Below, one piece after another: positions 1 through 64,000 of a stretch of DNA of 64,000 nt (positions within the stretch are counted from its first letter, which is position 1; every line of letters begins with the position of its first letter). The DNA is from Pseudalgibacter alginicilyticus. GTDB taxonomy: Bacteria > Bacteroidota > Bacteroidia > Flavobacteriales > Flavobacteriaceae. Where the stretch lies: positions 3,466,001-3,530,000 of the forward strand of contig NZ_CP012898.1 in assembly GCF_001310225.1 (NCBI RefSeq), in the 5' to 3' direction. The notes beneath the pieces were generated by a model. That model searched no databases. It was not told the origin of the DNA and saw nothing but the letters and a program-made list of their open reading frames with translations. The position numbers were made by a program, and so were the translations under genes.

Positions 1-2
1 TG

Positions 3-500
3 GTTATGGATCAACACCGTGCTCATCAACGTGTTTTGTATGAAGAATTTTTACAAAATATGACAGTTAATAAAGCAGCAAGCCAGCAGTTATTATTTCC
101 ACTATATCTTCATTTTACACCTCAAGAATTAGTTTTAATAAAACAATTACAAACCGATTTAGAGCATACAGGATTTGTATTTTCTAATATTTTAAATGAA
201 TCGGTTGAAATTATAGGAGTGCCTGTGAGTGTGCCAGAAAGTGAAGTGTCCATTATATTAGAACAGCTAATTAGTGATGTTGAAAATGAAGTGCCAGATA
301 GTCATTTTAGTGCTACTGATTTGTTAGCAAAATCTATGGCTAAAAGTTTAGCTATTAAAACAGGACAATCCTTAGAAAAAGATGAACAAGAGCATTTAGT
401 AAATAGACTTTTTGCTTGTAAAGAGCCTAACGTTTCACCCACTAATAGAAAAACTTTTATTACGATGAGTGTGGACGAATTGGATAAAAAATTTATATAA
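3..500 (+). CDS. mutL: DNA mismatch repair protein MutL, C-terminal part (cut by window start)
   Basis: This is the C-terminal dimerisation domain of MutL, which couples MutS mismatch recognition to later repair steps; the ATPase half lies before the window. The frame is open from base 3 and opens with DQHRAHQRVLYEE, matching the family's DQHAAHERILYE block. The tail near residues 140-160 (CKEPNVSPTNRKTFIT) sits where endonuclease-type MutL has a CPHGRP-like motif. In DQHA(x)2E(x)4E the A is R and the first E is Q here, so the metal-dependent nicking site looks degenerate. The rhomboid genes follow directly, an arrangement that looks like one rightward transcript. Confidence 0.93.
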   Translation, partial: VMDQHRAHQRVLYEEFLQNMTVNKAASQQLLFPLYLHFTPQELVLIKQLQTDLEHTGFVFSNILNESVEIIGVPVSVPESEVSIILEQLISDVENEVPDSHFSATDLLAKSMAKSLAIKTGQSLEKDEQEHLVNRLFACKEPNVSPTNRKTFITMSVDELDKKFI

Positions 501-504
501 AAAT

Positions 505-1251
505 ATGATAAGAGTAACAGGATTGGTAAAGCATTTGATAATCATTAATGTGATTATGTTTGTTGCAACATTGACCATTGGAAATGGTATGTTTTATAAC
601 TTGTTTGCTATGCATTTTCCAGAAAATGAAGCATTCAAACCATGGCAAATACTTACCCATATGTTTATGCATGGAGGCGCAGATATGAATAATTTTAGTA
701 TCATGCATATTTTATTTAATATGTTTGCTCTATGGATGTTTGGTACACCAGTAGAGCAAAACTTAGGAAGTAAACGCTTTATGTTTATTTATATTTCTGC
801 TGGATTAGGAGCTGTGGCATTACAAGTGGGGTACTATTATTTTAAATATTTACCAATGGAAGCTCAAGCGTTAAACCTTGGAGCTACCCACGAACAGATT
901 ATAGAAGTATTTAAAGATGGCAAGGTTTTTACAGCCATTGGTCAAGAGTTCAATGAAATTTATTATGCATCTATGGTTGGTGCTTCTGGGTGTATTATGG
1001 GTATTTTAGTAGCCTTTGGAATGATGAATCCTAATGCCGAATTAATGCTAATTTTTTTACCAATTCCTATAAAAGCAAAATATTTTATTCCAGGGATCAT
1101 TTTATTGGATTTAATTTCAGGAGTAACAGGTAGCTCTTTTTTTAGTCCAAGTAATACAGCATACTTTGCACACGTTGGCGGTGCGTTAACAGGATTTATC
1201 ATCATGTGGTATTGGAAAAAAACACAGTTTAATAGAAATAGGTGGGATTAA
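505..1251 (+). CDS. Rhomboid family intramembrane serine protease
   Basis: This is a polytopic rhomboid protease that cleaves substrates inside the membrane. The nucleophile motif GASG is followed by a hydrophobic segment, and the partner histidine lies in AHVGGALTGF near the C-terminus, so the Ser-His dyad is present. The HGG/HILFNMFALWMFG block of TM2 is also clear. I take the ATG at 505 (MIRVTGLVKH) because the upstream ATG at 469 would overlap mutL by 32 bases and adds a non-conserved leader. The next rhomboid gene starts on this gene's stop codon (TAATG), so the two are translationally coupled. Natural substrates are unknown. Confidence 0.93.
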   Translation: MIRVTGLVKHLIIINVIMFVATLTIGNGMFYNLFAMHFPENEAFKPWQILTHMFMHGGADMNNFSIMHILFNMFALWMFGTPVEQNLGSKRFMFIYISAGLGAVALQVGYYYFKYLPMEAQALNLGATHEQIIEVFKDGKVFTAIGQEFNEIYYASMVGASGCIMGILVAFGMMNPNAELMLIFLPIPIKAKYFIPGIILLDLISGVTGSSFFSPSNTAYFAHVGGALTGFIIMWYWKKTQFNRNRWD

Positions 1252-2105
1252 TGACTTCAGTTCAAGACATAAAATATAAGTTTGACAGGCTTAACATATT
1301 AGAAAAACTCATTGCTATCAATGTATTCATTTTTCTTTTAGGCTTGATTTTAAAACCTTTATTTAATATTACTTTAAATTGGTTGGAATTACCAAGTGAT
1401 TTAGGTGATTTTATTTTTCAACCTTGGGCTATTATTACTTATGCCTTTGTACATTATGATTTTCTGCACATTTTATTTAATATGCTTTGGCTATACTATA
1501 TTGGTAAGTTTTTTTTAAATCTCTTTAGTCCTAAGTTGGCTTTAAATGTTTATTTCCTTGGTGCCATTTGTGGCGGATTATTATTTATGGTTGCTTACAG
1601 CTTATTTCCTAATGTTTTTGGTAAAACACATTTAGTTGGTGCTTCTGCTTCGGTAAGGGCTTTACTCATTTTTATTTGTGCTTATATGCCTTATCAAGAG
1701 GTGCATTTTTTTACATTTAGACTGAAACTTTGGTATATAGGTTTTGCTATAGTTATTCTTGACGTTATAGGTCTATTTGGAATCAATACAGGTGGAAACT
1801 TAGCGCATTTAGGTGGTGCTGCTTTAGGTTACTTCTATGCTATTCAATATGTGAAAGGTCGTGATATAGGAAAAGGTTTTGAACGTTATATGGACGTTAT
1901 AACGAGTATGTTTAAGTCATCAAAAAAGTCTCCCTTAAAAACAGTTCACAAAAACAAATCAAAGGTTGGTGGTTTTACTAAAGGTGAATTTAATCAGTTT
2001 AACAATCAGAAAAAGATTGATGTGATTTTAGATAAAATTAGCAAAAGTGGGTATGAAAGTTTAACCTCAGAAGAAAAGGAATTTTTGTTTAGGGCAGGTA
2101 AATAA
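1251..2105 (+). CDS. Rhomboid family intramembrane protease, second copy with C-terminal cytosolic tail
   Basis: This second rhomboid differs from its upstream neighbour by a hydrophilic tail of about 80 residues after the last membrane segment. The candidate catalytic Ser lies in GASASVRALL (GASA rather than GASG), and the His in AHLGGAALGYFYAIQ. TM2 carries HILFNMLWLYYIGK. The start ATG at 1251 overlaps the previous stop; an ATG at 1242 is possible but would overlap further. Tandem rhomboids of this kind suggest two substrate sets or a heteromeric arrangement, which is inference only. Confidence 0.91.
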   Translation: MTSVQDIKYKFDRLNILEKLIAINVFIFLLGLILKPLFNITLNWLELPSDLGDFIFQPWAIITYAFVHYDFLHILFNMLWLYYIGKFFLNLFSPKLALNVYFLGAICGGLLFMVAYSLFPNVFGKTHLVGASASVRALLIFICAYMPYQEVHFFTFRLKLWYIGFAIVILDVIGLFGINTGGNLAHLGGAALGYFYAIQYVKGRDIGKGFERYMDVITSMFKSSKKSPLKTVHKNKSKVGGFTKGEFNQFNNQKKIDVILDKISKSGYESLTSEEKEFLFRAGK

Positions 2106-2111
2106 TTTGTA

Positions 2112-3137
2112 ATGAAAGAGCTGCGTTTTTTTGAAAAAATCGTTTATATGCTTAATGGCATTGTAGCTACGCTTTTATTATTATCATACATATTACCTTT
2201 TGTTCCTCCTAAAGCATTTTCAATATTATCTATACTAAGTTTAGGGGTCCCCTTTTTAACTTTGGTTAACGTAGCGTTCTTTTTTTATTGGCTTGTTAAA
2301 TTAAAAAAGCAGATGATTTTATCATTGTTTGTAGTTACCATTGGATATTTATCGTTCGGATCGTTTTATAAATTTTCGTCTTCTGAAAATATTGTACATC
2401 CTAATAACATTAAAGTTATGAATTATAATGTTAGGCTTTTTAATTTGTATAATTGGATTCCAGAAAAGGGAGTAGAAAACAAAATTATAAACTTTATAAA
2501 AACAGAAGCACCTCAGATTTTATGTGTTCAAGAATACCATCCTACAAATAACATTGATTTTTCTTTTTTTAAATATAAATATGAAAACCTTTCAGGCAAA
2601 AAACTAAAGAATGGCCAAGTTATTTTCTCTCAATTTCCTATTATAAATTCAGGTTCCATTGAGTTTCCCAACACATCTAATAATGCTATTTTTGCTGATG
2701 TTAAAAAAGGAAATGATACCTTGAGGATTTATAACATTCATTTAGAATCTATGCGAATTGATACCAAAGCAGAAAATTTGAAAAGAGAAGATTCTGAACG
2801 CCTTTTAAAACGAGTAGGGAAAGCATTTGAAATGCAACAGTTTCAAACAGAGTTATTTTTAATGCATAAAAATCAATGCCCTTATAAGATGATTGTATGT
2901 GGTGATTTCAATAATTCTGCATATTCTTATGTCTATAGAACCATAAAAGGTGATTTGGTAGATGCTTTTAAAGAAGCTGGTAATGGCTTTGGACGCACTT
3001 ATGATTTTAAATTTTTTCCAGCACGCATTGATTTTATTTTACAAGATGAAGCCTTTAAAGTGAATGGTTTTAAAACTTATAATGCTCATAACTCCGATCA
3101 CTTTCCTATAATGGCTACCTTAGAGTTAGAAAAGTAG
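2112..3137 (+). CDS. Endonuclease/exonuclease/phosphatase family protein with N-terminal membrane segments
   Basis: About 90 N-terminal residues form two or three transmembrane helices; the rest is an EEP-fold hydrolase domain. Active-site landmarks are MNYNVRLFN (Asn), CVQEYHP (metal-binding Glu), GDFNN (Asp/Asn) and the terminal SDHFPIMATLELE (Asp-His). EEP proteins cleave phosphodiester or phosphomonoester bonds in nucleic acids or lipids. Membrane tethering places the catalytic domain on one face of the membrane and makes a lipid or extracellular DNA substrate possible. It begins 6 bases after the second rhomboid, so it is probably in the same operon. The exact substrate cannot be read from sequence. 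Confidence 0.88.
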   Translation: MKELRFFEKIVYMLNGIVATLLLLSYILPFVPPKAFSILSILSLGVPFLTLVNVAFFFYWLVKLKKQMILSLFVVTIGYLSFGSFYKFSSSENIVHPNNIKVMNYNVRLFNLYNWIPEKGVENKIINFIKTEAPQILCVQEYHPTNNIDFSFFKYKYENLSGKKLKNGQVIFSQFPIINSGSIEFPNTSNNAIFADVKKGNDTLRIYNIHLESMRIDTKAENLKREDSERLLKRVGKAFEMQQFQTELFLMHKNQCPYKMIVCGDFNNSAYSYVYRTIKGDLVDAFKEAGNGFGRTYDFKFFPARIDFILQDEAFKVNGFKTYNAHNSDHFPIMATLELEK

Positions 3138-3214
3138 GTTTTAAGTGGTGGCATTCGTTTTGTTTGTATTTTTAGAATTACTATTAATCTTATAACGTTT
3201 TGTGTTGATGCTTT

Positions 3215-3523
3215 TTACATAAATGAGCAATCTACCAAATCGGCTACAATATGGAACACTAAACCTAAGCCAACTAATCGTGTTTTTTGAGGTATTATGA
3301 GCAGTAAATATAATGCTATGGCGTAATACGTATGCAGCGGATGAAAGTTAATACTGCATCTATTAGGGTCAAACATGGGAGTAGCTAACAAATGGTCTAA
3401 ATCTATCCACATACCTGAAATCATAATTAAAAAGGCAATTTTCCATTTTGATTTGAAAAAAATAACAGCCGTTAATAGCGGAAGAAATATATGGCAGCCG
3501 TAATGAGCAATTGTTTGTAACAT
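3215..3523 (-). CDS. DUF6122 family small membrane protein
   Basis: This 102-residue protein has three or four hydrophobic segments and conserved-looking polar motifs HYGCHIFLP, MWIDLDHLL and HPLHTYYAIALY, which I associate with DUF6122 of Flavobacteriia. The His/Asp-rich pattern (H-x4-H, DLDH, HPLH) resembles membrane metal-dependent hydrolases of the DUF457/YdjM type, but no function is established. Its ATG overlaps the stop of the upstream WbqC-like gene, so the two are coupled. The gene is convergent with the EEP gene, with 77 bases between them. Confidence 0.8.
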   Translation of the reverse strand: MLQTIAHYGCHIFLPLLTAVIFFKSKWKIAFLIMISGMWIDLDHLLATPMFDPNRCSINFHPLHTYYAIALYLLLIIPQKTRLVGLGLVFHIVADLVDCSFM

Positions 3524-4176
3524 TATAACGGGTTTAAAACTTGAGATTCTAAATAGTTTAATGCATTAGGACCTTCATTAAATAGCAAGTCCAAAATACT
3601 TAAGTTATTAATATAACCGTGCTTATTGTTAAACACTTGTGTATAAAATTCAAAAGGCTGAAAATGTTCTTTTTTTGCGTTTACTAAATATCTATAGTCT
3701 GCCTTGTTTTTCACCGTTTTTTCAAAAGTTTCAGTTTTTGAAATATTCAAATCTAATTGTAAACACTCACAAATGGTTTCAAAACATTTGAAATTAAAGT
3801 CTAAAATAAAGTCTGCTTTTGTCTTAAATAGAGGTCGAAGTTCATCTTCATAATATTCAAAAAAAGGAGAAGTTCGATATGCTGAAAGTAATGATTTCCA
3901 ATGAAGCTCTTGCCATTTATAATCATTAGAAATTTTAACGTCCTTGTATTTTTGACGTTTTTTTTGAGAGTGAACTACTGGAATGTTGAGTAGTAACTTT
4001 CCATTAGCCGCATATATGTAGGTTCGGGTTCTGTAGGTTTGTTTTATAAAATTATCATTGGTTTCAAACACAAGTTTGTTAGCTTGTGTTAGAGCAACAA
4101 AATGGGCTATATCTGCGCAATAAGTAGGGTGTAGTAATATGTCCATATTGCTTAGAGGTTTGTTGTTAAAATACAT
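3523..4176 (-). CDS. WbqC-like family protein
   Basis: The N-terminal block LLHPTYCADIAHFVAL, the TYRTRTYIYAANGKLLLNIPV strand region and ELHWKSLLSAYRTSPFFEYYEDEL are typical of WbqC-like proteins. That family is found in polysaccharide-biosynthesis clusters and more widely in Bacteroidota, and its biochemical role is not firmly known. The annotated ATG at 4176 gives a 10-residue extension; family members usually begin at the second Met, here at 4146 (MDILLHPTY). The gene lies 48 bases downstream of lepB and overlaps DUF6122 at its stop. Confidence 0.86.
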   Translation of the reverse strand: MYFNNKPLSNMDILLHPTYCADIAHFVALTQANKLVFETNDNFIKQTYRTRTYIYAANGKLLLNIPVVHSQKKRQKYKDVKISNDYKWQELHWKSLLSAYRTSPFFEYYEDELRPLFKTKADFILDFNFKCFETICECLQLDLNISKTETFEKTVKNKADYRYLVNAKKEHFQPFEFYTQVFNNKHGYINNLSILDLLFNEGPNALNYLESQVLNPL

Positions 4177-4224
4177 ACAATCAATTTTGTACGAGATAAC
4201 AACACGATTTTTCTAATTCAAAAA

Positions 4225-5817
4225 TTATGCTTTTTTGCGAGCTCTCCATTTATTGAACCCCATCCAACCAAATAAAACTACTAAAAAAGGAATAAAAAAT
4301 GAAATAGGTTTTCCCGTACCATTTACAGTTGTGAATAATCGCTCCCAACGTATTTTATTAAATAAACCTTCTCCATGAGTATTCCAGCTCATCCAAACAA
4401 ATACAGGTTTGCCTACTACATGATCAAATGGAACGAAGCCCCAAGACCTAGCGTCTAATGAGTTATGACGATTGTCTCCCATCATCCAATAATAATCTTG
4501 TTTAAAAGTATATTGATTTGCCACTTCACCATTTATTAAAACTTGGTTTCCCTGAACGGTTACAGTATTACCTTCGTATTCTGATATAACGCGTTTGTAT
4601 AACGGAAGTGTTTTTAAATCAATGTCAATTGTTTTTCCTGCTTCAGGAATGTAAAGGGGACCGAAAAAATCGTTATTCCACGGGTATTCTGGGTCTTGAG
4701 GAAATAAGCTTGTATCAGCAACTCCTTTTTCTTGTATGTTTTTGGTTATGCTGGCAACATTTGGGTGATTTTTGAATTTAGATAAGGCTTCATCACTAAT
4801 AGCAGGAAAATAACTCATTGTTAAATCTTGATTATACTGAGGAAAGTCAGTAATGTCATATCTGTTTGCTAATTGTGAATTATTGAAAGCACTGCCTTTG
4901 GTTTCCACCATATATGAAAATTGCAAATGTGCTCTGTCAGGTAACTCATTTTGTTTACCATTAATATAAACATATCCTTCACGAATTTCAAAAGTATCAC
5001 CAGGCGTGCCTACACAACGTTTTACCAAATTGGTTTTTTTGTCAATGGGTTTGTAATAATTTCTATCTGGGCGGAAATTATTCATATCCAATAGGGTATC
5101 GGCAGGTTGGTTAAAAACTACAATGTCATTTCTTTCTATTTTTTCAAATCCTGGAATTCTTAAATAAGGAAGTTGTAATTTGTTTTGCCATGCGGTATTT
5201 CTTTTAGGGTATTCATCACTAAACAAGTACGATTTCTTGTTCAGTACAGGGATGGTATCATGGACCATTGGTGCTGCAATAGTGGTCATTGGTACCCTAG
5301 CACCATAATGAAATTTACTCACAAATAAAAAGTCGCCTACTAATAACGATTTTTCTAAAGAAGAACTTGGAATGGTGTAAGGTTGAATAAAATAGGTATG
5401 TACAATGGTGGCAGCAACAATAGCAAATAATATGGAGCTTGTCCATTCTCCTGAACTAGATTTAGGATGAAGACTTCTGTTTTCTATATAATTAACATCC
5501 GCAAAATAATTTAAGTAAAAGTTGTAAAACCCTAAGCTTATAATAGCTAAAAATGTATCAATGTATTGGTTTTTGCCAAAACTTCTAGCTGTTTCTACCC
5601 AAACAACAATAAACATAATAACGTTTACAATAGGCAAGAACAGTAAAATAGTTAGCCAAGGAGATCTGTTAATTATTTTCATTAAAACAATAGCATTGTA
5701 CACAGGTACAAAAGCTTCCCATGCTTTTCGCCCAGCTTTAATATATAGTTTCCAAGTTCCTAAACCATGAACTACCTGAATAATCATGAAAAATATAAAC
5801 CATTGTATCAATGTCAT
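4225..5817 (-). CDS. lepB: Signal peptidase I, long Bacteroidota form
   Basis: Leader peptidase removes signal peptides from secreted proteins at the outer face of the inner membrane. Residues 1-110 are a multi-helix membrane module (DUF5684-like) and residues 125-145 the anchor helix. The nucleophile is Ser153 in TIPSSSLEKSL, with Leu where Met is usual; the general-base Lys266 is in LVKRCVGTPGD. Box E is GDNRHNSLDARSWGFVP. At 530 residues it is much longer than the E. coli enzyme (324), with insertions between the Ser and Lys boxes and before box E, a form common in this phylum. It belongs to the leftward parA-parB-DUF5683-dapB-lepB block. Confidence 0.95.
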   Translation of the reverse strand: MTLIQWFIFFMIIQVVHGLGTWKLYIKAGRKAWEAFVPVYNAIVLMKIINRSPWLTILLFLPIVNVIMFIVVWVETARSFGKNQYIDTFLAIISLGFYNFYLNYFADVNYIENRSLHPKSSSGEWTSSILFAIVAATIVHTYFIQPYTIPSSSLEKSLLVGDFLFVSKFHYGARVPMTTIAAPMVHDTIPVLNKKSYLFSDEYPKRNTAWQNKLQLPYLRIPGFEKIERNDIVVFNQPADTLLDMNNFRPDRNYYKPIDKKTNLVKRCVGTPGDTFEIREGYVYINGKQNELPDRAHLQFSYMVETKGSAFNNSQLANRYDITDFPQYNQDLTMSYFPAISDEALSKFKNHPNVASITKNIQEKGVADTSLFPQDPEYPWNNDFFGPLYIPEAGKTIDIDLKTLPLYKRVISEYEGNTVTVQGNQVLINGEVANQYTFKQDYYWMMGDNRHNSLDARSWGFVPFDHVVGKPVFVWMSWNTHGEGLFNKIRWERLFTTVNGTGKPISFFIPFLVVLFGWMGFNKWRARKKA

Positions 5818-5869
5818 AATCGTATTTTTTTAGTCAATAATAATTTAATTGTACTGTTTAGAGTTGGGT

Positions 5870-6571
5870 TTAACCTATGTTTAAAACATCGTTCATTGTA
5901 AAAACACCTGTTTTTCCTATAATCCATTCTGCTGCAATTACAGCACCTAAAGCAAAACCTTCTCTGTTGTGTGCGTGATGTTTCATTTCAATAAAGTCAA
6001 TATCACTTTCATACTTCACGGTATGCGTACCTGGTACGTTTTCGATACGTTTTGCTACAATTGGAACTGCATTGTCTTCTTTTGAGTCTAAAACCCATTT
6101 GTCAAAACTTGAATGATTTTTAATAATACCATTTGCTAAGGTTATAGCTGTACCACTTGGAGCATCTAATTTTTGAGTGTGGTGAATCTCTTCCAAACGC
6201 ACTTTGTACTGTGCTAAATTACTCATCATTTTTGCTAAATTTTTATTTAATTCAAAAAAGATATTTACTCCTAAACTAAAATTGGAAGCTGAAATAAAAG
6301 CCCCTTTTTTTTCATTACATAAAGCTACGGCATTATCGTAATCTTCTAACCATCCAGTCGTACCAGAAATAACAGGTACACCATTGTTTAAGCATTTGGA
6401 TATATTGCTAAAAGCTACAGATGGGATACTAAAATCAATGGCAACATCGGCATCTGTAATGTTATACGTTGTACCTACATCTGCTTTTATAACAATGTTA
6501 TGACCACGTTTTAAAGCAATTTGCTCAATGGCTTTTCCCATTTTTCCGTATCCAAGTAATGCAATGTTCAT
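5870..6571 (-). CDS. dapB: 4-hydroxy-tetrahydrodipicolinate reductase
   Basis: DapB reduces the dipicolinate intermediate of the diaminopimelate/lysine pathway with NAD(P)H in the cytoplasm. The Rossmann start is ALLGYGKMGKAIE, and the substrate/catalytic block is LEEIHHTQKLDAPSGTA (His-His and the Lys of KLDAPSGTA). The C-terminal HHAHNREGFALGAV completes the family signature. At 233 residues it matches the short Bacteroidota form. It ends 52 bases before lepB and starts 1 base after the DUF5683 stop, so it is co-transcribed with both. Confidence 0.96.
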   Translation of the reverse strand: MNIALLGYGKMGKAIEQIALKRGHNIVIKADVGTTYNITDADVAIDFSIPSVAFSNISKCLNNGVPVISGTTGWLEDYDNAVALCNEKKGAFISASNFSLGVNIFFELNKNLAKMMSNLAQYKVRLEEIHHTQKLDAPSGTAITLANGIIKNHSSFDKWVLDSKEDNAVPIVAKRIENVPGTHTVKYESDIDFIEMKHHAHNREGFALGAVIAAEWIIGKTGVFTMNDVLNIG

Positions 6572-6572
6572 A

Positions 6573-7193
6573 TTAAAATTTAAAATTTAAAGTTAATCCA
6601 AGGTTACTACTAGCATCAAATTCATTAAACTCATAATGAGGAGCTAGCGTTAAATTGTCGTCAACATTATATTGAAGTAAATGGGCATCCACATTGGCAT
6701 CAATAATATTTAAAGCATAAAGCCCGACAGTAATTAAGAGTGATAAATCTTTGTTTTTTCTATAAAATTCTTGTCCGCGTTCCAAATTTGTAGTGCTAAC
6801 TCTAGGAGTATCCAGTTTGTTTCCTTCAGAATCAAAATAAAATTCGTCATCGGTAAAACCGGCTAATCTACTTTTATAAGCATCACGATACCTATTGTAT
6901 TCTTTTTGATTGGAAACAAAAAAATAGATACCTGTTCCTAAAGCACCATAAACAAGGGGTATTTTCCAGTATTTTTTATTGTATGCTTGACCAAGTCCTG
7001 GTAATATAGCAGAATAAAATGCCGCCCGAGCAGGAGATAAGGCATCCATGGGTTCTCTTGTTTTAACTATAATGCTATCTGTTTCTATTACAGGAAGTGC
7101 TTCTATAATTTTTTTATCGTTTTTGTCTTGAGCTACGACAGAAAAACAATAAAAAAAAGCGAGTACTCCTAATATTAGAAATTTATTTGGCAC
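6573..7193 (-). CDS. DUF5683 domain-containing membrane protein
   Basis: An N-terminal signal/anchor (LILGVLAFFYCFSVVAQ) is followed by the hallmark block ARAAFYSAILPGLGQAYNKKYWKIPLVYGALGTGIYFF and a second hydrophobic stretch near residues 150-170. The C-terminal part looks like extracytoplasmic beta structure. DUF5683 proteins sit between parB and dapB in many Flavobacteriia; no biochemical function is known. Its start overlaps the end of parB by 11 bases, which indicates translational coupling. Confidence 0.88.
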   Translation of the reverse strand: MPNKFLILGVLAFFYCFSVVAQDKNDKKIIEALPVIETDSIIVKTREPMDALSPARAAFYSAILPGLGQAYNKKYWKIPLVYGALGTGIYFFVSNQKEYNRYRDAYKSRLAGFTDDEFYFDSEGNKLDTPRVSTTNLERGQEFYRKNKDLSLLITVGLYALNIIDANVDAHLLQYNVDDNLTLAPHYEFNEFDASSNLGLTLNFKF

Positions 7194-8094
7194 GTTCTAC
7201 TAATTTTTTAAGGCGATTAAAGTCTTCTTCGGAATGAAAAGGAATGGTTATTTTTCCTTTACCATTACTGGAAACTTTAACGTCTATTTTGTGTCCAAAG
7301 TATTCCGAAAATTCTTTTATTCCTTTTGAGATATGTTCTGGAAGAACAGTATCTTGTTTTTTAGTAGGCTTTTTTTGTGTGTCTTCAGTGGCGTTGAAAT
7401 CTCGAACTAAGGCTTCCGTATCTCTAACAGATAGTTTGTTAGAAAGGATTTGCTCATAGATATCTAATTGGGCATTTGGGTCATCAATATTAATTATAGC
7501 CCGCCCATGGCCCATAGAAATAAACCCATCACGCATGCCTGTTTGAATGATAGGGTCTAATTTTAATAAGCGTAAATAATTTGCGATTGTAGAACGTTTT
7601 TTACCAACACGTTCACTCATTTGTTCTTGTGTTAAATTGATTTCATCAATTAAACGTTGGTAAGACAGAGCAATTTCAATAGGGTCTAAATCTTGGCGTT
7701 GTATGTTTTCAACCAAAGCCATTTCTAACGATTCTTGATCGTTGGCAATTCGTATGTATGCAGGAATGGTTTCTAAGCCAATAAGCTTAGATGCTCTATA
7801 TCTGCGTTCACCAGACACTAATTGGTAGCTATTAAAGCCTAATTTACGAACGGTTATAGGCTGAATAACCCCCAATTCTTTGATAGAAGATGCTAATTCT
7901 TGTAGTGTTTCTTCATTAAAATTGGTTCGAGGTTGAAAAGGGTTAACTTCGATGAAGTTTAAATCGAGTTCAATAATATTTCCAATAACTTTATCTGCAT
8001 TTTTATCTCCAACGGATTGTATATCGTTACTTGGATCTTTTAAAAGTGCAGATAAACCTCTACCTAAAGCCTGTTTTTTGATTGCTTTAGCCAT
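7183..8094 (-). CDS. parB: ParB/Spo0J family chromosome-partitioning protein
   Basis: ParB is the CTP-dependent DNA clamp that loads at parS and partners with ParA in origin segregation. The N-terminal LGRGLSALL is the ParA-stimulating tip. Residues about 38-140 carry the ParB domain with LDLNFIEVNPFQPR, and the CTPase motifs VSGERRYRAS and VENIQRQDLDPIE. An HTH region follows (MSERVGKKRSTIANYLRLLKL). The C-terminal dimerisation segment is GKITIPFHSEEDFNRLKKLVE. It lies 3 bases downstream of parA. I found no palindromic parS copy in this window. Confidence 0.96.
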   Translation of the reverse strand: MAKAIKKQALGRGLSALLKDPSNDIQSVGDKNADKVIGNIIELDLNFIEVNPFQPRTNFNEETLQELASSIKELGVIQPITVRKLGFNSYQLVSGERRYRASKLIGLETIPAYIRIANDQESLEMALVENIQRQDLDPIEIALSYQRLIDEINLTQEQMSERVGKKRSTIANYLRLLKLDPIIQTGMRDGFISMGHGRAIINIDDPNAQLDIYEQILSNKLSVRDTEALVRDFNATEDTQKKPTKKQDTVLPEHISKGIKEFSEYFGHKIDVKVSSNGKGKITIPFHSEEDFNRLKKLVERAK

Positions 8095-8097
8095 ACA

Positions 8098-8862
8098 TTA
8101 AGAGTTTTTATTGATAATTTCTTTTGCCAAACTTAAGTAATTAGTGGCACCTTTACTACTGGCATCGTAATTAATTATACTTTCACCATAACTTGGAGCT
8201 TCACTTAAACGTACATTACGTTGAATAATAGTTTGAAACACCATGTTGTTAAAATGCTTTTGTACTTCTTCAACTACTTGATTCGATAATCTTAATCGAG
8301 AATCGTACATAGTAAGTAATAAACCTTCAATATCTAATTCTGGATTGTGAATTTTTTGAACACTTTTTATAGTGTTTAATAATTTCCCTAAACCTTCTAA
8401 TGCAAAATATTCACATTGTATGGGTATGATTACGGCATCTGCTGCAGTTAATGCATTAAGCGTTAATAAACCTAAAGATGGTGCACAATCAATGATAATA
8501 AAATCATAATCATTTTTAATATCTACTAAAGCTTTTTTTAGCATGTATTCGCGCTCATCCTTATCCACTAGCTCTATTTCAATAGCAACTAAGTCAATGT
8601 GGGCAGGGATAACATCCAAATTAGGAGTGTCTGTTTTAATAATGGCTTCTCTTGCTGAATTAGAATGCTCTAAAAGCTGATAGGTACCTATATCAACAGA
8701 ATCTACATCAAGACCTAATCCTGATGAAGCATTAGCTTGAGGGTCGGCATCAATAAGTAAGATTTTTTTTTCTAGTACACCGAGTGAAGCTGCTAAATTG
8801 ATAGACGTGGTTGTTTTTCCTACTCCTCCTTTTTGATTAGCAATTGCAAAGATTTTCCCCAT
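8098..8862 (-). CDS. parA: ParA/Soj family ATPase
   Basis: This is a deviant Walker ATPase that binds DNA non-specifically as an ATP dimer and drives ParB-origin complexes apart. The Walker A' motif is QKGGVGKTTTSINLAA near residues 9-24, Walker B is FIIIDCAPSLGLLT, and the LLIDADPQANAS switch is present. It is the first gene of the leftward block running to DUF6122. A TATTTTTG -7-like element 25-32 bases upstream is a candidate promoter. The 254-residue length is typical of the chromosomal Soj class. Confidence 0.97.
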   Translation of the reverse strand: MGKIFAIANQKGGVGKTTTSINLAASLGVLEKKILLIDADPQANASSGLGLDVDSVDIGTYQLLEHSNSAREAIIKTDTPNLDVIPAHIDLVAIEIELVDKDEREYMLKKALVDIKNDYDFIIIDCAPSLGLLTLNALTAADAVIIPIQCEYFALEGLGKLLNTIKSVQKIHNPELDIEGLLLTMYDSRLRLSNQVVEEVQKHFNNMVFQTIIQRNVRLSEAPSYGESIINYDASSKGATNYLSLAKEIINKNS

Positions 8863-8886
8863 TAGTGATTTGGTTTTTTAAAGGTG

Positions 8887-8894
8887 CAAAAATA
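8887..8894 (-). promoter_or_regulatory. Candidate -7 element of the parA operon
   Basis: The minus strand reads TATTTTTG, a match to the Bacteroidota -7 consensus TAnnTTTG, 25 bases upstream of the parA start. No clear TTTG -33 partner is visible, so this is a partial match. Confidence 0.4.
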
Positions 8895-8981
8895 CAACTA
8901 TTTATTAGGAATAAAAATCGAACTTGTTAATAAACAGTTTAAGCTATAAAGAATATGTTAAGAATAGCTTTTAATCGGTTT

Positions 8982-9399
8982 TTATTTCTCAGGATTATGA
9001 ACACAAAATTTATAACCCTTAGTTAAGTATTTTTTTGCAACGTTTTGTATTTGTTTTTTTGTTATAGTATTAATATCTTCTTCATAATTAAAAACTCGTG
9101 AAAGATTCCTGTCGTAAAAATCAGCATTTTTCAGTAAATTTAACCAAAATCTTTTTTCGAATAGATTCTGCTTTAATTATCAAACGCAATTCTACTTTAT
9201 CTTCGGGTTTTTTATTGTTTCTAATATAATAGGTTAAACCATTGTTAAGTTCTCCAATTTTTATATTTTCTGCAATAGGAATTTTAGAGTTTAAATGGGA
9301 GTGTTTTGTGGTATTTTGAGCTAGAATAATGTTATTACTAATAATAAGAAGAAAACTGAAAATGAATAGAGTTATTTCTTTCATGAAAAGTAAATTCAT
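8982..9399 (-). pseudogene. M16 (insulinase-type) zinc peptidase remnant with large internal deletion
   Basis: The first 75 or so residues (signal peptide, then IPIAENIKIGELNNGLTYYIRNNKKPEDKVELRLIIKAESI) match the start of a secreted M16 peptidase. At about 9155-9165 the sequence jumps, in another frame, to a good M16 C-terminus: minus-strand translation from about 9157 to 8982 gives FWLNLLKNADFYDRNL, then SRVFNYEEDINTITKKQI, and ends VHNPEK-stop. A full-length homologue is around 900 residues or more, so roughly 2.4 kb, including the HxxEH zinc site, has been removed and the two ends joined out of frame. The probable original start is the second ATG (9384, MKEITLFIF). Confidence 0.85.
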
Positions 9400-9661
9400 A
9401 TATTTTTTATAGTAGCAAATTAAATTTGAATAAAGTTACATTTCTTTTCAAGAAAAAAGATTGCTTTAACCATTTATTAACGAGATTTTTTAAGGATAAT
9501 GTGTTTATCTATTTTTTTAATTTCATTTGAGCTTTTTGCTTTATTGTTTTTTTTGTAAATAATCGTTTTAAGTGTTTGTGCTTAGTCTGAGTTCTCTTGA
9601 TTAGTTATTGGTTTTCATTTAAAATGATAAATATGGGAACTTTTTTGTTTTGAAGATGTAA
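9400..9661. other. Non-coding stretch between the M16 remnant and the oxidase-like gene
   Basis: I see no coding frame of interest and no RNA gene here. The stretch is strongly T/A-rich and holds the upstream region of the M16 remnant; no convincing terminator or promoter stands out. Confidence 0.5.
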
Positions 9662-10843
9662 TTACTTATTTTTTAAAATGTTAAGAGTTATTAGTAGAAT
9701 CCCTAATGGTAACAATACACTGAAAATAAATAATAAAAAATAATAATATGGAATACTACTTTTGTTAAAGTAAAACATATTTCCTTGAATTATTAATAGG
9801 CATTCAGTTAATATGAAGCCTAAAATAAATAAAATAATGCCAAATTGTAATTCGCTGTTAATAGTAATCAATTTACTTTGTAATACAAATCCAAATAAAA
9901 ATCCTGTAATCACTCCAAGCATTAGTAAATGAATAAAGCCAATAACTAAATGATGATGTTGGTAGGCTGCTTCGTAAATTTCGGGTATGAATGATAAAAG
10001 TTGAATACCAATCTTTAGGATAAAACAAAATAAGGCAAACTTGTAAACGTAAACAGTAAGTTTAGAATTGTGTTGTATGATAAAATATTGATATGGTTTT
10101 ATGAGCTTTAAAAATATTACAAGTGCCATTAATTGAAGTATAACTCCTAATCCATTTATCCATAATAAAGAGATATGAGGAGCATACCAATTAATAGGCA
10201 ATGCCATAGTGAATAATGTTGAAGTTATTATTAATTTAAGAAACAACCGGAATTGTTTAGAATCTTTAAGTTTTATGAGGTGAAAAAATATGGCAATAAC
10301 AGCTAATAAAAACCAACCGTTGAATTGAAAATGCAAAAAAAATTGAATTGCAATTTGATAAAATGCAGAAGTTTGACCAACTATAGATACGGCAGGACCC
10401 AAACACCAAACGCCGATAGTTGACAGTAGCATAAAAAATAATGACACCTTCATTAAATAATTAATAGCTATAGATTCTATTTTGTGATGCTTCCAAATAA
10501 GATATACAAAATAATAGCTGCAAAAAATATGTAGGGTAGAAAATGAAATGGAAAGGGCTGCATACCCTTGAAATGGAAAACTTAGCATCATGCCAATAAC
10601 CGCAAACTGGGTAATCCAAAACAACCGATTATATATAGGCTTTTTTTTTGGTACGAAATAGTGGGTAAAAAGTACAAAAAGCATTAAATATACCCATCCC
10701 AACATGGCTATATGAGAGTGTGCATGTGTTAGAAAACGATAATTTATATAAATTTCACCTATAAAAGAATACCGTAAAGCTAAGCCAAAAAGTGCTGCAA
10801 TTAAAAAATTAAAGAAACATATTAGCACAAGCTTTTTCTGCAT
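9662..10843 (-). CDS. Polytopic membrane protein resembling heme-copper oxidase subunit I / NnrS-type proteins
   Basis: The sequence is almost entirely hydrophobic, with about 11-12 predicted helices. Histidines fall at places reminiscent of heme ligands: THAHSHIAMLGW near residue 40, FLHFQFNGWF near 175 and YQHHHLVIGFIHLLMLG near 290. The HxHxH..LGW start resembles the low-spin heme helix of oxidase/NO-reductase catalytic subunits, but I see no clear HPEVY or copper-site motif. Downstream of rrf2 and ric on the same strand, it would fit NO handling or sensing. The family call is tentative; it may belong to an uncharacterised NnrS-like clade. Confidence 0.6.
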   Translation of the reverse strand: MQKKLVLICFFNFLIAALFGLALRYSFIGEIYINYRFLTHAHSHIAMLGWVYLMLFVLFTHYFVPKKKPIYNRLFWITQFAVIGMMLSFPFQGYAALSISFSTLHIFCSYYFVYLIWKHHKIESIAINYLMKVSLFFMLLSTIGVWCLGPAVSIVGQTSAFYQIAIQFFLHFQFNGWFLLAVIAIFFHLIKLKDSKQFRLFLKLIITSTLFTMALPINWYAPHISLLWINGLGVILQLMALVIFLKLIKPYQYFIIQHNSKLTVYVYKFALFCFILKIGIQLLSFIPEIYEAAYQHHHLVIGFIHLLMLGVITGFLFGFVLQSKLITINSELQFGIILFILGFILTECLLIIQGNMFYFNKSSIPYYYFLLFIFSVLLPLGILLITLNILKNK

Positions 10844-10898
10844 TATAATTTATTTCTAAATGATAAATATAAGAAACCTTAAAGAGGTATTACTAATT

Positions 10899-10934
10899 AA
10901 AAATTCCAGAAAGATTAACCTTTCTGGAATTTTT
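10899..10934 (-). terminator. Rho-independent-type terminator of ric
   Basis: A 15-bp perfect stem with a 6-base loop (arms 10899-10913 and 10920-10934) lies 17 bases after the ric stop on the minus strand. The 3' arm ends in GGAATTTTT followed by AATTAG. It separates ric from the downstream membrane-protein gene. Confidence 0.75.
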
Positions 10935-10951
10935 AATAATAAGAAAATGTA

Positions 10952-11686
10952 TTATTTATGGAATTGTTGTTCCAGTTTTATGGCCTTAGGGAATAGAATA
11001 TTGTTTTCTAAGTGAATATGTAAATGCAAATCCTTTTCAAATTCATCTAACATAGCAAAAGTTACTCTATAGGTGTTGCAAGCATCTGCTGGCGGATTAT
11101 AATTATTTGTTAGTTCCGCTATTTGTCTAAAGCGTTCCCCTTCATTGTCATGTTCTTGCATCATCATTGTAATTGGGTTTTCAACGGTGCCAAAGTGTGG
11201 TGCTTCAATCGGGTTTTTTGATTTAGTAGCAGAAACCATTTTCCTTACAAAAGGGAAAAGAATTAATTCTTCTTTTTTCATGTGTGTTGCCAATTCATTC
11301 GCAGAGGCAGTAAATAGTTCGTTTATTTTATATAGTTCTGGATGCCTTTCTGCATGAACGTTGCATAATTTATCTAAAAACTGACGTAATACCGGAATTT
11401 TTTCCTCTACATAGCGATGGTGCTTTTTTTCAATATAATCTATCAATAAATCTAATGGCCAAGATTTATAGTCTATGGATTGGTCTGTATTTGAATGTAA
11501 TACAGCATTTAATTTGTCTAACAATTCGTTAATATTTATATCATTTTTTTTGCAAACTTCTTCAATGCTTCTTTGGCCTTTACAACAAAAATCTATACCG
11601 TAGTTGCTAAATACTGCTGCTGTTCTAAAGTCGTCTGCTACAAATTGTCCAATCTGTTTTTTTGCATTATTATTAAGTACTTCCAT
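10952..11686 (-). CDS. ric: Iron-sulfur cluster repair di-iron protein Ric (YtfE/ScdA)
   Basis: Ric proteins repair Fe-S clusters after nitric oxide or oxidative damage through a hemerythrin-like di-iron site. The N-terminal ScdA_N domain carries YGIDFCCKGQRS (Cys34-Cys35). The hemerythrin bundle supplies ligands in KKHHRYVEE, HAERHPELYKINELF, HMKKEELILFPF, MMQEHDNEGERF and HLHIHLENNILFP. The 244-residue length is normal for the family. It sits downstream of an Rrf2 regulator, and a palindrome (11701-11714) lies just upstream of its start, so NO- or iron-dependent control is likely. Confidence 0.95.
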   Translation of the reverse strand: MEVLNNNAKKQIGQFVADDFRTAAVFSNYGIDFCCKGQRSIEEVCKKNDININELLDKLNAVLHSNTDQSIDYKSWPLDLLIDYIEKKHHRYVEEKIPVLRQFLDKLCNVHAERHPELYKINELFTASANELATHMKKEELILFPFVRKMVSATKSKNPIEAPHFGTVENPITMMMQEHDNEGERFRQIAELTNNYNPPADACNTYRVTFAMLDEFEKDLHLHIHLENNILFPKAIKLEQQFHK

Positions 11687-11700
11687 AATGTTATTATTTC

Positions 11701-11714
11701 GGATAATTTTATCC
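11701..11714. promoter_or_regulatory. Palindromic operator candidate upstream of ric
   Basis: GGATAATTTTATCC has perfect 6-base inverted arms around TT and lies 15 bases before the ric start. Read on the minus strand (GGATAAAATTATCC) it agrees at 10 of 14 positions with the palindrome upstream of the Rrf2 gene (AGATAAATTTGTCT), giving a shared pattern RGATAAAWTTRTCY. This fits a binding site for the neighbouring Rrf2 protein. Confidence 0.6.
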
Positions 11715-11734
11715 TATTTATATTCAAATTTTTT

Positions 11735-12169
11735 TTAGACCTTTAAGTATGAAGCACCAGACTTAATGTTTAGTGCTAATTCTTCTAAATTTGTGTTTTC
11801 CAACATATGCTTCAATTCATCTCTTATATTTTTGAACTTATCATGTACAGCACAAGGGAAATTTTCATTACAGGCTTTCATTCCTAAACCGCAACCTTTA
11901 TAAATAGTGTCACCATCAATGGCATTAACTATTTGAGACAGTTTAATGGTTTTTAATTTGTTTTTGTTAATTTCAAAACCACCATAAGCACCTTTTACAG
12001 AATTTACAACTTGATGTTTAACTAATGCTTGTAATATTTTGGCTGTAAAAGCCTGAGGTGAATCAATTTCTTTTGCTATTTCTTTTGGACTTACTCGTAA
12101 ACCTTCTTTTGATTTTATAGCAATAAATATTGTAGCTTTAATGCCGTATTCACAGGCTTTTGAAAACAT
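11735..12169 (-). CDS. Rrf2 family Fe-S transcriptional regulator (NsrR-like)
   Basis: An N-terminal winged helix (ACEYGIKATIFIA, then DSPQAFTAKILQALVKHQVVNSVKGAYGGF) is followed by three cysteines, Cys93, Cys100 and Cys106, in GCGLGMKACNENFPCAVH. The C-x6-C-x5-C spacing is close to NsrR/IscR cluster-binding Cys sets. Position directly before ric, a dedicated NO-damage repair gene, argues for NO sensing. Its promoter contains a palindrome overlapping the -33 element, which indicates autorepression. IscR-type or RirA-type sensing cannot be excluded from sequence alone. Confidence 0.9.
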   Translation of the reverse strand: MFSKACEYGIKATIFIAIKSKEGLRVSPKEIAKEIDSPQAFTAKILQALVKHQVVNSVKGAYGGFEINKNKLKTIKLSQIVNAIDGDTIYKGCGLGMKACNENFPCAVHDKFKNIRDELKHMLENTNLEELALNIKSGASYLKV

Positions 12170-12188
12170 ATTCCTTATTGATTTTATA

Positions 12189-12220
12189 CAAAAGTAGTAT
12201 AAAAACTTAACTAAGACAAA
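12189..12220 (-). promoter_or_regulatory. Promoter of the rrf2 gene
   Basis: On the minus strand TTTG (12217-12220) is followed 20 bases later by TACTTTTG (12189-12196), matching the Bacteroidota TTTG-N19-21-TAnnTTTG promoter. It lies 20 bases upstream of the rrf2 start. Confidence 0.65.
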
Positions 12221-12229
12221 TTTATCTTA
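12212..12229. promoter_or_regulatory. Palindromic operator candidate upstream of rrf2
   Basis: TAAGACAAATTTATCTTA is an 18-base inverted repeat with one mismatched pair. It overlaps the -33 element of the rrf2 promoter, so bound regulator would block RNA polymerase. It shares the pattern RGATAAAWTTRTCY with the site upstream of ric. Confidence 0.6.
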
Positions 12230-12255
12230 ATTAAAATGTTTTGTTTAGTAAAAAA

Positions 12256-12729
12256 TTACAGACCTACTAAAATGGTTAAAATTTCAATAGCTGTTTTGTT
12301 AATATCTTCGTCTGGATTAAAAATAGTAGCAACGCCAGCATCAAATAGAAATTTATAATCTTGTTTTGGAATAGTGCTGCCTACAATAATCATTATATCT
12401 TCTCGGCCATATTTTTTTAATCCACTAATAACTTGTGGAATTAAAATTTTATAATTTGTTGCTGATACTGATAGGCTTAAAATATGCACATCGTTTTCTA
12501 TGGCTTGTTTAGTAATCTCTTGTGGCGTTTCAAAGAGAGGCGCAATGTCTACATCAAAACCAATATGAGCAAATGTTGTTGCTAACACTTTAGTGTTTTG
12601 AACAAGATAATCTTGTTTCATTTTTGAAATCATAATTCGTGGGCGTCTGCCGTCTTGTTCTGCAAAAACATCAGCTAATTTTTGTGCTTTTTTATAAGAG
12701 TCATCATTTTTTAGTTTTGAGTTGTACAT
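12256..12729 (-). CDS. Free-standing cobalamin-binding-domain homologue of methylmalonyl-CoA mutase, lacking the B12 motifs
   Basis: This 157-residue protein aligns end to end with the C-terminal B12 domain of the mutase large subunit (VFAEQDGRRPRIMISKM, FDVDIAPLFETPQE, PKQDYKFLFDAGVATIF). The signature DxHxxG reads D40-Y-L42-V-Q-N45, so the cobalt-ligating His is Leu. SSL reads SVS, the GG of VGGVIP reads GS, and GPGT reads NPDE; all the cofactor loops I remember are altered while the scaffold is kept. It lies 32 bases after the catalytic-domain gene in a different frame. Cobalamin binding in the usual His-on mode looks impossible. It is either a repurposed scaffold protein or an early stage of decay. 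Confidence 0.85.
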   Translation of the reverse strand: MYNSKLKNDDSYKKAQKLADVFAEQDGRRPRIMISKMKQDYLVQNTKVLATTFAHIGFDVDIAPLFETPQEITKQAIENDVHILSLSVSATNYKILIPQVISGLKKYGREDIMIIVGSTIPKQDYKFLFDAGVATIFNPDEDINKTAIEILTILVGL

Positions 12730-12761
12730 CTTATATTATGATTTTGTATTTGTTTTTAGAG

Positions 12762-14363
12762 TTAAACTTCAAGTGCCTTGCAGATTTCATTTAAAGTTGC
12801 TCGCTCACGAGCAGCATCGATTGCTAAACTTAATAGGTTTTCTTGGCCGTTTTGTACTGCACTGGTTAGTTTTGAAAGGATTGTTTTAATTTTTTCAGAA
12901 TCTCTTTCGGATTTAATTTTATTTAAACGTTCTAATTGCTGATTTAATGTAGTTTGTTCATCTACATTAGGAATATTATTTGAGGTATTTTTTTCTGATT
13001 TATATTGATTTAATTCAGTTGTAATATTTTGATTAAAATCTATACGTGTTTGTTTTTTATTAAAAGTTTCTTTAATGTGTGATTTATAAATGCCAGATTT
13101 TATAGCCATAGTCATGCCGCCCATTGCTTCAATTTCTTCAATATGCTCCCAAGCTTTTTCTGTAAGATTCTGGGTTAGTTTTTCAATATAATAACTGCCA
13201 CCCCAAGGGTCTACTGTTTTTGTTACTTTCGTTTCTTCTTGTAAAAAAAGTTGTGTGTTTCGGGCAATACGAACTGATAAGTTGGTTTGTAAATCTTTGG
13301 CTTGAGTAGGAATATTTGTATGTAAAGATTGTGTGCCGCCAAATATTGCGGAGGCAGCTTGAATAGTTGTTCTTGTTATATTATTAAAAGAATTTTGCTC
13401 AGCTAAACTGTAAATTGCGGTTTTACAATGTGTACGTAGTTTTAATGAATTTTCATTTTTAGGATTAAATTGTTTAATCATTTTAGCCCATAACATTCTT
13501 GCTGCTCTCATTTTAGCTATATCTATAAAATGATTCATGCCAATACTCCAAGAGAAAGATAATTTGGAAGCTAATGTATCAATGCTTAAACCTAATTCTA
13601 AGCCTTTTTTTATGTATTCCAATCCTTGTGCTAACATGTAAGCCAACTCCTTGTAAACGGTTGTATTGACTTCATGTAGATAGTGCCCCGAAATATTTAT
13701 GCTATTGAATTTGGGCATATATTGGTTTGTATATTCAAAAATATTAGAAATGATTTTCATAGAATGAGTAGGAGAGGAATAGCGGTTTGGCTCCATAAAT
13801 TCTTTTAAAATGTCATTTTCTATCGAGCCTTTTAATTGTTGGGGTGTTACTCCTTGTTCTTCTGCTGCAACAATATAAAATGCCATGATGGGTAAAATAG
13901 TATGGTTTAGAGTTATAGATAGATTGGTTATTTCTAAAGAGATTTGGTTAAAAATCAACTTCATGTCATCAACAATATTGATGGCAATATCTGTGTTTAT
14001 AACATTATGTTTGCTGTCATTACTATTGTTTTTTAGGTTAACTGCATCCAAAATAATGAAAAGTTCTTCTTGTTCTTTTAGGATACTTTCTTTGTAAAAG
14101 GTATCAATGTTCTCAGCATTTAAATTTTTTTGATATTGCTTTATTGTCCAAGGATTTTCTATATACATAGTACTGTATGGACCTCGTAAATAAGGTGATA
14201 TGCCAGCGGCGAAGTTGAGGTGTTCTAAATTTTCAATATCTGTTTTAGAATAATGTGTTTTTATGTTGATACCTTTAATAATAAAGGGAGGGCTTTTTTC
14301 TATCGGATTCTGGATGATAGTTGGTATTTTTAAAGCAATGTGTTGAAGATTTTTTCTTAACAT
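12762..14363 (-). CDS. Methylmalonyl-CoA mutase large-subunit catalytic domain homologue, active-site residues lost
   Basis: The protein covers only the TIM-barrel half of the large subunit (533 residues against about 700 with the B12 domain). The scaffold is very conserved: LRGPYSTMY, AFYIVAAEEQGV, RMLWAKMIKQFNPKN, FGGTQSLHTN and TKTVDPWGGSYYIEKLT. Contact segments are not: AGFSTA after RQY is QKNLNA (78-83), the THRGYDSD loop is replaced and 3 residues shorter, VRNTYIYP is EPNRYSSP (Arg207 equivalent is Pro192), SGYHMQEAGAT is SGHYLHEVNTT (His244 equivalent is Tyr228), and QTSGW is KTAIY. It starts 12 bases after mutA. Mutase activity is unlikely; a structural partner of MutA is possible. 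Confidence 0.85.
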   Translation of the reverse strand: MLRKNLQHIALKIPTIIQNPIEKSPPFIIKGINIKTHYSKTDIENLEHLNFAAGISPYLRGPYSTMYIENPWTIKQYQKNLNAENIDTFYKESILKEQEELFIILDAVNLKNNSNDSKHNVINTDIAINIVDDMKLIFNQISLEITNLSITLNHTILPIMAFYIVAAEEQGVTPQQLKGSIENDILKEFMEPNRYSSPTHSMKIISNIFEYTNQYMPKFNSINISGHYLHEVNTTVYKELAYMLAQGLEYIKKGLELGLSIDTLASKLSFSWSIGMNHFIDIAKMRAARMLWAKMIKQFNPKNENSLKLRTHCKTAIYSLAEQNSFNNITRTTIQAASAIFGGTQSLHTNIPTQAKDLQTNLSVRIARNTQLFLQEETKVTKTVDPWGGSYYIEKLTQNLTEKAWEHIEEIEAMGGMTMAIKSGIYKSHIKETFNKKQTRIDFNQNITTELNQYKSEKNTSNNIPNVDEQTTLNQQLERLNKIKSERDSEKIKTILSKLTSAVQNGQENLLSLAIDAARERATLNEICKALEV

Positions 14364-14375
14364 TTAGAAGGTTTT

Positions 14376-15758
14376 TTAAAGCTCGTTTTTTAATCGATTT
14401 TTTTCTAAAGTTTCAGATAATCGCTTTTCTATAATGGGTTCAATGAATGTTTTTCTAGGATTACTTTTAATAAATGGATAAAGCTCTAACTCTTGTTTCA
14501 TCCTGTCATTAGGGTTGATGTGTTTATTGGTCCCAATTAAAATTTCCTTTCCTTCATCAAATTGTTTTTGCTCTTTTTCAGCATTTTCTTTTATTTTTCT
14601 TTGAATGGTACCTTCTTTTAGTTGTTTTAAAAAACCACCATTTGCTTCAATATCTTTAAATAATATCAAGGCTTTTTCTGCTAATTGCTTCGTTAGCGTT
14701 TCAATATAGTAAGCTCCATCGGCAGGGTTGTTTACTTTATCAAAATGGCTTTCATGTTTCAAAATAAGGAGTTGGTTTCGTGCCATACGTTCACTAAAAT
14801 CATTTGTTTTGTGGTATATGGCATCATAGGGCAAATTAACAATTGTGTTAGCTCCTCCAATAATGGCGCTCATGCATTCAGTCGTTGTACGAAGCATATT
14901 GGTATGGTTATCGTAGAGTGTTTTGTTACGCTTAGTAGATGTTGCTACAATATTACAATCTGAATTAATTTTATATTCTGAAGCTAAGGTATGCCAAAGA
15001 ATTCGTAAAGCTCTTAGTTTGGCAATTTCAAAGAAGTAATTAGTTCCAACGGATACATGAAAAGTAAATGTAAATGACTGTTTGCTTAGATTGTCAATGA
15101 GGTTTAAATATTCATTGACATGGGAGATTATATAAGCTAATTGTTGCACAATATTAGCTCCTGCATTTTGATATAATACCCCGTCAACGTTAAATGAATT
15201 TGTAATTTTTACAATAGACGTAAAGGTTTTAAAATCATCATTTAAATTTTTAAACCAATTCCCATTTTTGGTTAAATTTCCAATGATATCTGTTTTAATA
15301 TTGAAATTATTTAATAGAGTCTTTTGATTGCAGTTAAGATAATAATCATAAATTATTTGTACGTATGGGAATGATAGAAACTGTAGTTCAAAAGAAATGG
15401 AAACGGTATTTAGGTTAATATTCTGTAATAAATCAGAAACTAAAATACGAGCTGTTGGTATGATGAACGTTATAGTATCTATCCCTTCTTTAACTAAGTT
15501 TATAGCTTTTTCATTTGATTTTTGTACATCCGCTACGTAGATAAACTGTCCTATTTTCCATTCGGAAGCTTTAGTATTTGAGGGATCTGGAAGGTCATTA
15601 AAATCATCGGCATGATAAAAAGGTTTCACTGAAATATCTTCATTGCTTTTCCAAATAAGCGTGTTGTTGTAGTCGGCTCCTTTTAAGTCGACTTGTATTT
15701 TTTGTTTCCATTGTTTAGCAGAAACCCTATTAAATTCATCAAAAAGTCTTTTACTCAT
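14376..15758 (-). CDS. mutA: Methylmalonyl-CoA mutase small subunit
   Basis: The small subunit pairs with the catalytic subunit that interconverts succinyl-CoA and methylmalonyl-CoA; in known mutases it has no active site itself. Matching blocks are VSAKQWKQKIQVDLKGADYNNTLIWKSNE at the start, QNAGANIVQQLAYIISHVNEYL, SVGTNYFFEIAKLRALRILW, TTTECMSAIIGGANTI and VNNPADGAYYIETLTKQLAEKAL. The length of 460 fits the Flavobacteriia form. Unlike its partner genes it looks ordinary throughout. Its ATG overlaps the end of the divIC-like gene by 8 bases, so it is part of the udk operon. Confidence 0.93.
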   Translation of the reverse strand: MSKRLFDEFNRVSAKQWKQKIQVDLKGADYNNTLIWKSNEDISVKPFYHADDFNDLPDPSNTKASEWKIGQFIYVADVQKSNEKAINLVKEGIDTITFIIPTARILVSDLLQNINLNTVSISFELQFLSFPYVQIIYDYYLNCNQKTLLNNFNIKTDIIGNLTKNGNWFKNLNDDFKTFTSIVKITNSFNVDGVLYQNAGANIVQQLAYIISHVNEYLNLIDNLSKQSFTFTFHVSVGTNYFFEIAKLRALRILWHTLASEYKINSDCNIVATSTKRNKTLYDNHTNMLRTTTECMSAIIGGANTIVNLPYDAIYHKTNDFSERMARNQLLILKHESHFDKVNNPADGAYYIETLTKQLAEKALILFKDIEANGGFLKQLKEGTIQRKIKENAEKEQKQFDEGKEILIGTNKHINPNDRMKQELELYPFIKSNPRKTFIEPIIEKRLSETLEKNRLKNEL

Positions 15759-16080
15759 TTGGTTTTACCTTAAGGCTGTCTTCGTACTCAATAATGTAAA
15801 TTTCTTCATTTTCGCGTTTCATATAGTATTCTTCTCGAGCAAATTTTTCAATACCTTCTTCAGTACTTAATTTTTTAAGTGCTTTTTTATCTTTTTCAAT
15901 CTCCTTTTTGTAGTATTCTTTTTCGTTTTCTAAATCGTTAATTTCGCTATTCAATTCATGATGAATAAGCCAAGAATTGGCATCAAAAAATAGCATCCAA
16001 ACAATAAACACGGTCAATATAAGAATGAATATGTTTTTGAATGGTTTCAATAGCTTCTTTTTGTTAAAAGGGGCTGCCAT
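15751..16080 (-). CDS. Septum formation initiator family protein (FtsB/DivIC-like)
   Basis: This is a 109-residue bitopic protein with a basic N-terminus, one membrane helix (residues about 18-37) and a coiled coil rich in Glu and Lys (LNSEINDLENEKEYYKKEIEKDKKAL), followed by EEGIEKFAREEYYMKRENEEIYII, a family hallmark. FtsB/DivIC proteins bridge early and late divisome components on the outer face of the inner membrane. It starts 1 base after the udk stop and overlaps mutA, as expected for one operon. Confidence 0.92.
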   Translation of the reverse strand: MAAPFNKKKLLKPFKNIFILILTVFIVWMLFFDANSWLIHHELNSEINDLENEKEYYKKEIEKDKKALKKLSTEEGIEKFAREEYYMKRENEEIYIIEYEDSLKVKPNE

Positions 16081-16686
16081 TTATAATCTTTGGTTTATGA
16101 TGGTTTTTACTATATCTATTGCCACGGTATTATATTTGTTGTTAGGAATTATAATATCCGCAAACTCTTTCATGGGTTCAATAAACTGATTGTGCATCGG
16201 TTTGAGTGTGGTTTGGTATCTGGTTAAAACTTCGTCCAAATCTCTACCACGTTCTGTAATGTCACGCTTTAAACGGCGTATTAATCGTTCATCACTATCG
16301 GCATGTACAAAAATTTTAATGTCAAACATATCTCGTAATTCTGGATTTGTTAAAATTAAAATACCTTCTACAATGATCACCTTTCTGGGGTGTGTAAAAA
16401 TAGTATCTCCTGTTCTATTATGTTTAACAAATGAATAGACGGGTTGGTGCACTGTATTGCCTTTTTTTAATTCAACTAAGTGCTCGTGTAATAATTCAAA
16501 ATCAATAGAGCGTGGATGATCAAAATTTATTTTAACCCGTTCGTCATAACTTAAATGTGAGGTGTCTTTATAGTATGAGTCTTGCGAGAGGATACCTACT
16601 TCGCCCTCTGGTAATTCTTTTAAAATTTGATTAACAACGGTTGTTTTTCCACAACCAGTACCACCAGCAATACCAATAATAAGCAT
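16081..16686 (-). CDS. udk: Uridine kinase
   Basis: Uridine kinase phosphorylates uridine and cytidine in pyrimidine salvage in the cytosol. The P-loop is GIAGGTGCGKTTVV at residues 5-18, followed by SQDSYYKDTSHLSYDERVKINFDHPRSID, the nucleoside-binding region, and IVEGILIL and RLIRRLKRDITERGRDL. The length of 201 is standard. It is the first gene of the udk-divIC-mutA operon; a TAACTTTG element lies 25 bases upstream. Confidence 0.97.
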   Translation of the reverse strand: MLIIGIAGGTGCGKTTVVNQILKELPEGEVGILSQDSYYKDTSHLSYDERVKINFDHPRSIDFELLHEHLVELKKGNTVHQPVYSFVKHNRTGDTIFTHPRKVIIVEGILILTNPELRDMFDIKIFVHADSDERLIRRLKRDITERGRDLDEVLTRYQTTLKPMHNQFIEPMKEFADIIIPNNKYNTVAIDIVKTIINQRL

Positions 16687-16710
16687 GATTTAATGTTTTA
16701 ACTTTTTTGA

Positions 16711-16718
16711 CAAAGTTA
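16711..16718 (-). promoter_or_regulatory. Candidate -7 element of the udk-divIC-mutase operon
   Basis: The minus strand reads TAACTTTG, matching TAnnTTTG, 25 bases before the udk start. No TTTG partner is seen at -33. Confidence 0.4.
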
Positions 16719-16751
16719 GCTAAAATAGGAGGTTTAATTGGGTGGAAATTT

Positions 16752-17153
16752 TTATTTTTTGATATTAGAAACTTCGACTTCTGTAACCATTTTATCGTTT
16801 TTATTACCCCAACTGTTGGTGATGTAATTCATAACATCCGCTACTTCATCATCGCTTAAACCCATAGGAGCCATAGTGCCGTTGTATGTTTTGCCATTAA
16901 CTACTATTTCGCCACTCTGACCATATTTAATACCTCTTATACTTGCTTCTCGATTTTTCATTAAATAATCAGATTTTGCTAATGGCGGAAAGGTTTCAGG
17001 AACACCTTCTCCAGCTGGCATATGACAATTAACACAAAAATCAGTATAAATTGCACGACCACGTTCTATGCTTTCTTGAAGTTTTGGATTTTGCTTATTT
17101 TGGCAAAAAACAAATGTTATGGCAGTAAAATATGTGATTATTATTAATTTCAT
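16752..17153 (-). CDS. Exported c-type cytochrome
   Basis: A 17-18 residue signal sequence precedes a small class I cytochrome c. Heme is attached at CVNCH (Cys40, Cys43, His44) in FCVNCHMPAGEGVPETFPPL, and the probable Met ligand is in TMAPMGLSDDE, followed by the C-terminal helix EVADVMNYITNSWG. It directly follows the PQQ-dependent dehydrogenase gene by 3 bases, and the obvious role is as that enzyme's periplasmic electron acceptor. A Cys at the end of the signal (VFCQN) might be a lipobox but has an unusual Phe before it. Confidence 0.93.
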   Translation of the reverse strand: MKLIIITYFTAITFVFCQNKQNPKLQESIERGRAIYTDFCVNCHMPAGEGVPETFPPLAKSDYLMKNREASIRGIKYGQSGEIVVNGKTYNGTMAPMGLSDDEVADVMNYITNSWGNKNDKMVTEVEVSNIKK

Positions 17154-17156
17154 ATA

Positions 17157-18281
17157 TTATTTTTTAGGAACAATTTTGAAAATACCTTTACCTTCAACCG
17201 CAATGTAAATATTACCATCAGTAGCTTCTAAAACATTTCTAACGCGACCAATATTTTCAAAAAGTTTTTCTCTTTTTATAACCTTTCCGTCTTTTAAAAC
17301 CAAGCGTTCTAAATATTGGAATTTTAAAGACCCAACCAATAAATTGCCTTTCCAGTCAGGATATTTGTCAGAAAAAACAAATGTTAAGCCACTTGGTGCA
17401 ATGGATGGTACCCAATAAAATAGGGGTTGTTCCATGCCTTCTTTTTCTGTAATGTCTGTAAAACTGGTGCCTGCATAATTAATTCCATATGAAATAACTG
17501 GCCAGCCATAGTTTTTGCCTTTTTCTATAATATTGATTTCATCTCCACCTTTAGGGCCGTGTTCATGTTCCCATAAATCACCTGTTTTTGGGTTTTTAAC
17601 TAATCCTTGTGGGTTTCTGTGACCGTAACTGTAAATGGCTGTTTTTGCATTTGCAGTGCTGATAAAAGGATTATCATGAGGAACACTACCGTCATCGTTT
17701 AGTCTATAAATTTTTCCGCAATCCAAAGTTAAATCCTGAGGATAGATATCACGTTCACCGCGTTCACCTATAGAAAAGAATAGGTAGCCGTCATTATCAA
17801 ATTCAATACGAGAACCCCAATGTTGTCCTTTTTTAGTGTTTGGATTGGCTTTGTACAAGATTTCTTTTTCAACTAAGGTGTTTTCTTTTAATTTTGCTCG
17901 CATGATGGCTGTGTTACCTCCATCTCCTTCACCATTAGCAGATGCAAACGAAAAATAAATCCAACCATTTTCAGAATAGTTAGGGTGCAATTCAACATCC
18001 ATAAAACCACCTTGTCCACGAACATAAATATCGGGAAGTCCTGCAATGTTGGTTTTTTTACCTCCTTTAAAATGAATAAGTTGACCTGATTTTTCAGTAA
18101 TTAACATGCTGTTGTCTGGAAGTAAAACCATCCCCCAAGGAATATCCAAATCTGCCACATACATTTCAGTAGTGTAGTTGAGGTTTTTTGGTATTTCTGC
18201 TTCAACAGAAGAGTCCTGTTGTTGTGCGCATGCCGAAAATGACATGTATATTGTGAATATAAAAGCTAAATTTTTTATCAT
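17157..18281 (-). CDS. PQQ-dependent sugar dehydrogenase (soluble aldose dehydrogenase type)
   Basis: This is a beta-propeller quinoprotein that oxidises aldoses with pyrroloquinoline quinone. A lipoprotein-type leader ends SFSACAQQ. Landmarks are LDIPWGMVLLPDNSMLITEKSG, RGQGGFMDVELHPNY, KKGQHWGSRIEFDNDGYLFFSIGERG, YSYGHRNPQGL and WEHEHGPKGGDEINIIEKGKNYGWPV, typical of the YliI/Asd group; the His of GQHWGSR is the expected catalytic base. At 374 residues it is complete. It sits between a TonB receptor and a cytochrome c, giving a plausible cofactor-uptake, oxidation and electron-acceptor unit. Confidence 0.93.
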   Translation of the reverse strand: MIKNLAFIFTIYMSFSACAQQQDSSVEAEIPKNLNYTTEMYVADLDIPWGMVLLPDNSMLITEKSGQLIHFKGGKKTNIAGLPDIYVRGQGGFMDVELHPNYSENGWIYFSFASANGEGDGGNTAIMRAKLKENTLVEKEILYKANPNTKKGQHWGSRIEFDNDGYLFFSIGERGERDIYPQDLTLDCGKIYRLNDDGSVPHDNPFISTANAKTAIYSYGHRNPQGLVKNPKTGDLWEHEHGPKGGDEINIIEKGKNYGWPVISYGINYAGTSFTDITEKEGMEQPLFYWVPSIAPSGLTFVFSDKYPDWKGNLLVGSLKFQYLERLVLKDGKVIKREKLFENIGRVRNVLEATDGNIYIAVEGKGIFKIVPKK

Positions 18282-18309
18282 TTTTTTCTTTCTTTATTGT
18301 AAAAATACA

Positions 18310-20622
18310 TTAAATCTTATAACTTATATGAATTCCAGAAAAATAGTTCACTGGATTTCCAGGGTAATAATATCTAGGAGCACTGCCTCCAAAACCACTG
18401 GCATTAATAAGAATTTGGGAAGCAAAGGCTTCATTGAAAATATTATCCACTCCTAAAAAAACATTTAACGTCAATTTTTGTGCCATCAAAATTTGGTAAC
18501 CTATTTTTAAGTTTGTTAAGTTGTAAGCATCTGAAAAAAGAGAATTACTATCAGTTATAGGCATGCTTCCAATATGCTGATAATTAATATTTCCGTAGAT
18601 GCCAAGTTTTGAATTTATATCTATTCCAACATTAAAAATATTTGAGGGTACACCTGTTAGTTTATTTCCAGAATAATCACTCGTGTCATCAATAAATTTC
18701 TTGAATTTAAAATTATTTTTGGTATACGAAATAAAAGATTTAAGATTGATGGCATCTGTGTTCATGATTTTATAGTTTAAAGAAAGTTCCAGGCCATCAT
18801 GTCTTGTTTTACCTGCATTAATTCCAATATATTGATCATCAGCTGTTCTTCTTGCTACTAAAAGATTTTTAATAGCCATTTGGAAAATAGCAGCATTAAA
18901 CTGAAGTTTGTTTTTAAGTATAGATCCTCTGCTGCCAATTTCATAATTCCAGCCAGTTTCAGGCTTTATATTGGTGTTAATTAAGCCATCTGGTAATAAT
19001 GTTTCTTCTAATGAAGGAGGAGAAAACCCATGACTAATATTGGAGTATAGACTTATGTTTTCTGTAACTAATTGTGAAATACCAAACTTGGGAGATAATT
19101 TGTTTTCAAAGTTATAGGAACCCGATTGGTTAGGACTGGAATCTGGAAATCTATCTTCTAGGTTGTATGATGTGTCATTAAAATTTAATCCGATAGATAC
19201 TGTGGTTTTTTTTGTGATGCTATAATTAGTCTCAAAAAAGAGGTTGTAATAGCTGCGTTCTTCTTTAAAATCAGAAAACCGATTTCCTTCAACGCTGCCA
19301 GTTCCTGTAGGGAAATTTTCGTATAAATTTTCAAAATTGCCCCATTGATTAGTGTCTCTAAAAAATTCACCTCCTATAGTCCAGTGTAAGTTATTTTTGA
19401 ATAGTTTTAAGTTGCCAATGAGTCGACTTCTTAAACCAAAAGCATTAGTGTTTTCTTCTAAAATGTCAAAAGGTCTGGGTTCGTAGCTCTTTTTAAAAGA
19501 AGTAAAAATACTAGTAAGCTGTTTTAAATTATTATGGTATTGATGGTTCCAAGATAAACCAAAAACACCGCGCTGTGAATCCTCATACCCTTTGGCTTGT
19601 TTCCATGTAAAAGCTGCTGATTTGGGATTGTTTATAAAATCATTTTCATTAATGGAGCTTGGAATAAAAGCTTTTAGGTTTACCAAACTAATAAATAAAT
19701 TTAGATTATCTTTTTGGCTAATAAAATGATTGGTATTTATTGTAAAAGTTTGGCGGTCGTATTTATTGTTTTCTCTAAAACCATCGCTATGTGTATTGCT
19801 GTAAATTGCTCTAAAGCTATGTTTATTTGTTCCATGATTGATGTTTATTAACCCTTTCATTAAACCAAAAGAACCAATAGTTAATTCGCTTTGCAAGTTG
19901 GTTTGGTTTAAATAGGCGTTTTGAGGTTGTAAATGAATCGTGCCACCTAATCCAGCTCCATAAATGCTTGAAGCAGCTCCCTTAATAATTTCCATTTTGG
20001 TTATGGCACCCAATTCAAAATCTTCAATATTAGTATTCCCGTTTCCAGAAGTTAGCGGAATATCTTGAAAATAAGCCCTTATTTTGGAAGTTCCATATAA
20101 GTTTCTGGTGCCTATACCTCGTATACTGATTCTATTGGTGTTTAAAGCAGCGGTTTGCATAAATACACCTGTAACTCGATTTAAAGCAGAATTAATATTT
20201 GTGTTGTTGGCCCTATTTATATCTTCTGAAGAAACAATTTGAATGGATGAAACAGCTTTTTTAAGGTGAAGCGGTAAATGGTTGGAGCTTACAAAAACTT
20301 CATCGAGTTCAGAAGGATTAATATCTAATTGAATGATTATAAAATCTGAATTAGAAATTTGAATTTCTTTGCTAATATATCCTATTTTTCGAAATTCATA
20401 ATTTCCTGTATTAGGTATTGTAAATTCCCCAAACTCATTGGAATTTGAATAGATGTTAGTTTTTAAATTTTTAATTTGAACATGACTTAAAGGAATACGG
20501 TTAGTGCCATCAATTATTTTTACTTTTATATTTTTTTGACTAAAATTATATTGGCAGCTAAAAATTAATATCCACAAAAAAAGACATGATTTTCTAATAG
20601 TCTGTATTGGGTTTTTAGTCAT
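18310..20622 (-). CDS. TonB-dependent outer-membrane receptor, candidate PQQ importer (PqqU/YncD-like)
   Basis: The 770-residue receptor has a signal peptide, a carboxypeptidase-regulatory-like domain (residues about 32-110), a plug (ISIRGIGTRNLYGTSKIRAYFQDIPLT, then IIKGAASSIYGAGLGGTI) and a 22-strand barrel ending in an aromatic/Ile tail (SYKI). From memory it resembles E. coli YncD/PqqU in FSPPSLEETLLPDG, NAGKTRHDGLEL and the last strands (ILINASGFGG, then RYYYPGNPVNY). It is 28 bases upstream of the PQQ dehydrogenase in the same operon. PQQ uptake is therefore favoured; a siderophore or sugar ligand remains possible. Confidence 0.88.
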   Translation of the reverse strand: MTKNPIQTIRKSCLFLWILIFSCQYNFSQKNIKVKIIDGTNRIPLSHVQIKNLKTNIYSNSNEFGEFTIPNTGNYEFRKIGYISKEIQISNSDFIIIQLDINPSELDEVFVSSNHLPLHLKKAVSSIQIVSSEDINRANNTNINSALNRVTGVFMQTAALNTNRISIRGIGTRNLYGTSKIRAYFQDIPLTSGNGNTNIEDFELGAITKMEIIKGAASSIYGAGLGGTIHLQPQNAYLNQTNLQSELTIGSFGLMKGLININHGTNKHSFRAIYSNTHSDGFRENNKYDRQTFTINTNHFISQKDNLNLFISLVNLKAFIPSSINENDFINNPKSAAFTWKQAKGYEDSQRGVFGLSWNHQYHNNLKQLTSIFTSFKKSYEPRPFDILEENTNAFGLRSRLIGNLKLFKNNLHWTIGGEFFRDTNQWGNFENLYENFPTGTGSVEGNRFSDFKEERSYYNLFFETNYSITKKTTVSIGLNFNDTSYNLEDRFPDSSPNQSGSYNFENKLSPKFGISQLVTENISLYSNISHGFSPPSLEETLLPDGLINTNIKPETGWNYEIGSRGSILKNKLQFNAAIFQMAIKNLLVARRTADDQYIGINAGKTRHDGLELSLNYKIMNTDAINLKSFISYTKNNFKFKKFIDDTSDYSGNKLTGVPSNIFNVGIDINSKLGIYGNINYQHIGSMPITDSNSLFSDAYNLTNLKIGYQILMAQKLTLNVFLGVDNIFNEAFASQILINASGFGGSAPRYYYPGNPVNYFSGIHISYKI

Positions 20623-20719
20623 TTATTAAATTAATAAGAGGATTCAGATTTGATTAAGTATAGTGATAATTTTTTTAAAAGTTAAAAATTTTTCTTTAAA
20701 AAAATAAACAAAATATTAG

Positions 20720-20749
20720 TTTGGGTATTGTATAAATAAATTATATTTG
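20720..20749 (+). promoter_or_regulatory. Promoter of tRNA-Pro
   Basis: TTTG (20720-20723) and TATATTTG (20742-20749) are separated by 18 bases, close to the Bacteroidota consensus. They lie 50 bases upstream of the mature tRNA. Confidence 0.7.
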
Positions 20750-20798
20750 CACTCGCTTTCAAGTGATGTAAAATTACTTTAAGCAATGATAGCCAATT

Positions 20799-20873
20799 CG
20801 GGGTGTAGCGTAGCCCGGTTATCGCGCCGCGTTTGGGACGCGGAGGTCGCAGGTTCGAATCCTGCCACCCCGA
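20799..20873 (+). tRNA. tRNA-Pro(UGG)
   Basis: The acceptor stem CGGGGTG pairs with CACCCCG, with discriminator A at 20873. The anticodon stem CCGCG/CGCGG encloses the loop TTTGGGA, giving anticodon TGG at 20834-20836. The T arm GCAGG-TTCGAAT-CCTGC is canonical. No CCA is encoded. The 3' end is the apparent target of an integration event, as a degenerate copy of it occurs at 30037-30060. Confidence 0.98.
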
Positions 20874-20874
20874 C
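20851..20874 (+). repeat. Attachment-site candidate (attL) in the tRNA-Pro 3' end
   Basis: AGGTTCGAATCCTGCCACCCCGAC, the T-loop to acceptor segment of the tRNA, shares an exact 10-base core (CTGCCACCCC) and an alignable flank with 30037-30060. A tyrosine recombinase remnant begins about 200 bases downstream, the usual layout for a tRNA-targeting element. Confidence 0.6.
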
Positions 20875-20898
20875 AAAAATGAATACCAATAGAAACTA

Positions 20899-20934
20899 AA
20901 ACCTTGTAAATCGTATGATTTACAAGGTTTTTTT
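20899..20934 (+). terminator. Terminator downstream of tRNA-Pro
   Basis: A 14-bp perfect stem (AAACCTTGTAAATC with GATTTACAAGGTTT, loop GTAT) runs into TTTT. If the island model holds, this terminator was brought in by the element or formed part of its left end. Confidence 0.85.
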
Positions 20935-21098
20935 AGTTTTTAGAATATTATAAGCATTGAATTGATATGGTTTAATTCGATACACAGTTTCAAAACAAAA
21001 AAAGTGTTAACCGAATTATGAACCGTCACAGAGAGTTATATTACATTTGAATTGATGGAGGTAGTGTATATTCATAAACAGACTATATATTCATAGAT

Positions 21099-21459
21099 AA
21101 AGTGAAAATATCATTGTTGTATCTATCCGAAGAATTAGTTCAGAAATATAAAGGATATATCAAAATCAAGAAAATAGAAACTTTATTTTCTAATATTTCA
21201 AACTAAAACAAAACTCAACAAATACTTAAAAGATATTGCATATGTATGTAAAATCAAATAGAATCTAATTTTTTATTTCGCTAATCACACTTTCTTAACT
21301 ACGATAACTTTGAGCAATGTTATACCTATTGAAGTGGTAACACAATTACTTGGCGATTACAAAACAGCAACTATTCAAATTTCTGCTATGGTTGTTGAAA
21401 GAAAGGTAATTGAATATATTAATACTTTAAAGCTTAAAAAGATTCATAGTAACAACTAG
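21099..21459 (+). pseudogene. Decayed tyrosine recombinase (integrase), C-terminal catalytic part
   Basis: Translated pieces follow the end of a Bacteroidota site-specific integrase: KVKISLLYLSEELVQKYK, then ETLFSNISN to a stop at 21204; after a frameshift LNKYLKDIAYVCKIK to a stop at 21259; then NLIFYFANHTFLTT-ITLSNVIPIEVVTQLLGDYKT to the stop at 21457. The HTF box and the LGxxxxxTTQIYA-like region are recognisable; the expected Arg of the ARHTF box is Asn and the nucleophile Tyr reads Ser (IQISAMV), so it is dead. Weak similarity may extend back to about 21050. Its place just after tRNA-Pro marks an old integrated element. Confidence 0.8.
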
Positions 21460-21493
21460 AAAAATCATTCTAAATCAAAATAAAATAATACAG

Positions 21494-21501
21494 TATATTT
21501 G
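21494..21501 (+). promoter_or_regulatory. Candidate -7 element of the AraC-type regulator gene
   Basis: TATATTTG matches TAnnTTTG 19 bases before the start codon. No clear -33 partner is seen. Confidence 0.45.
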
Positions 21502-21520
21502 AGTACAAAACCAACTTAAA

Positions 21521-22429
21521 ATGTATAAACAATCTTCAATAAAAAGCCTTACAATAGAAGAAGTAGTGGAGATTATAGGAGATATGCCACAAGAAGAAAA
21601 TGGTTTACATATACATTTTTCGAAAAGTAGGTTTAAAGAAATTCCAATAGGATATCCTTTTAGAGCCAATGCCTTCACTTTTATATTAATCATTAAAGGC
21701 GAATTAAGGTTGCAAATAAATTTACTTAATTATACTATTAATAAATTTGAAATTATTGCTATAAATCAACAAATGGTTACTCATGCTCAAGAAATGAGCA
21801 AAAATCTTGAAATTGTAACAATTAGCTTTAATATTGATTTTATATTGCGAAACTCTATTAATAAAAATGATATTGATACTTTAGACTTCTTTACGGCGAT
21901 TAGTATACCCAAATTAAAATTATCTAAAGAAAATTTTAAAGCGTTTATTTCAGTGGCAAAAATTTTAGAACAAAATAATCGCCTTGCTAAAAACAACCCA
22001 TATAATAAAGAAAAAATAACTCATAGTTTTAATTTATTAATGTATCATTATGCTTCTTTATTAAAGAGACAGTTTCCTAATATAGAGGAAAATTTAACCC
22101 GACAAGAAAAATTAGCACTTCGGTTTTTAAAATTGTTAAATGAAAATTTTAAACAAGAGCGTACGGTGCAATTTTATGCAGATATCTTATGTTTAACTCC
22201 AGGTTATTTATCAAAAGTCTTAAAGCATATTTCGAAAAAAACAGCAAGCGAATTAATTGAAGAAGCCGTGATAATGGAGGCAAAATTACTATTAAAAAAT
22301 CAAACCTTGTCCATTTCTGAAATTGCAAATGAGCTTCAATTTAGTGATCAATCTTTCTTTGGTAAATATTTTAAAAAACACACGGGTTACTCACCTTCAA
22401 AGTTTAGGGAAATTAATTTTAAAAGTTAA
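21521..22429 (+). CDS. AraC family transcriptional regulator
   Basis: Residues about 30-180 form a cupin-like ligand-binding region (IPIGYPFRANAFTFILIIKGELRLQINL). The last 100 residues hold the double HTH: VQFYADILCLTPGYLSKVLKHI and LSISEIANELQFSDQSFFGKYFKKHTGYSPSKFRE, the AraC signature. It is divergent in style from the PUL regulators and sits 155 bases upstream of a co-directional RND efflux operon. Control of that pump is the natural inference. The inducer is unknown. Confidence 0.93.
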   Translation: MYKQSSIKSLTIEEVVEIIGDMPQEENGLHIHFSKSRFKEIPIGYPFRANAFTFILIIKGELRLQINLLNYTINKFEIIAINQQMVTHAQEMSKNLEIVTISFNIDFILRNSINKNDIDTLDFFTAISIPKLKLSKENFKAFISVAKILEQNNRLAKNNPYNKEKITHSFNLLMYHYASLLKRQFPNIEENLTRQEKLALRFLKLLNENFKQERTVQFYADILCLTPGYLSKVLKHISKKTASELIEEAVIMEAKLLLKNQTLSISEIANELQFSDQSFFGKYFKKHTGYSPSKFREINFKS

Positions 22430-22584
22430 TTTTTGACCAACAAGCTTCCGTAATATTCCCTTTTTTTTCTTTTTATATATAAAAATAACTGATTTAGACC
22501 AATATTTTCCGTTTGTAAACCTGTTGTAATTCTATCAATAATAAGATTTTTGTTGCCTATAATCCTAAAATTATAGCAACAAAT

Positions 22585-23598
22585 ATGAAGCAAATTATCA
22601 CCTTAACAACTTTAATTTTATTATTAGTAGGTTGTTCAGATAAAAAGAAAACGGTAAAACCAACTATTATTCCTAAGGTTACCGTAAAAAAAATACAAAC
22701 AAGTTCTGAAACTGAAGTTTTAAATTATAGCGGAACCATTGAGGCAGACAATACCGTGTCTTTAGGTTTCTCTGTTCCAGGCCGGATTTCAAAAGTCTAT
22801 GTGCAAGAAGGGCAAAAAGTAAAACGAGGGCAGTTACTAGCAGCAATAGACCAAACTACATATAAAAATGCATTTGATATAGCGAATGCTGGCTTAGAAC
22901 AAGCTAATGATAACTTTAATAGATTACATAGTTTATATGAAAAAGGAAGTTTGCCAGAACGCGATTTTATTGCCGTTAAAGTGGCTGTAGCTCAAGCTAA
23001 TGCAAATAAAAATTTAGCAGAGAAAAATTTAGCAGACACGAATCTTTATGCGCCTTTTTCTGGAATGATTACAGCTAAACTAACAGAAATAGGAGCAACG
23101 GCAGCACCTGGAGTACCAGCTTTTACTGTTATGAAAACAGATAAAGTTTACGCCAAAGCTTCTATTACGGAATCGGAAATAGCTAAACTCAAAATAGGTA
23201 CAGATGCTAAGGTTGAAATCTCCTCATTAGATGAAATTTTTAATGGCAAAGTCGCTATTGTAAATCCAAGTGCAGATGCATTAACCAGAACGTTTAATGT
23301 AAAAGTACGTCTTGATAATAATGAAGATAAGTTATTACCAGGCATGATTAGTACTATAAAAATCAATACGGGTAATACCGTAAATGTTATTTCAATTCCT
23401 TCAGAAAATGTGGTAAGAGATGCTAACAATATACTCTATGTGTTTATGGTCAAAAATAATAAAGCCATTAAAAAAAGAGTATCTCTTGGCAACTTTAAAG
23501 GTAATGAGGTCATCGTTACAGAAGGTTTAGCAATTGGTGATTCAGTTGTAATTGCAGGAAATAAAAATTTAAAAGATGGACAAACAGTGTCTCTATAA
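22585..23598 (+). CDS. RND efflux periplasmic adaptor (membrane-fusion) lipoprotein
   Basis: The adaptor connects the RND pump to the TolC channel across the periplasm. The lipobox is LLLVGC with Cys17. The lipoyl half-motifs FSVPGRISKVYVQEGQKVKRGQLLAAID and LYAPFSGMITAKLTEIGA flank a helical hairpin (residues about 95-150), followed by beta-barrel and membrane-proximal domains (ADALTRTFNVKVRLDNNEDKLLPGM). It is the first gene of a three-gene pump operon, 14 bases before the transporter. The length of 337 is typical. Confidence 0.96.
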   Translation: MKQIITLTTLILLLVGCSDKKKTVKPTIIPKVTVKKIQTSSETEVLNYSGTIEADNTVSLGFSVPGRISKVYVQEGQKVKRGQLLAAIDQTTYKNAFDIANAGLEQANDNFNRLHSLYEKGSLPERDFIAVKVAVAQANANKNLAEKNLADTNLYAPFSGMITAKLTEIGATAAPGVPAFTVMKTDKVYAKASITESEIAKLKIGTDAKVEISSLDEIFNGKVAIVNPSADALTRTFNVKVRLDNNEDKLLPGMISTIKINTGNTVNVISIPSENVVRDANNILYVFMVKNNKAIKKRVSLGNFKGNEVIVTEGLAIGDSVVIAGNKNLKDGQTVSL

Positions 23599-23612
23599 AA
23601 GAACTGAATAAG

Positions 23613-26600
23613 ATGATGAAAAAAGTAAAAATAAACTTTATAGAGGCAGCAATGAAATACCGTCAGGTAACCATTGTGCTTACCATATTGTTAATGATTT
23701 TAGGCGTATATGCTTTAGCCACCATGGCCCGAAGTGAAGATCCACAAATTACCGTTCGTAAGGGATTGGTAATAGCAGCATTTCCTGGCGCAGACGAGTT
23801 ACAAGTAGAACAACAATTAACCAATCAAATTGAACAATTTTTGTTCGGTTTTGAGGAAGTTAGAAAGGAGAAAACAATCTCGGATACCAAAGAAGGACAA
23901 GTGGTAGTTACTGTAGAGTTAAATGAAAATGTAGTAGATACAGATGGTTTTTGGGCGACTTTACAACATGGATTAAATACAACATTCAGGCAAAATTACA
24001 CGTTGCCACAAGGTGTGATTGGTCCAATAGTTAACAGTGACTTTGGAGATGTGGTGGCTCAAATGATTACAGTTTCTGCACCAGGACGAAGTTATGCAGA
24101 GATTGAGACTTATTTGGATGAGTTAGAAGATGGCTTAAAGACCATTACAGAAACATCAAAAATTAAACGTTACGGTGGACAAAAACAGCAAATTTATGTA
24201 ACGGTTCAAGATGAAAAAATGAAACAATATGGTTTCGATTTTTCAACTATAGCTCAAATTATTCAAATGCAAAATAATACCGGCTATTCTGGAGGAATTA
24301 CGTTAGAGAATTCGGAAGTCTCTGTGTTTGCCAAAAATCAATATAAAAATGAAGCAGATTTAGGCAATCAAATTGTATATAGTAGTCCAGATGGCAAAGT
24401 TGTTCGCTTAAAAGATGTGGCAACTATTGAACGTCGTTACGAAGAAGTTTCAAGCTATATTAAGGTAAATGATGAAAAAGTAATGATGTTAACCGTAGAG
24501 ATGCAACCCGGTAATAACATTGTTCAATTTGGAGAGAAAATAACTAATAAAATTAATGAAGTAAAAAAACGATTACCTCAAGATGTTCAAATTACCACTA
24601 TTGTAGACCAACCTGCAGTTGTAAAGGCAAGTATTAGCCATTTTATGTTAGAGTTTGTTATCGCTATTGTGGCGGTAATTATTGTAGTAATCCTGTTGTT
24701 ACCCTTTCGTGTGGCAATAGTTTCGGCAGTGGCATGTCCAATTGCTATAGTCATTACATTCGGCGTTTTAAACGTTATTGGTGTAGAAATTCATCAAGTT
24801 ACCTTAGCCGCATTAATTATAGTATTGGGCATGGTAGTAGATAATGCTATTGTAGTTGTAGATAATTATATAGAAAAATTAGATGAAGGTGAAGACCGGT
24901 GGACAGCCGCTTGGCAAAGTGGTACCCAATTAATGGTGCCAATTTTTACAGCAACAATGGCCATTATTTTTGCCTTTATACCATTGGCTTTTTTCTTAAA
25001 CGGATTAGCTAAAGAGTTTATCCAGGCTTTACCAATTGCTGTAGCAGTAGCTTTATTTGCATCATTGTTAGTTGCATTGTTGTTAACACCATATATGTGT
25101 TATGTCTTTATAAAAAAAGGATTAAAGCACAAGGTAAGTGATGGGGATAAAAAAAGTATGTTAGATAGATTGCAGCATGTGTTTAATAATGGTTTAGATT
25201 ATAGTTTTAAGTGGCCAAAAGCAACCTTGTTCTGTGGATTATTATCTGTTGTAATTGCCATTTTAATAGCGATGGGCTTAGAGCAGGAATTGTTTCCAAC
25301 TGCAGAACGAAATCAGTTTAACATAGAAGTGTGGCTGCCTAACGGAGGAAATTTAAAACAAACTGAAGACGCTGTAAAACGTATTGAAAACGAAATAAAA
25401 AAAGAAGAAAGGGTTTTAGGCGTGGCAAGTTTTGTTGGTACCAGTTCTCCAAGGTTTCATTCTACGTATGCACCAGAATTCCCTCGAAAAAACTTTGCCC
25501 AAATCTTTATAACGACAACTGGTAAAGAAGCTACACAAGAATTAGCAGATGAGTACATTAAAAAGTTTGAAGGTTTTATTCCAGATGGTTATATCCGCAT
25601 CAGACAACTTTCAATGAAAGAAACGCCAGCACCTATTGAAGTAAGAATTGTGGGTGAAGATTTAAATACACAAAAACAAGTAGCAGAACAAGTAAAAGTA
25701 ATTTTAGAAGATGCTCAAGGAACAAACTGGATAAGAACATCGTATCAAGACGATTATTATGGTGTAAAAGTAAATTTAAACGACGATAAGGCCAACCGTT
25801 TGGGCGTAACCAATGCAATCGTTTCACAAACTTTGGGAGCAGGCTTAAAAGGGTATCCGGTATCTACGTTATACGAAGGGGATAAAGCGATAGATATTTT
25901 ATTGCGTTTTGATGCTGAAAATCGTGAGAATTTTAACGATTTGGGCGCTTTAAATATACCTACAGTATTTGGTACAAAAGTACAATTAAGAGAGGTCGCA
26001 GACATTACTCCTGAGTGGCATACAGGAACCATAACTCATAGAAATGGTTTAAGAACATTAACGGTTAGAGCTGAAACACAGTTGGGAATAAAAGCCACCT
26101 CTATCCAAAATGATATCATGCCTAAAATTGATGCTTTACACTTACCAGACGGCATATCAATTACCTATGGAGGTGAATACGAAAGTACTAATGAAACAGC
26201 ACCACACATGATGGCGTCTTTAGGGATAAGTTTAATATTAATCTTTTTAGTGCTTTTATTTCAATTCAAGGATTTTACAAAAGTCTTAATTGTTTTAGCA
26301 ACATTTCCGTTGAGTTTACTAGGCGCATTTTTGGGGTTGTTACTTACAGGAAATCCAATTGGTTTTACGGCTTTTATGGGAATAATTAGTCTTATTGGCA
26401 TAGTGGTAAGAAACGGAATTATTTTGGTGGATTATGCAGACGAGCTGGTCTTAGAACACGGTTATACCGTAAAAGCAGCGGCTAAAGCATCAGGGAAAAG
26501 ACGTATGCGTCCCATCTTTTTAACCTCTGCAGCAGCAGCTATTGGTGTGGTTCCTATGATTATTGGTAAATCACCACTGTGGGCGCCTTTAGGAAGTGTG

Positions 26601-26813
26601 TTAGCCGTAGGACTAATAGTTTCAATGGTGCTAACCTTATTTATAGTGCCTATACTTTACTACAAGTTTGTTAAACCGCAAGCAGACGAAATACATTTTC
26701 GTCCGGATGCTGAAGAATATGAAACTATTTTGTATAAACCTAAAAAGAAAAGTAGAACACTTCGCAAATTAGAAGTGATGACGTATAAATTAAAAAAACG
26801 AATCAAGAACTAA
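23613..26813 (+). CDS. RND family multidrug efflux transporter, inner-membrane subunit
   Basis: This proton-driven trimeric exporter is of the AcrB/HAE1 class, 1066 residues, with 12 membrane helices and two large periplasmic loops. TM4 carries the proton-relay motif LGMVVDNAIVVVDN (two Asp, one in the relay), and the second half has GIVVRNGIILVDYADE and GKRRMRPIFLTSAAAAIGVVPM. The N-terminal amphipathic helix is FIEAAMKYRQ. Two adjacent ATGs (23613, 23616) are possible starts. Together with the adaptor before it and TolC after it, the tripartite pump is complete. Substrates cannot be deduced. Confidence 0.97.
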   Translation: MMKKVKINFIEAAMKYRQVTIVLTILLMILGVYALATMARSEDPQITVRKGLVIAAFPGADELQVEQQLTNQIEQFLFGFEEVRKEKTISDTKEGQVVVTVELNENVVDTDGFWATLQHGLNTTFRQNYTLPQGVIGPIVNSDFGDVVAQMITVSAPGRSYAEIETYLDELEDGLKTITETSKIKRYGGQKQQIYVTVQDEKMKQYGFDFSTIAQIIQMQNNTGYSGGITLENSEVSVFAKNQYKNEADLGNQIVYSSPDGKVVRLKDVATIERRYEEVSSYIKVNDEKVMMLTVEMQPGNNIVQFGEKITNKINEVKKRLPQDVQITTIVDQPAVVKASISHFMLEFVIAIVAVIIVVILLLPFRVAIVSAVACPIAIVITFGVLNVIGVEIHQVTLAALIIVLGMVVDNAIVVVDNYIEKLDEGEDRWTAAWQSGTQLMVPIFTATMAIIFAFIPLAFFLNGLAKEFIQALPIAVAVALFASLLVALLLTPYMCYVFIKKGLKHKVSDGDKKSMLDRLQHVFNNGLDYSFKWPKATLFCGLLSVVIAILIAMGLEQELFPTAERNQFNIEVWLPNGGNLKQTEDAVKRIENEIKKEERVLGVASFVGTSSPRFHSTYAPEFPRKNFAQIFITTTGKEATQELADEYIKKFEGFIPDGYIRIRQLSMKETPAPIEVRIVGEDLNTQKQVAEQVKVILEDAQGTNWIRTSYQDDYYGVKVNLNDDKANRLGVTNAIVSQTLGAGLKGYPVSTLYEGDKAIDILLRFDAENRENFNDLGALNIPTVFGTKVQLREVADITPEWHTGTITHRNGLRTLTVRAETQLGIKATSIQNDIMPKIDALHLPDGISITYGGEYESTNETAPHMMASLGISLILIFLVLLFQFKDFTKVLIVLATFPLSLLGAFLGLLLTGNPIGFTAFMGIISLIGIVVRNGIILVDYADELVLEHGYTVKAAAKASGKRRMRPIFLTSAAAAIGVVPMIIGKSPLWAPLGSVLAVGLIVSMVLTLFIVPILYYKFVKPQADEIHFRPDAEEYETILYKPKKKSRTLRKLEVMTYKLKKRIKN

Positions 26814-26820
26814 AGATAAA

Positions 26821-26891
26821 GACTATAGAGCTACTGTTTAATAGATTAATAGCAATTTATCCTTATTTTAAAAACCGTAGTTTCTATAGTC
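26821..26891 (+). other. Long hairpin between the RND transporter and TolC genes
   Basis: GACTATAGAGCTAC (26821-26834) can pair with GTAGTTTCTATAGTC (26877-26891) with one small internal bulge, enclosing a loop of about 42 bases. It lies in the only sizeable gap of the pump operon and could tune TolC expression or mRNA processing; no T-tract follows, so it is not a classical terminator. Confidence 0.45.
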
Positions 26892-26916
26892 CTTTTAGAC
26901 AAACTTAAATAACATT

Positions 26917-28191
26917 ATGAATACATATAAATATACCCTATCGTTAGTTTTTATACTGGTTTTTTTCACTTTTTATCAAGCTATCGCTCAAGACCGTTTG
27001 TTGAGTTTAGAAGACGCTAAAGCAATGGCCTTATCTAATAATAAAAAAATTAAAAAAGCTACTAAAACCATTGAAGCAGCCAAAGCAGCGCAGTCATCGG
27101 TTTACGCATCAGGTAAACCTTTTGTAGAGGCAAGTGGTATGGGAGTTCATGTTGGCGACCCTTTAAATTTACTATTGCCAGAGTTTTTTGCGAATGCCTC
27201 CTTAGGGGTAACTCAAGTAATTTATGCAGGTAGTAAAATAAATACTGCTAAAAAAATGAGCGCAACCGCAGTCGATTTGTATACATCACAGAAAGAATTA
27301 ACAGATAGGGAAGTGCTTTTGGAGGTTGAAACAACGTATTGGCAAATAATAAATGTTAAAAGTAAAGTAGAGTTAGCGCAAAAATATAAAGACCTGTTAA
27401 CAGAATTATTGAAAGATTTAACCAACTCATACAATGCAGGAATCATATATAAAAACGATGTGTTACGTGTGCAAGTACAATTAAATCAGGCAGAACTAGA
27501 TTTTACAAAGGCAAATGATGGACTTAAACTACTAATGCTTAAGATGGCACAATTAACAGGTATGTCTAACATTGATTTTTTAATACAAGACACTATTAAT
27601 AATGATGTTGTTTTAATAGAAGAGGTTTCGCAATCAATAGCAATTGATAATAGACCAGAAATTAAAATACTTAAAAGCGCTGTTGAAATTGAAGAGTTAC
27701 AATCTAAAATTTTAGAGGCAGACAGAAAACCAACAATTGGACTTAATGTAAGTGGATTTTATGCCAACGGGAAGCAAATAAATTTTACAGATGGAAGTAA
27801 TGATTTTACTTCATATTACGGATTGTTAAATGTTAATATACCCGTATTTGATTGGGGAAGCAGAAAGCAAAAAGTGAAGGAACAAAAATTTAAAGTTGAA
27901 GCACAAAAATTAGAATTGGAAGAAACAGAAGAATTGCTGTCACTTCAAATTCAAAATGCCTATTTAGAACTTCAGCAATCCATAAAGAAAGTGGATATCA
28001 CAGAAAAATCTTTACAACAAGCCGACGAAAATTTAAGATTAAATCAAGATAGATTTGATGCCGGAACCGTAACAGGAAAAGATGTTTTAGAAGCACAAGT
28101 GCTTTGGCAACAAGCCTATTCAGATGTTATTGATGCTAAGGCAAACCATAGAATAAATGAAGCTAATTACAAAAAAACGATTGGGCAATAA
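26917..28191 (+). CDS. TolC family outer-membrane efflux channel
   Basis: A cleavable signal (ends FYQAIAQD) is followed by two repeated TolC-type halves of long helices. Markers are SLGVTQVIYAGSKINTAKK in the first half and NVNIPVFDWGSRKQKVKEQKFKVE in the second, plus RFDAGTVTGKDVLEAQVLWQQAYSD. At 424 residues it is a complete outer-membrane factor. It completes the tripartite RND pump started by the two genes upstream. Confidence 0.95.
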   Translation: MNTYKYTLSLVFILVFFTFYQAIAQDRLLSLEDAKAMALSNNKKIKKATKTIEAAKAAQSSVYASGKPFVEASGMGVHVGDPLNLLLPEFFANASLGVTQVIYAGSKINTAKKMSATAVDLYTSQKELTDREVLLEVETTYWQIINVKSKVELAQKYKDLLTELLKDLTNSYNAGIIYKNDVLRVQVQLNQAELDFTKANDGLKLLMLKMAQLTGMSNIDFLIQDTINNDVVLIEEVSQSIAIDNRPEIKILKSAVEIEELQSKILEADRKPTIGLNVSGFYANGKQINFTDGSNDFTSYYGLLNVNIPVFDWGSRKQKVKEQKFKVEAQKLELEETEELLSLQIQNAYLELQQSIKKVDITEKSLQQADENLRLNQDRFDAGTVTGKDVLEAQVLWQQAYSDVIDAKANHRINEANYKKTIGQ

Positions 28192-28476
28192 TACTAACCC
28201 GATTACATAATTTGGTTATGGAAACAGGGGTGTTTTTGGAAAAAAATATAACATGAGTTTTCGTCATTTTGAGGAGGCTTTCAAATTTAAACCATATAAA
28301 GATTATTGATATCTAATAATGAATAGAGATTACTATTACCTATATTTTTTTTCAATTTTACTTGTCAAAATTAATAAGTAAGAATCAATTTAAAACATTA
28401 AGTCAACAAGTGTTTCAATCATTAAATATGTTTCATATATATAAATATAATTCACTATCAAATTAAATTTTTACTA

Positions 28477-29358
28477 ATGCTTTACAGAATTTTATATGTG
28501 TTTTCACTGCTTCCATTAAGACTATTGTATCTAATATCAGATGTTTGTTATTATTTATTGTATTATGTAGTAAAATATCGTAGAATAACGGTGTCAGAAA
28601 ACATTAAGAACTCATTTCCTAATCTAAACAAAAAAGATAGGGTCGTTATTGAGAAAAGATTTTACAGAAATTTCTGCGATAATTTTATTGAGACCTTAAA
28701 GCTATTGTCTATATCTAAGAAAGAACTACATAACCGTATCACTGTAGATTATTCTGAATTAATAAACATAATATCTCAAAACAAAAATTGTCATGTTTAT
28801 TTAGGACATCAGTTTAATTGGGAATGGGCAAATTTGCATATATCAAGCGTATTGGAAGAGAATGTTATAGTAGCCTATAAGCCAATAAAAAATAAACAAT
28901 TTAATAGTTTAATGAAGCAAATGCGGAGTCGATTTGGTTCAAAATTGGTTGCATCCAAACAATTGAAAAAAGATATTGAAAAATTCAAGGATACCCCACA
29001 TGTATTAATTTTAGTTGCAGACCAAACGCCTAAAATTTCAATAAAAAGTTATTGGACAAATTTTTTAAATCAAAAAACAGCCTTTTTAAGTGGAACTGAA
29101 CTTTATACGGCATCAAATAAAACTACTACTTTTTTTGCAAATATTATTCGTTTAAATAGAGGTAATTACAAATTTGTTATAACACCTCTTTTTGATTTTT
29201 CAGAACCGTATCAAGTTGGACTCATTACCCAATTTTATGCTAAAAAAATAGAAGAATCAATAAATGAAAATCCAGAAAACTACCTCTGGAGTCATAGGCG
29301 TTGGAAACGAAAATATAAAGATGAATATCAAAGAAGGTGGATTGGAAATTTATCCTAA
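28477..29358 (+). CDS. Lipid A biosynthesis acyltransferase-like (LpxL/HtrB family)
   Basis: An N-terminal hydrophobic segment (residues about 5-32) anchors a lysophospholipid acyltransferase-type domain. The catalytic HX4E is His111-QFNW-Glu116 in VYLGHQFNWEW, followed by AYKPIKNKQFNSLMKQMRSRFGSKLV and LVADQTP, as in LpxL/LpxM relatives that add secondary acyl chains to lipid A. It lies between the pump operon and a TetR regulator inside the putative island. A membrane-envelope change beside an efflux pump would fit resistance to lipophilic compounds, which is inference. Confidence 0.88.
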   Translation: MLYRILYVFSLLPLRLLYLISDVCYYLLYYVVKYRRITVSENIKNSFPNLNKKDRVVIEKRFYRNFCDNFIETLKLLSISKKELHNRITVDYSELINIISQNKNCHVYLGHQFNWEWANLHISSVLEENVIVAYKPIKNKQFNSLMKQMRSRFGSKLVASKQLKKDIEKFKDTPHVLILVADQTPKISIKSYWTNFLNQKTAFLSGTELYTASNKTTTFFANIIRLNRGNYKFVITPLFDFSEPYQVGLITQFYAKKIEESINENPENYLWSHRRWKRKYKDEYQRRWIGNLS

Positions 29359-29369
29359 AAAAATCGAGT

Positions 29370-29984
29370 ATGGTTTTTAAAAGAAAAAAGTTGATTTTGG
29401 AACAATCTACTAATATGTTTTTTAATTATGGAATCCAGCATATCACTATGGATGATATTGCAAAAAAATGTGGGGTTTCTAAAAAAACAATTTATAAATA
29501 TTTTGAAAATAAAGATGATTTGTTATGTCAAGTTATAGAACTACAAATAAAAGAACTAAAAAAAGAAATTTTTGAAAATAAACAAATAAGCGAAAATGCA
29601 TTAAAAGAATTAATGCTTTTTTTTGACTATGTAAATGAGCTTTTCTTTAGTATATCTGCTACCTTTGGCAAGGAATTAAAAAAATACTATCCAACAATTT
29701 TCTTAGAAGTTATTAAACACAAAAATACTATAGTAATGCCGTTTCTTTTTGAAAATATCAAGATAGGAAAACAAGAAGGTGTTTATAAAAAAGATATAAA
29801 TACCGAAGAAATTTGTGAATCTTTTAATGATATTTCTAAAATAATCTTCTTGGATGGTTTTTTCTACAATCCAGGAACAAACCAAAATGCGCTTAAGTTT
29901 TTAAACTCATTGTTTTTACATAGATTGGTGTCGATAGAAGGGTTAGAAACGTTAAATGAGTTTAATAAAAATAAAACTACTTGA
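29370..29984 (+). CDS. TetR/AcrR family transcriptional regulator
   Basis: The N-terminal HTH is classical: LEQSTNMFFNYGIQHITMDDIAKKCGVSKKTIYKYFENKDDLL. The remaining 140 residues form the variable ligand-binding helix bundle. I choose the ATG at 29370 (MVFKRKKLIL); an ATG at 29337 would run 22 bases into the acyltransferase gene. As the last gene of the putative island it may control the acyltransferase and/or the pump genes on the same strand. Confidence 0.93.
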   Translation: MVFKRKKLILEQSTNMFFNYGIQHITMDDIAKKCGVSKKTIYKYFENKDDLLCQVIELQIKELKKEIFENKQISENALKELMLFFDYVNELFFSISATFGKELKKYYPTIFLEVIKHKNTIVMPFLFENIKIGKQEGVYKKDINTEEICESFNDISKIIFLDGFFYNPGTNQNALKFLNSLFLHRLVSIEGLETLNEFNKNKTT

Positions 29985-30036
29985 GTTCAAAATAGATTGT
30001 TGTAAACTATTGATTTTACTGTACAGTGTTAGTATT

Positions 30037-30060
30037 AGGTGTCATTCTGCCACCCCTGAC
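30037..30060 (+). repeat. Attachment-site candidate (attR), partial copy of the tRNA-Pro 3' end
   Basis: AGGTGTCATTCTGCCACCCCTGAC aligns with the 3' end of tRNA-Pro (20851-20874): exact AGGT, exact 10-base core CTGCCACCCC, and GAC after one inserted T. The rest of a tRNA is absent. A lone tRNA end 9.2 kb from the intact gene, with an integrase remnant inside the left boundary, fits an integration scar. Confidence 0.6.
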
Positions 30061-30084
30061 TAATTATAGTTTTAATTTATGCAA

Positions 30085-30118
30085 GACCTGTTAATCATAT
30101 CTTTGACAGGTTTTTTTT
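30085..30118 (+). terminator. Terminator after the island's right boundary
   Basis: The stem ACCTGT/ACAGGT (30086-30091 and 30106-30111) with a 14-base loop is followed by eight T residues. It lies where the original downstream terminator of tRNA-Pro would be expected if the 20.9-30.06 kb segment is an insertion. Confidence 0.65.
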
Positions 30119-30323
30119 GTAAAAGTCAAAATATTGCTCCAATTCATACATGACTTTTAAGATTGTACCGTGTATATAATTAGCGTATTAGAAATTTAAT
30201 GTTAATTTAACCTGTGTTTTTGTATTATTAGTATTGTAAAGTTGCAAAATGATTAATAATCAATAGTTATTTTATTGGATTAAATAAGAATCTGTATTTT
30301 AGGCGATGCTAATATTTTAAATA

Positions 30324-30845
30324 GTGCTTAATAAAGAAACTTTTAAAGATTTATTCAACGCCTTATATCCTAGACTTGTTTCTTATAGTTTTAAGTATGT
30401 GAAAGATGCATTTATTGCAGAGGAAATTGTAGAAGATTGTTTAGTAGTTTTATGGGAAAAACGTAAAGATTTAGCTCATATTGATAATGTTAAGCCATAT
30501 TTATATACTATGGTTAGAAATGCTTCCTTTAAGTATTTAGAAAAAAAGAAAAGAATGATTTCGTTGGATCAAACAGTGCATGATTCAGCTGTTGTTATTG
30601 AGCAAGGTATTATAGAAGAAGAAGTACATGCTGTTATATTGTATCAAGCATTAGAAACATTGCCTCCTAAGTGCAGGAAAGTTTTTGAATTATCTTGTCT
30701 AAAAGGTATGAAATATAAAGATATTGCTACGGATATGGACATTTCTCTTAATACCGTAAAATCTCAGCGCTCAAGAGCTATTGAATTACTGAAAAAGCAA
30801 TTAAAAAACAACCCATTTTTACTCATATTGCTATCCTCTTTCTAA
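30324..30845 (+). CDS. ECF sigma-70 factor (FecI-like, Bacteroidota family 1)
   Basis: The 173-residue protein has sigma region 2 (FNALYPRLVSYSFKYVKDAFIAEEIVEDCLVVLWEKR) and region 4 (LPPKCRKVFELSCLKGMKYKDIATDMDISLNTVKSQRSRAIELLKKQL). Such factors switch on SusCD-type loci when freed by a FecR anti-sigma. The start codon is GTG at 30324; no in-frame ATG exists before region 2. The FecR gene follows after 274 bases containing a strong terminator, so sigma and anti-sigma are probably separate transcripts. Confidence 0.94.
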   Translation: MLNKETFKDLFNALYPRLVSYSFKYVKDAFIAEEIVEDCLVVLWEKRKDLAHIDNVKPYLYTMVRNASFKYLEKKKRMISLDQTVHDSAVVIEQGIIEEEVHAVILYQALETLPPKCRKVFELSCLKGMKYKDIATDMDISLNTVKSQRSRAIELLKKQLKNNPFLLILLSSF

Positions 30846-31004
30846 AAAAACGTCTGTTAATTTCTTTGTATAAGTGTTAAAAATTTATGTAAAGAACTTG
30901 ATAAAATATTAATTCATTGAAAAATATTTAATAAATAAAGAAAAGTATGTAAAGTTGTTATTTACAGTAAGTAAGCATGTGTTTTTGAATGGCTAATTTA
31001 TATA

Positions 31005-31052
31005 GGGTGGAAAAAATAAATGTTAAATTCATTTTTTTTTCCACCCTTTTTT
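31005..31052 (+). terminator. Strong terminator between the sigma factor and FecR genes
   Basis: GGGTGGAAAAAAT (31005-31017) pairs with ATTTTTTTTTCCACCC (31031-31046) and is followed by TTTTTT. It should end transcripts from the sigma gene before fecR. Confidence 0.85.
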
Positions 31053-31119
31053 AATTCAAACAGATTATATAGATATAACAAAAATGTAACAATTTAATAA
31101 CGCCAATAAACAAAAGCGT

Positions 31120-32355
31120 ATGTCTGGTACTAATAAAGAATATTATATATCAAAACTGATTGTGAAATCAGTTTTAGGAACACTTTCATCGGAAGAGAAT
31201 ATTGATTTTGACAATTGGTATAGTGTTTCAGAGAATAGAGAGTTTTATCATAAGATTATAAAAGAAGAAAATTTTGAACATAAAATACTTCTATATAAAA
31301 GTTTAAATAAAAATGCTGCGTATTCTAGAATTATAAAAAGGATAGAGGATAAGCAACAATCAACAAAACAAAAGTTATCTATTAATTATAAAAATGCCTT
31401 TAAGTATGCAGCTGCAGCTATTTTATTGATTTCAATAGGTTATTATAGTGCCTCATATTTTTCTTCAGAATCATCTCCTGCCGAAATAAATGACTCGGTA
31501 GTTTTAGATTTAAAACCTGGTTATGAAAAAGCAACACTTGTTTTGGAAGATGGTACAGAAGTGAATCTTGAAAAGAATGAGTTTGTTACAGAACAGGCAT
31601 CAGCAGAAGTTAAAAATCAAAATAATTCTTTGGTTTATAAGGAAAATAAAAAAGGCAAAATTTCTTCAAAAAAAGTAAGCTTAAATACTTTGTTTGTGCC
31701 AATAGGGGGTATGTATAATATTGTTTTATCTGATGGAACAAAAGTCTGGTTAAATTCTTCTTCTTCTTTAAAATATCCTACTTCTTTTGAAGAATCTAAA
31801 AGAATTGTAGAGTTGTCTGGAGAAGGATATTTTGAGGTTAAAAAAGATGTTAATAAAAGTTTTGTTGTAAAAACAAAAACGAGAGATATTTCGGTATTAG
31901 GAACTTCTTTTAATGTATCGGCTTATCAAGATGATGATTTTTTTGCGGCTACTTTAGCTGAAGGAAAAATAAAACTTTTGGGAGCTGAATCACAAGAGGA
32001 GGTTTATTTAAGTCCAGGAGAACAAGCTGTGGTTAGTAAGCAGGAATTAGGCGTTGCTCAGGTAAATAGGGTTAATCCAGAAGCTTACTCTGCTTGGAGA
32101 GAAGGTACTTTTTTCTTTAAAAATAAAAGTCTTGGAGATATTTTAAAAAAAGTGGGAAGGTGGTATAATTTTAAGGTCGATTTTTCTAACCAAGAACTTA
32201 GTCAAATAAAATTTACAGGGTTAGCATCAAAAGATTTTCCTGCAAAACGTTTATTGGATCGAATCAGTAAGTCAGCAAATGTAACATATGAAATAATTAA
32301 AAACACAAATACCAATGAAGAATACTTAGTAAAAATTTTAAAAAAAGAACCATAA
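31120..32355 (+). CDS. FecR family anti-sigma regulator
   Basis: FecR spans the inner membrane and links a signalling TonB receptor to its ECF sigma factor. The cytoplasmic N-terminus (residues 1-85) holds the anti-sigma region, and one helix lies near residues 90-108 (AFKYAAAAILLISIGYYSA). The periplasmic part has the FecR domain (VLSDGTKVWLNSSSSLKYP, then IVELSGEGYFEVKKDVNKSFVV, VLGTSFNVSAY) and a C-terminal STN-like DUF4974 region (SLGDILKKVGRWYNFKVDFSN). It is followed by the STN-bearing SusC, completing the FecI-FecR-receptor relay. Confidence 0.94.
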   Translation: MSGTNKEYYISKLIVKSVLGTLSSEENIDFDNWYSVSENREFYHKIIKEENFEHKILLYKSLNKNAAYSRIIKRIEDKQQSTKQKLSINYKNAFKYAAAAILLISIGYYSASYFSSESSPAEINDSVVLDLKPGYEKATLVLEDGTEVNLEKNEFVTEQASAEVKNQNNSLVYKENKKGKISSKKVSLNTLFVPIGGMYNIVLSDGTKVWLNSSSSLKYPTSFEESKRIVELSGEGYFEVKKDVNKSFVVKTKTRDISVLGTSFNVSAYQDDDFFAATLAEGKIKLLGAESQEEVYLSPGEQAVVSKQELGVAQVNRVNPEAYSAWREGTFFFKNKSLGDILKKVGRWYNFKVDFSNQELSQIKFTGLASKDFPAKRLLDRISKSANVTYEIIKNTNTNEEYLVKILKKEP

Positions 32356-32444
32356 GAAAACGGGAAATGCGCCAACATTTCCCGAAAAATCTTAGCAGTT
32401 AATCCTTGTTTCAACAATAATTAATCACACTAAAACGTAAAAAT

Positions 32445-35400
32445 ATGGAAAAAAATTTATCGGCTATAAATTATAGTCATGTTAAACGATTAAAAGATCA
32501 AATACTTTGGATAATGAAGAAAAGTTTAATTGGGTTTTGTATACTTTTTTTAAGTAATTCAGGTTTTGCTTACTCTCAAAAACTTACTTTGGAACTGGGA
32601 GAGGTAACCTTGGAAGAAGCATTAATATCTATTACCGAAAAAACAGATATAAATTTCTTTTATAGCAATTTTGAGTTGGATGCTAATAAATTAGTAAAAG
32701 CAGATTTTGTGGATGTGGATGTTATTGTTGCTACTATGCAATTAGTAGGAGACGGCTATAGTGTTCAGCAAGAAGAGGAAAACATTATTCTTATTTCTCC
32801 CATTAAAAAGAAACAGTCAGACACTAAGGCAAAAGAATCTGTACAAATAATTATTAGCGGAAAAATTACAGACGAAGGAGGAGTACCGCTTCCTGGAGCT
32901 TCTATTTTAGAAAAAGGCACTATGAATGGTGTCTCAACAGATTTTGATGGTAATTATGAAATTACAGTTTCACAAGATGCGGCCACATTGGTGTTTTCAT
33001 ACATTGGTTTTGTTACTCAAGAAGTATTAGTAGCTGGAAGTTCAAATATTGATATTATTTTAGTTGCAGATAACACTAATTTAGATGAAATTGTTATTGT
33101 TGGTTATGGTACTCAAAGAAAGAAGGATGTAGCTGGAGCCATATCAACGGTAGATACAGAGGATTTAGTACTATCATCATCACCATCAATAGGTGACGTA
33201 TTAAGAGGGAAAGCAGCTGGGTTGCAAATCACTCAAAATAGTGCGCAACCAGGTGGAGGTTTAGACATCCAAATAAGAGGAGCAGGCTCTATAAATGCAA
33301 GTAATGAGCCCTTAGTTGTTGTAGATGGATTTCCCATTTCAAATTTTGAAGATTCTACATCTGGAAATAGATATGACTCAGGAACTCAAAGTATTTTAAA
33401 TTCATTCAACCCGAACGATATTGAGTCTATATCAATATTAAAGGACGCTAGTGCAACTTCTATATATGGAGCAAGAGCTGCAAATGGGGTTATTTTGCTT
33501 ACTACAAAAAAGGGTAAGTCGGGAAAAGTACAGGTAGAGTATAATTCGTCATTCTCTTACCAGCCATATACTAATAGTTTTGATGTTTTAAGTTTACAGG
33601 AGTGGATGCAATTAAGAAATGATGTAGCTTTAGAAAACTGGGAATTTAAAAATGGTGTAGCGCCATATGGTTCTAACACACTTGAGCAAGCTATAGAAAA
33701 CCCTGTTAATGGTGTTGCATTTTCTAGGTTTTATTCAGATGATGAAATACTAAATGCAGGTTCGGGTACCAATTGGGTGGATTTAGTAACTAGAGATGGA
33801 ACAACACAACAGCACAACTTATCATTAAGAGGTGGAAGTGAATCCACTAAATATTACTTATCTGGAAACTTATACGAACAAAAAGGAGTTTTAAATAATT
33901 CAGCTTTTGATAGAGCATCTTTGCGTTTAAATTTAGATCAAAAAATTAATGACTATATAAATGTTGGACTTAATTTAACTACAAGTAGAATTGTAAATGA
34001 AAACAGTCAATTAGGAGATGGTCAGTATGAAAACTCTGGATTAATATATTCTGCTTTAAAATATGGCCCACATATAGAAGCTATTGATGAGTTTGGGTAT
34101 TATCCTGTAAATCCAGAAAACTCACAAGAACCAAATCCTTATTCATTACTTACTATTACAGATGAAGGGATTACAGATAGAAGTTTAACTAACTTTTTTA
34201 TGGAAATAAAGCCTATTAAAGGTATGGTTGCTAGGTTTCAAGCAGGTATTGATCAGGGAACCAATGCTAGAAATACATATTTACCAAGAACGACTTTATG
34301 GGGCGAATTAGAAAATGGAAAAGCATCTATATACAATCAGAAAAAGAATGATCAACTTTTTGATTTTACTTTAAACTATTCAAAATTTATTAAGGAGGAT
34401 CATAATTTTAATTTTTTAATTGGTTATTCGAGACAAAAATTTAGAACAGAAAGCGCTTCTTCTGGTAATAGTGCCTTTAAAACAGATGCGTTTTTATGGA
34501 ATAACTTAAATGCAGGAGAAGGTACTAAAGTATTAGCATCTTCTAAAAGTGAAGAAAATTGGGTGTCATATTTTGGAAGACTCAACTACGTTTATAAAGA
34601 CAGATATATTTTAACATCTTCTATTAGACGTGATGGATCAAGTAAATTTGCAGCCAATAATCAATTTGCAGTATTTTCATCGGTTGCTTTAGCTTGGGAT
34701 ATATCCCAAGAGCCATTCATGCAAAATTTAAAAAATGTTTCACAATTAAAGTTTAGAATTGGTTATGGTGAGACTGGGAATTCTGACTTCCCTGAAAATG
34801 CTTTTGCTGCCTATGAGTATTATCCAGCCTATTTAGGTTCAGATGAATCTATTTTGGTAGGGGCGTTTCAAACAAGATTAGAAAATCCAGATTTAAAATG
34901 GGAAACAACTAAAGAGCTTAACTTAGGTTTAGATTTTGGTTTTTTTGATGGTAAGTTATCCGGATCTGTAGAGGTTTACAATAAAAACATTGAAGATTTA
35001 TTGCAATTAAAGGCTATTAATTCATATAATCCTTTAAATACGGTTTGGGCGAATGTTGGAAGTACACAAAGTAAAGGTGTTGAACTTACCTTGAATACCG
35101 TAAATGTAGATACTGAAAGTTTTAAATGGAGAAGCTCGTTTACTTTTTCTAAATTTAAAGATAGATGGAAAGAACGTGCAGAAGATTGGAAACCGTCAGT
35201 TTATGAAAATGTAGATGATCCTATTCGTTCACGGTACTCTTACATATCTGATGGGATTATGCAAATTGGTGATGTTGTTGATGCCCAACCAGATTTAATA
35301 CCTGGGCAAATAAAAATAAAAGATGTAAATGGATTTTTAAGAGATGATTTAGGAAATCCAGTAACAGATGATAATGGAATATTTTTAAGAACCGGTGAAG

Positions 35401-35927
35401 CTGATGGTATTATAGATGCTGCAGATACCGTATTGATGGGGTCAACTGATCCAGATTTTATAGCAGGTTTTAGTAATACATTAACGTATAAAAACTTCGA
35501 TCTTAATTTTCATTTTAATGGAATGTTTGGAAGAGAAATGGTAGATCCTACAGATTTAGCATTAGGGGTAAGTGCAGAAGCGGTAGCTACAAACGGACAA
35601 AATGTATTACGTAGTATCTATGACAGATGGACTCCTGACAATCCATCTACTACCAGACCTTCATCTTACTATGGGTATCCTGAGTACGGACCTGGTGATT
35701 TCTTTTTGCAAGATGCTTGGTTTATTAGACTTCAAAATGTTTCGTTAGCCTACAATATACCTCAGAAAACTTTTGGGAAGTTAATTAAAAGCGCAACGGT
35801 TAGATTTGATGCTCAAAACCTTTTTGTTATTACTCCTTATGAAGGTGTTGATCCAGAGACCGATGCTTATGCTGCAGCATATCCAAATGTAAAAACATAT
35901 ACTATAGGTATTGATTTAAAATTTTAA
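32445..35927 (+). CDS. SusC/RagA family TonB-linked outer-membrane transporter with STN signalling domain
   Basis: This 1160-residue importer works with SusD to bring glycan fragments into the periplasm. After the signal peptide comes an STN domain (LTLELGEVTLEEALISITEKTDINFFYS, residues about 48-120) that contacts FecR. Next are a CarboxypepD_reg-like domain (IISGKITDEGGVPLPGASI), a TonB-box region (LDEIVIVGYGTQRKKDVAGAIS), a plug (ASATSIYGARAANGVILLTTKKG) and the barrel ending TYTIGIDLKF. SusD follows by 11 bases. The ATG at 32445 gives a long cytosolic leader; a Met near residue 24 (MKKSLIGFC) is the more usual signal peptide start. Confidence 0.96.
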   Translation: MEKNLSAINYSHVKRLKDQILWIMKKSLIGFCILFLSNSGFAYSQKLTLELGEVTLEEALISITEKTDINFFYSNFELDANKLVKADFVDVDVIVATMQLVGDGYSVQQEEENIILISPIKKKQSDTKAKESVQIIISGKITDEGGVPLPGASILEKGTMNGVSTDFDGNYEITVSQDAATLVFSYIGFVTQEVLVAGSSNIDIILVADNTNLDEIVIVGYGTQRKKDVAGAISTVDTEDLVLSSSPSIGDVLRGKAAGLQITQNSAQPGGGLDIQIRGAGSINASNEPLVVVDGFPISNFEDSTSGNRYDSGTQSILNSFNPNDIESISILKDASATSIYGARAANGVILLTTKKGKSGKVQVEYNSSFSYQPYTNSFDVLSLQEWMQLRNDVALENWEFKNGVAPYGSNTLEQAIENPVNGVAFSRFYSDDEILNAGSGTNWVDLVTRDGTTQQHNLSLRGGSESTKYYLSGNLYEQKGVLNNSAFDRASLRLNLDQKINDYINVGLNLTTSRIVNENSQLGDGQYENSGLIYSALKYGPHIEAIDEFGYYPVNPENSQEPNPYSLLTITDEGITDRSLTNFFMEIKPIKGMVARFQAGIDQGTNARNTYLPRTTLWGELENGKASIYNQKKNDQLFDFTLNYSKFIKEDHNFNFLIGYSRQKFRTESASSGNSAFKTDAFLWNNLNAGEGTKVLASSKSEENWVSYFGRLNYVYKDRYILTSSIRRDGSSKFAANNQFAVFSSVALAWDISQEPFMQNLKNVSQLKFRIGYGETGNSDFPENAFAAYEYYPAYLGSDESILVGAFQTRLENPDLKWETTKELNLGLDFGFFDGKLSGSVEVYNKNIEDLLQLKAINSYNPLNTVWANVGSTQSKGVELTLNTVNVDTESFKWRSSFTFSKFKDRWKERAEDWKPSVYENVDDPIRSRYSYISDGIMQIGDVVDAQPDLIPGQIKIKDVNGFLRDDLGNPVTDDNGIFLRTGEADGIIDAADTVLMGSTDPDFIAGFSNTLTYKNFDLNFHFNGMFGREMVDPTDLALGVSAEAVATNGQNVLRSIYDRWTPDNPSTTRPSSYYGYPEYGPGDFFLQDAWFIRLQNVSLAYNIPQKTFGKLIKSATVRFDAQNLFVITPYEGVDPETDAYAAAYPNVKTYTIGIDLKF

Positions 35928-35938
35928 AAAAAAACCGT

Positions 35939-37411
35939 ATGAAAAATATAAAAATTTGTTTGCTAGGCGTATTTGCTGCTTTTGCAATAGCCTGTAATCC
36001 AGAGTTAGAATCTATATATTACAATGAAATTAACCCAACAATATTTCCAGATTCCGAAGCAGATGTTGAATCTTTAGTGTTAGCAGCTTATTATCCATTA
36101 AGAGGTTCTTGGTCAGATGGGATACACTCTACGTCTGAACGCGGCATTATGTTTATGCTTGATGCTACTACAGAAATTCTTCAAGGGCCTTATGGCGATC
36201 AACTGACTCAATCATATCATAGTTATAATGAAAATACAAGTTCTATAACCCGTTTTTATGATGATTTTTATAACGATATAAGTAGTATGACTATTAATAT
36301 TAATGGAATAGAAAACTCTTCTGTAAATGAAAATTTCAAGAAACAAGGTATAGCAGAGATAAAGTGCGCTAGAGCTTTTTTAAGTTATGAATTATTTGAT
36401 ATGTATGGCCCGTTGGTAGTAGCGCCCTTAGAGGTGTTAGAATCACCATTAGTTGAAACCCCATTAGCTAGATTAGGATATGATGAAATGGTGCGTTTTA
36501 TTGAACAAGATTTATTAGATGCAATAGATGGTTTACCAAGCCCTGCTGATGCAGAGTATGGAAGGTTTAGTAAAGGTATGGCAAGAATGTTATTAATTAG
36601 ATTGTATTTACACGAAAAAAGATGGGAAGATGTAGAAACACAGGCTAACGAAATAATAGCAATGAATTATTATGAATTGGAAGATGATTACGTTAGTTTA
36701 TGGGATACAGAAGCACCTACTGATAGCCGAGAAATTATTTTTTCTATACCAGCAGATTATGCAGGAACAGTGGAAAATCAATGGCAGTTAATGGTGTTGC
36801 CTTCTAACTACCCAAATAGAGCAGGGTGGGGAACTATCCAAAGTTCTTGGGATTTTTATGATTCTTTTGAAGAAGGAGATGTACGTAAAACAAACTTAAT
36901 TGCAGAATATGTTGGAACTGATGGAATTACTTATAATAGAAATAATCCAGGTTCTGTAATGCAGTTGGGGCCTATACCTTTAAAAATAGCTGAAGATGCA
37001 GATAGAACAACGGCATTTACAACTGTAGATATCATTCTTTATAGATATGCAGATGTATTACTGTCTAAAGCAGAAGCAATTGCTAATAAAACAGGTGTTC
37101 CAACTCAAGAAGCTATTGATTTAGTAAATGTAGTTAGAGGAAGAGCACAATTAGACCCAATATTACTGTCTGATTTTGCAGATATAGATACATTCAATAC
37201 AATGATTTTATTAGAAAGATCTCATGAATATTGGTGTGAAAATGGACAGTATCGTTCAGATTTAATCAGACATGATAAGTACAAAGAACATTGTGATGAT
37301 TTAAATGGTATTGCAAGTCAAAGTGAAGATTATAAAGTGCTATTTCCTTTTTCTTTAGAAAGAATAAGTGAAGGTAAAGGCGAATTTATCCAAAATACAG
37401 GATATAATTAA
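35939..37411 (+). CDS. SusD/RagB family outer-membrane nutrient-binding lipoprotein
   Basis: SusD caps the SusC barrel and binds the glycan at the cell surface. The lipobox is AFAIAC (Cys19). TPR-like helices follow (AEIKCARAFLSYELFDMYGPLVVAPLEV; GRFSKGMARMLLIRLYLHEKRWEDVETQANEII), and the C-terminus has the family block DIILYRYADVLLSKAEAIANKTG and LERSHEYWCENGQYRSDLIRHDKY. At 490 residues it is complete. A very long hairpin separates it from the catabolic genes downstream. Confidence 0.95.
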   Translation: MKNIKICLLGVFAAFAIACNPELESIYYNEINPTIFPDSEADVESLVLAAYYPLRGSWSDGIHSTSERGIMFMLDATTEILQGPYGDQLTQSYHSYNENTSSITRFYDDFYNDISSMTININGIENSSVNENFKKQGIAEIKCARAFLSYELFDMYGPLVVAPLEVLESPLVETPLARLGYDEMVRFIEQDLLDAIDGLPSPADAEYGRFSKGMARMLLIRLYLHEKRWEDVETQANEIIAMNYYELEDDYVSLWDTEAPTDSREIIFSIPADYAGTVENQWQLMVLPSNYPNRAGWGTIQSSWDFYDSFEEGDVRKTNLIAEYVGTDGITYNRNNPGSVMQLGPIPLKIAEDADRTTAFTTVDIILYRYADVLLSKAEAIANKTGVPTQEAIDLVNVVRGRAQLDPILLSDFADIDTFNTMILLERSHEYWCENGQYRSDLIRHDKYKEHCDDLNGIASQSEDYKVLFPFSLERISEGKGEFIQNTGYN

Positions 37412-37413
37412 TT

Positions 37414-37463
37414 TTTAGAGAACTACGCTATTAAGTTAAAACTTAATAGCGTAGTTCTCTAAA
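37414..37463 (+). other. Near-perfect 24-bp stem hairpin between SusD and GH109 genes
   Basis: The arms 37414-37437 and 37440-37463 are exact reverse complements around a 2-base centre, with a core reading AGAGAACTACGCTATTAAG. It is followed by AAATTTATAA rather than a T-tract, so it is a poor intrinsic terminator. An mRNA stabiliser or processing site separating abundant SusCD message from the enzyme genes is plausible. Confidence 0.8.
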
Positions 37464-37490
37464 TTTATAATCATACAAATAATAAAATAA

Positions 37491-38849
37491 ATGGACACTA
37501 GAAGAAATTTTATAAAAAAAGCAGCAATAATGGGTACAGGCGTTACATTACTTCCAAGTTTTACTTTTGGAAAAGGGAATGTAAGGAATGCCGATAAATT
37601 AAAAATTGGATTTATAGGAGTTGGTTTGCGCGGTACAAATCATTTACAGAATTTATTGCTAAGAGATGATGTTAATATAACGGCCATTTGCGATATAGAT
37701 CCTAAAAGAACCGATTTAGCCGTAAAACTTATTACAGAAAAAGGATTTAAAAAACCATTGATTTTTGGTAAAGATGATTATGATTATAAAAATCTTTTAG
37801 CTTTAGATGATGTGGATGCGGTAGTTATTTCTACCCCTTGGCTGTGGCATACGCGCATGGCAAAAGATACTATGAGGGCTGGTAAATATACTGGTTTAGA
37901 AGTTTCTGCAGCAAATACCATGGAAGAGTGTTGGGATCTTGTAAATGTACATGAACAAACTGGCACTCATTTAATGTTACTTGAAAATGTTAATTACCGT
38001 CGAGATATTATGGCAGTATTAAATATGGTAAAGCAAAACGTTTTTGGTGAGTTAATTCATTTTCGATGTGGTTATCAGCACGATTTAAGACACGTTAAAT
38101 TTAATGATGGAAAAACAGCTTACGGTCCAGGTGTGGAATTTGGAGAAAAAGGTATTTCTGAATCGGCATGGAGAACGCAACATTCTGTTTTGCGCAATGC
38201 AGATGTTTATCCAACCCATGGCATAGGTCCTATAGCTGCCATGTGCGATATTAATAGAGGTAACAGATTTATGACGTTAACTTCTACAGCAACTAAAGCG
38301 GTGGGATTGCATAATTATATTGTTAAACATGGAGGAGAAAATCATCCAAATGCCAAAGTGAAATTTAAGTTAGGAGATGTTATTACATCCACCATAGAAA
38401 CTACTAATGGCGAATCTATAATAGTGACCCATGATACTAATTTACCAAGACCTTATTCTTTAGGCTTTAGAGTTCAGGGTGCTAATGGGTTATGGGAAGT
38501 AGATGGTAACCGAATTCATATTGATGGAAAAACAAAAGCTCATGAATGGGACGCGGCAGATGATTGGTTAAAAAAATATGATCACCCATTATGGAAAAAG
38601 TATGGTGAGTTAGCTGATGGATCAGGACACGGAGGGATGGATTTCTTTGTGATGCATGCTTTTGTAGAGGCAGCTAAACTAAATGTTGCTCCTCCAATGG
38701 ATGCTTATGACGCTGCTGCTTGGAGTGCTATTACACCATTGTCTGAGGCATCAATAGAAAATAATGGAGCGCCTCAAGATTTTCCTGATTTCACAAGAGG
38801 AAATTGGGTGAAAAGAAAACCTTATAACTGGATTAACGACAAATATTAG
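37491..38849 (+). CDS. GH109-type Gfo/Idh/MocA family enzyme (alpha-N-acetylgalactosaminidase-like)
   Basis: A Tat-type leader (TRRNFIKKAA, Arg3-Arg4, residues 1-28) precedes a Rossmann domain (KIGFIGVGLRGTNHLQNLL) and the Gfo/Idh C-domain. Blocks AANTMEECWDLVNVHEQTG, LMLLENVNYRRDIMAVLNMVKQ, GYQHDLRHVKFNDGKTAYGPGVEFGEKG, YPTHGIGPIAAMCDINRGNRF and LPRPYSLGFRVQGANGLWEVDGN match, from memory, NAD-dependent GH109 alpha-GalNAc-ases. These use a redox-elimination mechanism and folded export with bound NAD explains the Tat signal. In the locus it suggests a GalNAc- or related alpha-HexNAc-bearing substrate. Activity on other glycosides is possible. Confidence 0.9.
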   Translation: MDTRRNFIKKAAIMGTGVTLLPSFTFGKGNVRNADKLKIGFIGVGLRGTNHLQNLLLRDDVNITAICDIDPKRTDLAVKLITEKGFKKPLIFGKDDYDYKNLLALDDVDAVVISTPWLWHTRMAKDTMRAGKYTGLEVSAANTMEECWDLVNVHEQTGTHLMLLENVNYRRDIMAVLNMVKQNVFGELIHFRCGYQHDLRHVKFNDGKTAYGPGVEFGEKGISESAWRTQHSVLRNADVYPTHGIGPIAAMCDINRGNRFMTLTSTATKAVGLHNYIVKHGGENHPNAKVKFKLGDVITSTIETTNGESIIVTHDTNLPRPYSLGFRVQGANGLWEVDGNRIHIDGKTKAHEWDAADDWLKKYDHPLWKKYGELADGSGHGGMDFFVMHAFVEAAKLNVAPPMDAYDAAAWSAITPLSEASIENNGAPQDFPDFTRGNWVKRKPYNWINDKY

Positions 38850-38875
38850 GTTGTGTTAATCATAAAGATAAAAAT

Positions 38876-40249
38876 ATGAAATATAAATTTTTAGCACTTT
38901 TAATCACGTGTATTTTCATTAATTGCTCAAGCGATAGTAGCTCATCAGATGATGGTGAAGGAGCTGTTTTAGATGAAAATATAACTGAAATTACATATAC
39001 GGCATCAAATGAAGTTATTTCAAATCCTGAGCGAGGCTTTATGCATACATGGAGTGTTGTTTCAGAAGGAACACCTCTTAATTTAGTTACTTTGCAAAGT
39101 TTAGTAAATGAAAATGTTACAATTATCTTACGCCTTTATTATTTAGAAAAATTTAAAAATTCAGATTTAAGCACGGCACAATTAGATTTAATTAAAACAG
39201 ATTTTCAAAATTTAAGAGCAGCTGGGGTAAAATGTATTTTACGATTCGCCTATAATAGTAATGAAAATGATACAGATGCCCCTTTGAATATTGTGGAGTC
39301 ACATTTAGATCAGTTGAAGCCAATTTTTGAAGATAATGCAGATGTTATTTCATTTGTTCAAGCTGGTTTTATAGGCTCATGGGGTGAGTGGTATTATTCA
39401 TCTAATGGGTTAGACACATCAGAAAATAGAGCAGCTGTATTAACTAAATTATTAGAGGTATTACCTGAAAGCATAAAAATTCAAGTAAGAACACCATTGT
39501 ACAAGCAAACGTATTTTAATACAACAACAGCTATAGGAACAGATGTTGGTTATGGAACCTCAGATATAGCACGAGTTGGTTTTCACAATGACTGTTTTTT
39601 AGCCAGCGCAGATGATTATGGAACTTATCAAAATGTTCAAATTGAAAAATTGTATATAAGCAATGAAGCATTTTTTGTACCTACAGGAGGCGAAACATGT
39701 CCGCCAAGTGGTGTTTCTACAGCAAGCTGTGATACTGCTGAGGCAGAAATGACTTTGTTAAAATGGACCTATTTAAATCTAGATTATTATGGACCTGTGC
39801 TTAATGTTTGGAGAAATAATAGTTGTTTTACAGATTTTCAAAGACAGTTAGGTTACAGACTTTTATTAAAAACTGCCAATTTAGAAAATGAAGTGGAAAC
39901 AAATGGAACACTTAATCTAGATATAGTAATCGATAACGATGGCTATGCACCCGTTTATAATACTAAAAATACATTTTTAATTTTAAAATCGGTTAGTGAT
40001 GGTACCATTTACAAAAAAGCACTAAACTTTGATGTTAGAAAGGTAATTCCAGGTATAAATTATCAATTAGAAGAAGCAGTAAGTCTTACAGAAATTCCTT
40101 CTGGAAGCTATAAATTATTTTTGAAAATTGAAGATTCTCATGCTATTATAGCAGATAGGCCAGAATACGCTATACAATTAGCCAATACGAGTATGTGGGA
40201 CTCAACAGAAGGGTTCAACGATTTACAACACACATTAACAATTAATTAA
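38876..40249 (+). CDS. DUF4874/DUF4832 surface or periplasmic lipoprotein
   Basis: A lipoprotein signal ends IFINCSSDSSSSDDG (Cys17, followed by an acidic/Ser run that may favour surface export). The N-terminal DUF4874 domain contains NPERGFMHTW, IILRLYYLEKF and VKCILRFAYN with FVQAGFIGSWGEWYYSSNG, a TIM-barrel-like pattern with an invariant-looking Glu. The C-terminal DUF4832 contains YYGPVLNVWRNNSCF and GYRLLLKTANLENEV. The pair occurs in glycan loci and resembles glycoside hydrolase folds, but no activity is established as far as I know. Confidence 0.88.
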   Translation: MKYKFLALLITCIFINCSSDSSSSDDGEGAVLDENITEITYTASNEVISNPERGFMHTWSVVSEGTPLNLVTLQSLVNENVTIILRLYYLEKFKNSDLSTAQLDLIKTDFQNLRAAGVKCILRFAYNSNENDTDAPLNIVESHLDQLKPIFEDNADVISFVQAGFIGSWGEWYYSSNGLDTSENRAAVLTKLLEVLPESIKIQVRTPLYKQTYFNTTTAIGTDVGYGTSDIARVGFHNDCFLASADDYGTYQNVQIEKLYISNEAFFVPTGGETCPPSGVSTASCDTAEAEMTLLKWTYLNLDYYGPVLNVWRNNSCFTDFQRQLGYRLLLKTANLENEVETNGTLNLDIVIDNDGYAPVYNTKNTFLILKSVSDGTIYKKALNFDVRKVIPGINYQLEEAVSLTEIPSGSYKLFLKIEDSHAIIADRPEYAIQLANTSMWDSTEGFNDLQHTLTIN

Positions 40250-40277
40250 AACTATTTAATCTCTAAATATATTTAAC

Positions 40278-41183
40278 ATGAAGAAATTAACATTTTTATG
40301 CTATCTAATCGCAGTTTCATTGTTTTTAAACTGTGGTTCGGATGATGAGTCTTTAAACTCTAATGGAGGTATTGTAGTAGATTTTTCATTTACTAACGAC
40401 GGAAATTTATTTGAATTTACAAATCTTTCAGAAGGAGCTACCTCTTATAGGTGGGATTTAGGAGATTTAAGTTTTTATTGCGAAAAAGAAAATCCAACTT
40501 ATAGATATACTAAAATTGGAGGAGAAATTAATGTGACTCTTACTGCCATGAATGATGCAGGTGAAGAATCCCATATTACAAAAACAATTTCGGCTCCAGA
40601 AGTATATAATATTGATATTGAAATTGATGGTGATTTTGATGATTGGAAAAATGTCGAATTCATATATGATGAAAGTGCTTCGGGGTCAGGTTCTATGCAA
40701 AAAATTAAAATGTATGGAGGTGGAGATAACCTGAATGTTTATATAGAGGGTAATACTTTAATGCAAATGGAATTAGTTGATATTTATATTAATTCTGATG
40801 GAGATTCGTCAACAGGGTTTTTAAGCTGGCAATGGCCTGAAGGTTCTGGTGCAGAATATTTATTTGAGGGACCTTTATTAAGTAATTCTTGGGGGGCTTT
40901 TTATCAACATACAGATCCAAATGGAGGCTGGGGATGGTCTGCATTAGCAGGTTCTGGAGCCAATATGTATTCATCAGGTATTGTAAATTTAGATGCAGAA
41001 ACGAATGCTATTGAATTTAGTATTCCAAAAACTCAATTAGGTGCTATTGGTAGTAGTGTTAGTCTTGCTATTTCAGAGTTAACTATTGGTTGGGCAGCAG
41101 TTGCTACGTTTCCTGAAGTAACTAGTACAAGTAGTTTTGTGTCTTATGACCTTCCTGAGGAGTCTTACACTTCTTGCCAGTAA
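40278..41183 (+). CDS. PKD-domain lipoprotein with C-terminal carbohydrate-binding-like domain
   Basis: The lipobox lies at LFLNCGSDDES (Cys19). A PKD-type Ig fold occupies residues about 32-108 (VDFSFTNDGNLFEFTNLSEGATSYRWDLGD). The rest (IDIEIDGDFDDWKNVEFIYDES, MKIKMYGGGDNLNVYIEG-like core, DIYINSDGDSSTGFLSWQWPEGSGAEYLFEG) resembles DOMON/CBM9-type beta-sandwiches that bind sugars. It probably holds glycan at the surface for the adjacent enzymes. No catalytic motif is visible. Confidence 0.82.
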   Translation: MKKLTFLCYLIAVSLFLNCGSDDESLNSNGGIVVDFSFTNDGNLFEFTNLSEGATSYRWDLGDLSFYCEKENPTYRYTKIGGEINVTLTAMNDAGEESHITKTISAPEVYNIDIEIDGDFDDWKNVEFIYDESASGSGSMQKIKMYGGGDNLNVYIEGNTLMQMELVDIYINSDGDSSTGFLSWQWPEGSGAEYLFEGPLLSNSWGAFYQHTDPNGGWGWSALAGSGANMYSSGIVNLDAETNAIEFSIPKTQLGAIGSSVSLAISELTIGWAAVATFPEVTSTSSFVSYDLPEESYTSCQ

Positions 41184-41238
41184 CGTTTTAATAAAGGCTC
41201 TTACATTAATTAGTTTGTAGGAGCTTGTATATTAGGAG

Positions 41239-41270
41239 TCTATCTTAATATCAACATATATTAAGATAGA
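41239..41270 (+). other. Hairpin between the PKD lipoprotein and the GH-like gene
   Basis: TCTATCTTAATAT (41239-41251) and ATATTAAGATAGA (41258-41270) form a perfect 13-bp stem with a 6-base loop (CAACAT). No T-tract follows on the plus strand, so attenuation or mRNA processing is more likely than full termination. Confidence 0.6.
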
Positions 41271-41310
41271 TGCCTTATGCTTAAATTTTACTTCAACTTA
41301 AAAAATTATA

Positions 41311-43410
41311 ATGAGTAAAAAACATTTTTTAATAGTTAAAATCCTAATCTTGGGTTTTATGTTAAGCAATAATGCACTAAATGCTAAAAGTTTAAAGCAT
41401 TTAGACGATGTAAAAAAACTTTCTCTTAAAAAAAGTCATGAAGATTTTACAGAAGAATCTATTCGTGTTGAATATTTAGAAGTTGGTAAGGATAACAGTA
41501 AGTATATTAGACTGACTCAACAAAAGGTGTTCATGACCGAGCAATCTAAAATTACAAACTTTAGTAATGAATCATATAGGGTTGTAATTAGCGAAATTTT
41601 TAGAGATGATTATACAGAAGTAAATGGTGAGTTGGAATACCTCGGAGAAGGAAGTTCTTGTGTAACTCTTAGAATAATTTTTCCTTTAAGTGGTGAAAAA
41701 TGGATTTGGTATCGAGGTTTTCAAGATGCTGAGGTTATGAATAAAGATTCAGTTTATTTAGATGTTAAAGATATTTCTACAATACTACCTCCAGATGGAG
41801 CATTTAATATAAACAAGTCATCTAATGGGGGATATGGTGACCCTGTAGGACAAGGTCTTATGTCATTCTACCCACTTGCAGCAATAAGTATTAATAACAA
41901 GGGAGAAGGCTTAGGGGTAGATATGGCACTTCCATTAATTTATCGTTTGAGTGCAGAAAAAAATAAAGGGTTAATAGCTGAGTTTGATTTTGCAACCAGT
42001 CCCTTAACAGATAAATTTACTAATCGAGCTTTCTTTAAATTAAGTCGTTTCAATTTTAAACCAGATTGGGGGTTGCGGGCAGCTTTAAAAACGTATTACG
42101 CTATATATTCTGAGTCTTTTAAAAAACGTGTCGTAAATGAGGGGGTGTGGCTTCCTTTTACACCGCTTAGATCAATTAAGAATTGGGAGGATTTTGGGTT
42201 TTCTTATCACGAATTGTCCTGGAGTAGTTTTGATGAAAAAGATGGGGAGAAAATACCTAGTATAACATCTGATAAAGATACTGGAGTGTTAAGTTTTCAG
42301 TATACAGAACCTTGGGATGTTCAATTACCCATACTTACTAAAGAAATAGATTATGATACACTTGTTTCTAATACATTAATTCCAAAAGAACATAAAAATT
42401 ATCTTGATAACAGTGCTACATTTGACAAAAATGGATTGTTGCAAACACGTAGACTTGAAACACCATGGTTTAATTCAGGCTGGGCTGTAAGTATAACAAC
42501 TAATTGTGATCCAGATTTAGAAGGAGTAAACAGATATCAATACGTAAAGCAAACGGAGATAACCCCAGCGATTAAAATGAATGTAGATGGTGTTTATTTT
42601 GATTCTATGGAATGGAACTGGCACCATGATTTAAATTATCGAAAAGAACATTTTAAGTACACAGATTATCCTCTATCCTTTTCAAAAAATGTAAAAAGAC
42701 CAGCGATATGGAATTTTACTTCTGAATTTGAATTAATGAAAAAGATAGCAGAAGAAATGCATTCTCAAGGGAAATTAGTAATGGGGAATGGGCATGGTTG
42801 GAATCCATTTGCAGCATCTAATCTTGATTTGTTTGGAGCAGAATTAAGCTGGTACTCAACTGGTGATCATGGTACTGAGGCATTAGATTTTAAACGAGCT
42901 ATTTCATTTCAAAAACCTATTGTGTTTTTATTAAATGAAGGCTTAAATGATAAAGCTTTTACGGATTTTCCTTTTAAAGGTTATGAAATTTATTTCGAAA
43001 AACTTTTAGCTTATGGTTTTTTTCCTTCTTTTTTTAGTACAGATGCATCAAGTGATCCTTATTGGATGGATGATAAAAAAGTTGAAAATGGTCGCCCCTT
43101 TTTCAAAAAATACATCCCTATTATAAAACAAATTTCAGGTGCTGGATGGGAGCCTGTTACTCATGCTGTTTCTAATTTAGAGTCAATACGTATTGAGCGT
43201 TTTGGAACAGCAAATAATCTTTATTTTACTATTAGAAATAATGGTAATATTGATGAAAAATGTTCTATAATTTTAAATCAATCAGAGTTGGAAATAGTAG
43301 ACGGATTTTCGGCTTTAGAGTTAATTAACAACCAGGAGATAACGGTTAAAAATAATGTTTTGTTTATTGATATTCCTGCAAACCGTACGCAAGTAATAAA
43401 AATAGATTAA
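41311..43410 (+). CDS. Secreted glycoside-hydrolase-like protein of unrecognised family
   Basis: A signal peptide (to about residue 24, ALNA) is followed by a beta-rich N-terminal half (to about 255) and a TIM-barrel-like half. The latter has strand-end acids typical of glycosidases: MNVDGVYFDSMEWNWHHD (Asp-rich, near residue 425-440), KLVMGNGHGWNPFAASNLDLFGAELSW and FLLNEG. The C-terminal 70 residues look like a beta-sandwich (GTANNLYFTIRNNGNIDEKCSIILN). I cannot assign a CAZy family. Within a locus carrying GH109 and SusCD it is probably the endo- or exo-acting glycosidase for the target glycan. Confidence 0.75.
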   Translation: MSKKHFLIVKILILGFMLSNNALNAKSLKHLDDVKKLSLKKSHEDFTEESIRVEYLEVGKDNSKYIRLTQQKVFMTEQSKITNFSNESYRVVISEIFRDDYTEVNGELEYLGEGSSCVTLRIIFPLSGEKWIWYRGFQDAEVMNKDSVYLDVKDISTILPPDGAFNINKSSNGGYGDPVGQGLMSFYPLAAISINNKGEGLGVDMALPLIYRLSAEKNKGLIAEFDFATSPLTDKFTNRAFFKLSRFNFKPDWGLRAALKTYYAIYSESFKKRVVNEGVWLPFTPLRSIKNWEDFGFSYHELSWSSFDEKDGEKIPSITSDKDTGVLSFQYTEPWDVQLPILTKEIDYDTLVSNTLIPKEHKNYLDNSATFDKNGLLQTRRLETPWFNSGWAVSITTNCDPDLEGVNRYQYVKQTEITPAIKMNVDGVYFDSMEWNWHHDLNYRKEHFKYTDYPLSFSKNVKRPAIWNFTSEFELMKKIAEEMHSQGKLVMGNGHGWNPFAASNLDLFGAELSWYSTGDHGTEALDFKRAISFQKPIVFLLNEGLNDKAFTDFPFKGYEIYFEKLLAYGFFPSFFSTDASSDPYWMDDKKVENGRPFFKKYIPIIKQISGAGWEPVTHAVSNLESIRIERFGTANNLYFTIRNNGNIDEKCSIILNQSELEIVDGFSALELINNQEITVKNNVLFIDIPANRTQVIKID

Positions 43411-43481
43411 AAACTAAAGCCTTCTAGAATTGTTGTTTGTAGGGTTTTGAAATATTTGTTATCTAAAAATATGAGCATAAT

Positions 43482-44579
43482 ATGAAAAAAACAGAAAATA
43501 ACCGCTTAATGTCTATTGATGTATTACGAGGCTTTGATATGTTAATGATTATTTTTGCAGATCGTTTTTTTGCACATTTACATCAAGCTTCACAAACAAC
43601 AATTTCAAGTTTTTTTGCCACTCAGTTTGAGCATCCAGATTGGTTTGGTTTTCATTTTTATGATATTATTATGCCGCTTTTTCTGTTTTTAGTGGGAGTA
43701 GTAATCCCTTTTTCAATGGAAAGACGGGTAAAAGAAATAGAGAGTAAAACAAAACTTTATCCGCATTTAATTAAACGATTTGTTATTTTGTTTATCTTGG
43801 GTTGGATTGTTCAGGGTAATTTACTTGCTTTAAATGTCAATGAATTTAAGATTTTCAGTAACACCCTTCAGGCAATTGCTGTGGGTTATTTGTTTTCTTG
43901 TGTGGCATATATCCACTTGAATAAAAAAACAAGATATATTGTGTTTTTGCTGTGTCTTGTTGTGTATACTCTATTATTAGAATTTGCAAATATTCCAGGA
44001 ATTGGAAAGAGTGAATTATTACCAGATAAAAATATAGCTTTATATATTGACCGATATGTTTTTGGTCGTTTTGATGATGGTTATCAATATACTTGGTTGC
44101 TATCTGGTTTAGGTTTTATTGCAACGGTATTATCTGGTTTATTTGCAGGAGAGATACTTCGTACTAAATTGCCAAGAAAAAAAATAGCGCGTCATATTCT
44201 AATAGCTGGCATTAGTTTTATTGTGGTTGGATTCATTTTTAATTTATGGCACCCAAGTGTCAAGAAAATTTGGAATAGTACGTTTGTGCTACTATCATCA
44301 GGAATCTGTTTTGTTTTATTGGCATTTTTTTATTGGTTGATTGATATAAAAGGGTATGTAAAGTGGAGCTTCCCTTTAAAAGTAATTGGAGTTAATGCTA
44401 TAACAGCTTATGTTGTTTCCCATGTTATAGATTTTTCTGAAGTAGCCAAATATATATTATTCGGGTTTGAACAATATTTAGGAAGCTATTTCCATGCCTT
44501 TGCAACAACTGGCGGGTTTGCTATTATTTATTTATTGCTTTGGTATATGAATAAAAATAAAACATATATAAAAGTATAA
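43482..44579 (+). CDS. DUF5009 membrane acyltransferase (heparan-alpha-glucosaminide N-acetyltransferase-like, NagX type)
   Basis: The start RLMSIDVLRGFDMLMIIFADRFF and FHFYDIIMPLFLFLVGVVIPFSMERR are the hallmark of the HGSNAT/NagX/DUF5009 family, with about 10 membrane helices (LIKRFVILFILGWIVQGN, FSNTLQAIAVGYLFSCVAY, LKVIGVNAITAYVVSHVIDF). Relatives acetylate amino sugars across membranes or occur in amino-sugar use loci. It is the last gene of the locus, consistent with a hexosamine-containing substrate. His residues in FAHLHQAS and FEHPDWFGFH could be the acetyl carriers. Confidence 0.88.
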   Translation: MKKTENNRLMSIDVLRGFDMLMIIFADRFFAHLHQASQTTISSFFATQFEHPDWFGFHFYDIIMPLFLFLVGVVIPFSMERRVKEIESKTKLYPHLIKRFVILFILGWIVQGNLLALNVNEFKIFSNTLQAIAVGYLFSCVAYIHLNKKTRYIVFLLCLVVYTLLLEFANIPGIGKSELLPDKNIALYIDRYVFGRFDDGYQYTWLLSGLGFIATVLSGLFAGEILRTKLPRKKIARHILIAGISFIVVGFIFNLWHPSVKKIWNSTFVLLSSGICFVLLAFFYWLIDIKGYVKWSFPLKVIGVNAITAYVVSHVIDFSEVAKYILFGFEQYLGSYFHAFATTGGFAIIYLLLWYMNKNKTYIKV

Positions 44580-44873
44580 TTAGCCCTCCCCTTTTTTTGA
44601 ACTTTATTGAAATCATTACTCATATGAATAATGATAATGGTTTACCTGTTAATTAGATAAGATGTTTTTGTTTCAGAAAAAAATAATTTATAGATTTACT
44701 ATATAGGTACTATATGGTTTGTAACCCCAAAAGCGAATAGTTTTAGTATTATGAATCTCTATGATATTTATATAAACTTTATTGGTTTTTTTGGTTAATT
44801 TAGTTGCTCAAAATTACTTGTTTAACAAAGGTTTTTGAATGGAATAAGATGTATAAACTATAAACATATTGTT
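44580..44873. other. Non-coding stretch after the glycan locus
   Basis: About 290 A/T-rich bases separate the glycan locus from the VOC gene. I see no RNA gene, repeat or convincing hairpin; the right end includes the poorly defined start of the VOC gene. Confidence 0.5.
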
Positions 44874-45230
44874 TTGAAAAATGACACAAAAAAATTAAAA
44901 CACGAACAGGTTCAATACATCGAGTTTTTATCAAGTGATATTGATAAGGCAAAACATTTTTATCAAACTTGTTTTAATTGGAAGTTTACAGATTATGGTA
45001 AAACCTATACCGCATTTGAAGGAGATTATGTAGATGGTGGGTTTACAAAAGGAAAACCACAAATAGGTAGTATTCTAATTGTACTCTATTCAAATGATAT
45101 TGAATACACAAAAAATAAGATAATTAACGCAGGAGGTATTATAGTAAAAGACACATTTGATTTTCCTGGGGGTAAACGCTTCCACTTTAATGACCTAGAT
45201 GGTTATGAACTTGCAGTTTGGACGCAGTAA
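44874..45230 (+). CDS. VOC family (glyoxalase/bleomycin-resistance fold) protein with unclear start
   Basis: The body (HEQVQYIEFLSSDIDKAKHFYQTCFNWKFTDYG, then GGKRFHFNDLDGYELAVWTQ) is a normal VOC domain with metal-site-like His/Glu positions at the first and last strands. No in-frame ATG precedes it: in-frame TTG codons occur at 44835 and 44874, while an ATG at 44881 is one base out of frame and separated from the gene body by a run of seven A. One extra A would give a natural start (MTQKKLKHEQ). A homopolymer error, slippage or TTG initiation are the alternatives. Confidence 0.8.
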   Translation: MKNDTKKLKHEQVQYIEFLSSDIDKAKHFYQTCFNWKFTDYGKTYTAFEGDYVDGGFTKGKPQIGSILIVLYSNDIEYTKNKIINAGGIIVKDTFDFPGGKRFHFNDLDGYELAVWTQ

Positions 45231-45441
45231 CAGTTATATAATATAAAAGTAGTCTTTGTATAATATATAGAATAGAACATAAAATACATTATTACTTCTA
45301 AAGAAGTGTAACATTTTTTAAAATAAGATTACAAAAAGTTTATCTAAAAAACACTTTTACTAAATTTATACTGTATAGAATACCCCATCTACACATATGT
45401 GTTACTAAACGTTAGTATTACTCATAAATTATCATATAACG

Positions 45442-46056
45442 ATGAATAATCCATGGTTAGAAATCCCTTCAGATGATTATGAAAATCATATGTCTGAAAT
45501 AGGTCAATCTCAAATTTTAAATCAATTATTAGAGAAGCATTTAAATCAATATAAGCCTAAAAAATTTGCTCTACTTGGTTGTTCTACAGGTAACGGTCTT
45601 GAACATATCGATAGCCGGATTACAAAAACTACTTATGTTATTGATATTAATCCTAAATATCTAGAAATAACATACCATAAGTTTCATAAGACATTAAACT
45701 TAAAACCATATAATATTGATATACAAAATACAGCATTGGATTTTAGGGATATTGAGTTGTTTTTTATTGGTTTAGTTCTTGAATATGTTGACCCGCTAAA
45801 ATCACTTAAAAATATCATTACAACCTTAGGTAAAAATGCGATTCTAAGCTTGGTAATTCAAAAGAACGAGAAAACGACCTTTGTTACCTCTACAAAATAT
45901 AAATCTTTAGAAAAATTATCTAAAATTTCAAACCAAGTTAATGAAGATAATATTAGCTCTTTCCTTCTTCAAAATGGCTTAGAATTAATAAACCGAGACG
46001 TAATTGTTTTAAACAAAAACAAGTCTTTTATATATTTAAATTACCAACTTTTATAG
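45442..46056 (+). CDS. Class I SAM-dependent methyltransferase
   Basis: The glycine-rich motif I is KKFALLGCSTGNGLEHI, motif II acid is YVIDINPKYLE, and later hydrophobic strands (IELFFIGLVLEYVDPLKSLKNII) match the Rossmann-type methyltransferase order. At 204 residues it has no extra domain to suggest the substrate. Neighbouring genes are unrelated small enzymes, so the context gives no pathway. I am sure of the fold and not of the substrate. Confidence 0.82.
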   Translation: MNNPWLEIPSDDYENHMSEIGQSQILNQLLEKHLNQYKPKKFALLGCSTGNGLEHIDSRITKTTYVIDINPKYLEITYHKFHKTLNLKPYNIDIQNTALDFRDIELFFIGLVLEYVDPLKSLKNIITTLGKNAILSLVIQKNEKTTFVTSTKYKSLEKLSKISNQVNEDNISSFLLQNGLELINRDVIVLNKNKSFIYLNYQLL

Positions 46057-46214
46057 CGATAATTATTACAGTACTATAGCATTATTACAAAGGGATATAA
46101 ATTTTAAAATTTATCTTTTTGCATATCTTATTTTTCCATAATTTTCAGAGAAATTTGTAACCAATAGCAGCACTACATACTTAGATTATTTCTTTCAACA
46201 CTTTTTAAATTGAA

Positions 46215-47189
46215 ATGATGGAAAATGCTACAGAATTAATAAATTATGCTTCAAAAGCTCCTTCAAGTCACAATAGTCAACCCTGGATATTTAAAGTAAA
46301 AGAACATTCAATTGAAATTCATCCTGACAAAAATGGTGCACTTCCAATTGTAGACCCTGATAATCGAGAATTATATATCTCCTTAGGTTGTGCTACAGAA
46401 AATATATGTTTGGTATCTCCATATTTTAATTATAATACGGAATTAGAAATTATAACAACTTCCAATGATTACACTTTTATAAAAATACGGTTTAAAGAAA
46501 CTAGTAAAAACAACAATACCACAATACTAAACCTTATAAACAATAGGCAATCCAATAGGAGTATCTATACTGGAAAGCATATTTCAGATACTTCCATCAA
46601 AACATTAGAGAGCATATTGACTTCGTTAAACATTAATACTTATTATTTTAAAAATGGAACACCTGAATTTAAAATGATAACAGATTATATTTTAAAAGGT
46701 AATACCATTCAAATGAGGGATTCTAAGTTTAAGGCAGAATTGTTATCCTGGATTCGATTTAATAATTATGAAATAAAAAATACCCAAAATGGCCTAACCT
46801 ATAAAGTGATGGGTGCCCCACAAACACCACGATTTATAGGTAAAATGGTAGTGAAATCTTTTCTAACTCCATCTAAACAAAATAAAAATGATATAGAAAA
46901 GATAAACTCATCCTCACACTATATTTTATTTACAACAAAGCACAATACGGTTACAGAGTGGATAAAATTGGGGAGGCATTTACAACATATCTTATTAAAG
47001 TTGACCGAATTAGATATTGCATGTGCCTACATGAATCCTCCTTGTGAAATACATTCTTTATCTGAAGAATTAAAAAATAGTATACCTATAATTAAACAGG
47101 AATACCCGACCCTAATTTTAAGAATAGGCTATGCTAATAAAGTTCCATATTCTCCCAGAAAAAGTATCAATAAAATAATTGTAAACTAG
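46215..47189 (+). CDS. Acg-like nitroreductase family protein
   Basis: The N-terminal YASKAPSSHNSQPWIFKV is the FMN-binding start shared by Acg/nitroreductase-like proteins; DPDNRELYISLGCATENICL and the NRQSNRSIYTGKHIS block follow. The double-domain length of 324 matches Acg-type proteins, which bind or sequester FMN and are often induced in dormancy or stress, rather than the 200-residue nitroreductases. The terminal half carries YPTLILRIGYANKVPYSPRKSI, the family end signature. The real substrate is unknown. Confidence 0.87.
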   Translation: MMENATELINYASKAPSSHNSQPWIFKVKEHSIEIHPDKNGALPIVDPDNRELYISLGCATENICLVSPYFNYNTELEIITTSNDYTFIKIRFKETSKNNNTTILNLINNRQSNRSIYTGKHISDTSIKTLESILTSLNINTYYFKNGTPEFKMITDYILKGNTIQMRDSKFKAELLSWIRFNNYEIKNTQNGLTYKVMGAPQTPRFIGKMVVKSFLTPSKQNKNDIEKINSSSHYILFTTKHNTVTEWIKLGRHLQHILLKLTELDIACAYMNPPCEIHSLSEELKNSIPIIKQEYPTLILRIGYANKVPYSPRKSINKIIVN

Positions 47190-47322
47190 TATAAATGAGC
47201 AATAATAATCAAATCTCTCTTGGAAGTTAGCAATATCTATCAAGTCCTTTTAGCTTACAAAAATTAATTTTGTTTCAATTACCGGTAATAGAATTAATTA
47301 GTGTAAATAAAACTATAATGAA

Positions 47323-47805
47323 ATGAAAAACTCATATGTAATACAACCAATAGGACGAATTAGTTATGAAAATAACATGTGTTGCCTTCACCTTGATAAA
47401 ACGTATATTTCTGGAATAAAAAACTTAAACGGATTTAAGTATCTTCAGATAATTTGGTGGGGCCATTTAAATGATAATCCAAAAAGTAGAAGCACCTTAA
47501 TTATTAATAAGCCATATAAAACAGCACCTAAACAATTGGGTGTTTTTGCTACCCGTTCTGATTCTCGACCAAATCCCATACTTATAACAACTATAGAAGT
47601 TATAAAAATAGATGAACAAACGGGTGAAATTTACACCCCTTATATAGATGCTGAAGATGGAACTTTTATTTTAAATATTAAACCTTATCACAAAATGGAA
47701 AGAGTTAAAGACTGTGTAGTTCCAGGTTGGTGCAAACACTGGCCAGAATGGTATGAAGACACTGAAAGCTTTAATTGGAAAGATGAATTCTCCTTTGAAG
47801 CATAA
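47323..47805 (+). CDS. tRNA (adenine-N6)-methyltransferase TrmO-like (TsaA/YaeB domain)
   Basis: TrmO methylates N6 of t6A37 in certain tRNAs. The 160-residue protein has the TsaA beta-barrel pattern: YVIQPIGRISYE at the start, FKYLQIIWWGHL, LGVFATRSDSRPNPILITTIEVIKI and the terminal VKDCVVPGWCKHWPEWYE. SRPNPI is the SAM-binding family core (commonly HRPNPIG). It is shorter than E. coli TrmO because the C-terminal domain is absent, so a non-tRNA small-molecule methyltransferase role is also possible. Confidence 0.84.
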   Translation: MKNSYVIQPIGRISYENNMCCLHLDKTYISGIKNLNGFKYLQIIWWGHLNDNPKSRSTLIINKPYKTAPKQLGVFATRSDSRPNPILITTIEVIKIDEQTGEIYTPYIDAEDGTFILNIKPYHKMERVKDCVVPGWCKHWPEWYEDTESFNWKDEFSFEA

Positions 47806-47812
47806 ATAAAAA

Positions 47813-47846
47813 GTGGCGAAAAGGTTTTTAAAAACCTTTTCGCCAC
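47813..47846. terminator. Perfect 34-base palindrome downstream of the TrmO-like gene
   Basis: The arms GTGGCGAAAAGGTTTTT and AAAAACCTTTTCGCCAC are exact reverse complements with no spacer. A T-rich tail exists only for the minus strand (TTTTTATTTATG), so on the plus strand it is a hairpin end without a T-tract. Confidence 0.65.
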
Positions 47847-47919
47847 ATACAAAACGTTACCACTGCATGCCAGTGATTTGACATAATATAGAATAACTCA
47901 TAAATGTTAAATTAATGCA

Positions 47920-48783
47920 ATGACTAATAAAGAAATTATACTAAAATCCATAGACTATATAGAAGATAACCTGTGTAGTAATTTAGAAGTTTTAATGGTT
48001 TCAAATGAAGTATGTTATTCCTTGTTTCACTTTATACGTCTGTTTCAAAGTATAACAGGGTTTTCACCTAAAAGCTATATACAAAAAAGAAGGTTAACCG
48101 AAGCCTTAAAACTAATTAAAGAAACTGATAGGAAAATAAGTGATATAGCCTATAATTTTCATTTTGGAAGTCCCGAATCTTTTTCAAGAGCATTTAATAA
48201 ACAATTTGGTATTACTCCAATAGGAATTCGTTCAGGAGTTTCCACTAAAAACCTCTCAACATTAGAGCGAATAACAATAGACTATTTATATCAATCTAAA
48301 AACCTAAAAGAAACTCAGCCAAGATTATTAGTGTGTAAAACTAAAATTCTTGTGGGAACCTCTTTTTTTATTAAAAACAAAATTAAGGTAGAGGATTTAT
48401 CAAAAGAATGGGGACTGTTTTTTCAAGAAATAGATACCATTGAAAATATGATAGAACCTAAAAAATATTACCAAGTACAATATTGGTCTGACCAACAAGA
48501 TTATGGAGGGATGTTTTTTTTTATTGGTGTTGAAGTAGAAAAAATAACCAACATCAACCCTCTATTTGTGGTAAAAACAATACCAGAAAATAGATACTTA
48601 TGTTTTAAACATCAAGGATTAGCCAATAAGGTAGAATTTACTTATAAGTTTATTTACAATCAATTTTTACCAAACACCAATTACACATTAAATAAGCCTT
48701 TTAACTTTGAATGTTATGACACATCCTATTTAGGACCATATAATGAAAATTCTGAAAGTCTAATTTACATTCCTATAACTTAA
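47920..48783 (+). CDS. AraC family regulator with GyrI-like effector domain (Rob/SoxS-like layout)
   Basis: The double HTH is N-terminal (IDYIEDNLCSNLEVLMVSNEVCYSLFHFIRLFQSITGFSPKSYIQKRRLTEALKLIKETDRKISDIAYNFHFGSPESFSRAFNKQFGITP, residues 10-105). The remaining 180 residues form a GyrI-like effector-binding domain (VEDLSKEWGLFFQEI, YQVQYWSDQ, IPENRYLCFKHQGLANKVEFTYKFIYNQFLP). This is the Rob/TenA-activator layout that senses lipophilic ligands. It may regulate the adjacent small enzymes; no direct evidence of target is seen. Confidence 0.9.
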   Translation: MTNKEIILKSIDYIEDNLCSNLEVLMVSNEVCYSLFHFIRLFQSITGFSPKSYIQKRRLTEALKLIKETDRKISDIAYNFHFGSPESFSRAFNKQFGITPIGIRSGVSTKNLSTLERITIDYLYQSKNLKETQPRLLVCKTKILVGTSFFIKNKIKVEDLSKEWGLFFQEIDTIENMIEPKKYYQVQYWSDQQDYGGMFFFIGVEVEKITNINPLFVVKTIPENRYLCFKHQGLANKVEFTYKFIYNQFLPNTNYTLNKPFNFECYDTSYLGPYNENSESLIYIPIT

Positions 48784-48862
48784 TTTACTAAAAATAATTG
48801 CCATTATAATAAGTTGATTCAGAACTAAATAATCAGAATAATATGACTAAAAAAACAATATT

Positions 48863-49315
48863 ATGCTCACAATAATATCCGTAAGAGAACAGATACAATA
48901 TAAAGATATAGCCATTACATATCTACAAGAAAGTTGGCCTTCCATGTCTCCAAAAATATATACAGATTGTATATCTCATTGTATTGGTGCAGAGTACATT
49001 TTGCCCCAATGGTATCTACTTCTTTTAGATAATGAAGTAATTGGCTGTGCAGGATTAATTTCAAATGATTTTATTAGCAGAATGGACCTTACCCCTTGGT
49101 TATGTGCACTCTATATTGATACTAATTATAGAGGCCATAATTACGCTAAGTTACTTATAGACAAAGCTAAAAAGGACACTAAAACTTTCGGATTTAAATA
49201 TATAAATCTTTGTACAGATTTAGAAGGATATTATGAAAAACATGGTTTTGAACATATTGGTCAAGGTTACCATCCTTGGGACGAAGAATCAAGAATCTAT
49301 CAAATATTAGTTTAA
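48863..49315 (+). CDS. GNAT family N-acetyltransferase
   Basis: Acetyl-CoA-binding motif A is visible as CALYIDTNYRGHNYAKLLIDKAKKDTKTFG, with the preceding strand EVIGCAGLIS and terminal YEKHGFEHIGQGYHPWDEE. At 150 residues it is a single GNAT domain. The substrate is unknown. It is 34 bases before the serine hydrolase gene, so the two are likely co-transcribed. Confidence 0.9.
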   Translation: MLTIISVREQIQYKDIAITYLQESWPSMSPKIYTDCISHCIGAEYILPQWYLLLLDNEVIGCAGLISNDFISRMDLTPWLCALYIDTNYRGHNYAKLLIDKAKKDTKTFGFKYINLCTDLEGYYEKHGFEHIGQGYHPWDEESRIYQILV

Positions 49316-49349
49316 ACAGCAGATTAAAACCTATATAAATTTAAACCTT

Positions 49350-50318
49350 ATGAAACCTATTTTAGCTAAGAATATCACTGAACTTATTAAAGAAGAATAC
49401 CAAAATATAACAGGGATTGTAATTTCTGATAAAAATGAAATTATATATGAAAACTATTTTCAAGGATATAAAAAGGAAGACACGGTTCACATTGCATCTG
49501 TTACTAAAAGCATAATATCTATACTTATTGGAATTGCAATAGACAAAGGGCTCATAAAAAGCATACAACAACCGCTTATAGATTATTTTCCTAACTACAC
49601 CCTAAAAAAAAGGGAAAAGGTTTTACCACACATTACAATAGAACAGGTATTAACTATGACGGCGCCTTATAAATTTAAATACGAACCTTATACCAAAGTA
49701 TACGCAAGTGAAGATTGGACAAAATCTGCTTTAGACCTCTTAGGAGGCAAAAAATTAAGTGAAGATTTTAAATATACAACCGTTGGAATTCAAGTTTTAT
49801 CCGGATTAATTTGTAATGCAACTGGCAGTTCCGTTTTGGATTTTGCTACCAAACATCTATTTCTTCCGTTAGAAATTAATCCACCAAAACCTATAAGAAT
49901 ACACACTAAAGATGAACACTTTGCTTTTCTTAAAAATAAGCATGTGCATGGCTGGGTAACAGACCCTAAAGGTGTAAATACCTCCGGTTGGGGAATCTGT
50001 TTAACCACAAGAGATGTTGCTAAAATTGGCCAATTGTACCTTAAAGAGGGAAAATGGAATAACCAACAATTAGTATCTTCTAACTGGATACAAAAAAGTA
50101 CCATTACACATAGCCAATGGAATGATAAATCTTATGGATATTTATGGTGGGTAATTAACCCTAATACCTATGCAGCAATTGGTGATAGTGGAAATATTAT
50201 TCTGGTAGATAAAAAATTAGAATTAGTAATCGCTATTACCTCCAGTTTTAAACCACGAGCTAAAGATAGAATTACCTTAATAACAGAGAAAATTATTCCT
50301 AATTTACATCTATATTAA
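49350..50318 (+). CDS. Serine hydrolase, class C beta-lactamase/D-alanyl carboxypeptidase fold
   Basis: The nucleophile motif SxxK is S50-VT-K53 in VHIASVTKSIIS. The region KYTTVGIQVLSGLI stands at the YxN position (Tyr kept, Asn absent) and YAAIGDSGNIILVDKK at the third motif. No signal peptide is visible, so it appears cytosolic, unlike true secreted beta-lactamases. Members of this group hydrolyse esters, D-peptides or lactams; the substrate cannot be told. Confidence 0.86.
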   Translation: MKPILAKNITELIKEEYQNITGIVISDKNEIIYENYFQGYKKEDTVHIASVTKSIISILIGIAIDKGLIKSIQQPLIDYFPNYTLKKREKVLPHITIEQVLTMTAPYKFKYEPYTKVYASEDWTKSALDLLGGKKLSEDFKYTTVGIQVLSGLICNATGSSVLDFATKHLFLPLEINPPKPIRIHTKDEHFAFLKNKHVHGWVTDPKGVNTSGWGICLTTRDVAKIGQLYLKEGKWNNQQLVSSNWIQKSTITHSQWNDKSYGYLWWVINPNTYAAIGDSGNIILVDKKLELVIAITSSFKPRAKDRITLITEKIIPNLHLY

Positions 50319-50508
50319 TTAAAAAGTAAAACATTTTAAGTTCTTTTTATAGTGTCGGTTGTAATTTAGCTTAAAGTAAGTTTTTATAAGATATCTAATT
50401 GATGCATGTGATTTCAGGGGATAGCACTATTGTTGCATCATTGCATTTGTTTCTGGTCTAAATTTCAATTAGCTTAGCTTTTTCTTAAATTATAAGTAAA
50501 TACAATTT

Positions 50509-51081
50509 ATGAGTTTTTCCGACACTATAACAGCTTTAGTGCCATTTTCAGATGATGAATTAAATGATATCCTTAATCATTTTACAATGAAATTAGTTTC
50601 TAAAAATGAAATTCTTGTCAATCAAGGTGAAATATGTAAGTACTTGTATTTTATAGAACAAGGTATGGGGAGAAGTTATTATTTAAACGAAAACCAAAAA
50701 GAAATTACACAATGGTTTTTTGGGAAAGGAAAGTTCATGACTAGTGCTGATAGCTTTTTTCAAAAAAAACCAAGTTTGTATTATTTAGAAGTATTGGAAG
50801 ATTCTATTCTATACCTCATTTCTAAAGAGAATTTGGATAAATTATTTGATAAATATTCCAAAATGGAAAAATTAGGGCGACTTGTTATTTCTGAAATGTT
50901 AACTAATGTGGTTAATAAACTTAATGCTATTCAATTTCAAACTGCAAGAGAACGCTATGATTATATGTTAGCCGAATTTCCAGATATTGTTTATCAGGTT
51001 TCATTAGGGCATATTGCGTCATATTTAGGAATGGCACAAGAAACATTAAGTCGTATCAGAAGTCAAGATTCTATCAACTAA
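50509..51081 (+). CDS. Crp/Fnr family cyclic-nucleotide-binding-domain regulator
   Basis: Residues about 8-120 form the cNMP-binding roll (MKLVSKNEILVNQGEICKYLYFIEQGMGRSYYLNENQKEITQWFF), and the C-terminal HTH is YQVSLGHIASYLGMAQETLSRIRSQ. The usual phosphate-binding Arg-Ser motif is not obvious, as in many Bacteroidota members that do not bind cAMP. It precedes the TolC-HlyD-permease operon by 89 bases on the same strand and is the best candidate for its regulator. Confidence 0.9.
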   Translation: MSFSDTITALVPFSDDELNDILNHFTMKLVSKNEILVNQGEICKYLYFIEQGMGRSYYLNENQKEITQWFFGKGKFMTSADSFFQKKPSLYYLEVLEDSILYLISKENLDKLFDKYSKMEKLGRLVISEMLTNVVNKLNAIQFQTARERYDYMLAEFPDIVYQVSLGHIASYLGMAQETLSRIRSQDSIN

Positions 51082-51138
51082 AACATATCATAACGTCACT
51101 TTTTGATATAGGTCAAAAATAAATTCTGAATTCGGTAA

Positions 51139-51146
51139 TACCTTTG
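51139..51146 (+). promoter_or_regulatory. Candidate -7 element of the TolC/HlyD/permease operon
   Basis: TACCTTTG matches TAnnTTTG 24 bases before the TolC start. No spaced TTTG -33 element is seen, so activation by a regulator such as the upstream Crp-type protein is plausible. Confidence 0.45.
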
Positions 51147-51170
51147 CATAGTAATTAAAAGCTATGTACA

Positions 51171-52544
51171 ATGAACTTAAATAAAGTTGTATTTAATGAT
51201 GTTTTATTGGTATTTGTAATTCTAATGCCCATGATAATTTCGGCACAAGAATTAGACCCAATATTGAAAGATTTAATTCATAAAGGTATTAGTAAAAATT
51301 ATACTCTAAAAAGTAATCATATTGAATCAGAACAAGCTAAAGTTGACCAACAAATGGCAAAATCGGTATTCTTGCCAAAGATTACATTAAATGGAAGTTT
51401 TACAAGGTTAAATGATGATATTACTTTTGATGATGATACAAAAAACTTGTTAATTGAAACTCAAAAACTCATTATTAAAGATGCCGTTGGATTACCTTTT
51501 AACTCAACTTTTCCAGATGATATTCCATTGCAAGAAGCGGCAAACTTACAGAATAAGAATATTCTAAAATCTTCAGTTGATTTAGATTGGGTATTATTTA
51601 GTGGTTTTGAAGCCAGTAATGCGCTGAAAGCAAGTAAACATAAAGAGTCTTCATTAAATTATGTGGGCTTAGCAGAAGCGGACAAAATCGCATTACAAAT
51701 TATTGAAACTTATGATAAAATGGCACTTGTAAAAGCTTCTAAAAAAGTTTTAACTGCCACAGAAAATTATTTAAACGAACAAACCTTTTATGCTAAAAAA
51801 GCCATTGAAAATGGATTAGCCACACCTTTAAGTCGAAAAAAAATTGAACTTGCACAACAACAATTAGCAGCAAAACAACTCGATTTTGAACATAAAAATA
51901 TTTTATTAGTTGAAGTACTTCATCAATTGACAGATGAATCTAAAGAAAAGTTGAAATTGCTTCAACCAAAATTGCATTTGTTTTCATTTGAAGGAACCTC
52001 TAACAATGAAAAACGAAATGAAGTTAAAGCTTTAGAAGAGGCTGAGAAAGCTACAAATTATAAGGTGAAAATGGAAAAAAGCAATTTTATTCCTAAAGTA
52101 GCCATAAAAGGACATTATGAGTTTATAGAAGATGATTTATCCCTATTTGATCCAAAGTGGTTTATTGGTGCTGGCGTAAAATGGCATGTTTTTGATGGTA
52201 ATTCATCCCGGTTAAATAGTAAAAAAATACAATTAGAAAGTCTGAAATTTAGAGAGCAGATAAATGATGCTAATGAAATGATTGCTTTAAGTATTACGAA
52301 AGCTCAATTAACATATGAAGCCGCTAAGGAAAATACTAAAATTGTTAAAAAAGAAATTGAAATAGCTAACGCTACCTACAACTTGGTTAATAAACAATAC
52401 AAAAACAATTTGGCCTCAATTAATGATGTGCTTGATGCGTTAAATGATGTTGAAAAAGCCAATTTCAAATTACAAGAATCATTCTATAACGAACGAAGAG
52501 CCGTTGTAGATTTATTTCATGCTAAGGGCCTACTAACTTATTAA
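51171..52544 (+). CDS. TolC family outer-membrane protein
   Basis: After a signal peptide (IISAQELDPILKDL) come two TolC-type repeats rich in long helices. Markers are VDLDWVLFSGFEASNALKASKHKE and PKWFIGAGVKWHVFDGNSSRLNSKKIQLE, with YKNNLASINDVLDALNDVEKANFKLQESFYN at the end. It is a second, distinct outer-membrane factor in the window, paired with the HlyD-type adaptor 22 bases downstream. Confidence 0.93.
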   Translation: MNLNKVVFNDVLLVFVILMPMIISAQELDPILKDLIHKGISKNYTLKSNHIESEQAKVDQQMAKSVFLPKITLNGSFTRLNDDITFDDDTKNLLIETQKLIIKDAVGLPFNSTFPDDIPLQEAANLQNKNILKSSVDLDWVLFSGFEASNALKASKHKESSLNYVGLAEADKIALQIIETYDKMALVKASKKVLTATENYLNEQTFYAKKAIENGLATPLSRKKIELAQQQLAAKQLDFEHKNILLVEVLHQLTDESKEKLKLLQPKLHLFSFEGTSNNEKRNEVKALEEAEKATNYKVKMEKSNFIPKVAIKGHYEFIEDDLSLFDPKWFIGAGVKWHVFDGNSSRLNSKKIQLESLKFREQINDANEMIALSITKAQLTYEAAKENTKIVKKEIEIANATYNLVNKQYKNNLASINDVLDALNDVEKANFKLQESFYNERRAVVDLFHAKGLLTY

Positions 52545-52566
52545 TTCAATTTATAACCCAAAAAAA

Positions 52567-53526
52567 ATGAATACTTATAAAACTCTTTTCTTAAGTCTTT
52601 TTACATTATTGCTCTTTCAATCTTGTAATCATGAAAAAATCACACCTAATAGAGGAAAAGTGAAATTTGAAACTATTTCAGTAAGTAGTAAAATTGCTGG
52701 CAGAATTCACACGATATATGTTGAAGAAGGACAAACTGTAAAGAAAGGCGATACATTGGCATGGGTTAATATTCCAGAAGTGAATGCAAAAATGCTCCAA
52801 GCTCAGGGTGCAATTACTGCTGCTCAAGGACAGTTAAATATGGCGTATAATGGTGCAACATCAGAACAATTAAGTCAGATTGAAGGCCAATTGGAAGCAG
52901 GGAAAGCACAGTTAGAGTTTGCTCAAGAGTCTTTTTTAAGATTGCAAAACATGTATAAAGATTCTTTAGTGAGTCAGCAACAGTTTGATGAAGTAAAAAT
53001 GAAACTTAATATGGCAAAAGCCCAAGTTGTAAGTTTAGAAGCAAAACGAAATGAAGTAAAAAAAGGTACGCGGTTTGAACAAATAGAGCAAGCCAAAGGT
53101 CAGTTAGAACGTGCATTAGGAGCAAAAGAGGAGGTGCTTTCAGCCTCAGCGGAACAATACGTTATTGCTCCAGCGTCTATGACAATAGAAACCATAAGTT
53201 TAGAAGAAGGCGAATTATTAACTCCAGGATTTGCCTTATTTAATGGATATAAAACGGATAGTGTATATTTTAGGTTTACAATTCCGGAATCTAAAATTTA
53301 TGATTTTGAAGTTGGAAAAGAACTGATACTTATCAACCCATATACACAGGCAGAAACTGAAGCTAAAATTATAGCAATAAAACAATTGGCACAGTATGCT
53401 GATATTACAAGTACAGCTCCATTGTATCAATTATCAGAATCTATTTATGAATTGAAAGTGGTGCCCATATTGGATGTTTCAGACCAAAAGTTTTTCATTA
53501 ATGCTACTATTTTAATAAAATACTAA
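52567..53526 (+). CDS. HlyD/YhiI-type periplasmic adaptor lipoprotein
   Basis: A lipoprotein leader (LLLFQSCNHEK, Cys20) precedes lipoyl half-motifs (SSKIAGRIHTIYVEEGQTVKKGDTLAWV) and a long alpha hairpin (QAQGAITAAQGQLNMAYNGATSEQLSQIEGQLEAG, to about residue 190), then a second lipoyl half (VIAPASMTIETISLEEGELLTPGF). This is the membrane-fusion component for an ABC or MFS-type exporter. Its stop is 3 bases before the permease gene, indicating coupled expression. Confidence 0.93.
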   Translation: MNTYKTLFLSLFTLLLFQSCNHEKITPNRGKVKFETISVSSKIAGRIHTIYVEEGQTVKKGDTLAWVNIPEVNAKMLQAQGAITAAQGQLNMAYNGATSEQLSQIEGQLEAGKAQLEFAQESFLRLQNMYKDSLVSQQQFDEVKMKLNMAKAQVVSLEAKRNEVKKGTRFEQIEQAKGQLERALGAKEEVLSASAEQYVIAPASMTIETISLEEGELLTPGFALFNGYKTDSVYFRFTIPESKIYDFEVGKELILINPYTQAETEAKIIAIKQLAQYADITSTAPLYQLSESIYELKVVPILDVSDQKFFINATILIKY

Positions 53527-53529
53527 GTA

Positions 53530-54699
53530 ATGAAAAAATTTATTAGCTTACTTAAGGTTGAGTTTAAGCGCATTTTTTCAAATGGGGTTTTGCTTGCTAT
53601 ATTTTTTGGAGCACCAATTGGCTATGGTATTTTGTTCGGTTATGTTTACCAACAAGCAAAAGTTGTTGATTTACCTATTGTTATTGTTGATCAAGATCAA
53701 AGTCCTACAACAGATAAAATGATTGATGCTTTTGAAGATAATGAAGTGTTATTGGTAACTGATGTGCGAACTTCTGATGGAAATATTGTAAATGAAATGC
53801 CTGTTAAGCAATATGCTGCAGTTATTACGTTTCCTTCAGATTTTGAAAAAAATCTATTGCAAAAAAAGTATCCTGAAGTACGCATAGACCTTAATATGGC
53901 TAATATTTTAAATGCCAATACAGCAAGTAAAAATATAAGTGCTGTATTAATGACTATAAATGCTGGTATAGAAATTGAAGGACTAAAAAAACAAGGCCTA
54001 CACCCCAAACAAGCAAAAATGACTTACGAGAGTTTTAAAATTAATTTTAATAAACTTTACAACTCTACTGGAAACTATATCACGTTCATGCTACCAGGAT
54101 TACTTGCAGCCATTATGCAACAAGTTATTTTTTTAGCTATGGCATTAGTGTTTTCAAGGGATTTTGAAGATGGTTATTTTATGACCTTAACTAAAGAAAG
54201 TAAATCATCATGTTATCACATAGCATTAAAAGCCACTCCTTTTTTAATTATGCTTCCGTTTATGTGGTTATTCATTAGCCTGCTTTTTCCTTATTTTAAG
54301 ATTAATGCAAGCATTTTTAATATGTCAATGATTGTTTTAACTTTATTGTTAACAATTGCTTCTATGGGAATTGGTATGTTGTTTTCTATAGCCATTCCCA
54401 ATCAATTAAAAGCCACCGAGTTATTAATGGTTATTTCTACACCTGCATTTATACTCAGTGGTTTTACGTGGCCAACTTTAGCAATACCAGATTTTATTAC
54501 CAGCATTGCTCAGTTTATTCCTGTAACACAATATTTAAGTGGATTTAGAAAAGTGGCGTTTTATGGTGGAGATTTATCCTCTGCTGTATCAGAAATAAAA
54601 ATATTAGTATTAATAATTATAGTCACATTTGTAGCAATGATTATACTGCTTCAATTTAAAATAAAAGCTTCTATAAAAAAAGCAGAAAAAGCTTTGTGA
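53530..54699 (+). CDS. ABC-2 type transporter permease (YhhJ/YbhR-like)
   Basis: An N-terminal helix (GVLLAIFFGAPIGYGILFGYVYQ) and a large extracytoplasmic loop (residues about 45-175, PIVIVDQDQSPTTDKMIDAF) precede a C-terminal set of five helices (FMLPGLLAAIMQQVIFLAMALVFSRDFEDG, FSIAIPNQLKATELLMVISTPAFILSGFTWP), the ABC-2 permease layout. No ATPase gene lies nearby; the operon ends here and converges on msrA. The energising subunit would have to be encoded elsewhere. Confidence 0.92.
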   Translation: MKKFISLLKVEFKRIFSNGVLLAIFFGAPIGYGILFGYVYQQAKVVDLPIVIVDQDQSPTTDKMIDAFEDNEVLLVTDVRTSDGNIVNEMPVKQYAAVITFPSDFEKNLLQKKYPEVRIDLNMANILNANTASKNISAVLMTINAGIEIEGLKKQGLHPKQAKMTYESFKINFNKLYNSTGNYITFMLPGLLAAIMQQVIFLAMALVFSRDFEDGYFMTLTKESKSSCYHIALKATPFLIMLPFMWLFISLLFPYFKINASIFNMSMIVLTLLLTIASMGIGMLFSIAIPNQLKATELLMVISTPAFILSGFTWPTLAIPDFITSIAQFIPVTQYLSGFRKVAFYGGDLSSAVSEIKILVLIIIVTFVAMIILLQFKIKASIKKAEKAL

Positions 54700-54772
54700 G
54701 CGCTAAAATTCTGTTTTTAATAGTTTATGTGTTTGATTTATTGATGCGCTATAGAGGACTACGGTGTTTAAC

Positions 54773-55429
54773 TTAGTGATTTTCTTTCAATAATTCAGGA
54801 AACTTTTCTTTGAATTTATTTAACCTAGGAACGGAAACCGCTTTTATGTAACCATGATTTGGGTTTAACTTTTCAAAATTTTGATGATACGCTTCAGCTT
54901 TCCAAAACTTTTGAAAAGGATAAACTTCTGCGGCTACTTTTGAATTTATCGCTTTTTCTAAGGCTTCTTTTTTCTTTAAAATAATTTGTTTTTGAGTATC
55001 GTTTTGATAAAAAATAATAGACCGATATTGTGACCCTTTATCAGGGCCTTGACCGTTAATTTGTGTTGGGTTTTGTGAGCCAAAATAAACATCAACTAAA
55101 CTATTAAAACTAATAATGTTAGAATCATAAATGACTTCAACCGTTTCAGCATGCCCGGTCTTTCCAGTGTTGCTAGAATCATAAGTTGGGTTTTTTGTAT
55201 GACCTCCAGAATAACCACTAATAACTTCCTCAACACCTTTTACACTTTCGAAAACAGCTTCTACACACCAAAAGCAACCACTAGCAAAATAAGCTTTGGA
55301 TTTGCCGTTATGTAAAGGAACCTCAATAGGAGAAGCATTTGCAATGGCTTGCTGTTTTTTGTCAGCTTGAGCATTGTTTTTACAACTTAAAAAAAGAACT
55401 AAAAGTAAAGTGGGAATTATATGTTTCAT
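54773..55429 (-). CDS. msrA: Peptide-methionine (S)-S-oxide reductase, lipoprotein form
   Basis: MsrA repairs oxidised methionine residues. The catalytic Cys52 is in the canonical GCFWCVEAVF, followed by SGYSGGHTKNPTYDSSNTGKTGHAETVEVIYD and KAEAYHQNFEKLNP. A lipoprotein leader ends LFLSCKNNAQ (Cys16), which places the enzyme in the envelope rather than the cytosol. Length 218. The gene is convergent with the exporter operon, with 73 bases between them. Confidence 0.96.
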   Translation of the reverse strand: MKHIIPTLLLVLFLSCKNNAQADKKQQAIANASPIEVPLHNGKSKAYFASGCFWCVEAVFESVKGVEEVISGYSGGHTKNPTYDSSNTGKTGHAETVEVIYDSNIISFNSLVDVYFGSQNPTQINGQGPDKGSQYRSIIFYQNDTQKQIILKKKEALEKAINSKVAAEVYPFQKFWKAEAYHQNFEKLNPNHGYIKAVSVPRLNKFKEKFPELLKENH

Positions 55430-55504
55430 TATATACTGTTATGTGTTTTACTAACTAATAGACGTATGAAACGATGAAACCTTAACTAAAAATATTATTT
55501 TTAT

Positions 55505-55538
55505 TTATATAAAAAAAGCCTTCATGTTAATGAAGGCT
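55505..55538 (-). terminator. Terminator of the CT398-like/Nif3 operon
   Basis: On the minus strand AGCCTTCAT pairs with ATGAAGGCT around a TAAC loop and is followed by TTTTTT. It lies 28 bases after the stop of the coiled-coil gene. Confidence 0.85.
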
Positions 55539-55566
55539 CTTTAAATATATTGTAAATGAACATATA

Positions 55567-56346
55567 TTACAGTTTAGAAAACATTTTTTCCATTTTTGCT
55601 TTTTGTTCTTCAGCAAGTTCTGCATCTACTAATATTCTTCCACTGTGCTCATCGGTAATTACTTTTTTACGAGAAGCAATTTCTACTTGAATTTGTGGAG
55701 GAATAGTAAAAAAAGATCCACCAGAAGCACCTCTTTCAATTGGAACAATGGCTAATCCATTTTTTACATTCTTACGGATTCTGGTATAAGCAGCAACTAA
55801 ACGCTCTTCAATTTCTGATTTATAATCTTCGGATTTAGAAATTAAAGCTTGTTCTTCTTTTTCAGTTTCAGCTAAAATAGCATCTAACTCTCCTTTTTTG
55901 TGCTTTAAATGTGTTTCGCGTTCTTTAACTTTATCTTTAGTTTCAGAAATAACCTCTTTTTTCTGTTCTATTTGAGCTTTAAATTCTTTGATGTGTTTTT
56001 CAGCCAATTGGATTTCCAATTCTTGAAATTCAACTTCTTTAGTTAGCGAGTTAAACTCTCTGTTATTTCTAACATTTTTTTGTTGTTCGCTATATTTTTT
56101 TATTAAAGCTTTTGCTTCTTCTATAAGATTCTTTTTTCCAACAATATCATTGTCTATAATTTCTAAACTAGAAACTAATTTTTCTAATCTTATTTTCAGT
56201 CCAGCAACTTCATCTTCTAAATCACGAACTTCTAATGGAAGTTCTCCACGGACATTTCTTATTTCGTCAATACGAGAATCTATAAGTTGTAAATCATACA
56301 AAGCTCTTAGGCGCTCTTCAACAGTTAGTTCTTTCTTTTTTGCCAT
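55567..56346 (-). CDS. CT398-like coiled-coil protein lacking the zinc-ribbon cysteines
   Basis: Residues about 30-185 form long antiparallel coiled coils (LRALYDLQLIDSRIDEIRNVRGELPLEVRDLEDEVAGLK and later Lys/Glu-rich heptads). In the CT398/zinc-ribbon family the C-terminus normally has four Cys. Here the region reads IPIERGASGGSFFTIPPQIQVEIASRKKVITDEHSGRILVD with no Cys at all, so zinc cannot be bound in the usual way. It starts 2 bases after the Nif3-like gene stop, a conserved pairing in this phylum. Function is unknown, with links to flagellar or transcription factors proposed in chlamydiae. Confidence 0.85.
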   Translation of the reverse strand: MAKKKELTVEERLRALYDLQLIDSRIDEIRNVRGELPLEVRDLEDEVAGLKIRLEKLVSSLEIIDNDIVGKKNLIEEAKALIKKYSEQQKNVRNNREFNSLTKEVEFQELEIQLAEKHIKEFKAQIEQKKEVISETKDKVKERETHLKHKKGELDAILAETEKEEQALISKSEDYKSEIEERLVAAYTRIRKNVKNGLAIVPIERGASGGSFFTIPPQIQVEIASRKKVITDEHSGRILVDAELAEEQKAKMEKMFSKL

Positions 56347-56348
56347 AC

Positions 56349-57443
56349 TTAAAAATACTTAACAGGATTGGTATTTGTCTTTGATAAAACGACTGCAAAA
56401 TTAGTGATTTTTTTCATAAGAAATGCTACTAAACCATTTTTTGTGTATTGCTCGCTTTCATAATGTCCAATATCAGCTAAAACGATGCTGTTTTCTGCTG
56501 TAAAAAAGTCATGGTATTTTAAATCTGAGGTTATAAACACATCAGCACCAGATGCTTTAGCGGCGTTAATAGCAAAACTACCAGAGCCTCCTAAAACAGC
56601 AATTTTTTTTATGGGTTTGCCTAATAATGCTGAATGCCTAATACATTTTGTTTTCATTTTCACCTTAAGATATTCTAAAAAGGTGTCTTCAGACATAGCA
56701 TTTTCAAGCTGACCAATCATCCCAATGCCAATATGTTGGTTTTTATTTTCAAGTGTTGTTATTTCATAGGCAACTTCTTCATAGGGATGGGTTTTAAAAA
56801 GGGCTTTTAGTATATTTTTTTCTAAATGTTTTTTAAAAGTCACTGATATTTGAACCTCTTCTTCAAAATGGATACTTCCTTTTTTACCCTTTACAGGATT
56901 TGAATTCTCATTGCCATTAAATGTACCAATGCCTTCAACGTTAAAACTGCAATCGTCATAATTACCAATATTTCCAGCTCCAGCATTGAATAATGACATT
57001 CTAAGTTTTTCAGCATCAGTTTTAGGAACAAACGTGATTAGCTTTTTTATAGTTTCACTTTGTGGGATTAAAATCTGTTTGTTTGTCAGTTCTAATTGCT
57101 CGCAAATTACATTGTTTACTCCTTGAAACGCATTATCCAGAGCTGTATGCATACTATAAATAGCAATATCATTTTTAATGGCTTTTATAACCACACGTTC
57201 CACATAATTTTTGCCCGTAAGGGTTTTTAAACCCTTGAAAATAATAGGGTGGAAGCTCACTATTAGATTGCAGTTCGTTTTAATAGCTTCATCAACAACA
57301 GATTCAAGAGTGTCTAGAGTGACTAATATGCCTGAAAGTTTCATGTTTTTATTGCCAACAAGAAGCCCTACATTATCAAAATCTTCAGCGTAAGCTAAAG
57401 GAGCAAGTTCTTCTAAATGATTTATAACATCCTGAACAATCAT
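56349..57443 (-). CDS. Nif3-like dinuclear metal-centre protein (YbgI/YqfO type)
   Basis: This 364-residue protein has the two Nif3 halves with a central insertion (residues about 125-235, CutA/PII-like) seen in the YqfO class. Metal-site blocks are NLIVSFHPIIFKGLK (one His where many have HH), YSMHTALDNAFQGVNNVI and the C-terminal LADIGHYESEQYTK. NIF3 proteins form hexameric rings; GTP cyclohydrolase I type 2 activity was claimed for relatives but is not settled. The coiled-coil gene follows after 2 bases. Confidence 0.92.
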   Translation of the reverse strand: MIVQDVINHLEELAPLAYAEDFDNVGLLVGNKNMKLSGILVTLDTLESVVDEAIKTNCNLIVSFHPIIFKGLKTLTGKNYVERVVIKAIKNDIAIYSMHTALDNAFQGVNNVICEQLELTNKQILIPQSETIKKLITFVPKTDAEKLRMSLFNAGAGNIGNYDDCSFNVEGIGTFNGNENSNPVKGKKGSIHFEEEVQISVTFKKHLEKNILKALFKTHPYEEVAYEITTLENKNQHIGIGMIGQLENAMSEDTFLEYLKVKMKTKCIRHSALLGKPIKKIAVLGGSGSFAINAAKASGADVFITSDLKYHDFFTAENSIVLADIGHYESEQYTKNGLVAFLMKKITNFAVVLSKTNTNPVKYF

Positions 57444-57497
57444 ATTATTTTTTATGTATTGGTTTGAAACAAATATAAATATTATATTTTCGTTGCT

Positions 57498-58505
57498 GTG
57501 AAGCTATTAAGAAAAATATTGTTCCCATTAGTTCCTGTATATTATACGGTAACAAGTGTGCGAAATAAACTGTATGATTTAGGATTTAAAAAATCAAAAT
57601 CCTATGATTTTCCAGTAATTTGTGTAGGGAATTTGAGTGTAGGTGGTACAGGAAAAACCCCTATGATAGAGTATTTGATTAAGTTACTTAAAAATGATTA
57701 TAAAATAGCAACATTAAGTAGAGGTTATAAACGAAAATCTGAAGGTTTTCAATTAGCAGATGAAAATTCAACTGTTGAAATTTTAGGTGATGAGCCATTT
57801 CAGTTTTATACAAAGTTTGGTAATGTTATTCAAGTAGCAGTTGATGCTAACAGGCAAGCGGGTATTTCAAAATTACGAATATTAGAAAATGGAGTTGAAA
57901 TTGTATTATTAGACGATGCCTTTCAGCATAGAAAAGTTAACGCAGGTTTTAATATTTTATTGACCACTTATAATAATATATACACTAATGATTTTGTGCT
58001 GCCAACAGGTAATTTGCGCGAACCAAAGAGTGGAGCCAAACGTGCAAATATTATTGTGGTTACCAAATGTCCAGAGACTTTAGATATATCAAAAAAAACA
58101 GAGCTTATAAAGCAAATAAATCCCGAAAAGCATCAAGCTGTTTTTTTTAGTTCTATTGCTTATGCAGAAGAGGTTATTTCTTTAAATGCTAAAAGAACAA
58201 TTGATACTTTGAATAATTTTACCTTAGTAACAGGGATTGCCAATCCAAAACCATTAATTAGTTTTTTAAAGAGTAAGGGATTGAGTTTTGAACATTTGAA
58301 TTTTAAAGACCACCATGAGTTTTCGAAAGAAGATATTCTGAAATTAGAAAATAAAGGTGTTATTGTCACTACTGAAAAAGATTTTATGAGGTTGAAGCAT
58401 TATAAATCTTTACAGAGCGCATTGTATTATTTACCAATAACCATGGTTATAGATGATAGTTTAAAATTTAATGAATTGATAAAAAGCTTTGTTAAAAACA
58501 ATTAA
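57498..58505 (+). CDS. lpxK: Tetraacyldisaccharide 4'-kinase
   Basis: LpxK phosphorylates the 4' position of the lipid A disaccharide at the inner membrane. A hydrophobic N-terminus (LLRKILFPLVPVYYTVTSVRNKLYD) precedes the P-loop VGGTGKTPMIEYLIKLL, then ATLSRGYKRKSEGF, GDEPFQFYTKFG and VLLDDAFQHRKV, all family hallmarks. The start codon is GTG at 57498. The last 4 bases overlap the stop of the convergent histidine kinase gene. Confidence 0.94.
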   Translation: MKLLRKILFPLVPVYYTVTSVRNKLYDLGFKKSKSYDFPVICVGNLSVGGTGKTPMIEYLIKLLKNDYKIATLSRGYKRKSEGFQLADENSTVEILGDEPFQFYTKFGNVIQVAVDANRQAGISKLRILENGVEIVLLDDAFQHRKVNAGFNILLTTYNNIYTNDFVLPTGNLREPKSGAKRANIIVVTKCPETLDISKKTELIKQINPEKHQAVFFSSIAYAEEVISLNAKRTIDTLNNFTLVTGIANPKPLISFLKSKGLSFEHLNFKDHHEFSKEDILKLENKGVIVTTEKDFMRLKHYKSLQSALYYLPITMVIDDSLKFNELIKSFVKNN

Positions 58506-60736
58506 GCTGTTGCGGTTTTACTTTTAGTTAGTGCATTAAAAAGTTTTTTCTCAAACTCTTCTTGTTTGAAAGGTTTTGGAATAATATCAGTAAAACCAGC
58601 TTCATCAAATTCTTGCATTTTGTCTTCAATAGTAACGGCTGTTAAAGCAAAAATAGTCAGTTCTTTATCAAAAGTTCTTACAATTTTGGTAGCTTCAATA
58701 CCACTAATGCCTGGCATGTGAATGTCCATTAATATAATGTCATATTTGTTGGTTTTAATCATATCAACGGCTTCTTCACCATTGTCTACAATATCACAAC
58801 TAAGTTGCATTTTAGTAAGGATTTTTTTGGTAATCATTTGGTTGATTTTATTATCCTCAACTACCAAAATTTTAATATTGCTTAAATCTAATTCGTCAAC
58901 CTTTTTAAGGTAATTTGTTTTCTTTTCTATAGCTTCTTTTTCTTGTTCTTTAGTATATTCAAGGGGTATTTCAAAATAAAATGTTGATCCTTTTCCTAAT
59001 TCACTTTTAAGATATATTTTACCTTTTAGTATTTCAATTAGCCCTTTTACAATAGAAAGTCCTAAGCCAGTACCTCCATATTTTCTATTAATTTGTATAG
59101 AACCTTGAGAAAAACTTTCAAACATATGTTCTTGTTTTTCTTGAGTAATACCTATACCGTTATCTTCTACTTCAAAACGTAGGGTGTAAATACCTCCTTC
59201 TTGATTTATTTTATAAACTCTAATCCAAATATCACCATCTTTTGTAAACTTAATAGAGTTTCCAATAAGGTTGATTAATATTTGAGAAATCTTTAGTTGA
59301 TCAGCAATAAAGTTTTCAGGTAAATCATTATCGTATTCAAAATGGATTTTTATGTTATTGTCTATAGCAGAATTGTTTAGTGCTAAAACAATATTGTTTA
59401 TTTTCTTTTTTAAATTGAATGGTTCAGGTTCAATGTCTACTTTATTAGCTTCAATTTTATTAATTTGAAGGATGTCATTGATGAATGTTAACAAGTAATC
59501 ACCTGAAAACTTAAGCGATTTTAAATGCTGAATTTGCTCTGGTTTAGGGTCTTCGTCTAAAAGCATATTACTTAAACCAGTTACAGCATAAAGTGGTGTT
59601 CTTAACTCATGTGTTACTGTTGACAGGAAGTTAGCCTTAGTTTTTGATGCTAATTCAGCTTTTTCTTTGGCAATAATAAGTTCTCCGTTTTTTTTATGGA
59701 GCATGTTGTTGGTTTTTAATCGTATGTTGTTGTTTTTATAAAGGGATAAGGTTAATAAGGACAATATGGTAATTAAAGCTACACTTAAAATTGAAATTAA
59801 TGTACTTAAATCTTTATCGTCTTTAGCTTTTTTTAGGTCTTCTGCCTGCCTTTTAATACTTTCGCTTTGATCATTCATTAAAAACTTTACCTGCATATCT
59901 GGAGATAAATTGGCACGTTTTACGCTTATGATTGAGTCTGATAGTTTTATATGCGCTTTTAAATATTCATTGGAACTTTTAAAGTTTTCTTTGCTCTCGT
60001 AGATTTTACTAATAGTTAAATAAGCATCATCAAGAATTTCTGAATAATTATTGGTTTTGGCAATTTGTACACCTTCCAAAGCCAAAAAGAGTGCTTTGTC
60101 ATTATCTCCCAATTCATAATATACATCAGCATGACTAATTAACCCATTGCTTAAGGTTTTTGATAGATCTAATTTTCTTGATAAAGCAATGGATTGCTCA
60201 AAAAGAACTCTGGCTTTTCTGTTGTTTTTTAGAGCCACATAAATTTTGCCTTCACATAAAAGTAAATCTGCAAGCCGGTCATTTAATCCTTCTTCTTGAA
60301 ATTTAGATTTTGCGGCAGTATATTGGTCTAAAGCCAAATAATAATTTTTCTTACTATAGTAAACATCTCCAAATATTTTATAGGATTTACCAAGATTTTC
60401 ATTATCATTTATTATACGCTGCACCTCAATAGCTTTGTTTAAAGATTTTATAGCATCTTCTGGCTTATCTATAATAAGATATAATTGTCCTTTTGCAGCA
60501 TAAATAACACCAATACTTTTTTTGTAATCAATTTTATTAGCAAGGTCTAAAGCATCATCTAACTTTTTTTGAGCTTGGTAATATTTATAATGTTCAATAG
60601 CATTTTGAGCCTCTACAATATGATAATTAATAGTGTTTTGCAAGATTTCAGGATCTTCATCCACGGAGTTTTGTGATGAAACTGTTAATGCAATTAGCAT
60701 TAAAATGATGTATGTGTATTTATTGATTTGGGACAT
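58502..60736 (-). CDS. Hybrid sensor histidine kinase with periplasmic TPR sensor and receiver domain
   Basis: A signal sequence (to about residue 21) leads into five or six TPR units (residues about 35-265), a membrane helix (about 312-333), a HisKA domain with phospho-acceptor His376 in THELRTPLYAVTG, a HATPase with NSIKFTKDGD, DNGIGI and GGTGLGLSIVKG, and a C-terminal receiver (KILVVEDNKINQMITKKIL, acceptor Asp in ILMDIHMPG). No DNA-binding domain is present, so it acts through phosphotransfer to another protein. The gene is convergent and overlaps lpxK by 4 bases. Confidence 0.94.
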   Translation of the reverse strand: MSQINKYTYIILMLIALTVSSQNSVDEDPEILQNTINYHIVEAQNAIEHYKYYQAQKKLDDALDLANKIDYKKSIGVIYAAKGQLYLIIDKPEDAIKSLNKAIEVQRIINDNENLGKSYKIFGDVYYSKKNYYLALDQYTAAKSKFQEEGLNDRLADLLLCEGKIYVALKNNRKARVLFEQSIALSRKLDLSKTLSNGLISHADVYYELGDNDKALFLALEGVQIAKTNNYSEILDDAYLTISKIYESKENFKSSNEYLKAHIKLSDSIISVKRANLSPDMQVKFLMNDQSESIKRQAEDLKKAKDDKDLSTLISILSVALITILSLLTLSLYKNNNIRLKTNNMLHKKNGELIIAKEKAELASKTKANFLSTVTHELRTPLYAVTGLSNMLLDEDPKPEQIQHLKSLKFSGDYLLTFINDILQINKIEANKVDIEPEPFNLKKKINNIVLALNNSAIDNNIKIHFEYDNDLPENFIADQLKISQILINLIGNSIKFTKDGDIWIRVYKINQEGGIYTLRFEVEDNGIGITQEKQEHMFESFSQGSIQINRKYGGTGLGLSIVKGLIEILKGKIYLKSELGKGSTFYFEIPLEYTKEQEKEAIEKKTNYLKKVDELDLSNIKILVVEDNKINQMITKKILTKMQLSCDIVDNGEEAVDMIKTNKYDIILMDIHMPGISGIEATKIVRTFDKELTIFALTAVTIEDKMQEFDEAGFTDIIPKPFKQEEFEKKLFNALTKSKTATA

Positions 60737-60777
60737 TTTTTCTTCAATAATAACGACAAATATAATTATTTATTCGA

Positions 60778-61782
60778 TTAAGTACACTTTTTTTCCGATA
60801 AATTGCATAATAAATCAATTATTCGTTTAGAATACGCTGTTTCATTATCATACCAGCCAATTATTTTTACCATGTTTCCAATTACGGAAGTCATTTGTGC
60901 ATCAAAAATACAGGAATGAGTGTTTCCAACAATATCTATAGATACAATCGGGTCTTCAGTATATTCTAAAATATTTTTATATTGATTTTTAGCAGCTTTT
61001 TTAAAGGCGTTATTAATGTCTTGAATACTTACTGTTTTTTTTACATTACAAGTAATATCTGTAAGTGATCCGTTTGCAACAGGAACCCGAATACCACAAC
61101 CACCAATAACGTTTGATAAATGTGGAAATATTTTAGTAAGCGCTTTGGCTGCTCCCGTAGTAGTGGGTACAATAGATTGTCCTGCTGCTCTGGCTCGGCG
61201 TAAATCTCGGTGCGGTTGGTCGTGTAAACTTTGATCGGTAGTATAGGAGTGTACTGTTGTGATATAGGCTTGATCTATGCCGCAAAGTGAATCAATGATA
61301 TCAATCATTGGTGCCGCATTATTAGTAGTGCATGAGGCATTTGAGATTATTTGTTCGGTACCATCTAAACTTTTATCATTTACACCTAATACAATTGTTT
61401 TAATTGTATCTTCCATAGGAGGAACACTTAAAATAACTTGTTTACAACCATTTGTTATATGGTGGATTAAATCTGAAGTTAATTTGAATTTACCTGTAGC
61501 CTCTATTACAAAATCTACATTATAGGGTTTCCAGTCAATGTCTTTAGGATGAACTTTATTAAGTAATGCTACTTTTTTATTGTTTACAATAATGTCATTA
61601 TCATCAGAAGAAATATGACCATTAAAAACACCATGAATACTATCGTATTTTAGTAGGTGACTTAATGTTTTAACATCAGCTAAATCATTTATAGCAACAA
61701 CTTCAATATTTCTATAATTTTGAATTAATCTGAAAACACGTCTGCCAATTCTTCCAAAACCGTTTATGGCTACTCGAATCAT
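60778..61782 (-). CDS. gap: Glyceraldehyde-3-phosphate dehydrogenase
   Basis: This is the glycolytic/gluconeogenic enzyme that oxidises glyceraldehyde-3-phosphate with NAD. The Rossmann start is AINGFGRIGRRVFR, the nucleophile is Cys151 in SNASCTTN, and the general base is His178 in TTVHSYTTDQSLHDQPH. The phosphate site is TTTGAAKALTKIFPHL, and IIGWYDNETAYSKRIIDL ends the domain. At 334 residues it is complete. Genomes of this group often carry two gap paralogues; which one is the main glycolytic enzyme is not clear from here. Confidence 0.96.
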   Translation of the reverse strand: MIRVAINGFGRIGRRVFRLIQNYRNIEVVAINDLADVKTLSHLLKYDSIHGVFNGHISSDDNDIIVNNKKVALLNKVHPKDIDWKPYNVDFVIEATGKFKLTSDLIHHITNGCKQVILSVPPMEDTIKTIVLGVNDKSLDGTEQIISNASCTTNNAAPMIDIIDSLCGIDQAYITTVHSYTTDQSLHDQPHRDLRRARAAGQSIVPTTTGAAKALTKIFPHLSNVIGGCGIRVPVANGSLTDITCNVKKTVSIQDINNAFKKAAKNQYKNILEYTEDPIVSIDIVGNTHSCIFDAQMTSVIGNMVKIIGWYDNETAYSKRIIDLLCNLSEKKCT

Positions 61783-61784
61783 GA

Positions 61785-62666
61785 TTAATTAATGTGTTTT
61801 TGAGCTTTGTAAGAAGAGCGAACTAAAGCGCTACTTTCTACATGACGAAACCCTAATTCTAAACCTATATTTTCGTATTCTTTAAACTGTTCTGGGCTTA
61901 TAAACTGTTTTACTGGGAGGTGCTTTTTACTTGGTTGCAAGTATTGACCAATAGTAACCACATCTACATCATTTTCTTTAAGATCGTGAAGTGTAGCAAT
62001 TACTTCTTCTCTGGTTTCACCTAAACCTAACATGATTCCAGATTTTGTTCGGCGTTGACCTTGTTGTTTTAAATATTTTAATACGCCCATACTTCTATCA
62101 TATTGGGCTTGAATTCTAACTTCGCGAGTTAACCGTCTAACGGTTTCAATATTATGAGAAACGACTTCAGGTGCTACATTAATAATTCTATCAATATGAT
62201 TTTCTATGCCTTGAAAATCGGGGATTAAAGTTTCTAAAGTTGTTTCAGGATTCATTCTCCTAACAGCTTTAACAGTTTCAGACCACATGATACTTCCCAT
62301 GTCTTTTAAATCATCCCTATCTACACTTGTTAAAACTGCATGCTTAATTTTCATGAGTTTTATAGATCGAGCTACTTTTTCAGGTTCATCCCAGTCAACC
62401 ATTTCTGGTCGCCCAGTTTTTACGCCACAAAAACCACAAGAGCGTGTGCAAACATTACCTAAAATCATAAAAGTAGCAGTGCCTTCTCCCCAACATTCCC
62501 CCATATTTGGACAACTTCCTGAAGTACAAATGGTATTCAGTTTATATTTATCAACCAAACCTCTTAATTCGGTGTATTTTTTACCTGTTGGTAGTTTGAC
62601 ACGAAGCCATTTGGGTTTTGGTTTACGTTCTTCTGGTAGTATATTGGATGCCGTTTCTGTATTCAT
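61785..62666 (-). CDS. lipA: Lipoyl synthase
   Basis: This radical-SAM enzyme inserts two sulfur atoms into protein-bound octanoate. The auxiliary cluster Cys are in [12 protein letters not shown], the SAM cluster is CTRSCGFC, and the C-terminal [11 protein letters not shown] provides the Ser ligand of the auxiliary cluster. Length 293 matches the family. It ends 2 bases before the gap start, so the two genes are probably co-transcribed, a coupling of central carbon enzymes. Confidence 0.97.
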
Positions 62667-62717
62667 CTTATAAAAAAATCAAGTAACAAAGATACAAAGT
62701 ATTCTTTTAAAATGCTG

Positions 62718-63932
62718 TTATAAAGTCGTGAGATACCAAATGCTAAAACCTATTAAAAATAAGATTCCCATCCAGCTTAAAATATGAAGAGCCTTAGAAG
62801 GATGCCATTCTTTAGGTGTGTGCCTGCTTATAATAAGCTTATAATTGATGAGGGCAAAAAAAGGTGCTGTTATGAATGATAAGATAGTAGCTATTTTAAT
62901 GAGTAGTCCCATTTCTGAGGCTAAGAAGAAAAAGATAAAAATAGTGCCAATGGTTAATAAGACAGTCCAAAAAACATAATTAAATGTTGAGGTTTTTATA
63001 AATAATAAATCTGTGGCTTTAACCATAACCCTAGACGAGGCATCTAATGTAGTAATTGTGGTGCTAAACATGGTAGTAAATGCAGCACTACCAATAATAA
63101 TATAAGCCCAATCACCTAAATTTGTAGTGTACATATTTATTAATTGATTTGAAAAAACTCCTGCCGAACTACTAAATGTTTCACCACTATTAAACATTAC
63201 TAATGCTCCTAATATTAAAAAACCAGTACCTAAAATTATAGAACTTACGTAGCCGACATTAAAATCGAATAAAGCAGATTTTTGTGAGTATCGTTTGGTT
63301 TCATTGTTTTTTTCAATAGTCCATAACGATTGCCAAATAGAAACATCTAAGGGGGCTGGCATCCAACCCATAAATGCAATTAAAAAGGCAATATCTAAGT
63401 TGTTTTTAGGAAGTATTTGTTTGAACGATATGGGGTTTGTATTATTTGATAATGCTATACAAACAGCTAAAATGGTACTTAAGCTAAGTGTAATGATAAT
63501 AATTTTTATTAATTTATCTAATAGTTTATACTTGCCAATTATTAAAATAGCGATACAAACTATTAGAACAATAACTGTCCATGTTTTTATATCAAAATAA
63601 TTACCAAAAAGGGTAGAGGCCAAACCAGCTGTTACAATGGTTACTGCAGTAAGGAAAGTAAATACGGTAGCGAAATTAATAATGTAAAAAACAATCAATA
63701 CCTTTTTGCCAAGTTTTTTATAGCCATCTAATAAACTTTCTCCAGTGGCTGCGGCATATCTTGCTCCAAATTGAAAAAATGGATATTTAAATAAATTTAC
63801 CAGTAAAAGAGCCCAAATTAATCCCATGCCATAATCAGCTCCAGCTCGAGTAGATTGTACTAAATGAGAAACTCCTATGGCAGCACCAGCAAACAAAAGA
63901 CCTGGACCAAAATTTTTAAGTTTTTGTATCAC
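62718..63932 (-). CDS. Nramp-related membrane transporter lacking the metal-binding DPGN motif
   Basis: The protein begins KNFGPGLLFAGAAIGVSHLVQSTRAGADYG, which aligns with Nramp TM1 (GPGFL...), but the metal-coordinating DPGN is replaced by roughly GVSH. TM6 reads FMGWMPAPLDVSIWQS, where Nramp has MPHN. About 11 membrane helices are present, with 404 residues. It is Nramp-fold but the canonical divalent-metal site is missing, so calling it a manganese or iron transporter from family name alone would be wrong. It lies 51 bases upstream of lipA on the same strand. Confidence 0.88.
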   Translation of the reverse strand: MIQKLKNFGPGLLFAGAAIGVSHLVQSTRAGADYGMGLIWALLLVNLFKYPFFQFGARYAAATGESLLDGYKKLGKKVLIVFYIINFATVFTFLTAVTIVTAGLASTLFGNYFDIKTWTVIVLIVCIAILIIGKYKLLDKLIKIIIITLSLSTILAVCIALSNNTNPISFKQILPKNNLDIAFLIAFMGWMPAPLDVSIWQSLWTIEKNNETKRYSQKSALFDFNVGYVSSIILGTGFLILGALVMFNSGETFSSSAGVFSNQLINMYTTNLGDWAYIIIGSAAFTTMFSTTITTLDASSRVMVKATDLLFIKTSTFNYVFWTVLLTIGTIFIFFFLASEMGLLIKIATILSFITAPFFALINYKLIISRHTPKEWHPSKALHILSWMGILFLIGFSIWYLTTL

Positions 63933-64000
63933 AATGATTTTGTAATGATATCCGCCAATAATTTTTTTGCACGCAATAGTTTAACTTTTACATTATTGAT

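Follow-up and report, generated by a model that had tools for sequence, protein, structure and literature searches.

A split methylmalonyl-CoA mutase large subunit without its cofactor and substrate sites, very probably kept as a pseudo-mutase in flavobacteria

MutA is general in bacterial two-subunit methylmalonyl-CoA mutases, where it pairs with the catalytic chain, MutB, and is itself an earlier example of such a chain being retained as a partner after its cofactor and substrate sites had gone. In the catalytic chain, the roles of Tyr89, Arg207, His244 and Gln197 as substrate residues are known from the P. shermanii enzyme. Certain other AdoCbl mutases are split, keep the DxHxxG motif and are enzymes. 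In M. extorquens, the apo cobalamin domain alone binds the G-protein chaperone MeaB and raises its GTPase activity 25-fold (PMC9974510), and the isolated domain, MeMCMcbl, activates MeaB in vitro without cofactor (PMC9974510). Two published MeaB/MMAA interfaces supply the docking residues used below (PMC10356863, PMC9974510).

We analyzed a 64,000-nucleotide stretch of Pseudalgibacter alginicilyticus DNA (hereafter the window), in which MutB is encoded by two open genes (12256–14363, minus strand) adjoining an ordinary MutA. The split, gap and frame change described in the initial annotation were all recovered (Table 1), the frames of the two parts differing by (14363 − 12729) mod 3 = 2. At the position of the junction, intact relatives encode ...SGVYSKE... 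as GTG TAT AGT AAA, which offers a potential restart codon. The pieces are homologous to methylmalonyl-CoA mutase over the TIM barrel and the B12 domain (TIGR00641, 556 bits; TIGR00640, 136 bits), and the locus corresponds to the mutA-mutB pair ancestrally present in the udk-divIC cluster of flavobacteria. Sequencing error was ruled out as the cause of the split, as the pieces carry many substitutions and the fission recurs. One gene near the mutase locus within the window has truly decayed.

Table 1 Features of the split mutase locus (positions within the window).
Feature	Coordinates	Strand	Basis and remarks
Stand-alone degenerate C-terminal (B12-binding) domain, 157 aa	12256..12729	-	ORF, motif losses
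Gap between the halves, 32 bases, with frame change, at the inter-domain linker	12730..12761	-	Junction read
Degenerate N-terminal TIM-barrel part of MutB, 533 aa	12762..14363	-	ORF, ligand sites replaced
MutA small subunit, 460 aa	14376..15758	-	ORF; kind without a C domain, usual at the udk-divIC-mutA locus in the family
DivIC/FtsB-like septum formation gene	15751..16080	-	8-base overlap with the mutA start; syntenic marker of the ancestral locus
Uridine kinase gene udk	16081..16686	-	Syntenic marker

All substitutions first listed for the two parts are present: in the C part, DGHDRG has become DYLVQN, SSL SVS, GG GS and GPGT NPDE, and in the N part, AGFSTA has become QKNLNA, VRNTYIYP EPNRYSSP, SGYHMQEAGAT SGHYLHEVNTT and QTSGW KTAIY. 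Their proposed concentration at ligand sites exceeded chance in both parts: 16/24 ligand sites were changed in the N part against 89/267 other sites invariant among intact mutases (odds 4.0, p = 0.0015), and 7/12 against 17/63 in the C part (odds 3.8, p = 0.04). Ligand-site replacements in the N part include R207 to P, H244 to Y, Q197 to E and Q330 to K, with Tyr89 retained, while the N-terminal arm RKNLQHI and the IAKMRAARMLWAK and DPWGGSYY blocks are kept. The description of the barrel and interface blocks as near identical to ordinary mutases is an overstatement, the N part being ~50–57% identical to intact mutases overall, with patches of much higher identity. In the C domain, the SxL element is also gone, and the B12 motifs are eroded in 17/17 stand-alone C domains. 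It is scarcely credible that the pieces make up a genuine two-subunit B12 enzyme that has acquired a novel chemistry: such an architecture is natural in the IcmA/IcmB, HcmA/HcmB and archaeal mutase families, and a His still occupies the cobalt-ligand position in three relatives (G423, G427 and G430), but neither the window copy nor most others have kept the cobalt-ligating His, the DxHxxG loop, GG, GPGT or Arg207/His244/Gln197, and several genomes have lost the N or the C part altogether.

Orthologous loci in other genera, the first check that the initial annotation had proposed, show a comparable fission with losses of the same class. A degenerate stand-alone C domain lies at the same udk-divIC-mutA locus in 17 genomes of five genera, and a degenerate N part in eight genomes, the surviving combinations being N and C, N only, C only, a mini-N of ~210 amino acids, or MutA alone; some genomes have lost the whole locus. 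The pieces shrink convergently. The mini-N proteins of G165 and G291 retain 61% and 73%, respectively, of the sites kept in the g15 clade, compared to 20% and 26% elsewhere. At least one fission, that of G423, is judged independent because the split copy nests inside the intact clade of its own genus (tree support 96/94), which rules out for this genome a single ancestral fission inherited by all. Junction lesions differ between split copies; for the long branches other than G423, the tree cannot resolve single from repeated fission. Two ORFs following mutA, of 198 (G344) and 216 amino acids (G084), are probably not remnants, since ORFs of similar size, which begin like a lipoprotein, separate mutA from mutB in many intact loci. 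Among the loci inspected in the genome collection, which excluded the window genome itself and holds one genome of its genus, no split mutase was found in close relatives of the window species.

The window genome also encodes a second, intact mutase, in an operon with OadB, a CoA-transferase, a 605-residue MutA and MutB, with PccB and the chaperone MeaB nearby. Such a second mutase was present in every genome with a degenerate locus that was checked except G165, where none was detected, and the losses in MutB at the ancestral locus accompany a second mutase operon. An intact paralogue was one of the findings that the initial annotation would have taken to indicate a simple decaying duplicate, and the only one of these to be met.

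Selection on the pieces was estimated within clades whose ancestor was already degenerate, with dN/dS of 0.151 for the N part of g15 (2ΔlnL against 1 = 356), 0.061 for its C part (174) and 0.276 for the C-only g26 clade (87), compared to 0.02–0.05 for intact MutB. Because frames are open, codons vary asymmetrically and dN/dS remains at 0.06–0.28 inside these clades, purifying selection on the pieces is evident and well supported, most strongly in the sister clades and less so on the window's own branch, where, without close relatives, selection before degeneration is not separable from selection after it. Many pairs have reached saturation at synonymous positions. The criteria for a neutral pseudogene, i.e., dN/dS near 1 and an accumulation of stops and frameshifts, are not met, and the same values, far below 1 although measured in clades of relatives, run against the near-neutral ratio that would have refuted the initial interpretation. 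A private decaying duplicate is ruled out by the relatives sharing the locus and by dN/dS; nor is "very early decay" supported, since degeneration is old in the g15 and g26 clades and frames have stayed open. A slow decay of the redundant duplicate beside the second mutase, with frames left open fortuitously or because disruption would have polar effects on neighboring genes, remains conceivable but improbable. It would fit the intact second mutase of nearly all degenerate-locus genomes, rates raised several fold in degenerate copies, the ongoing loss of pieces and locus, and the truly decayed gene nearby, but not likelihood ratios of 87–356 against a ratio of 1, the invariant core common to the 17 C domains, or the complete absence of in-frame stops from the N parts, where ~20–25 are expected under neutral drift (simulation at the divergence between the window N part and the nearest pseudo copy gave ~20, with a minimum of 10 in 300 runs). 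Polarity, moreover, cannot be the reason where only the C gene is left, at the cluster's end.

Across all 17 C domains, GRRPR, GFDVD and END persist, in the window copy as well, and these form the published MeaB/MMAA docking face. Interface residues were retained at 0.89, compared to 0.62 at conserved sites elsewhere and 0.31 at B12 sites (permutation p 0.0004–0.002); the corresponding values in the C-only clade alone were 0.70, 0.27 and 0.05 (p 0.0006). The window C domain keeps R614, R616, F643, D644, V645, D646, F651, E663, D665 and R694, and lacks D640 (replaced by His) and Q652; across the set, Arg694 and Gln652 are retained at only 0.60, and R614 and D640 are lost in G437/G441. MutA's own inert B12-like domain, a much more diverged control, keeps the fold but only 0.33 of the interface residues. 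The kept residues sit at strand starts and may be partly structural; although the interface lists come from the papers, they were consulted only after the motif had been spotted. An AlphaFold2 model of the window C domain (pLDDT 87) had as its best PDB match 8dpb, MeaB with a cobalamin-binding domain (TM 0.94 on target), while that of the N part, from a shallow alignment, reached only pLDDT 58 and was not used. Docking of the C part on MeaB is thus inferred from conservation, without binding data, and we would put it slightly short of an even chance. It seems very unlikely that the C domain displaces intact MutB's own B12 domain from the substrate barrel and acts there as a dominant negative or a buffer: C-only species do retain it beside an intact mutase and its fold is predicted to be kept, but the side facing the barrel is the cofactor side, i.e., the part that was lost.

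The N part may form an inert scaffold with MutA, because what survives in it is the N-terminal arm and the outer helices, not the ligand face; complex formation is inferred, and this partnership is a tentative proposal. MutA shows no relaxation (dN/dS 0.079 vs 0.073, 0.081 vs 0.099, and 0.119 vs 0.123; 0.056 vs 0.078 in MutA-only genomes), a constraint that MeaB docking leaves unexplained, and docking cannot be the sole retained role because the C domain is missing from some lineages, namely G175 and the MutA-only G094, G142 and G032. A kept pseudo-mutase with another non-enzymatic, MutA-centered role is the principal competitor, albeit one we consider unlikely. For example, MutA and the N pieces could serve as a structural or regulatory partner, perhaps replacing the usual small subunit of intact MutB, or be tied to the neighboring divIC and udk genes, and the C face would reflect the fold or a partner other than MeaB. 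MutA is indeed the part most often kept, with the same dN/dS whatever the fate of MutB, stands alone in several genomes, and persists with a mini-N in G165, without any mutase detected; but such a role predicts neither the C-only survival in the g26 clade, where MutA and N are lost, nor the match between the surviving C face and the MeaB interface.

Taken together, the locus is very probably a selected pseudo-mutase, with protein production and a binding or regulatory role inferred. The original suggestion of a cofactor-free pseudoenzyme or regulatory complex thus gains support from orthologous fissions and losses and from purifying selection, in the absence of data on complex formation. The best overall explanation, a retained non-catalytic pseudo-mutase whose C half is a MeaB-docking module and whose N half is a MutA partner, stands at about even confidence, with binding inferred and no expression data. 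Under it, the ancestral MutB, in genomes with a complete second mutase operon, would have lost catalysis and split at the linker, as comparison shows, and would have been kept without cofactor under the observed purifying selection. Its C domain would dock on MeaB through the GRRPR/AD-GFDVDI/END face and, unable to take cobalamin, act as a cofactor-blind partner that stimulates or occupies the MeaB GTPase and so adjusts how the intact mutase is loaded with B12 or repaired, while the N part and MutA would form the inert scaffold. More generally, and with rather less assurance, the splitting and erosion of a redundant mutase may have given rise, several times over, to a natural family of B12 domains that stand alone, are blind to the cofactor and now regulate MeaB as GTPase activators or decoys. 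Beside them would stand inert scaffolds of MutA and mini-MutB, including one in a species without a detected mutase.

Our literature search found no mutase or cobalamin pseudoenzyme. Across related genera, one locus offers the same gene intact, newly split, eroded and reduced to a minimum, a replicated natural experiment in the passage from enzyme to pseudoenzyme, with an intact second copy as an accompanying condition. The comparison singles out mutase surfaces worth keeping without catalysis, which coincide with the docking site of MeaB, the chaperone whose counterpart in humans is defective in methylmalonic aciduria. A specific regulatory idea, that a B12 domain without cofactor controls MeaB/MMAA, can thereby be tested directly. 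Compared to MutB and human MMUT (P. shermanii 1REQ, human 2XIJ), both window halves are homologous, the mutA-mutB order is the same and the C-domain fold is predicted to be the same, but the gene is split, ligand residues are lost, and the C domain is independent, even standing alone in some species. Split AdoCbl mutases (IcmA/IcmB, 2-hydroxyisobutyryl-CoA mutase 4R3U, A. pernix 2YXB) likewise have a separate B12 subunit of ~140–160 amino acids, whereas the small window piece has no functional B12 motif, and its pieces belong, by sequence and synteny, with the ordinary MutB found at this locus rather than with the split mutases. The EIAKxRAxRxLW and DPxxGSYYxExLT-type blocks that the window N part has retained occur in MutA, too; here, however, it is the catalytic chain itself that degenerated, repeatedly and more recently. 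The closest structure to the C-domain model, with the same docking residues, is MeMCMcbl on MeaB (PDB 8DPB, PMC9974510), made artificially from a functional domain, whereas the window-type genes are natural stand-alone versions, unable by motif to bind B12.

In Pseudalgibacter alginicilyticus (G000), the mutB gene at the udk-divIC-mutA locus is split into an N part (the TIM-barrel piece) and a C part (the B12-binding-domain piece), and the pieces match both mutase domain models, TIGR00641 and TIGR00640, in a domain-model comparison. The 32-base gap and frame change between them reported in the initial annotation are real, as is each of the substitutions it listed. These substitutions are concentrated at ligand sites, with 16 of 24 changed in the N part vs 89 of 267 comparison sites (p = 0.0015), and 7 of 12 in the C part vs 17 of 63 (p = 0.04). 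The genome, a single contig estimated to be 99.97% complete, also encodes the second, intact MutA-MutB pair whose existence had been left to check. This pair shares its operon with OadB and a CoA-transferase; PccB and the mutase chaperone MeaB (human MMAA) are encoded nearby.

Features of the pseudo-mutase locus (window coordinates)
Feature	Position	Strand	Remark
udk	16081-16686	minus	
DivIC/FtsB-like gene	15751-16080	minus	
mutA	14376-15758	minus	460 aa
N-terminal mutB gene	12762-14363	minus	533 aa
C-terminal mutB gene	12256-12729	minus	157 aa
Rrf2 regulator			next after C-terminal mutB gene
Hemerythrin/ScdA-type iron-sulfur repair protein	10952-12169	minus	adjoins Rrf2 regulator, just downstream of the pseudo-mutase
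M16-type protease remnant	8991-9384	minus	residues 1-71 and 865-935 only, two frames

An Rrf2 gene likewise follows the pseudo-mutase in genus group g15. The protease remnant is a truly decaying gene: in relatives, its intact counterpart (~940 aa) is found downstream of mutB.

An intact MutB is present in most of the Flavobacteriaceae searched, and among the loci inspected it is usually part of this same cluster. Orthologues with a similar split had been proposed as a check, and stand-alone C-domain genes indeed occupy the locus in 17 genomes from five genus groups: g15 (G014, G427, G428, G430, G429), g172 (G357), g153 (G423, G156), g26 (G025, G275, G431, G433, G436, G437, G441, G450) and G000. 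A degenerate N gene is found in G000, G357, G175, G423, G014, G427, G428 and G430. In places the locus is further reduced, to MutA and N (G175), MutA and C (G156, G429), C alone immediately after divIC (g26), MutA and a mini-N of 205–214 aa (G291, G165), MutA alone (G094, G142, G032, and G344 and G084 if a lipoprotein-like ORF is disregarded) or nothing (G280, G369, G432, G439). Species with the intact gene also occur in some of these genera (G267; G424, G425, G426, G345; G420-G422; G435, G446). Many intact loci carry a lipoprotein-like ORF of 204–221 aa between mutA and mutB (L219 5279-5929, L220, L221, L223-L225, L139 5327-5959, L140). Separately from its intact mutA-mutB pair, G122 has a 136-aa B12-domain-like ORF adjoining MeaB (L096 7011-7421; ~30% identical to MutB), possibly another stand-alone domain beside the chaperone gene.

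Degeneration of the ancestral MutB is associated with a second mutase operon type, "x" (a name implying nothing on arrival by transfer). With x present, the ancestral MutB was lost or degenerate in 27 genomes and kept in 6 (G425, G070, G063, G284, G015, and G444, where the contig ends within the gene), while it was kept in all 17 genomes that lack x but have a mutase (two genes reach contig ends). G194 and G369 were excluded, their type being unclear, and counts are not independent across genomes; the contrast recurs within g15, g153, g172, g26, g139 and g152. No mutase was found in G165 or in the contaminated bin G432. G165 nonetheless retains MutA and a 214-aa mini-MutB (L131 6017-8007); its best B12-domain match, an 893-aa frame, is probably MetH.

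Split and degenerate MutB arose repeatedly. In the N-domain tree, the G423 split copy nests with the intact copy of G424, from the same genus (96/94), and lies far from the other split copies. Its linker is missing two bases of a GTGTGT stretch, and reading restarts at GTG; G000 and G357 restart at ATG in the same place. Intact genes encode the linker SGVYSKE with GTG TAT AGT AAA (e.g., L223 5972-8095), from which we infer that a frameshift there would leave a ready GTG start for the C domain; the recurrence of fission at a single position may have this cause. Within g26, the species with C alone group into a single clade (support 100). Judged by their placement in different genera, G156, G429 and g26 reached the C-only state separately.

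Simple decay of a duplicate would predict dN/dS near 1, yet branch-model values were well below 1 in the degenerate crowns of g15 (N 0.151, 2dlnL against 1 = 356; C 0.061, 2dlnL = 174) and g26 (C 0.276, 2dlnL = 87), i.e., the pieces are under purifying selection. These crowns are the decisive cases because terminal branches, such as G423 (N 0.171, C 0.179), may blend intact and neutral phases. The G357/G175 N value was 0.209, and intact MutB gave 0.02–0.05. As dS is saturated in many pairs, point values are rough, and more weight can be placed on the likelihood ratios. Neutral simulation expects 20–25 stops in N parts and ~5–6 in C parts, and none was observed. Differences by codon position retain a coding pattern: between G428 and G430, for example, they are 0.374, 0.263 and 0.488 in N, although the N proteins are only 49% identical (vs 98% for udk). 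MutA showed no departure from background, including in MutA-only genomes (0.056 vs 0.078), whose branches include time preceding MutB loss.

What survives in the C domains is the chaperone face. In the human MMUT-MMAA structure, this interface involves Arg614, Arg616, Asp640, Asp644, Phe651, Gln652 and Asp663, and Arg694 was also tested (PMC10356863); in the M. extorquens MeaB-cobalamin domain structure, it involves strand 612-616 (FDVDI), Asp609, 632, Asp634 and Glu577 (PMC9974510; these bacterial numbers were mapped here on the sequence, which puts a Glu at 632 where the paper prints Asp). Across 17 C domains from six lineage groups (human numbering), R616, E663, N664, D665, G642, V645, D646, G612 and F607 were kept in all, R613 and D644 in 16, R614 and F643 in 15, and D640 in 13, while average retention at B12-contact sites was 0.31. 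Interface sites were retained at 0.89 and other sites of equal conservation at 0.62 (permutation p 0.0004–0.002); in the C-only clade the values were 0.70 and 0.27 (p 0.0006). These residues do not appear to be required by the fold itself, since the inert B12-like domain of MutA retains 0.33 of them, although its divergence is far greater. AlphaFold2 predicts the G000 C domain with confidence (87.4), and among PDB entries the model best matches 8dpb, a MeaB-bound cobalamin domain.

In the N part, the sites retained by all four g15 copies are concentrated in the N-terminal arm (RKNLQHIxL), LRG..STMY, the helix EIAKxRAARxxWxK and DPWxGSxxVExxT; of these, MutA also has the helix and blocks of the DPxxGS type. 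The mini-N copies lack most of the barrel's first half and still contain these blocks (43/71 g15-kept sites vs 29/142 elsewhere in G165; 53/73 vs 34/132 in G291). We infer that they are association surfaces, with no solved interface mapped for this half.

By descent the protein is MutB, with ligand sites lost and the chain split; by the features tested it is neither a catalytic mutase nor a neutral pseudogene. We propose that the C domain would bind MeaB without cofactor, thereby activating or occupying it, and that the N part would pair with MutA. In vitro, a cobalamin domain without its cofactor is enough by itself to bind MeaB and increase its GTPase activity 25-fold (PMC9974510). This mechanism is weak in that some lineages dropped C and that it leaves unexplained what MutA, more persistent and less relaxed than any other part, does when it lacks a working partner. 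A search of the open-access literature found no mutase pseudoenzyme described (subscription literature was outside the search). Among known systems, the split MutB works most like MutA, itself an older inert chain, and its C part most like the artificial construct MeMCMcbl.
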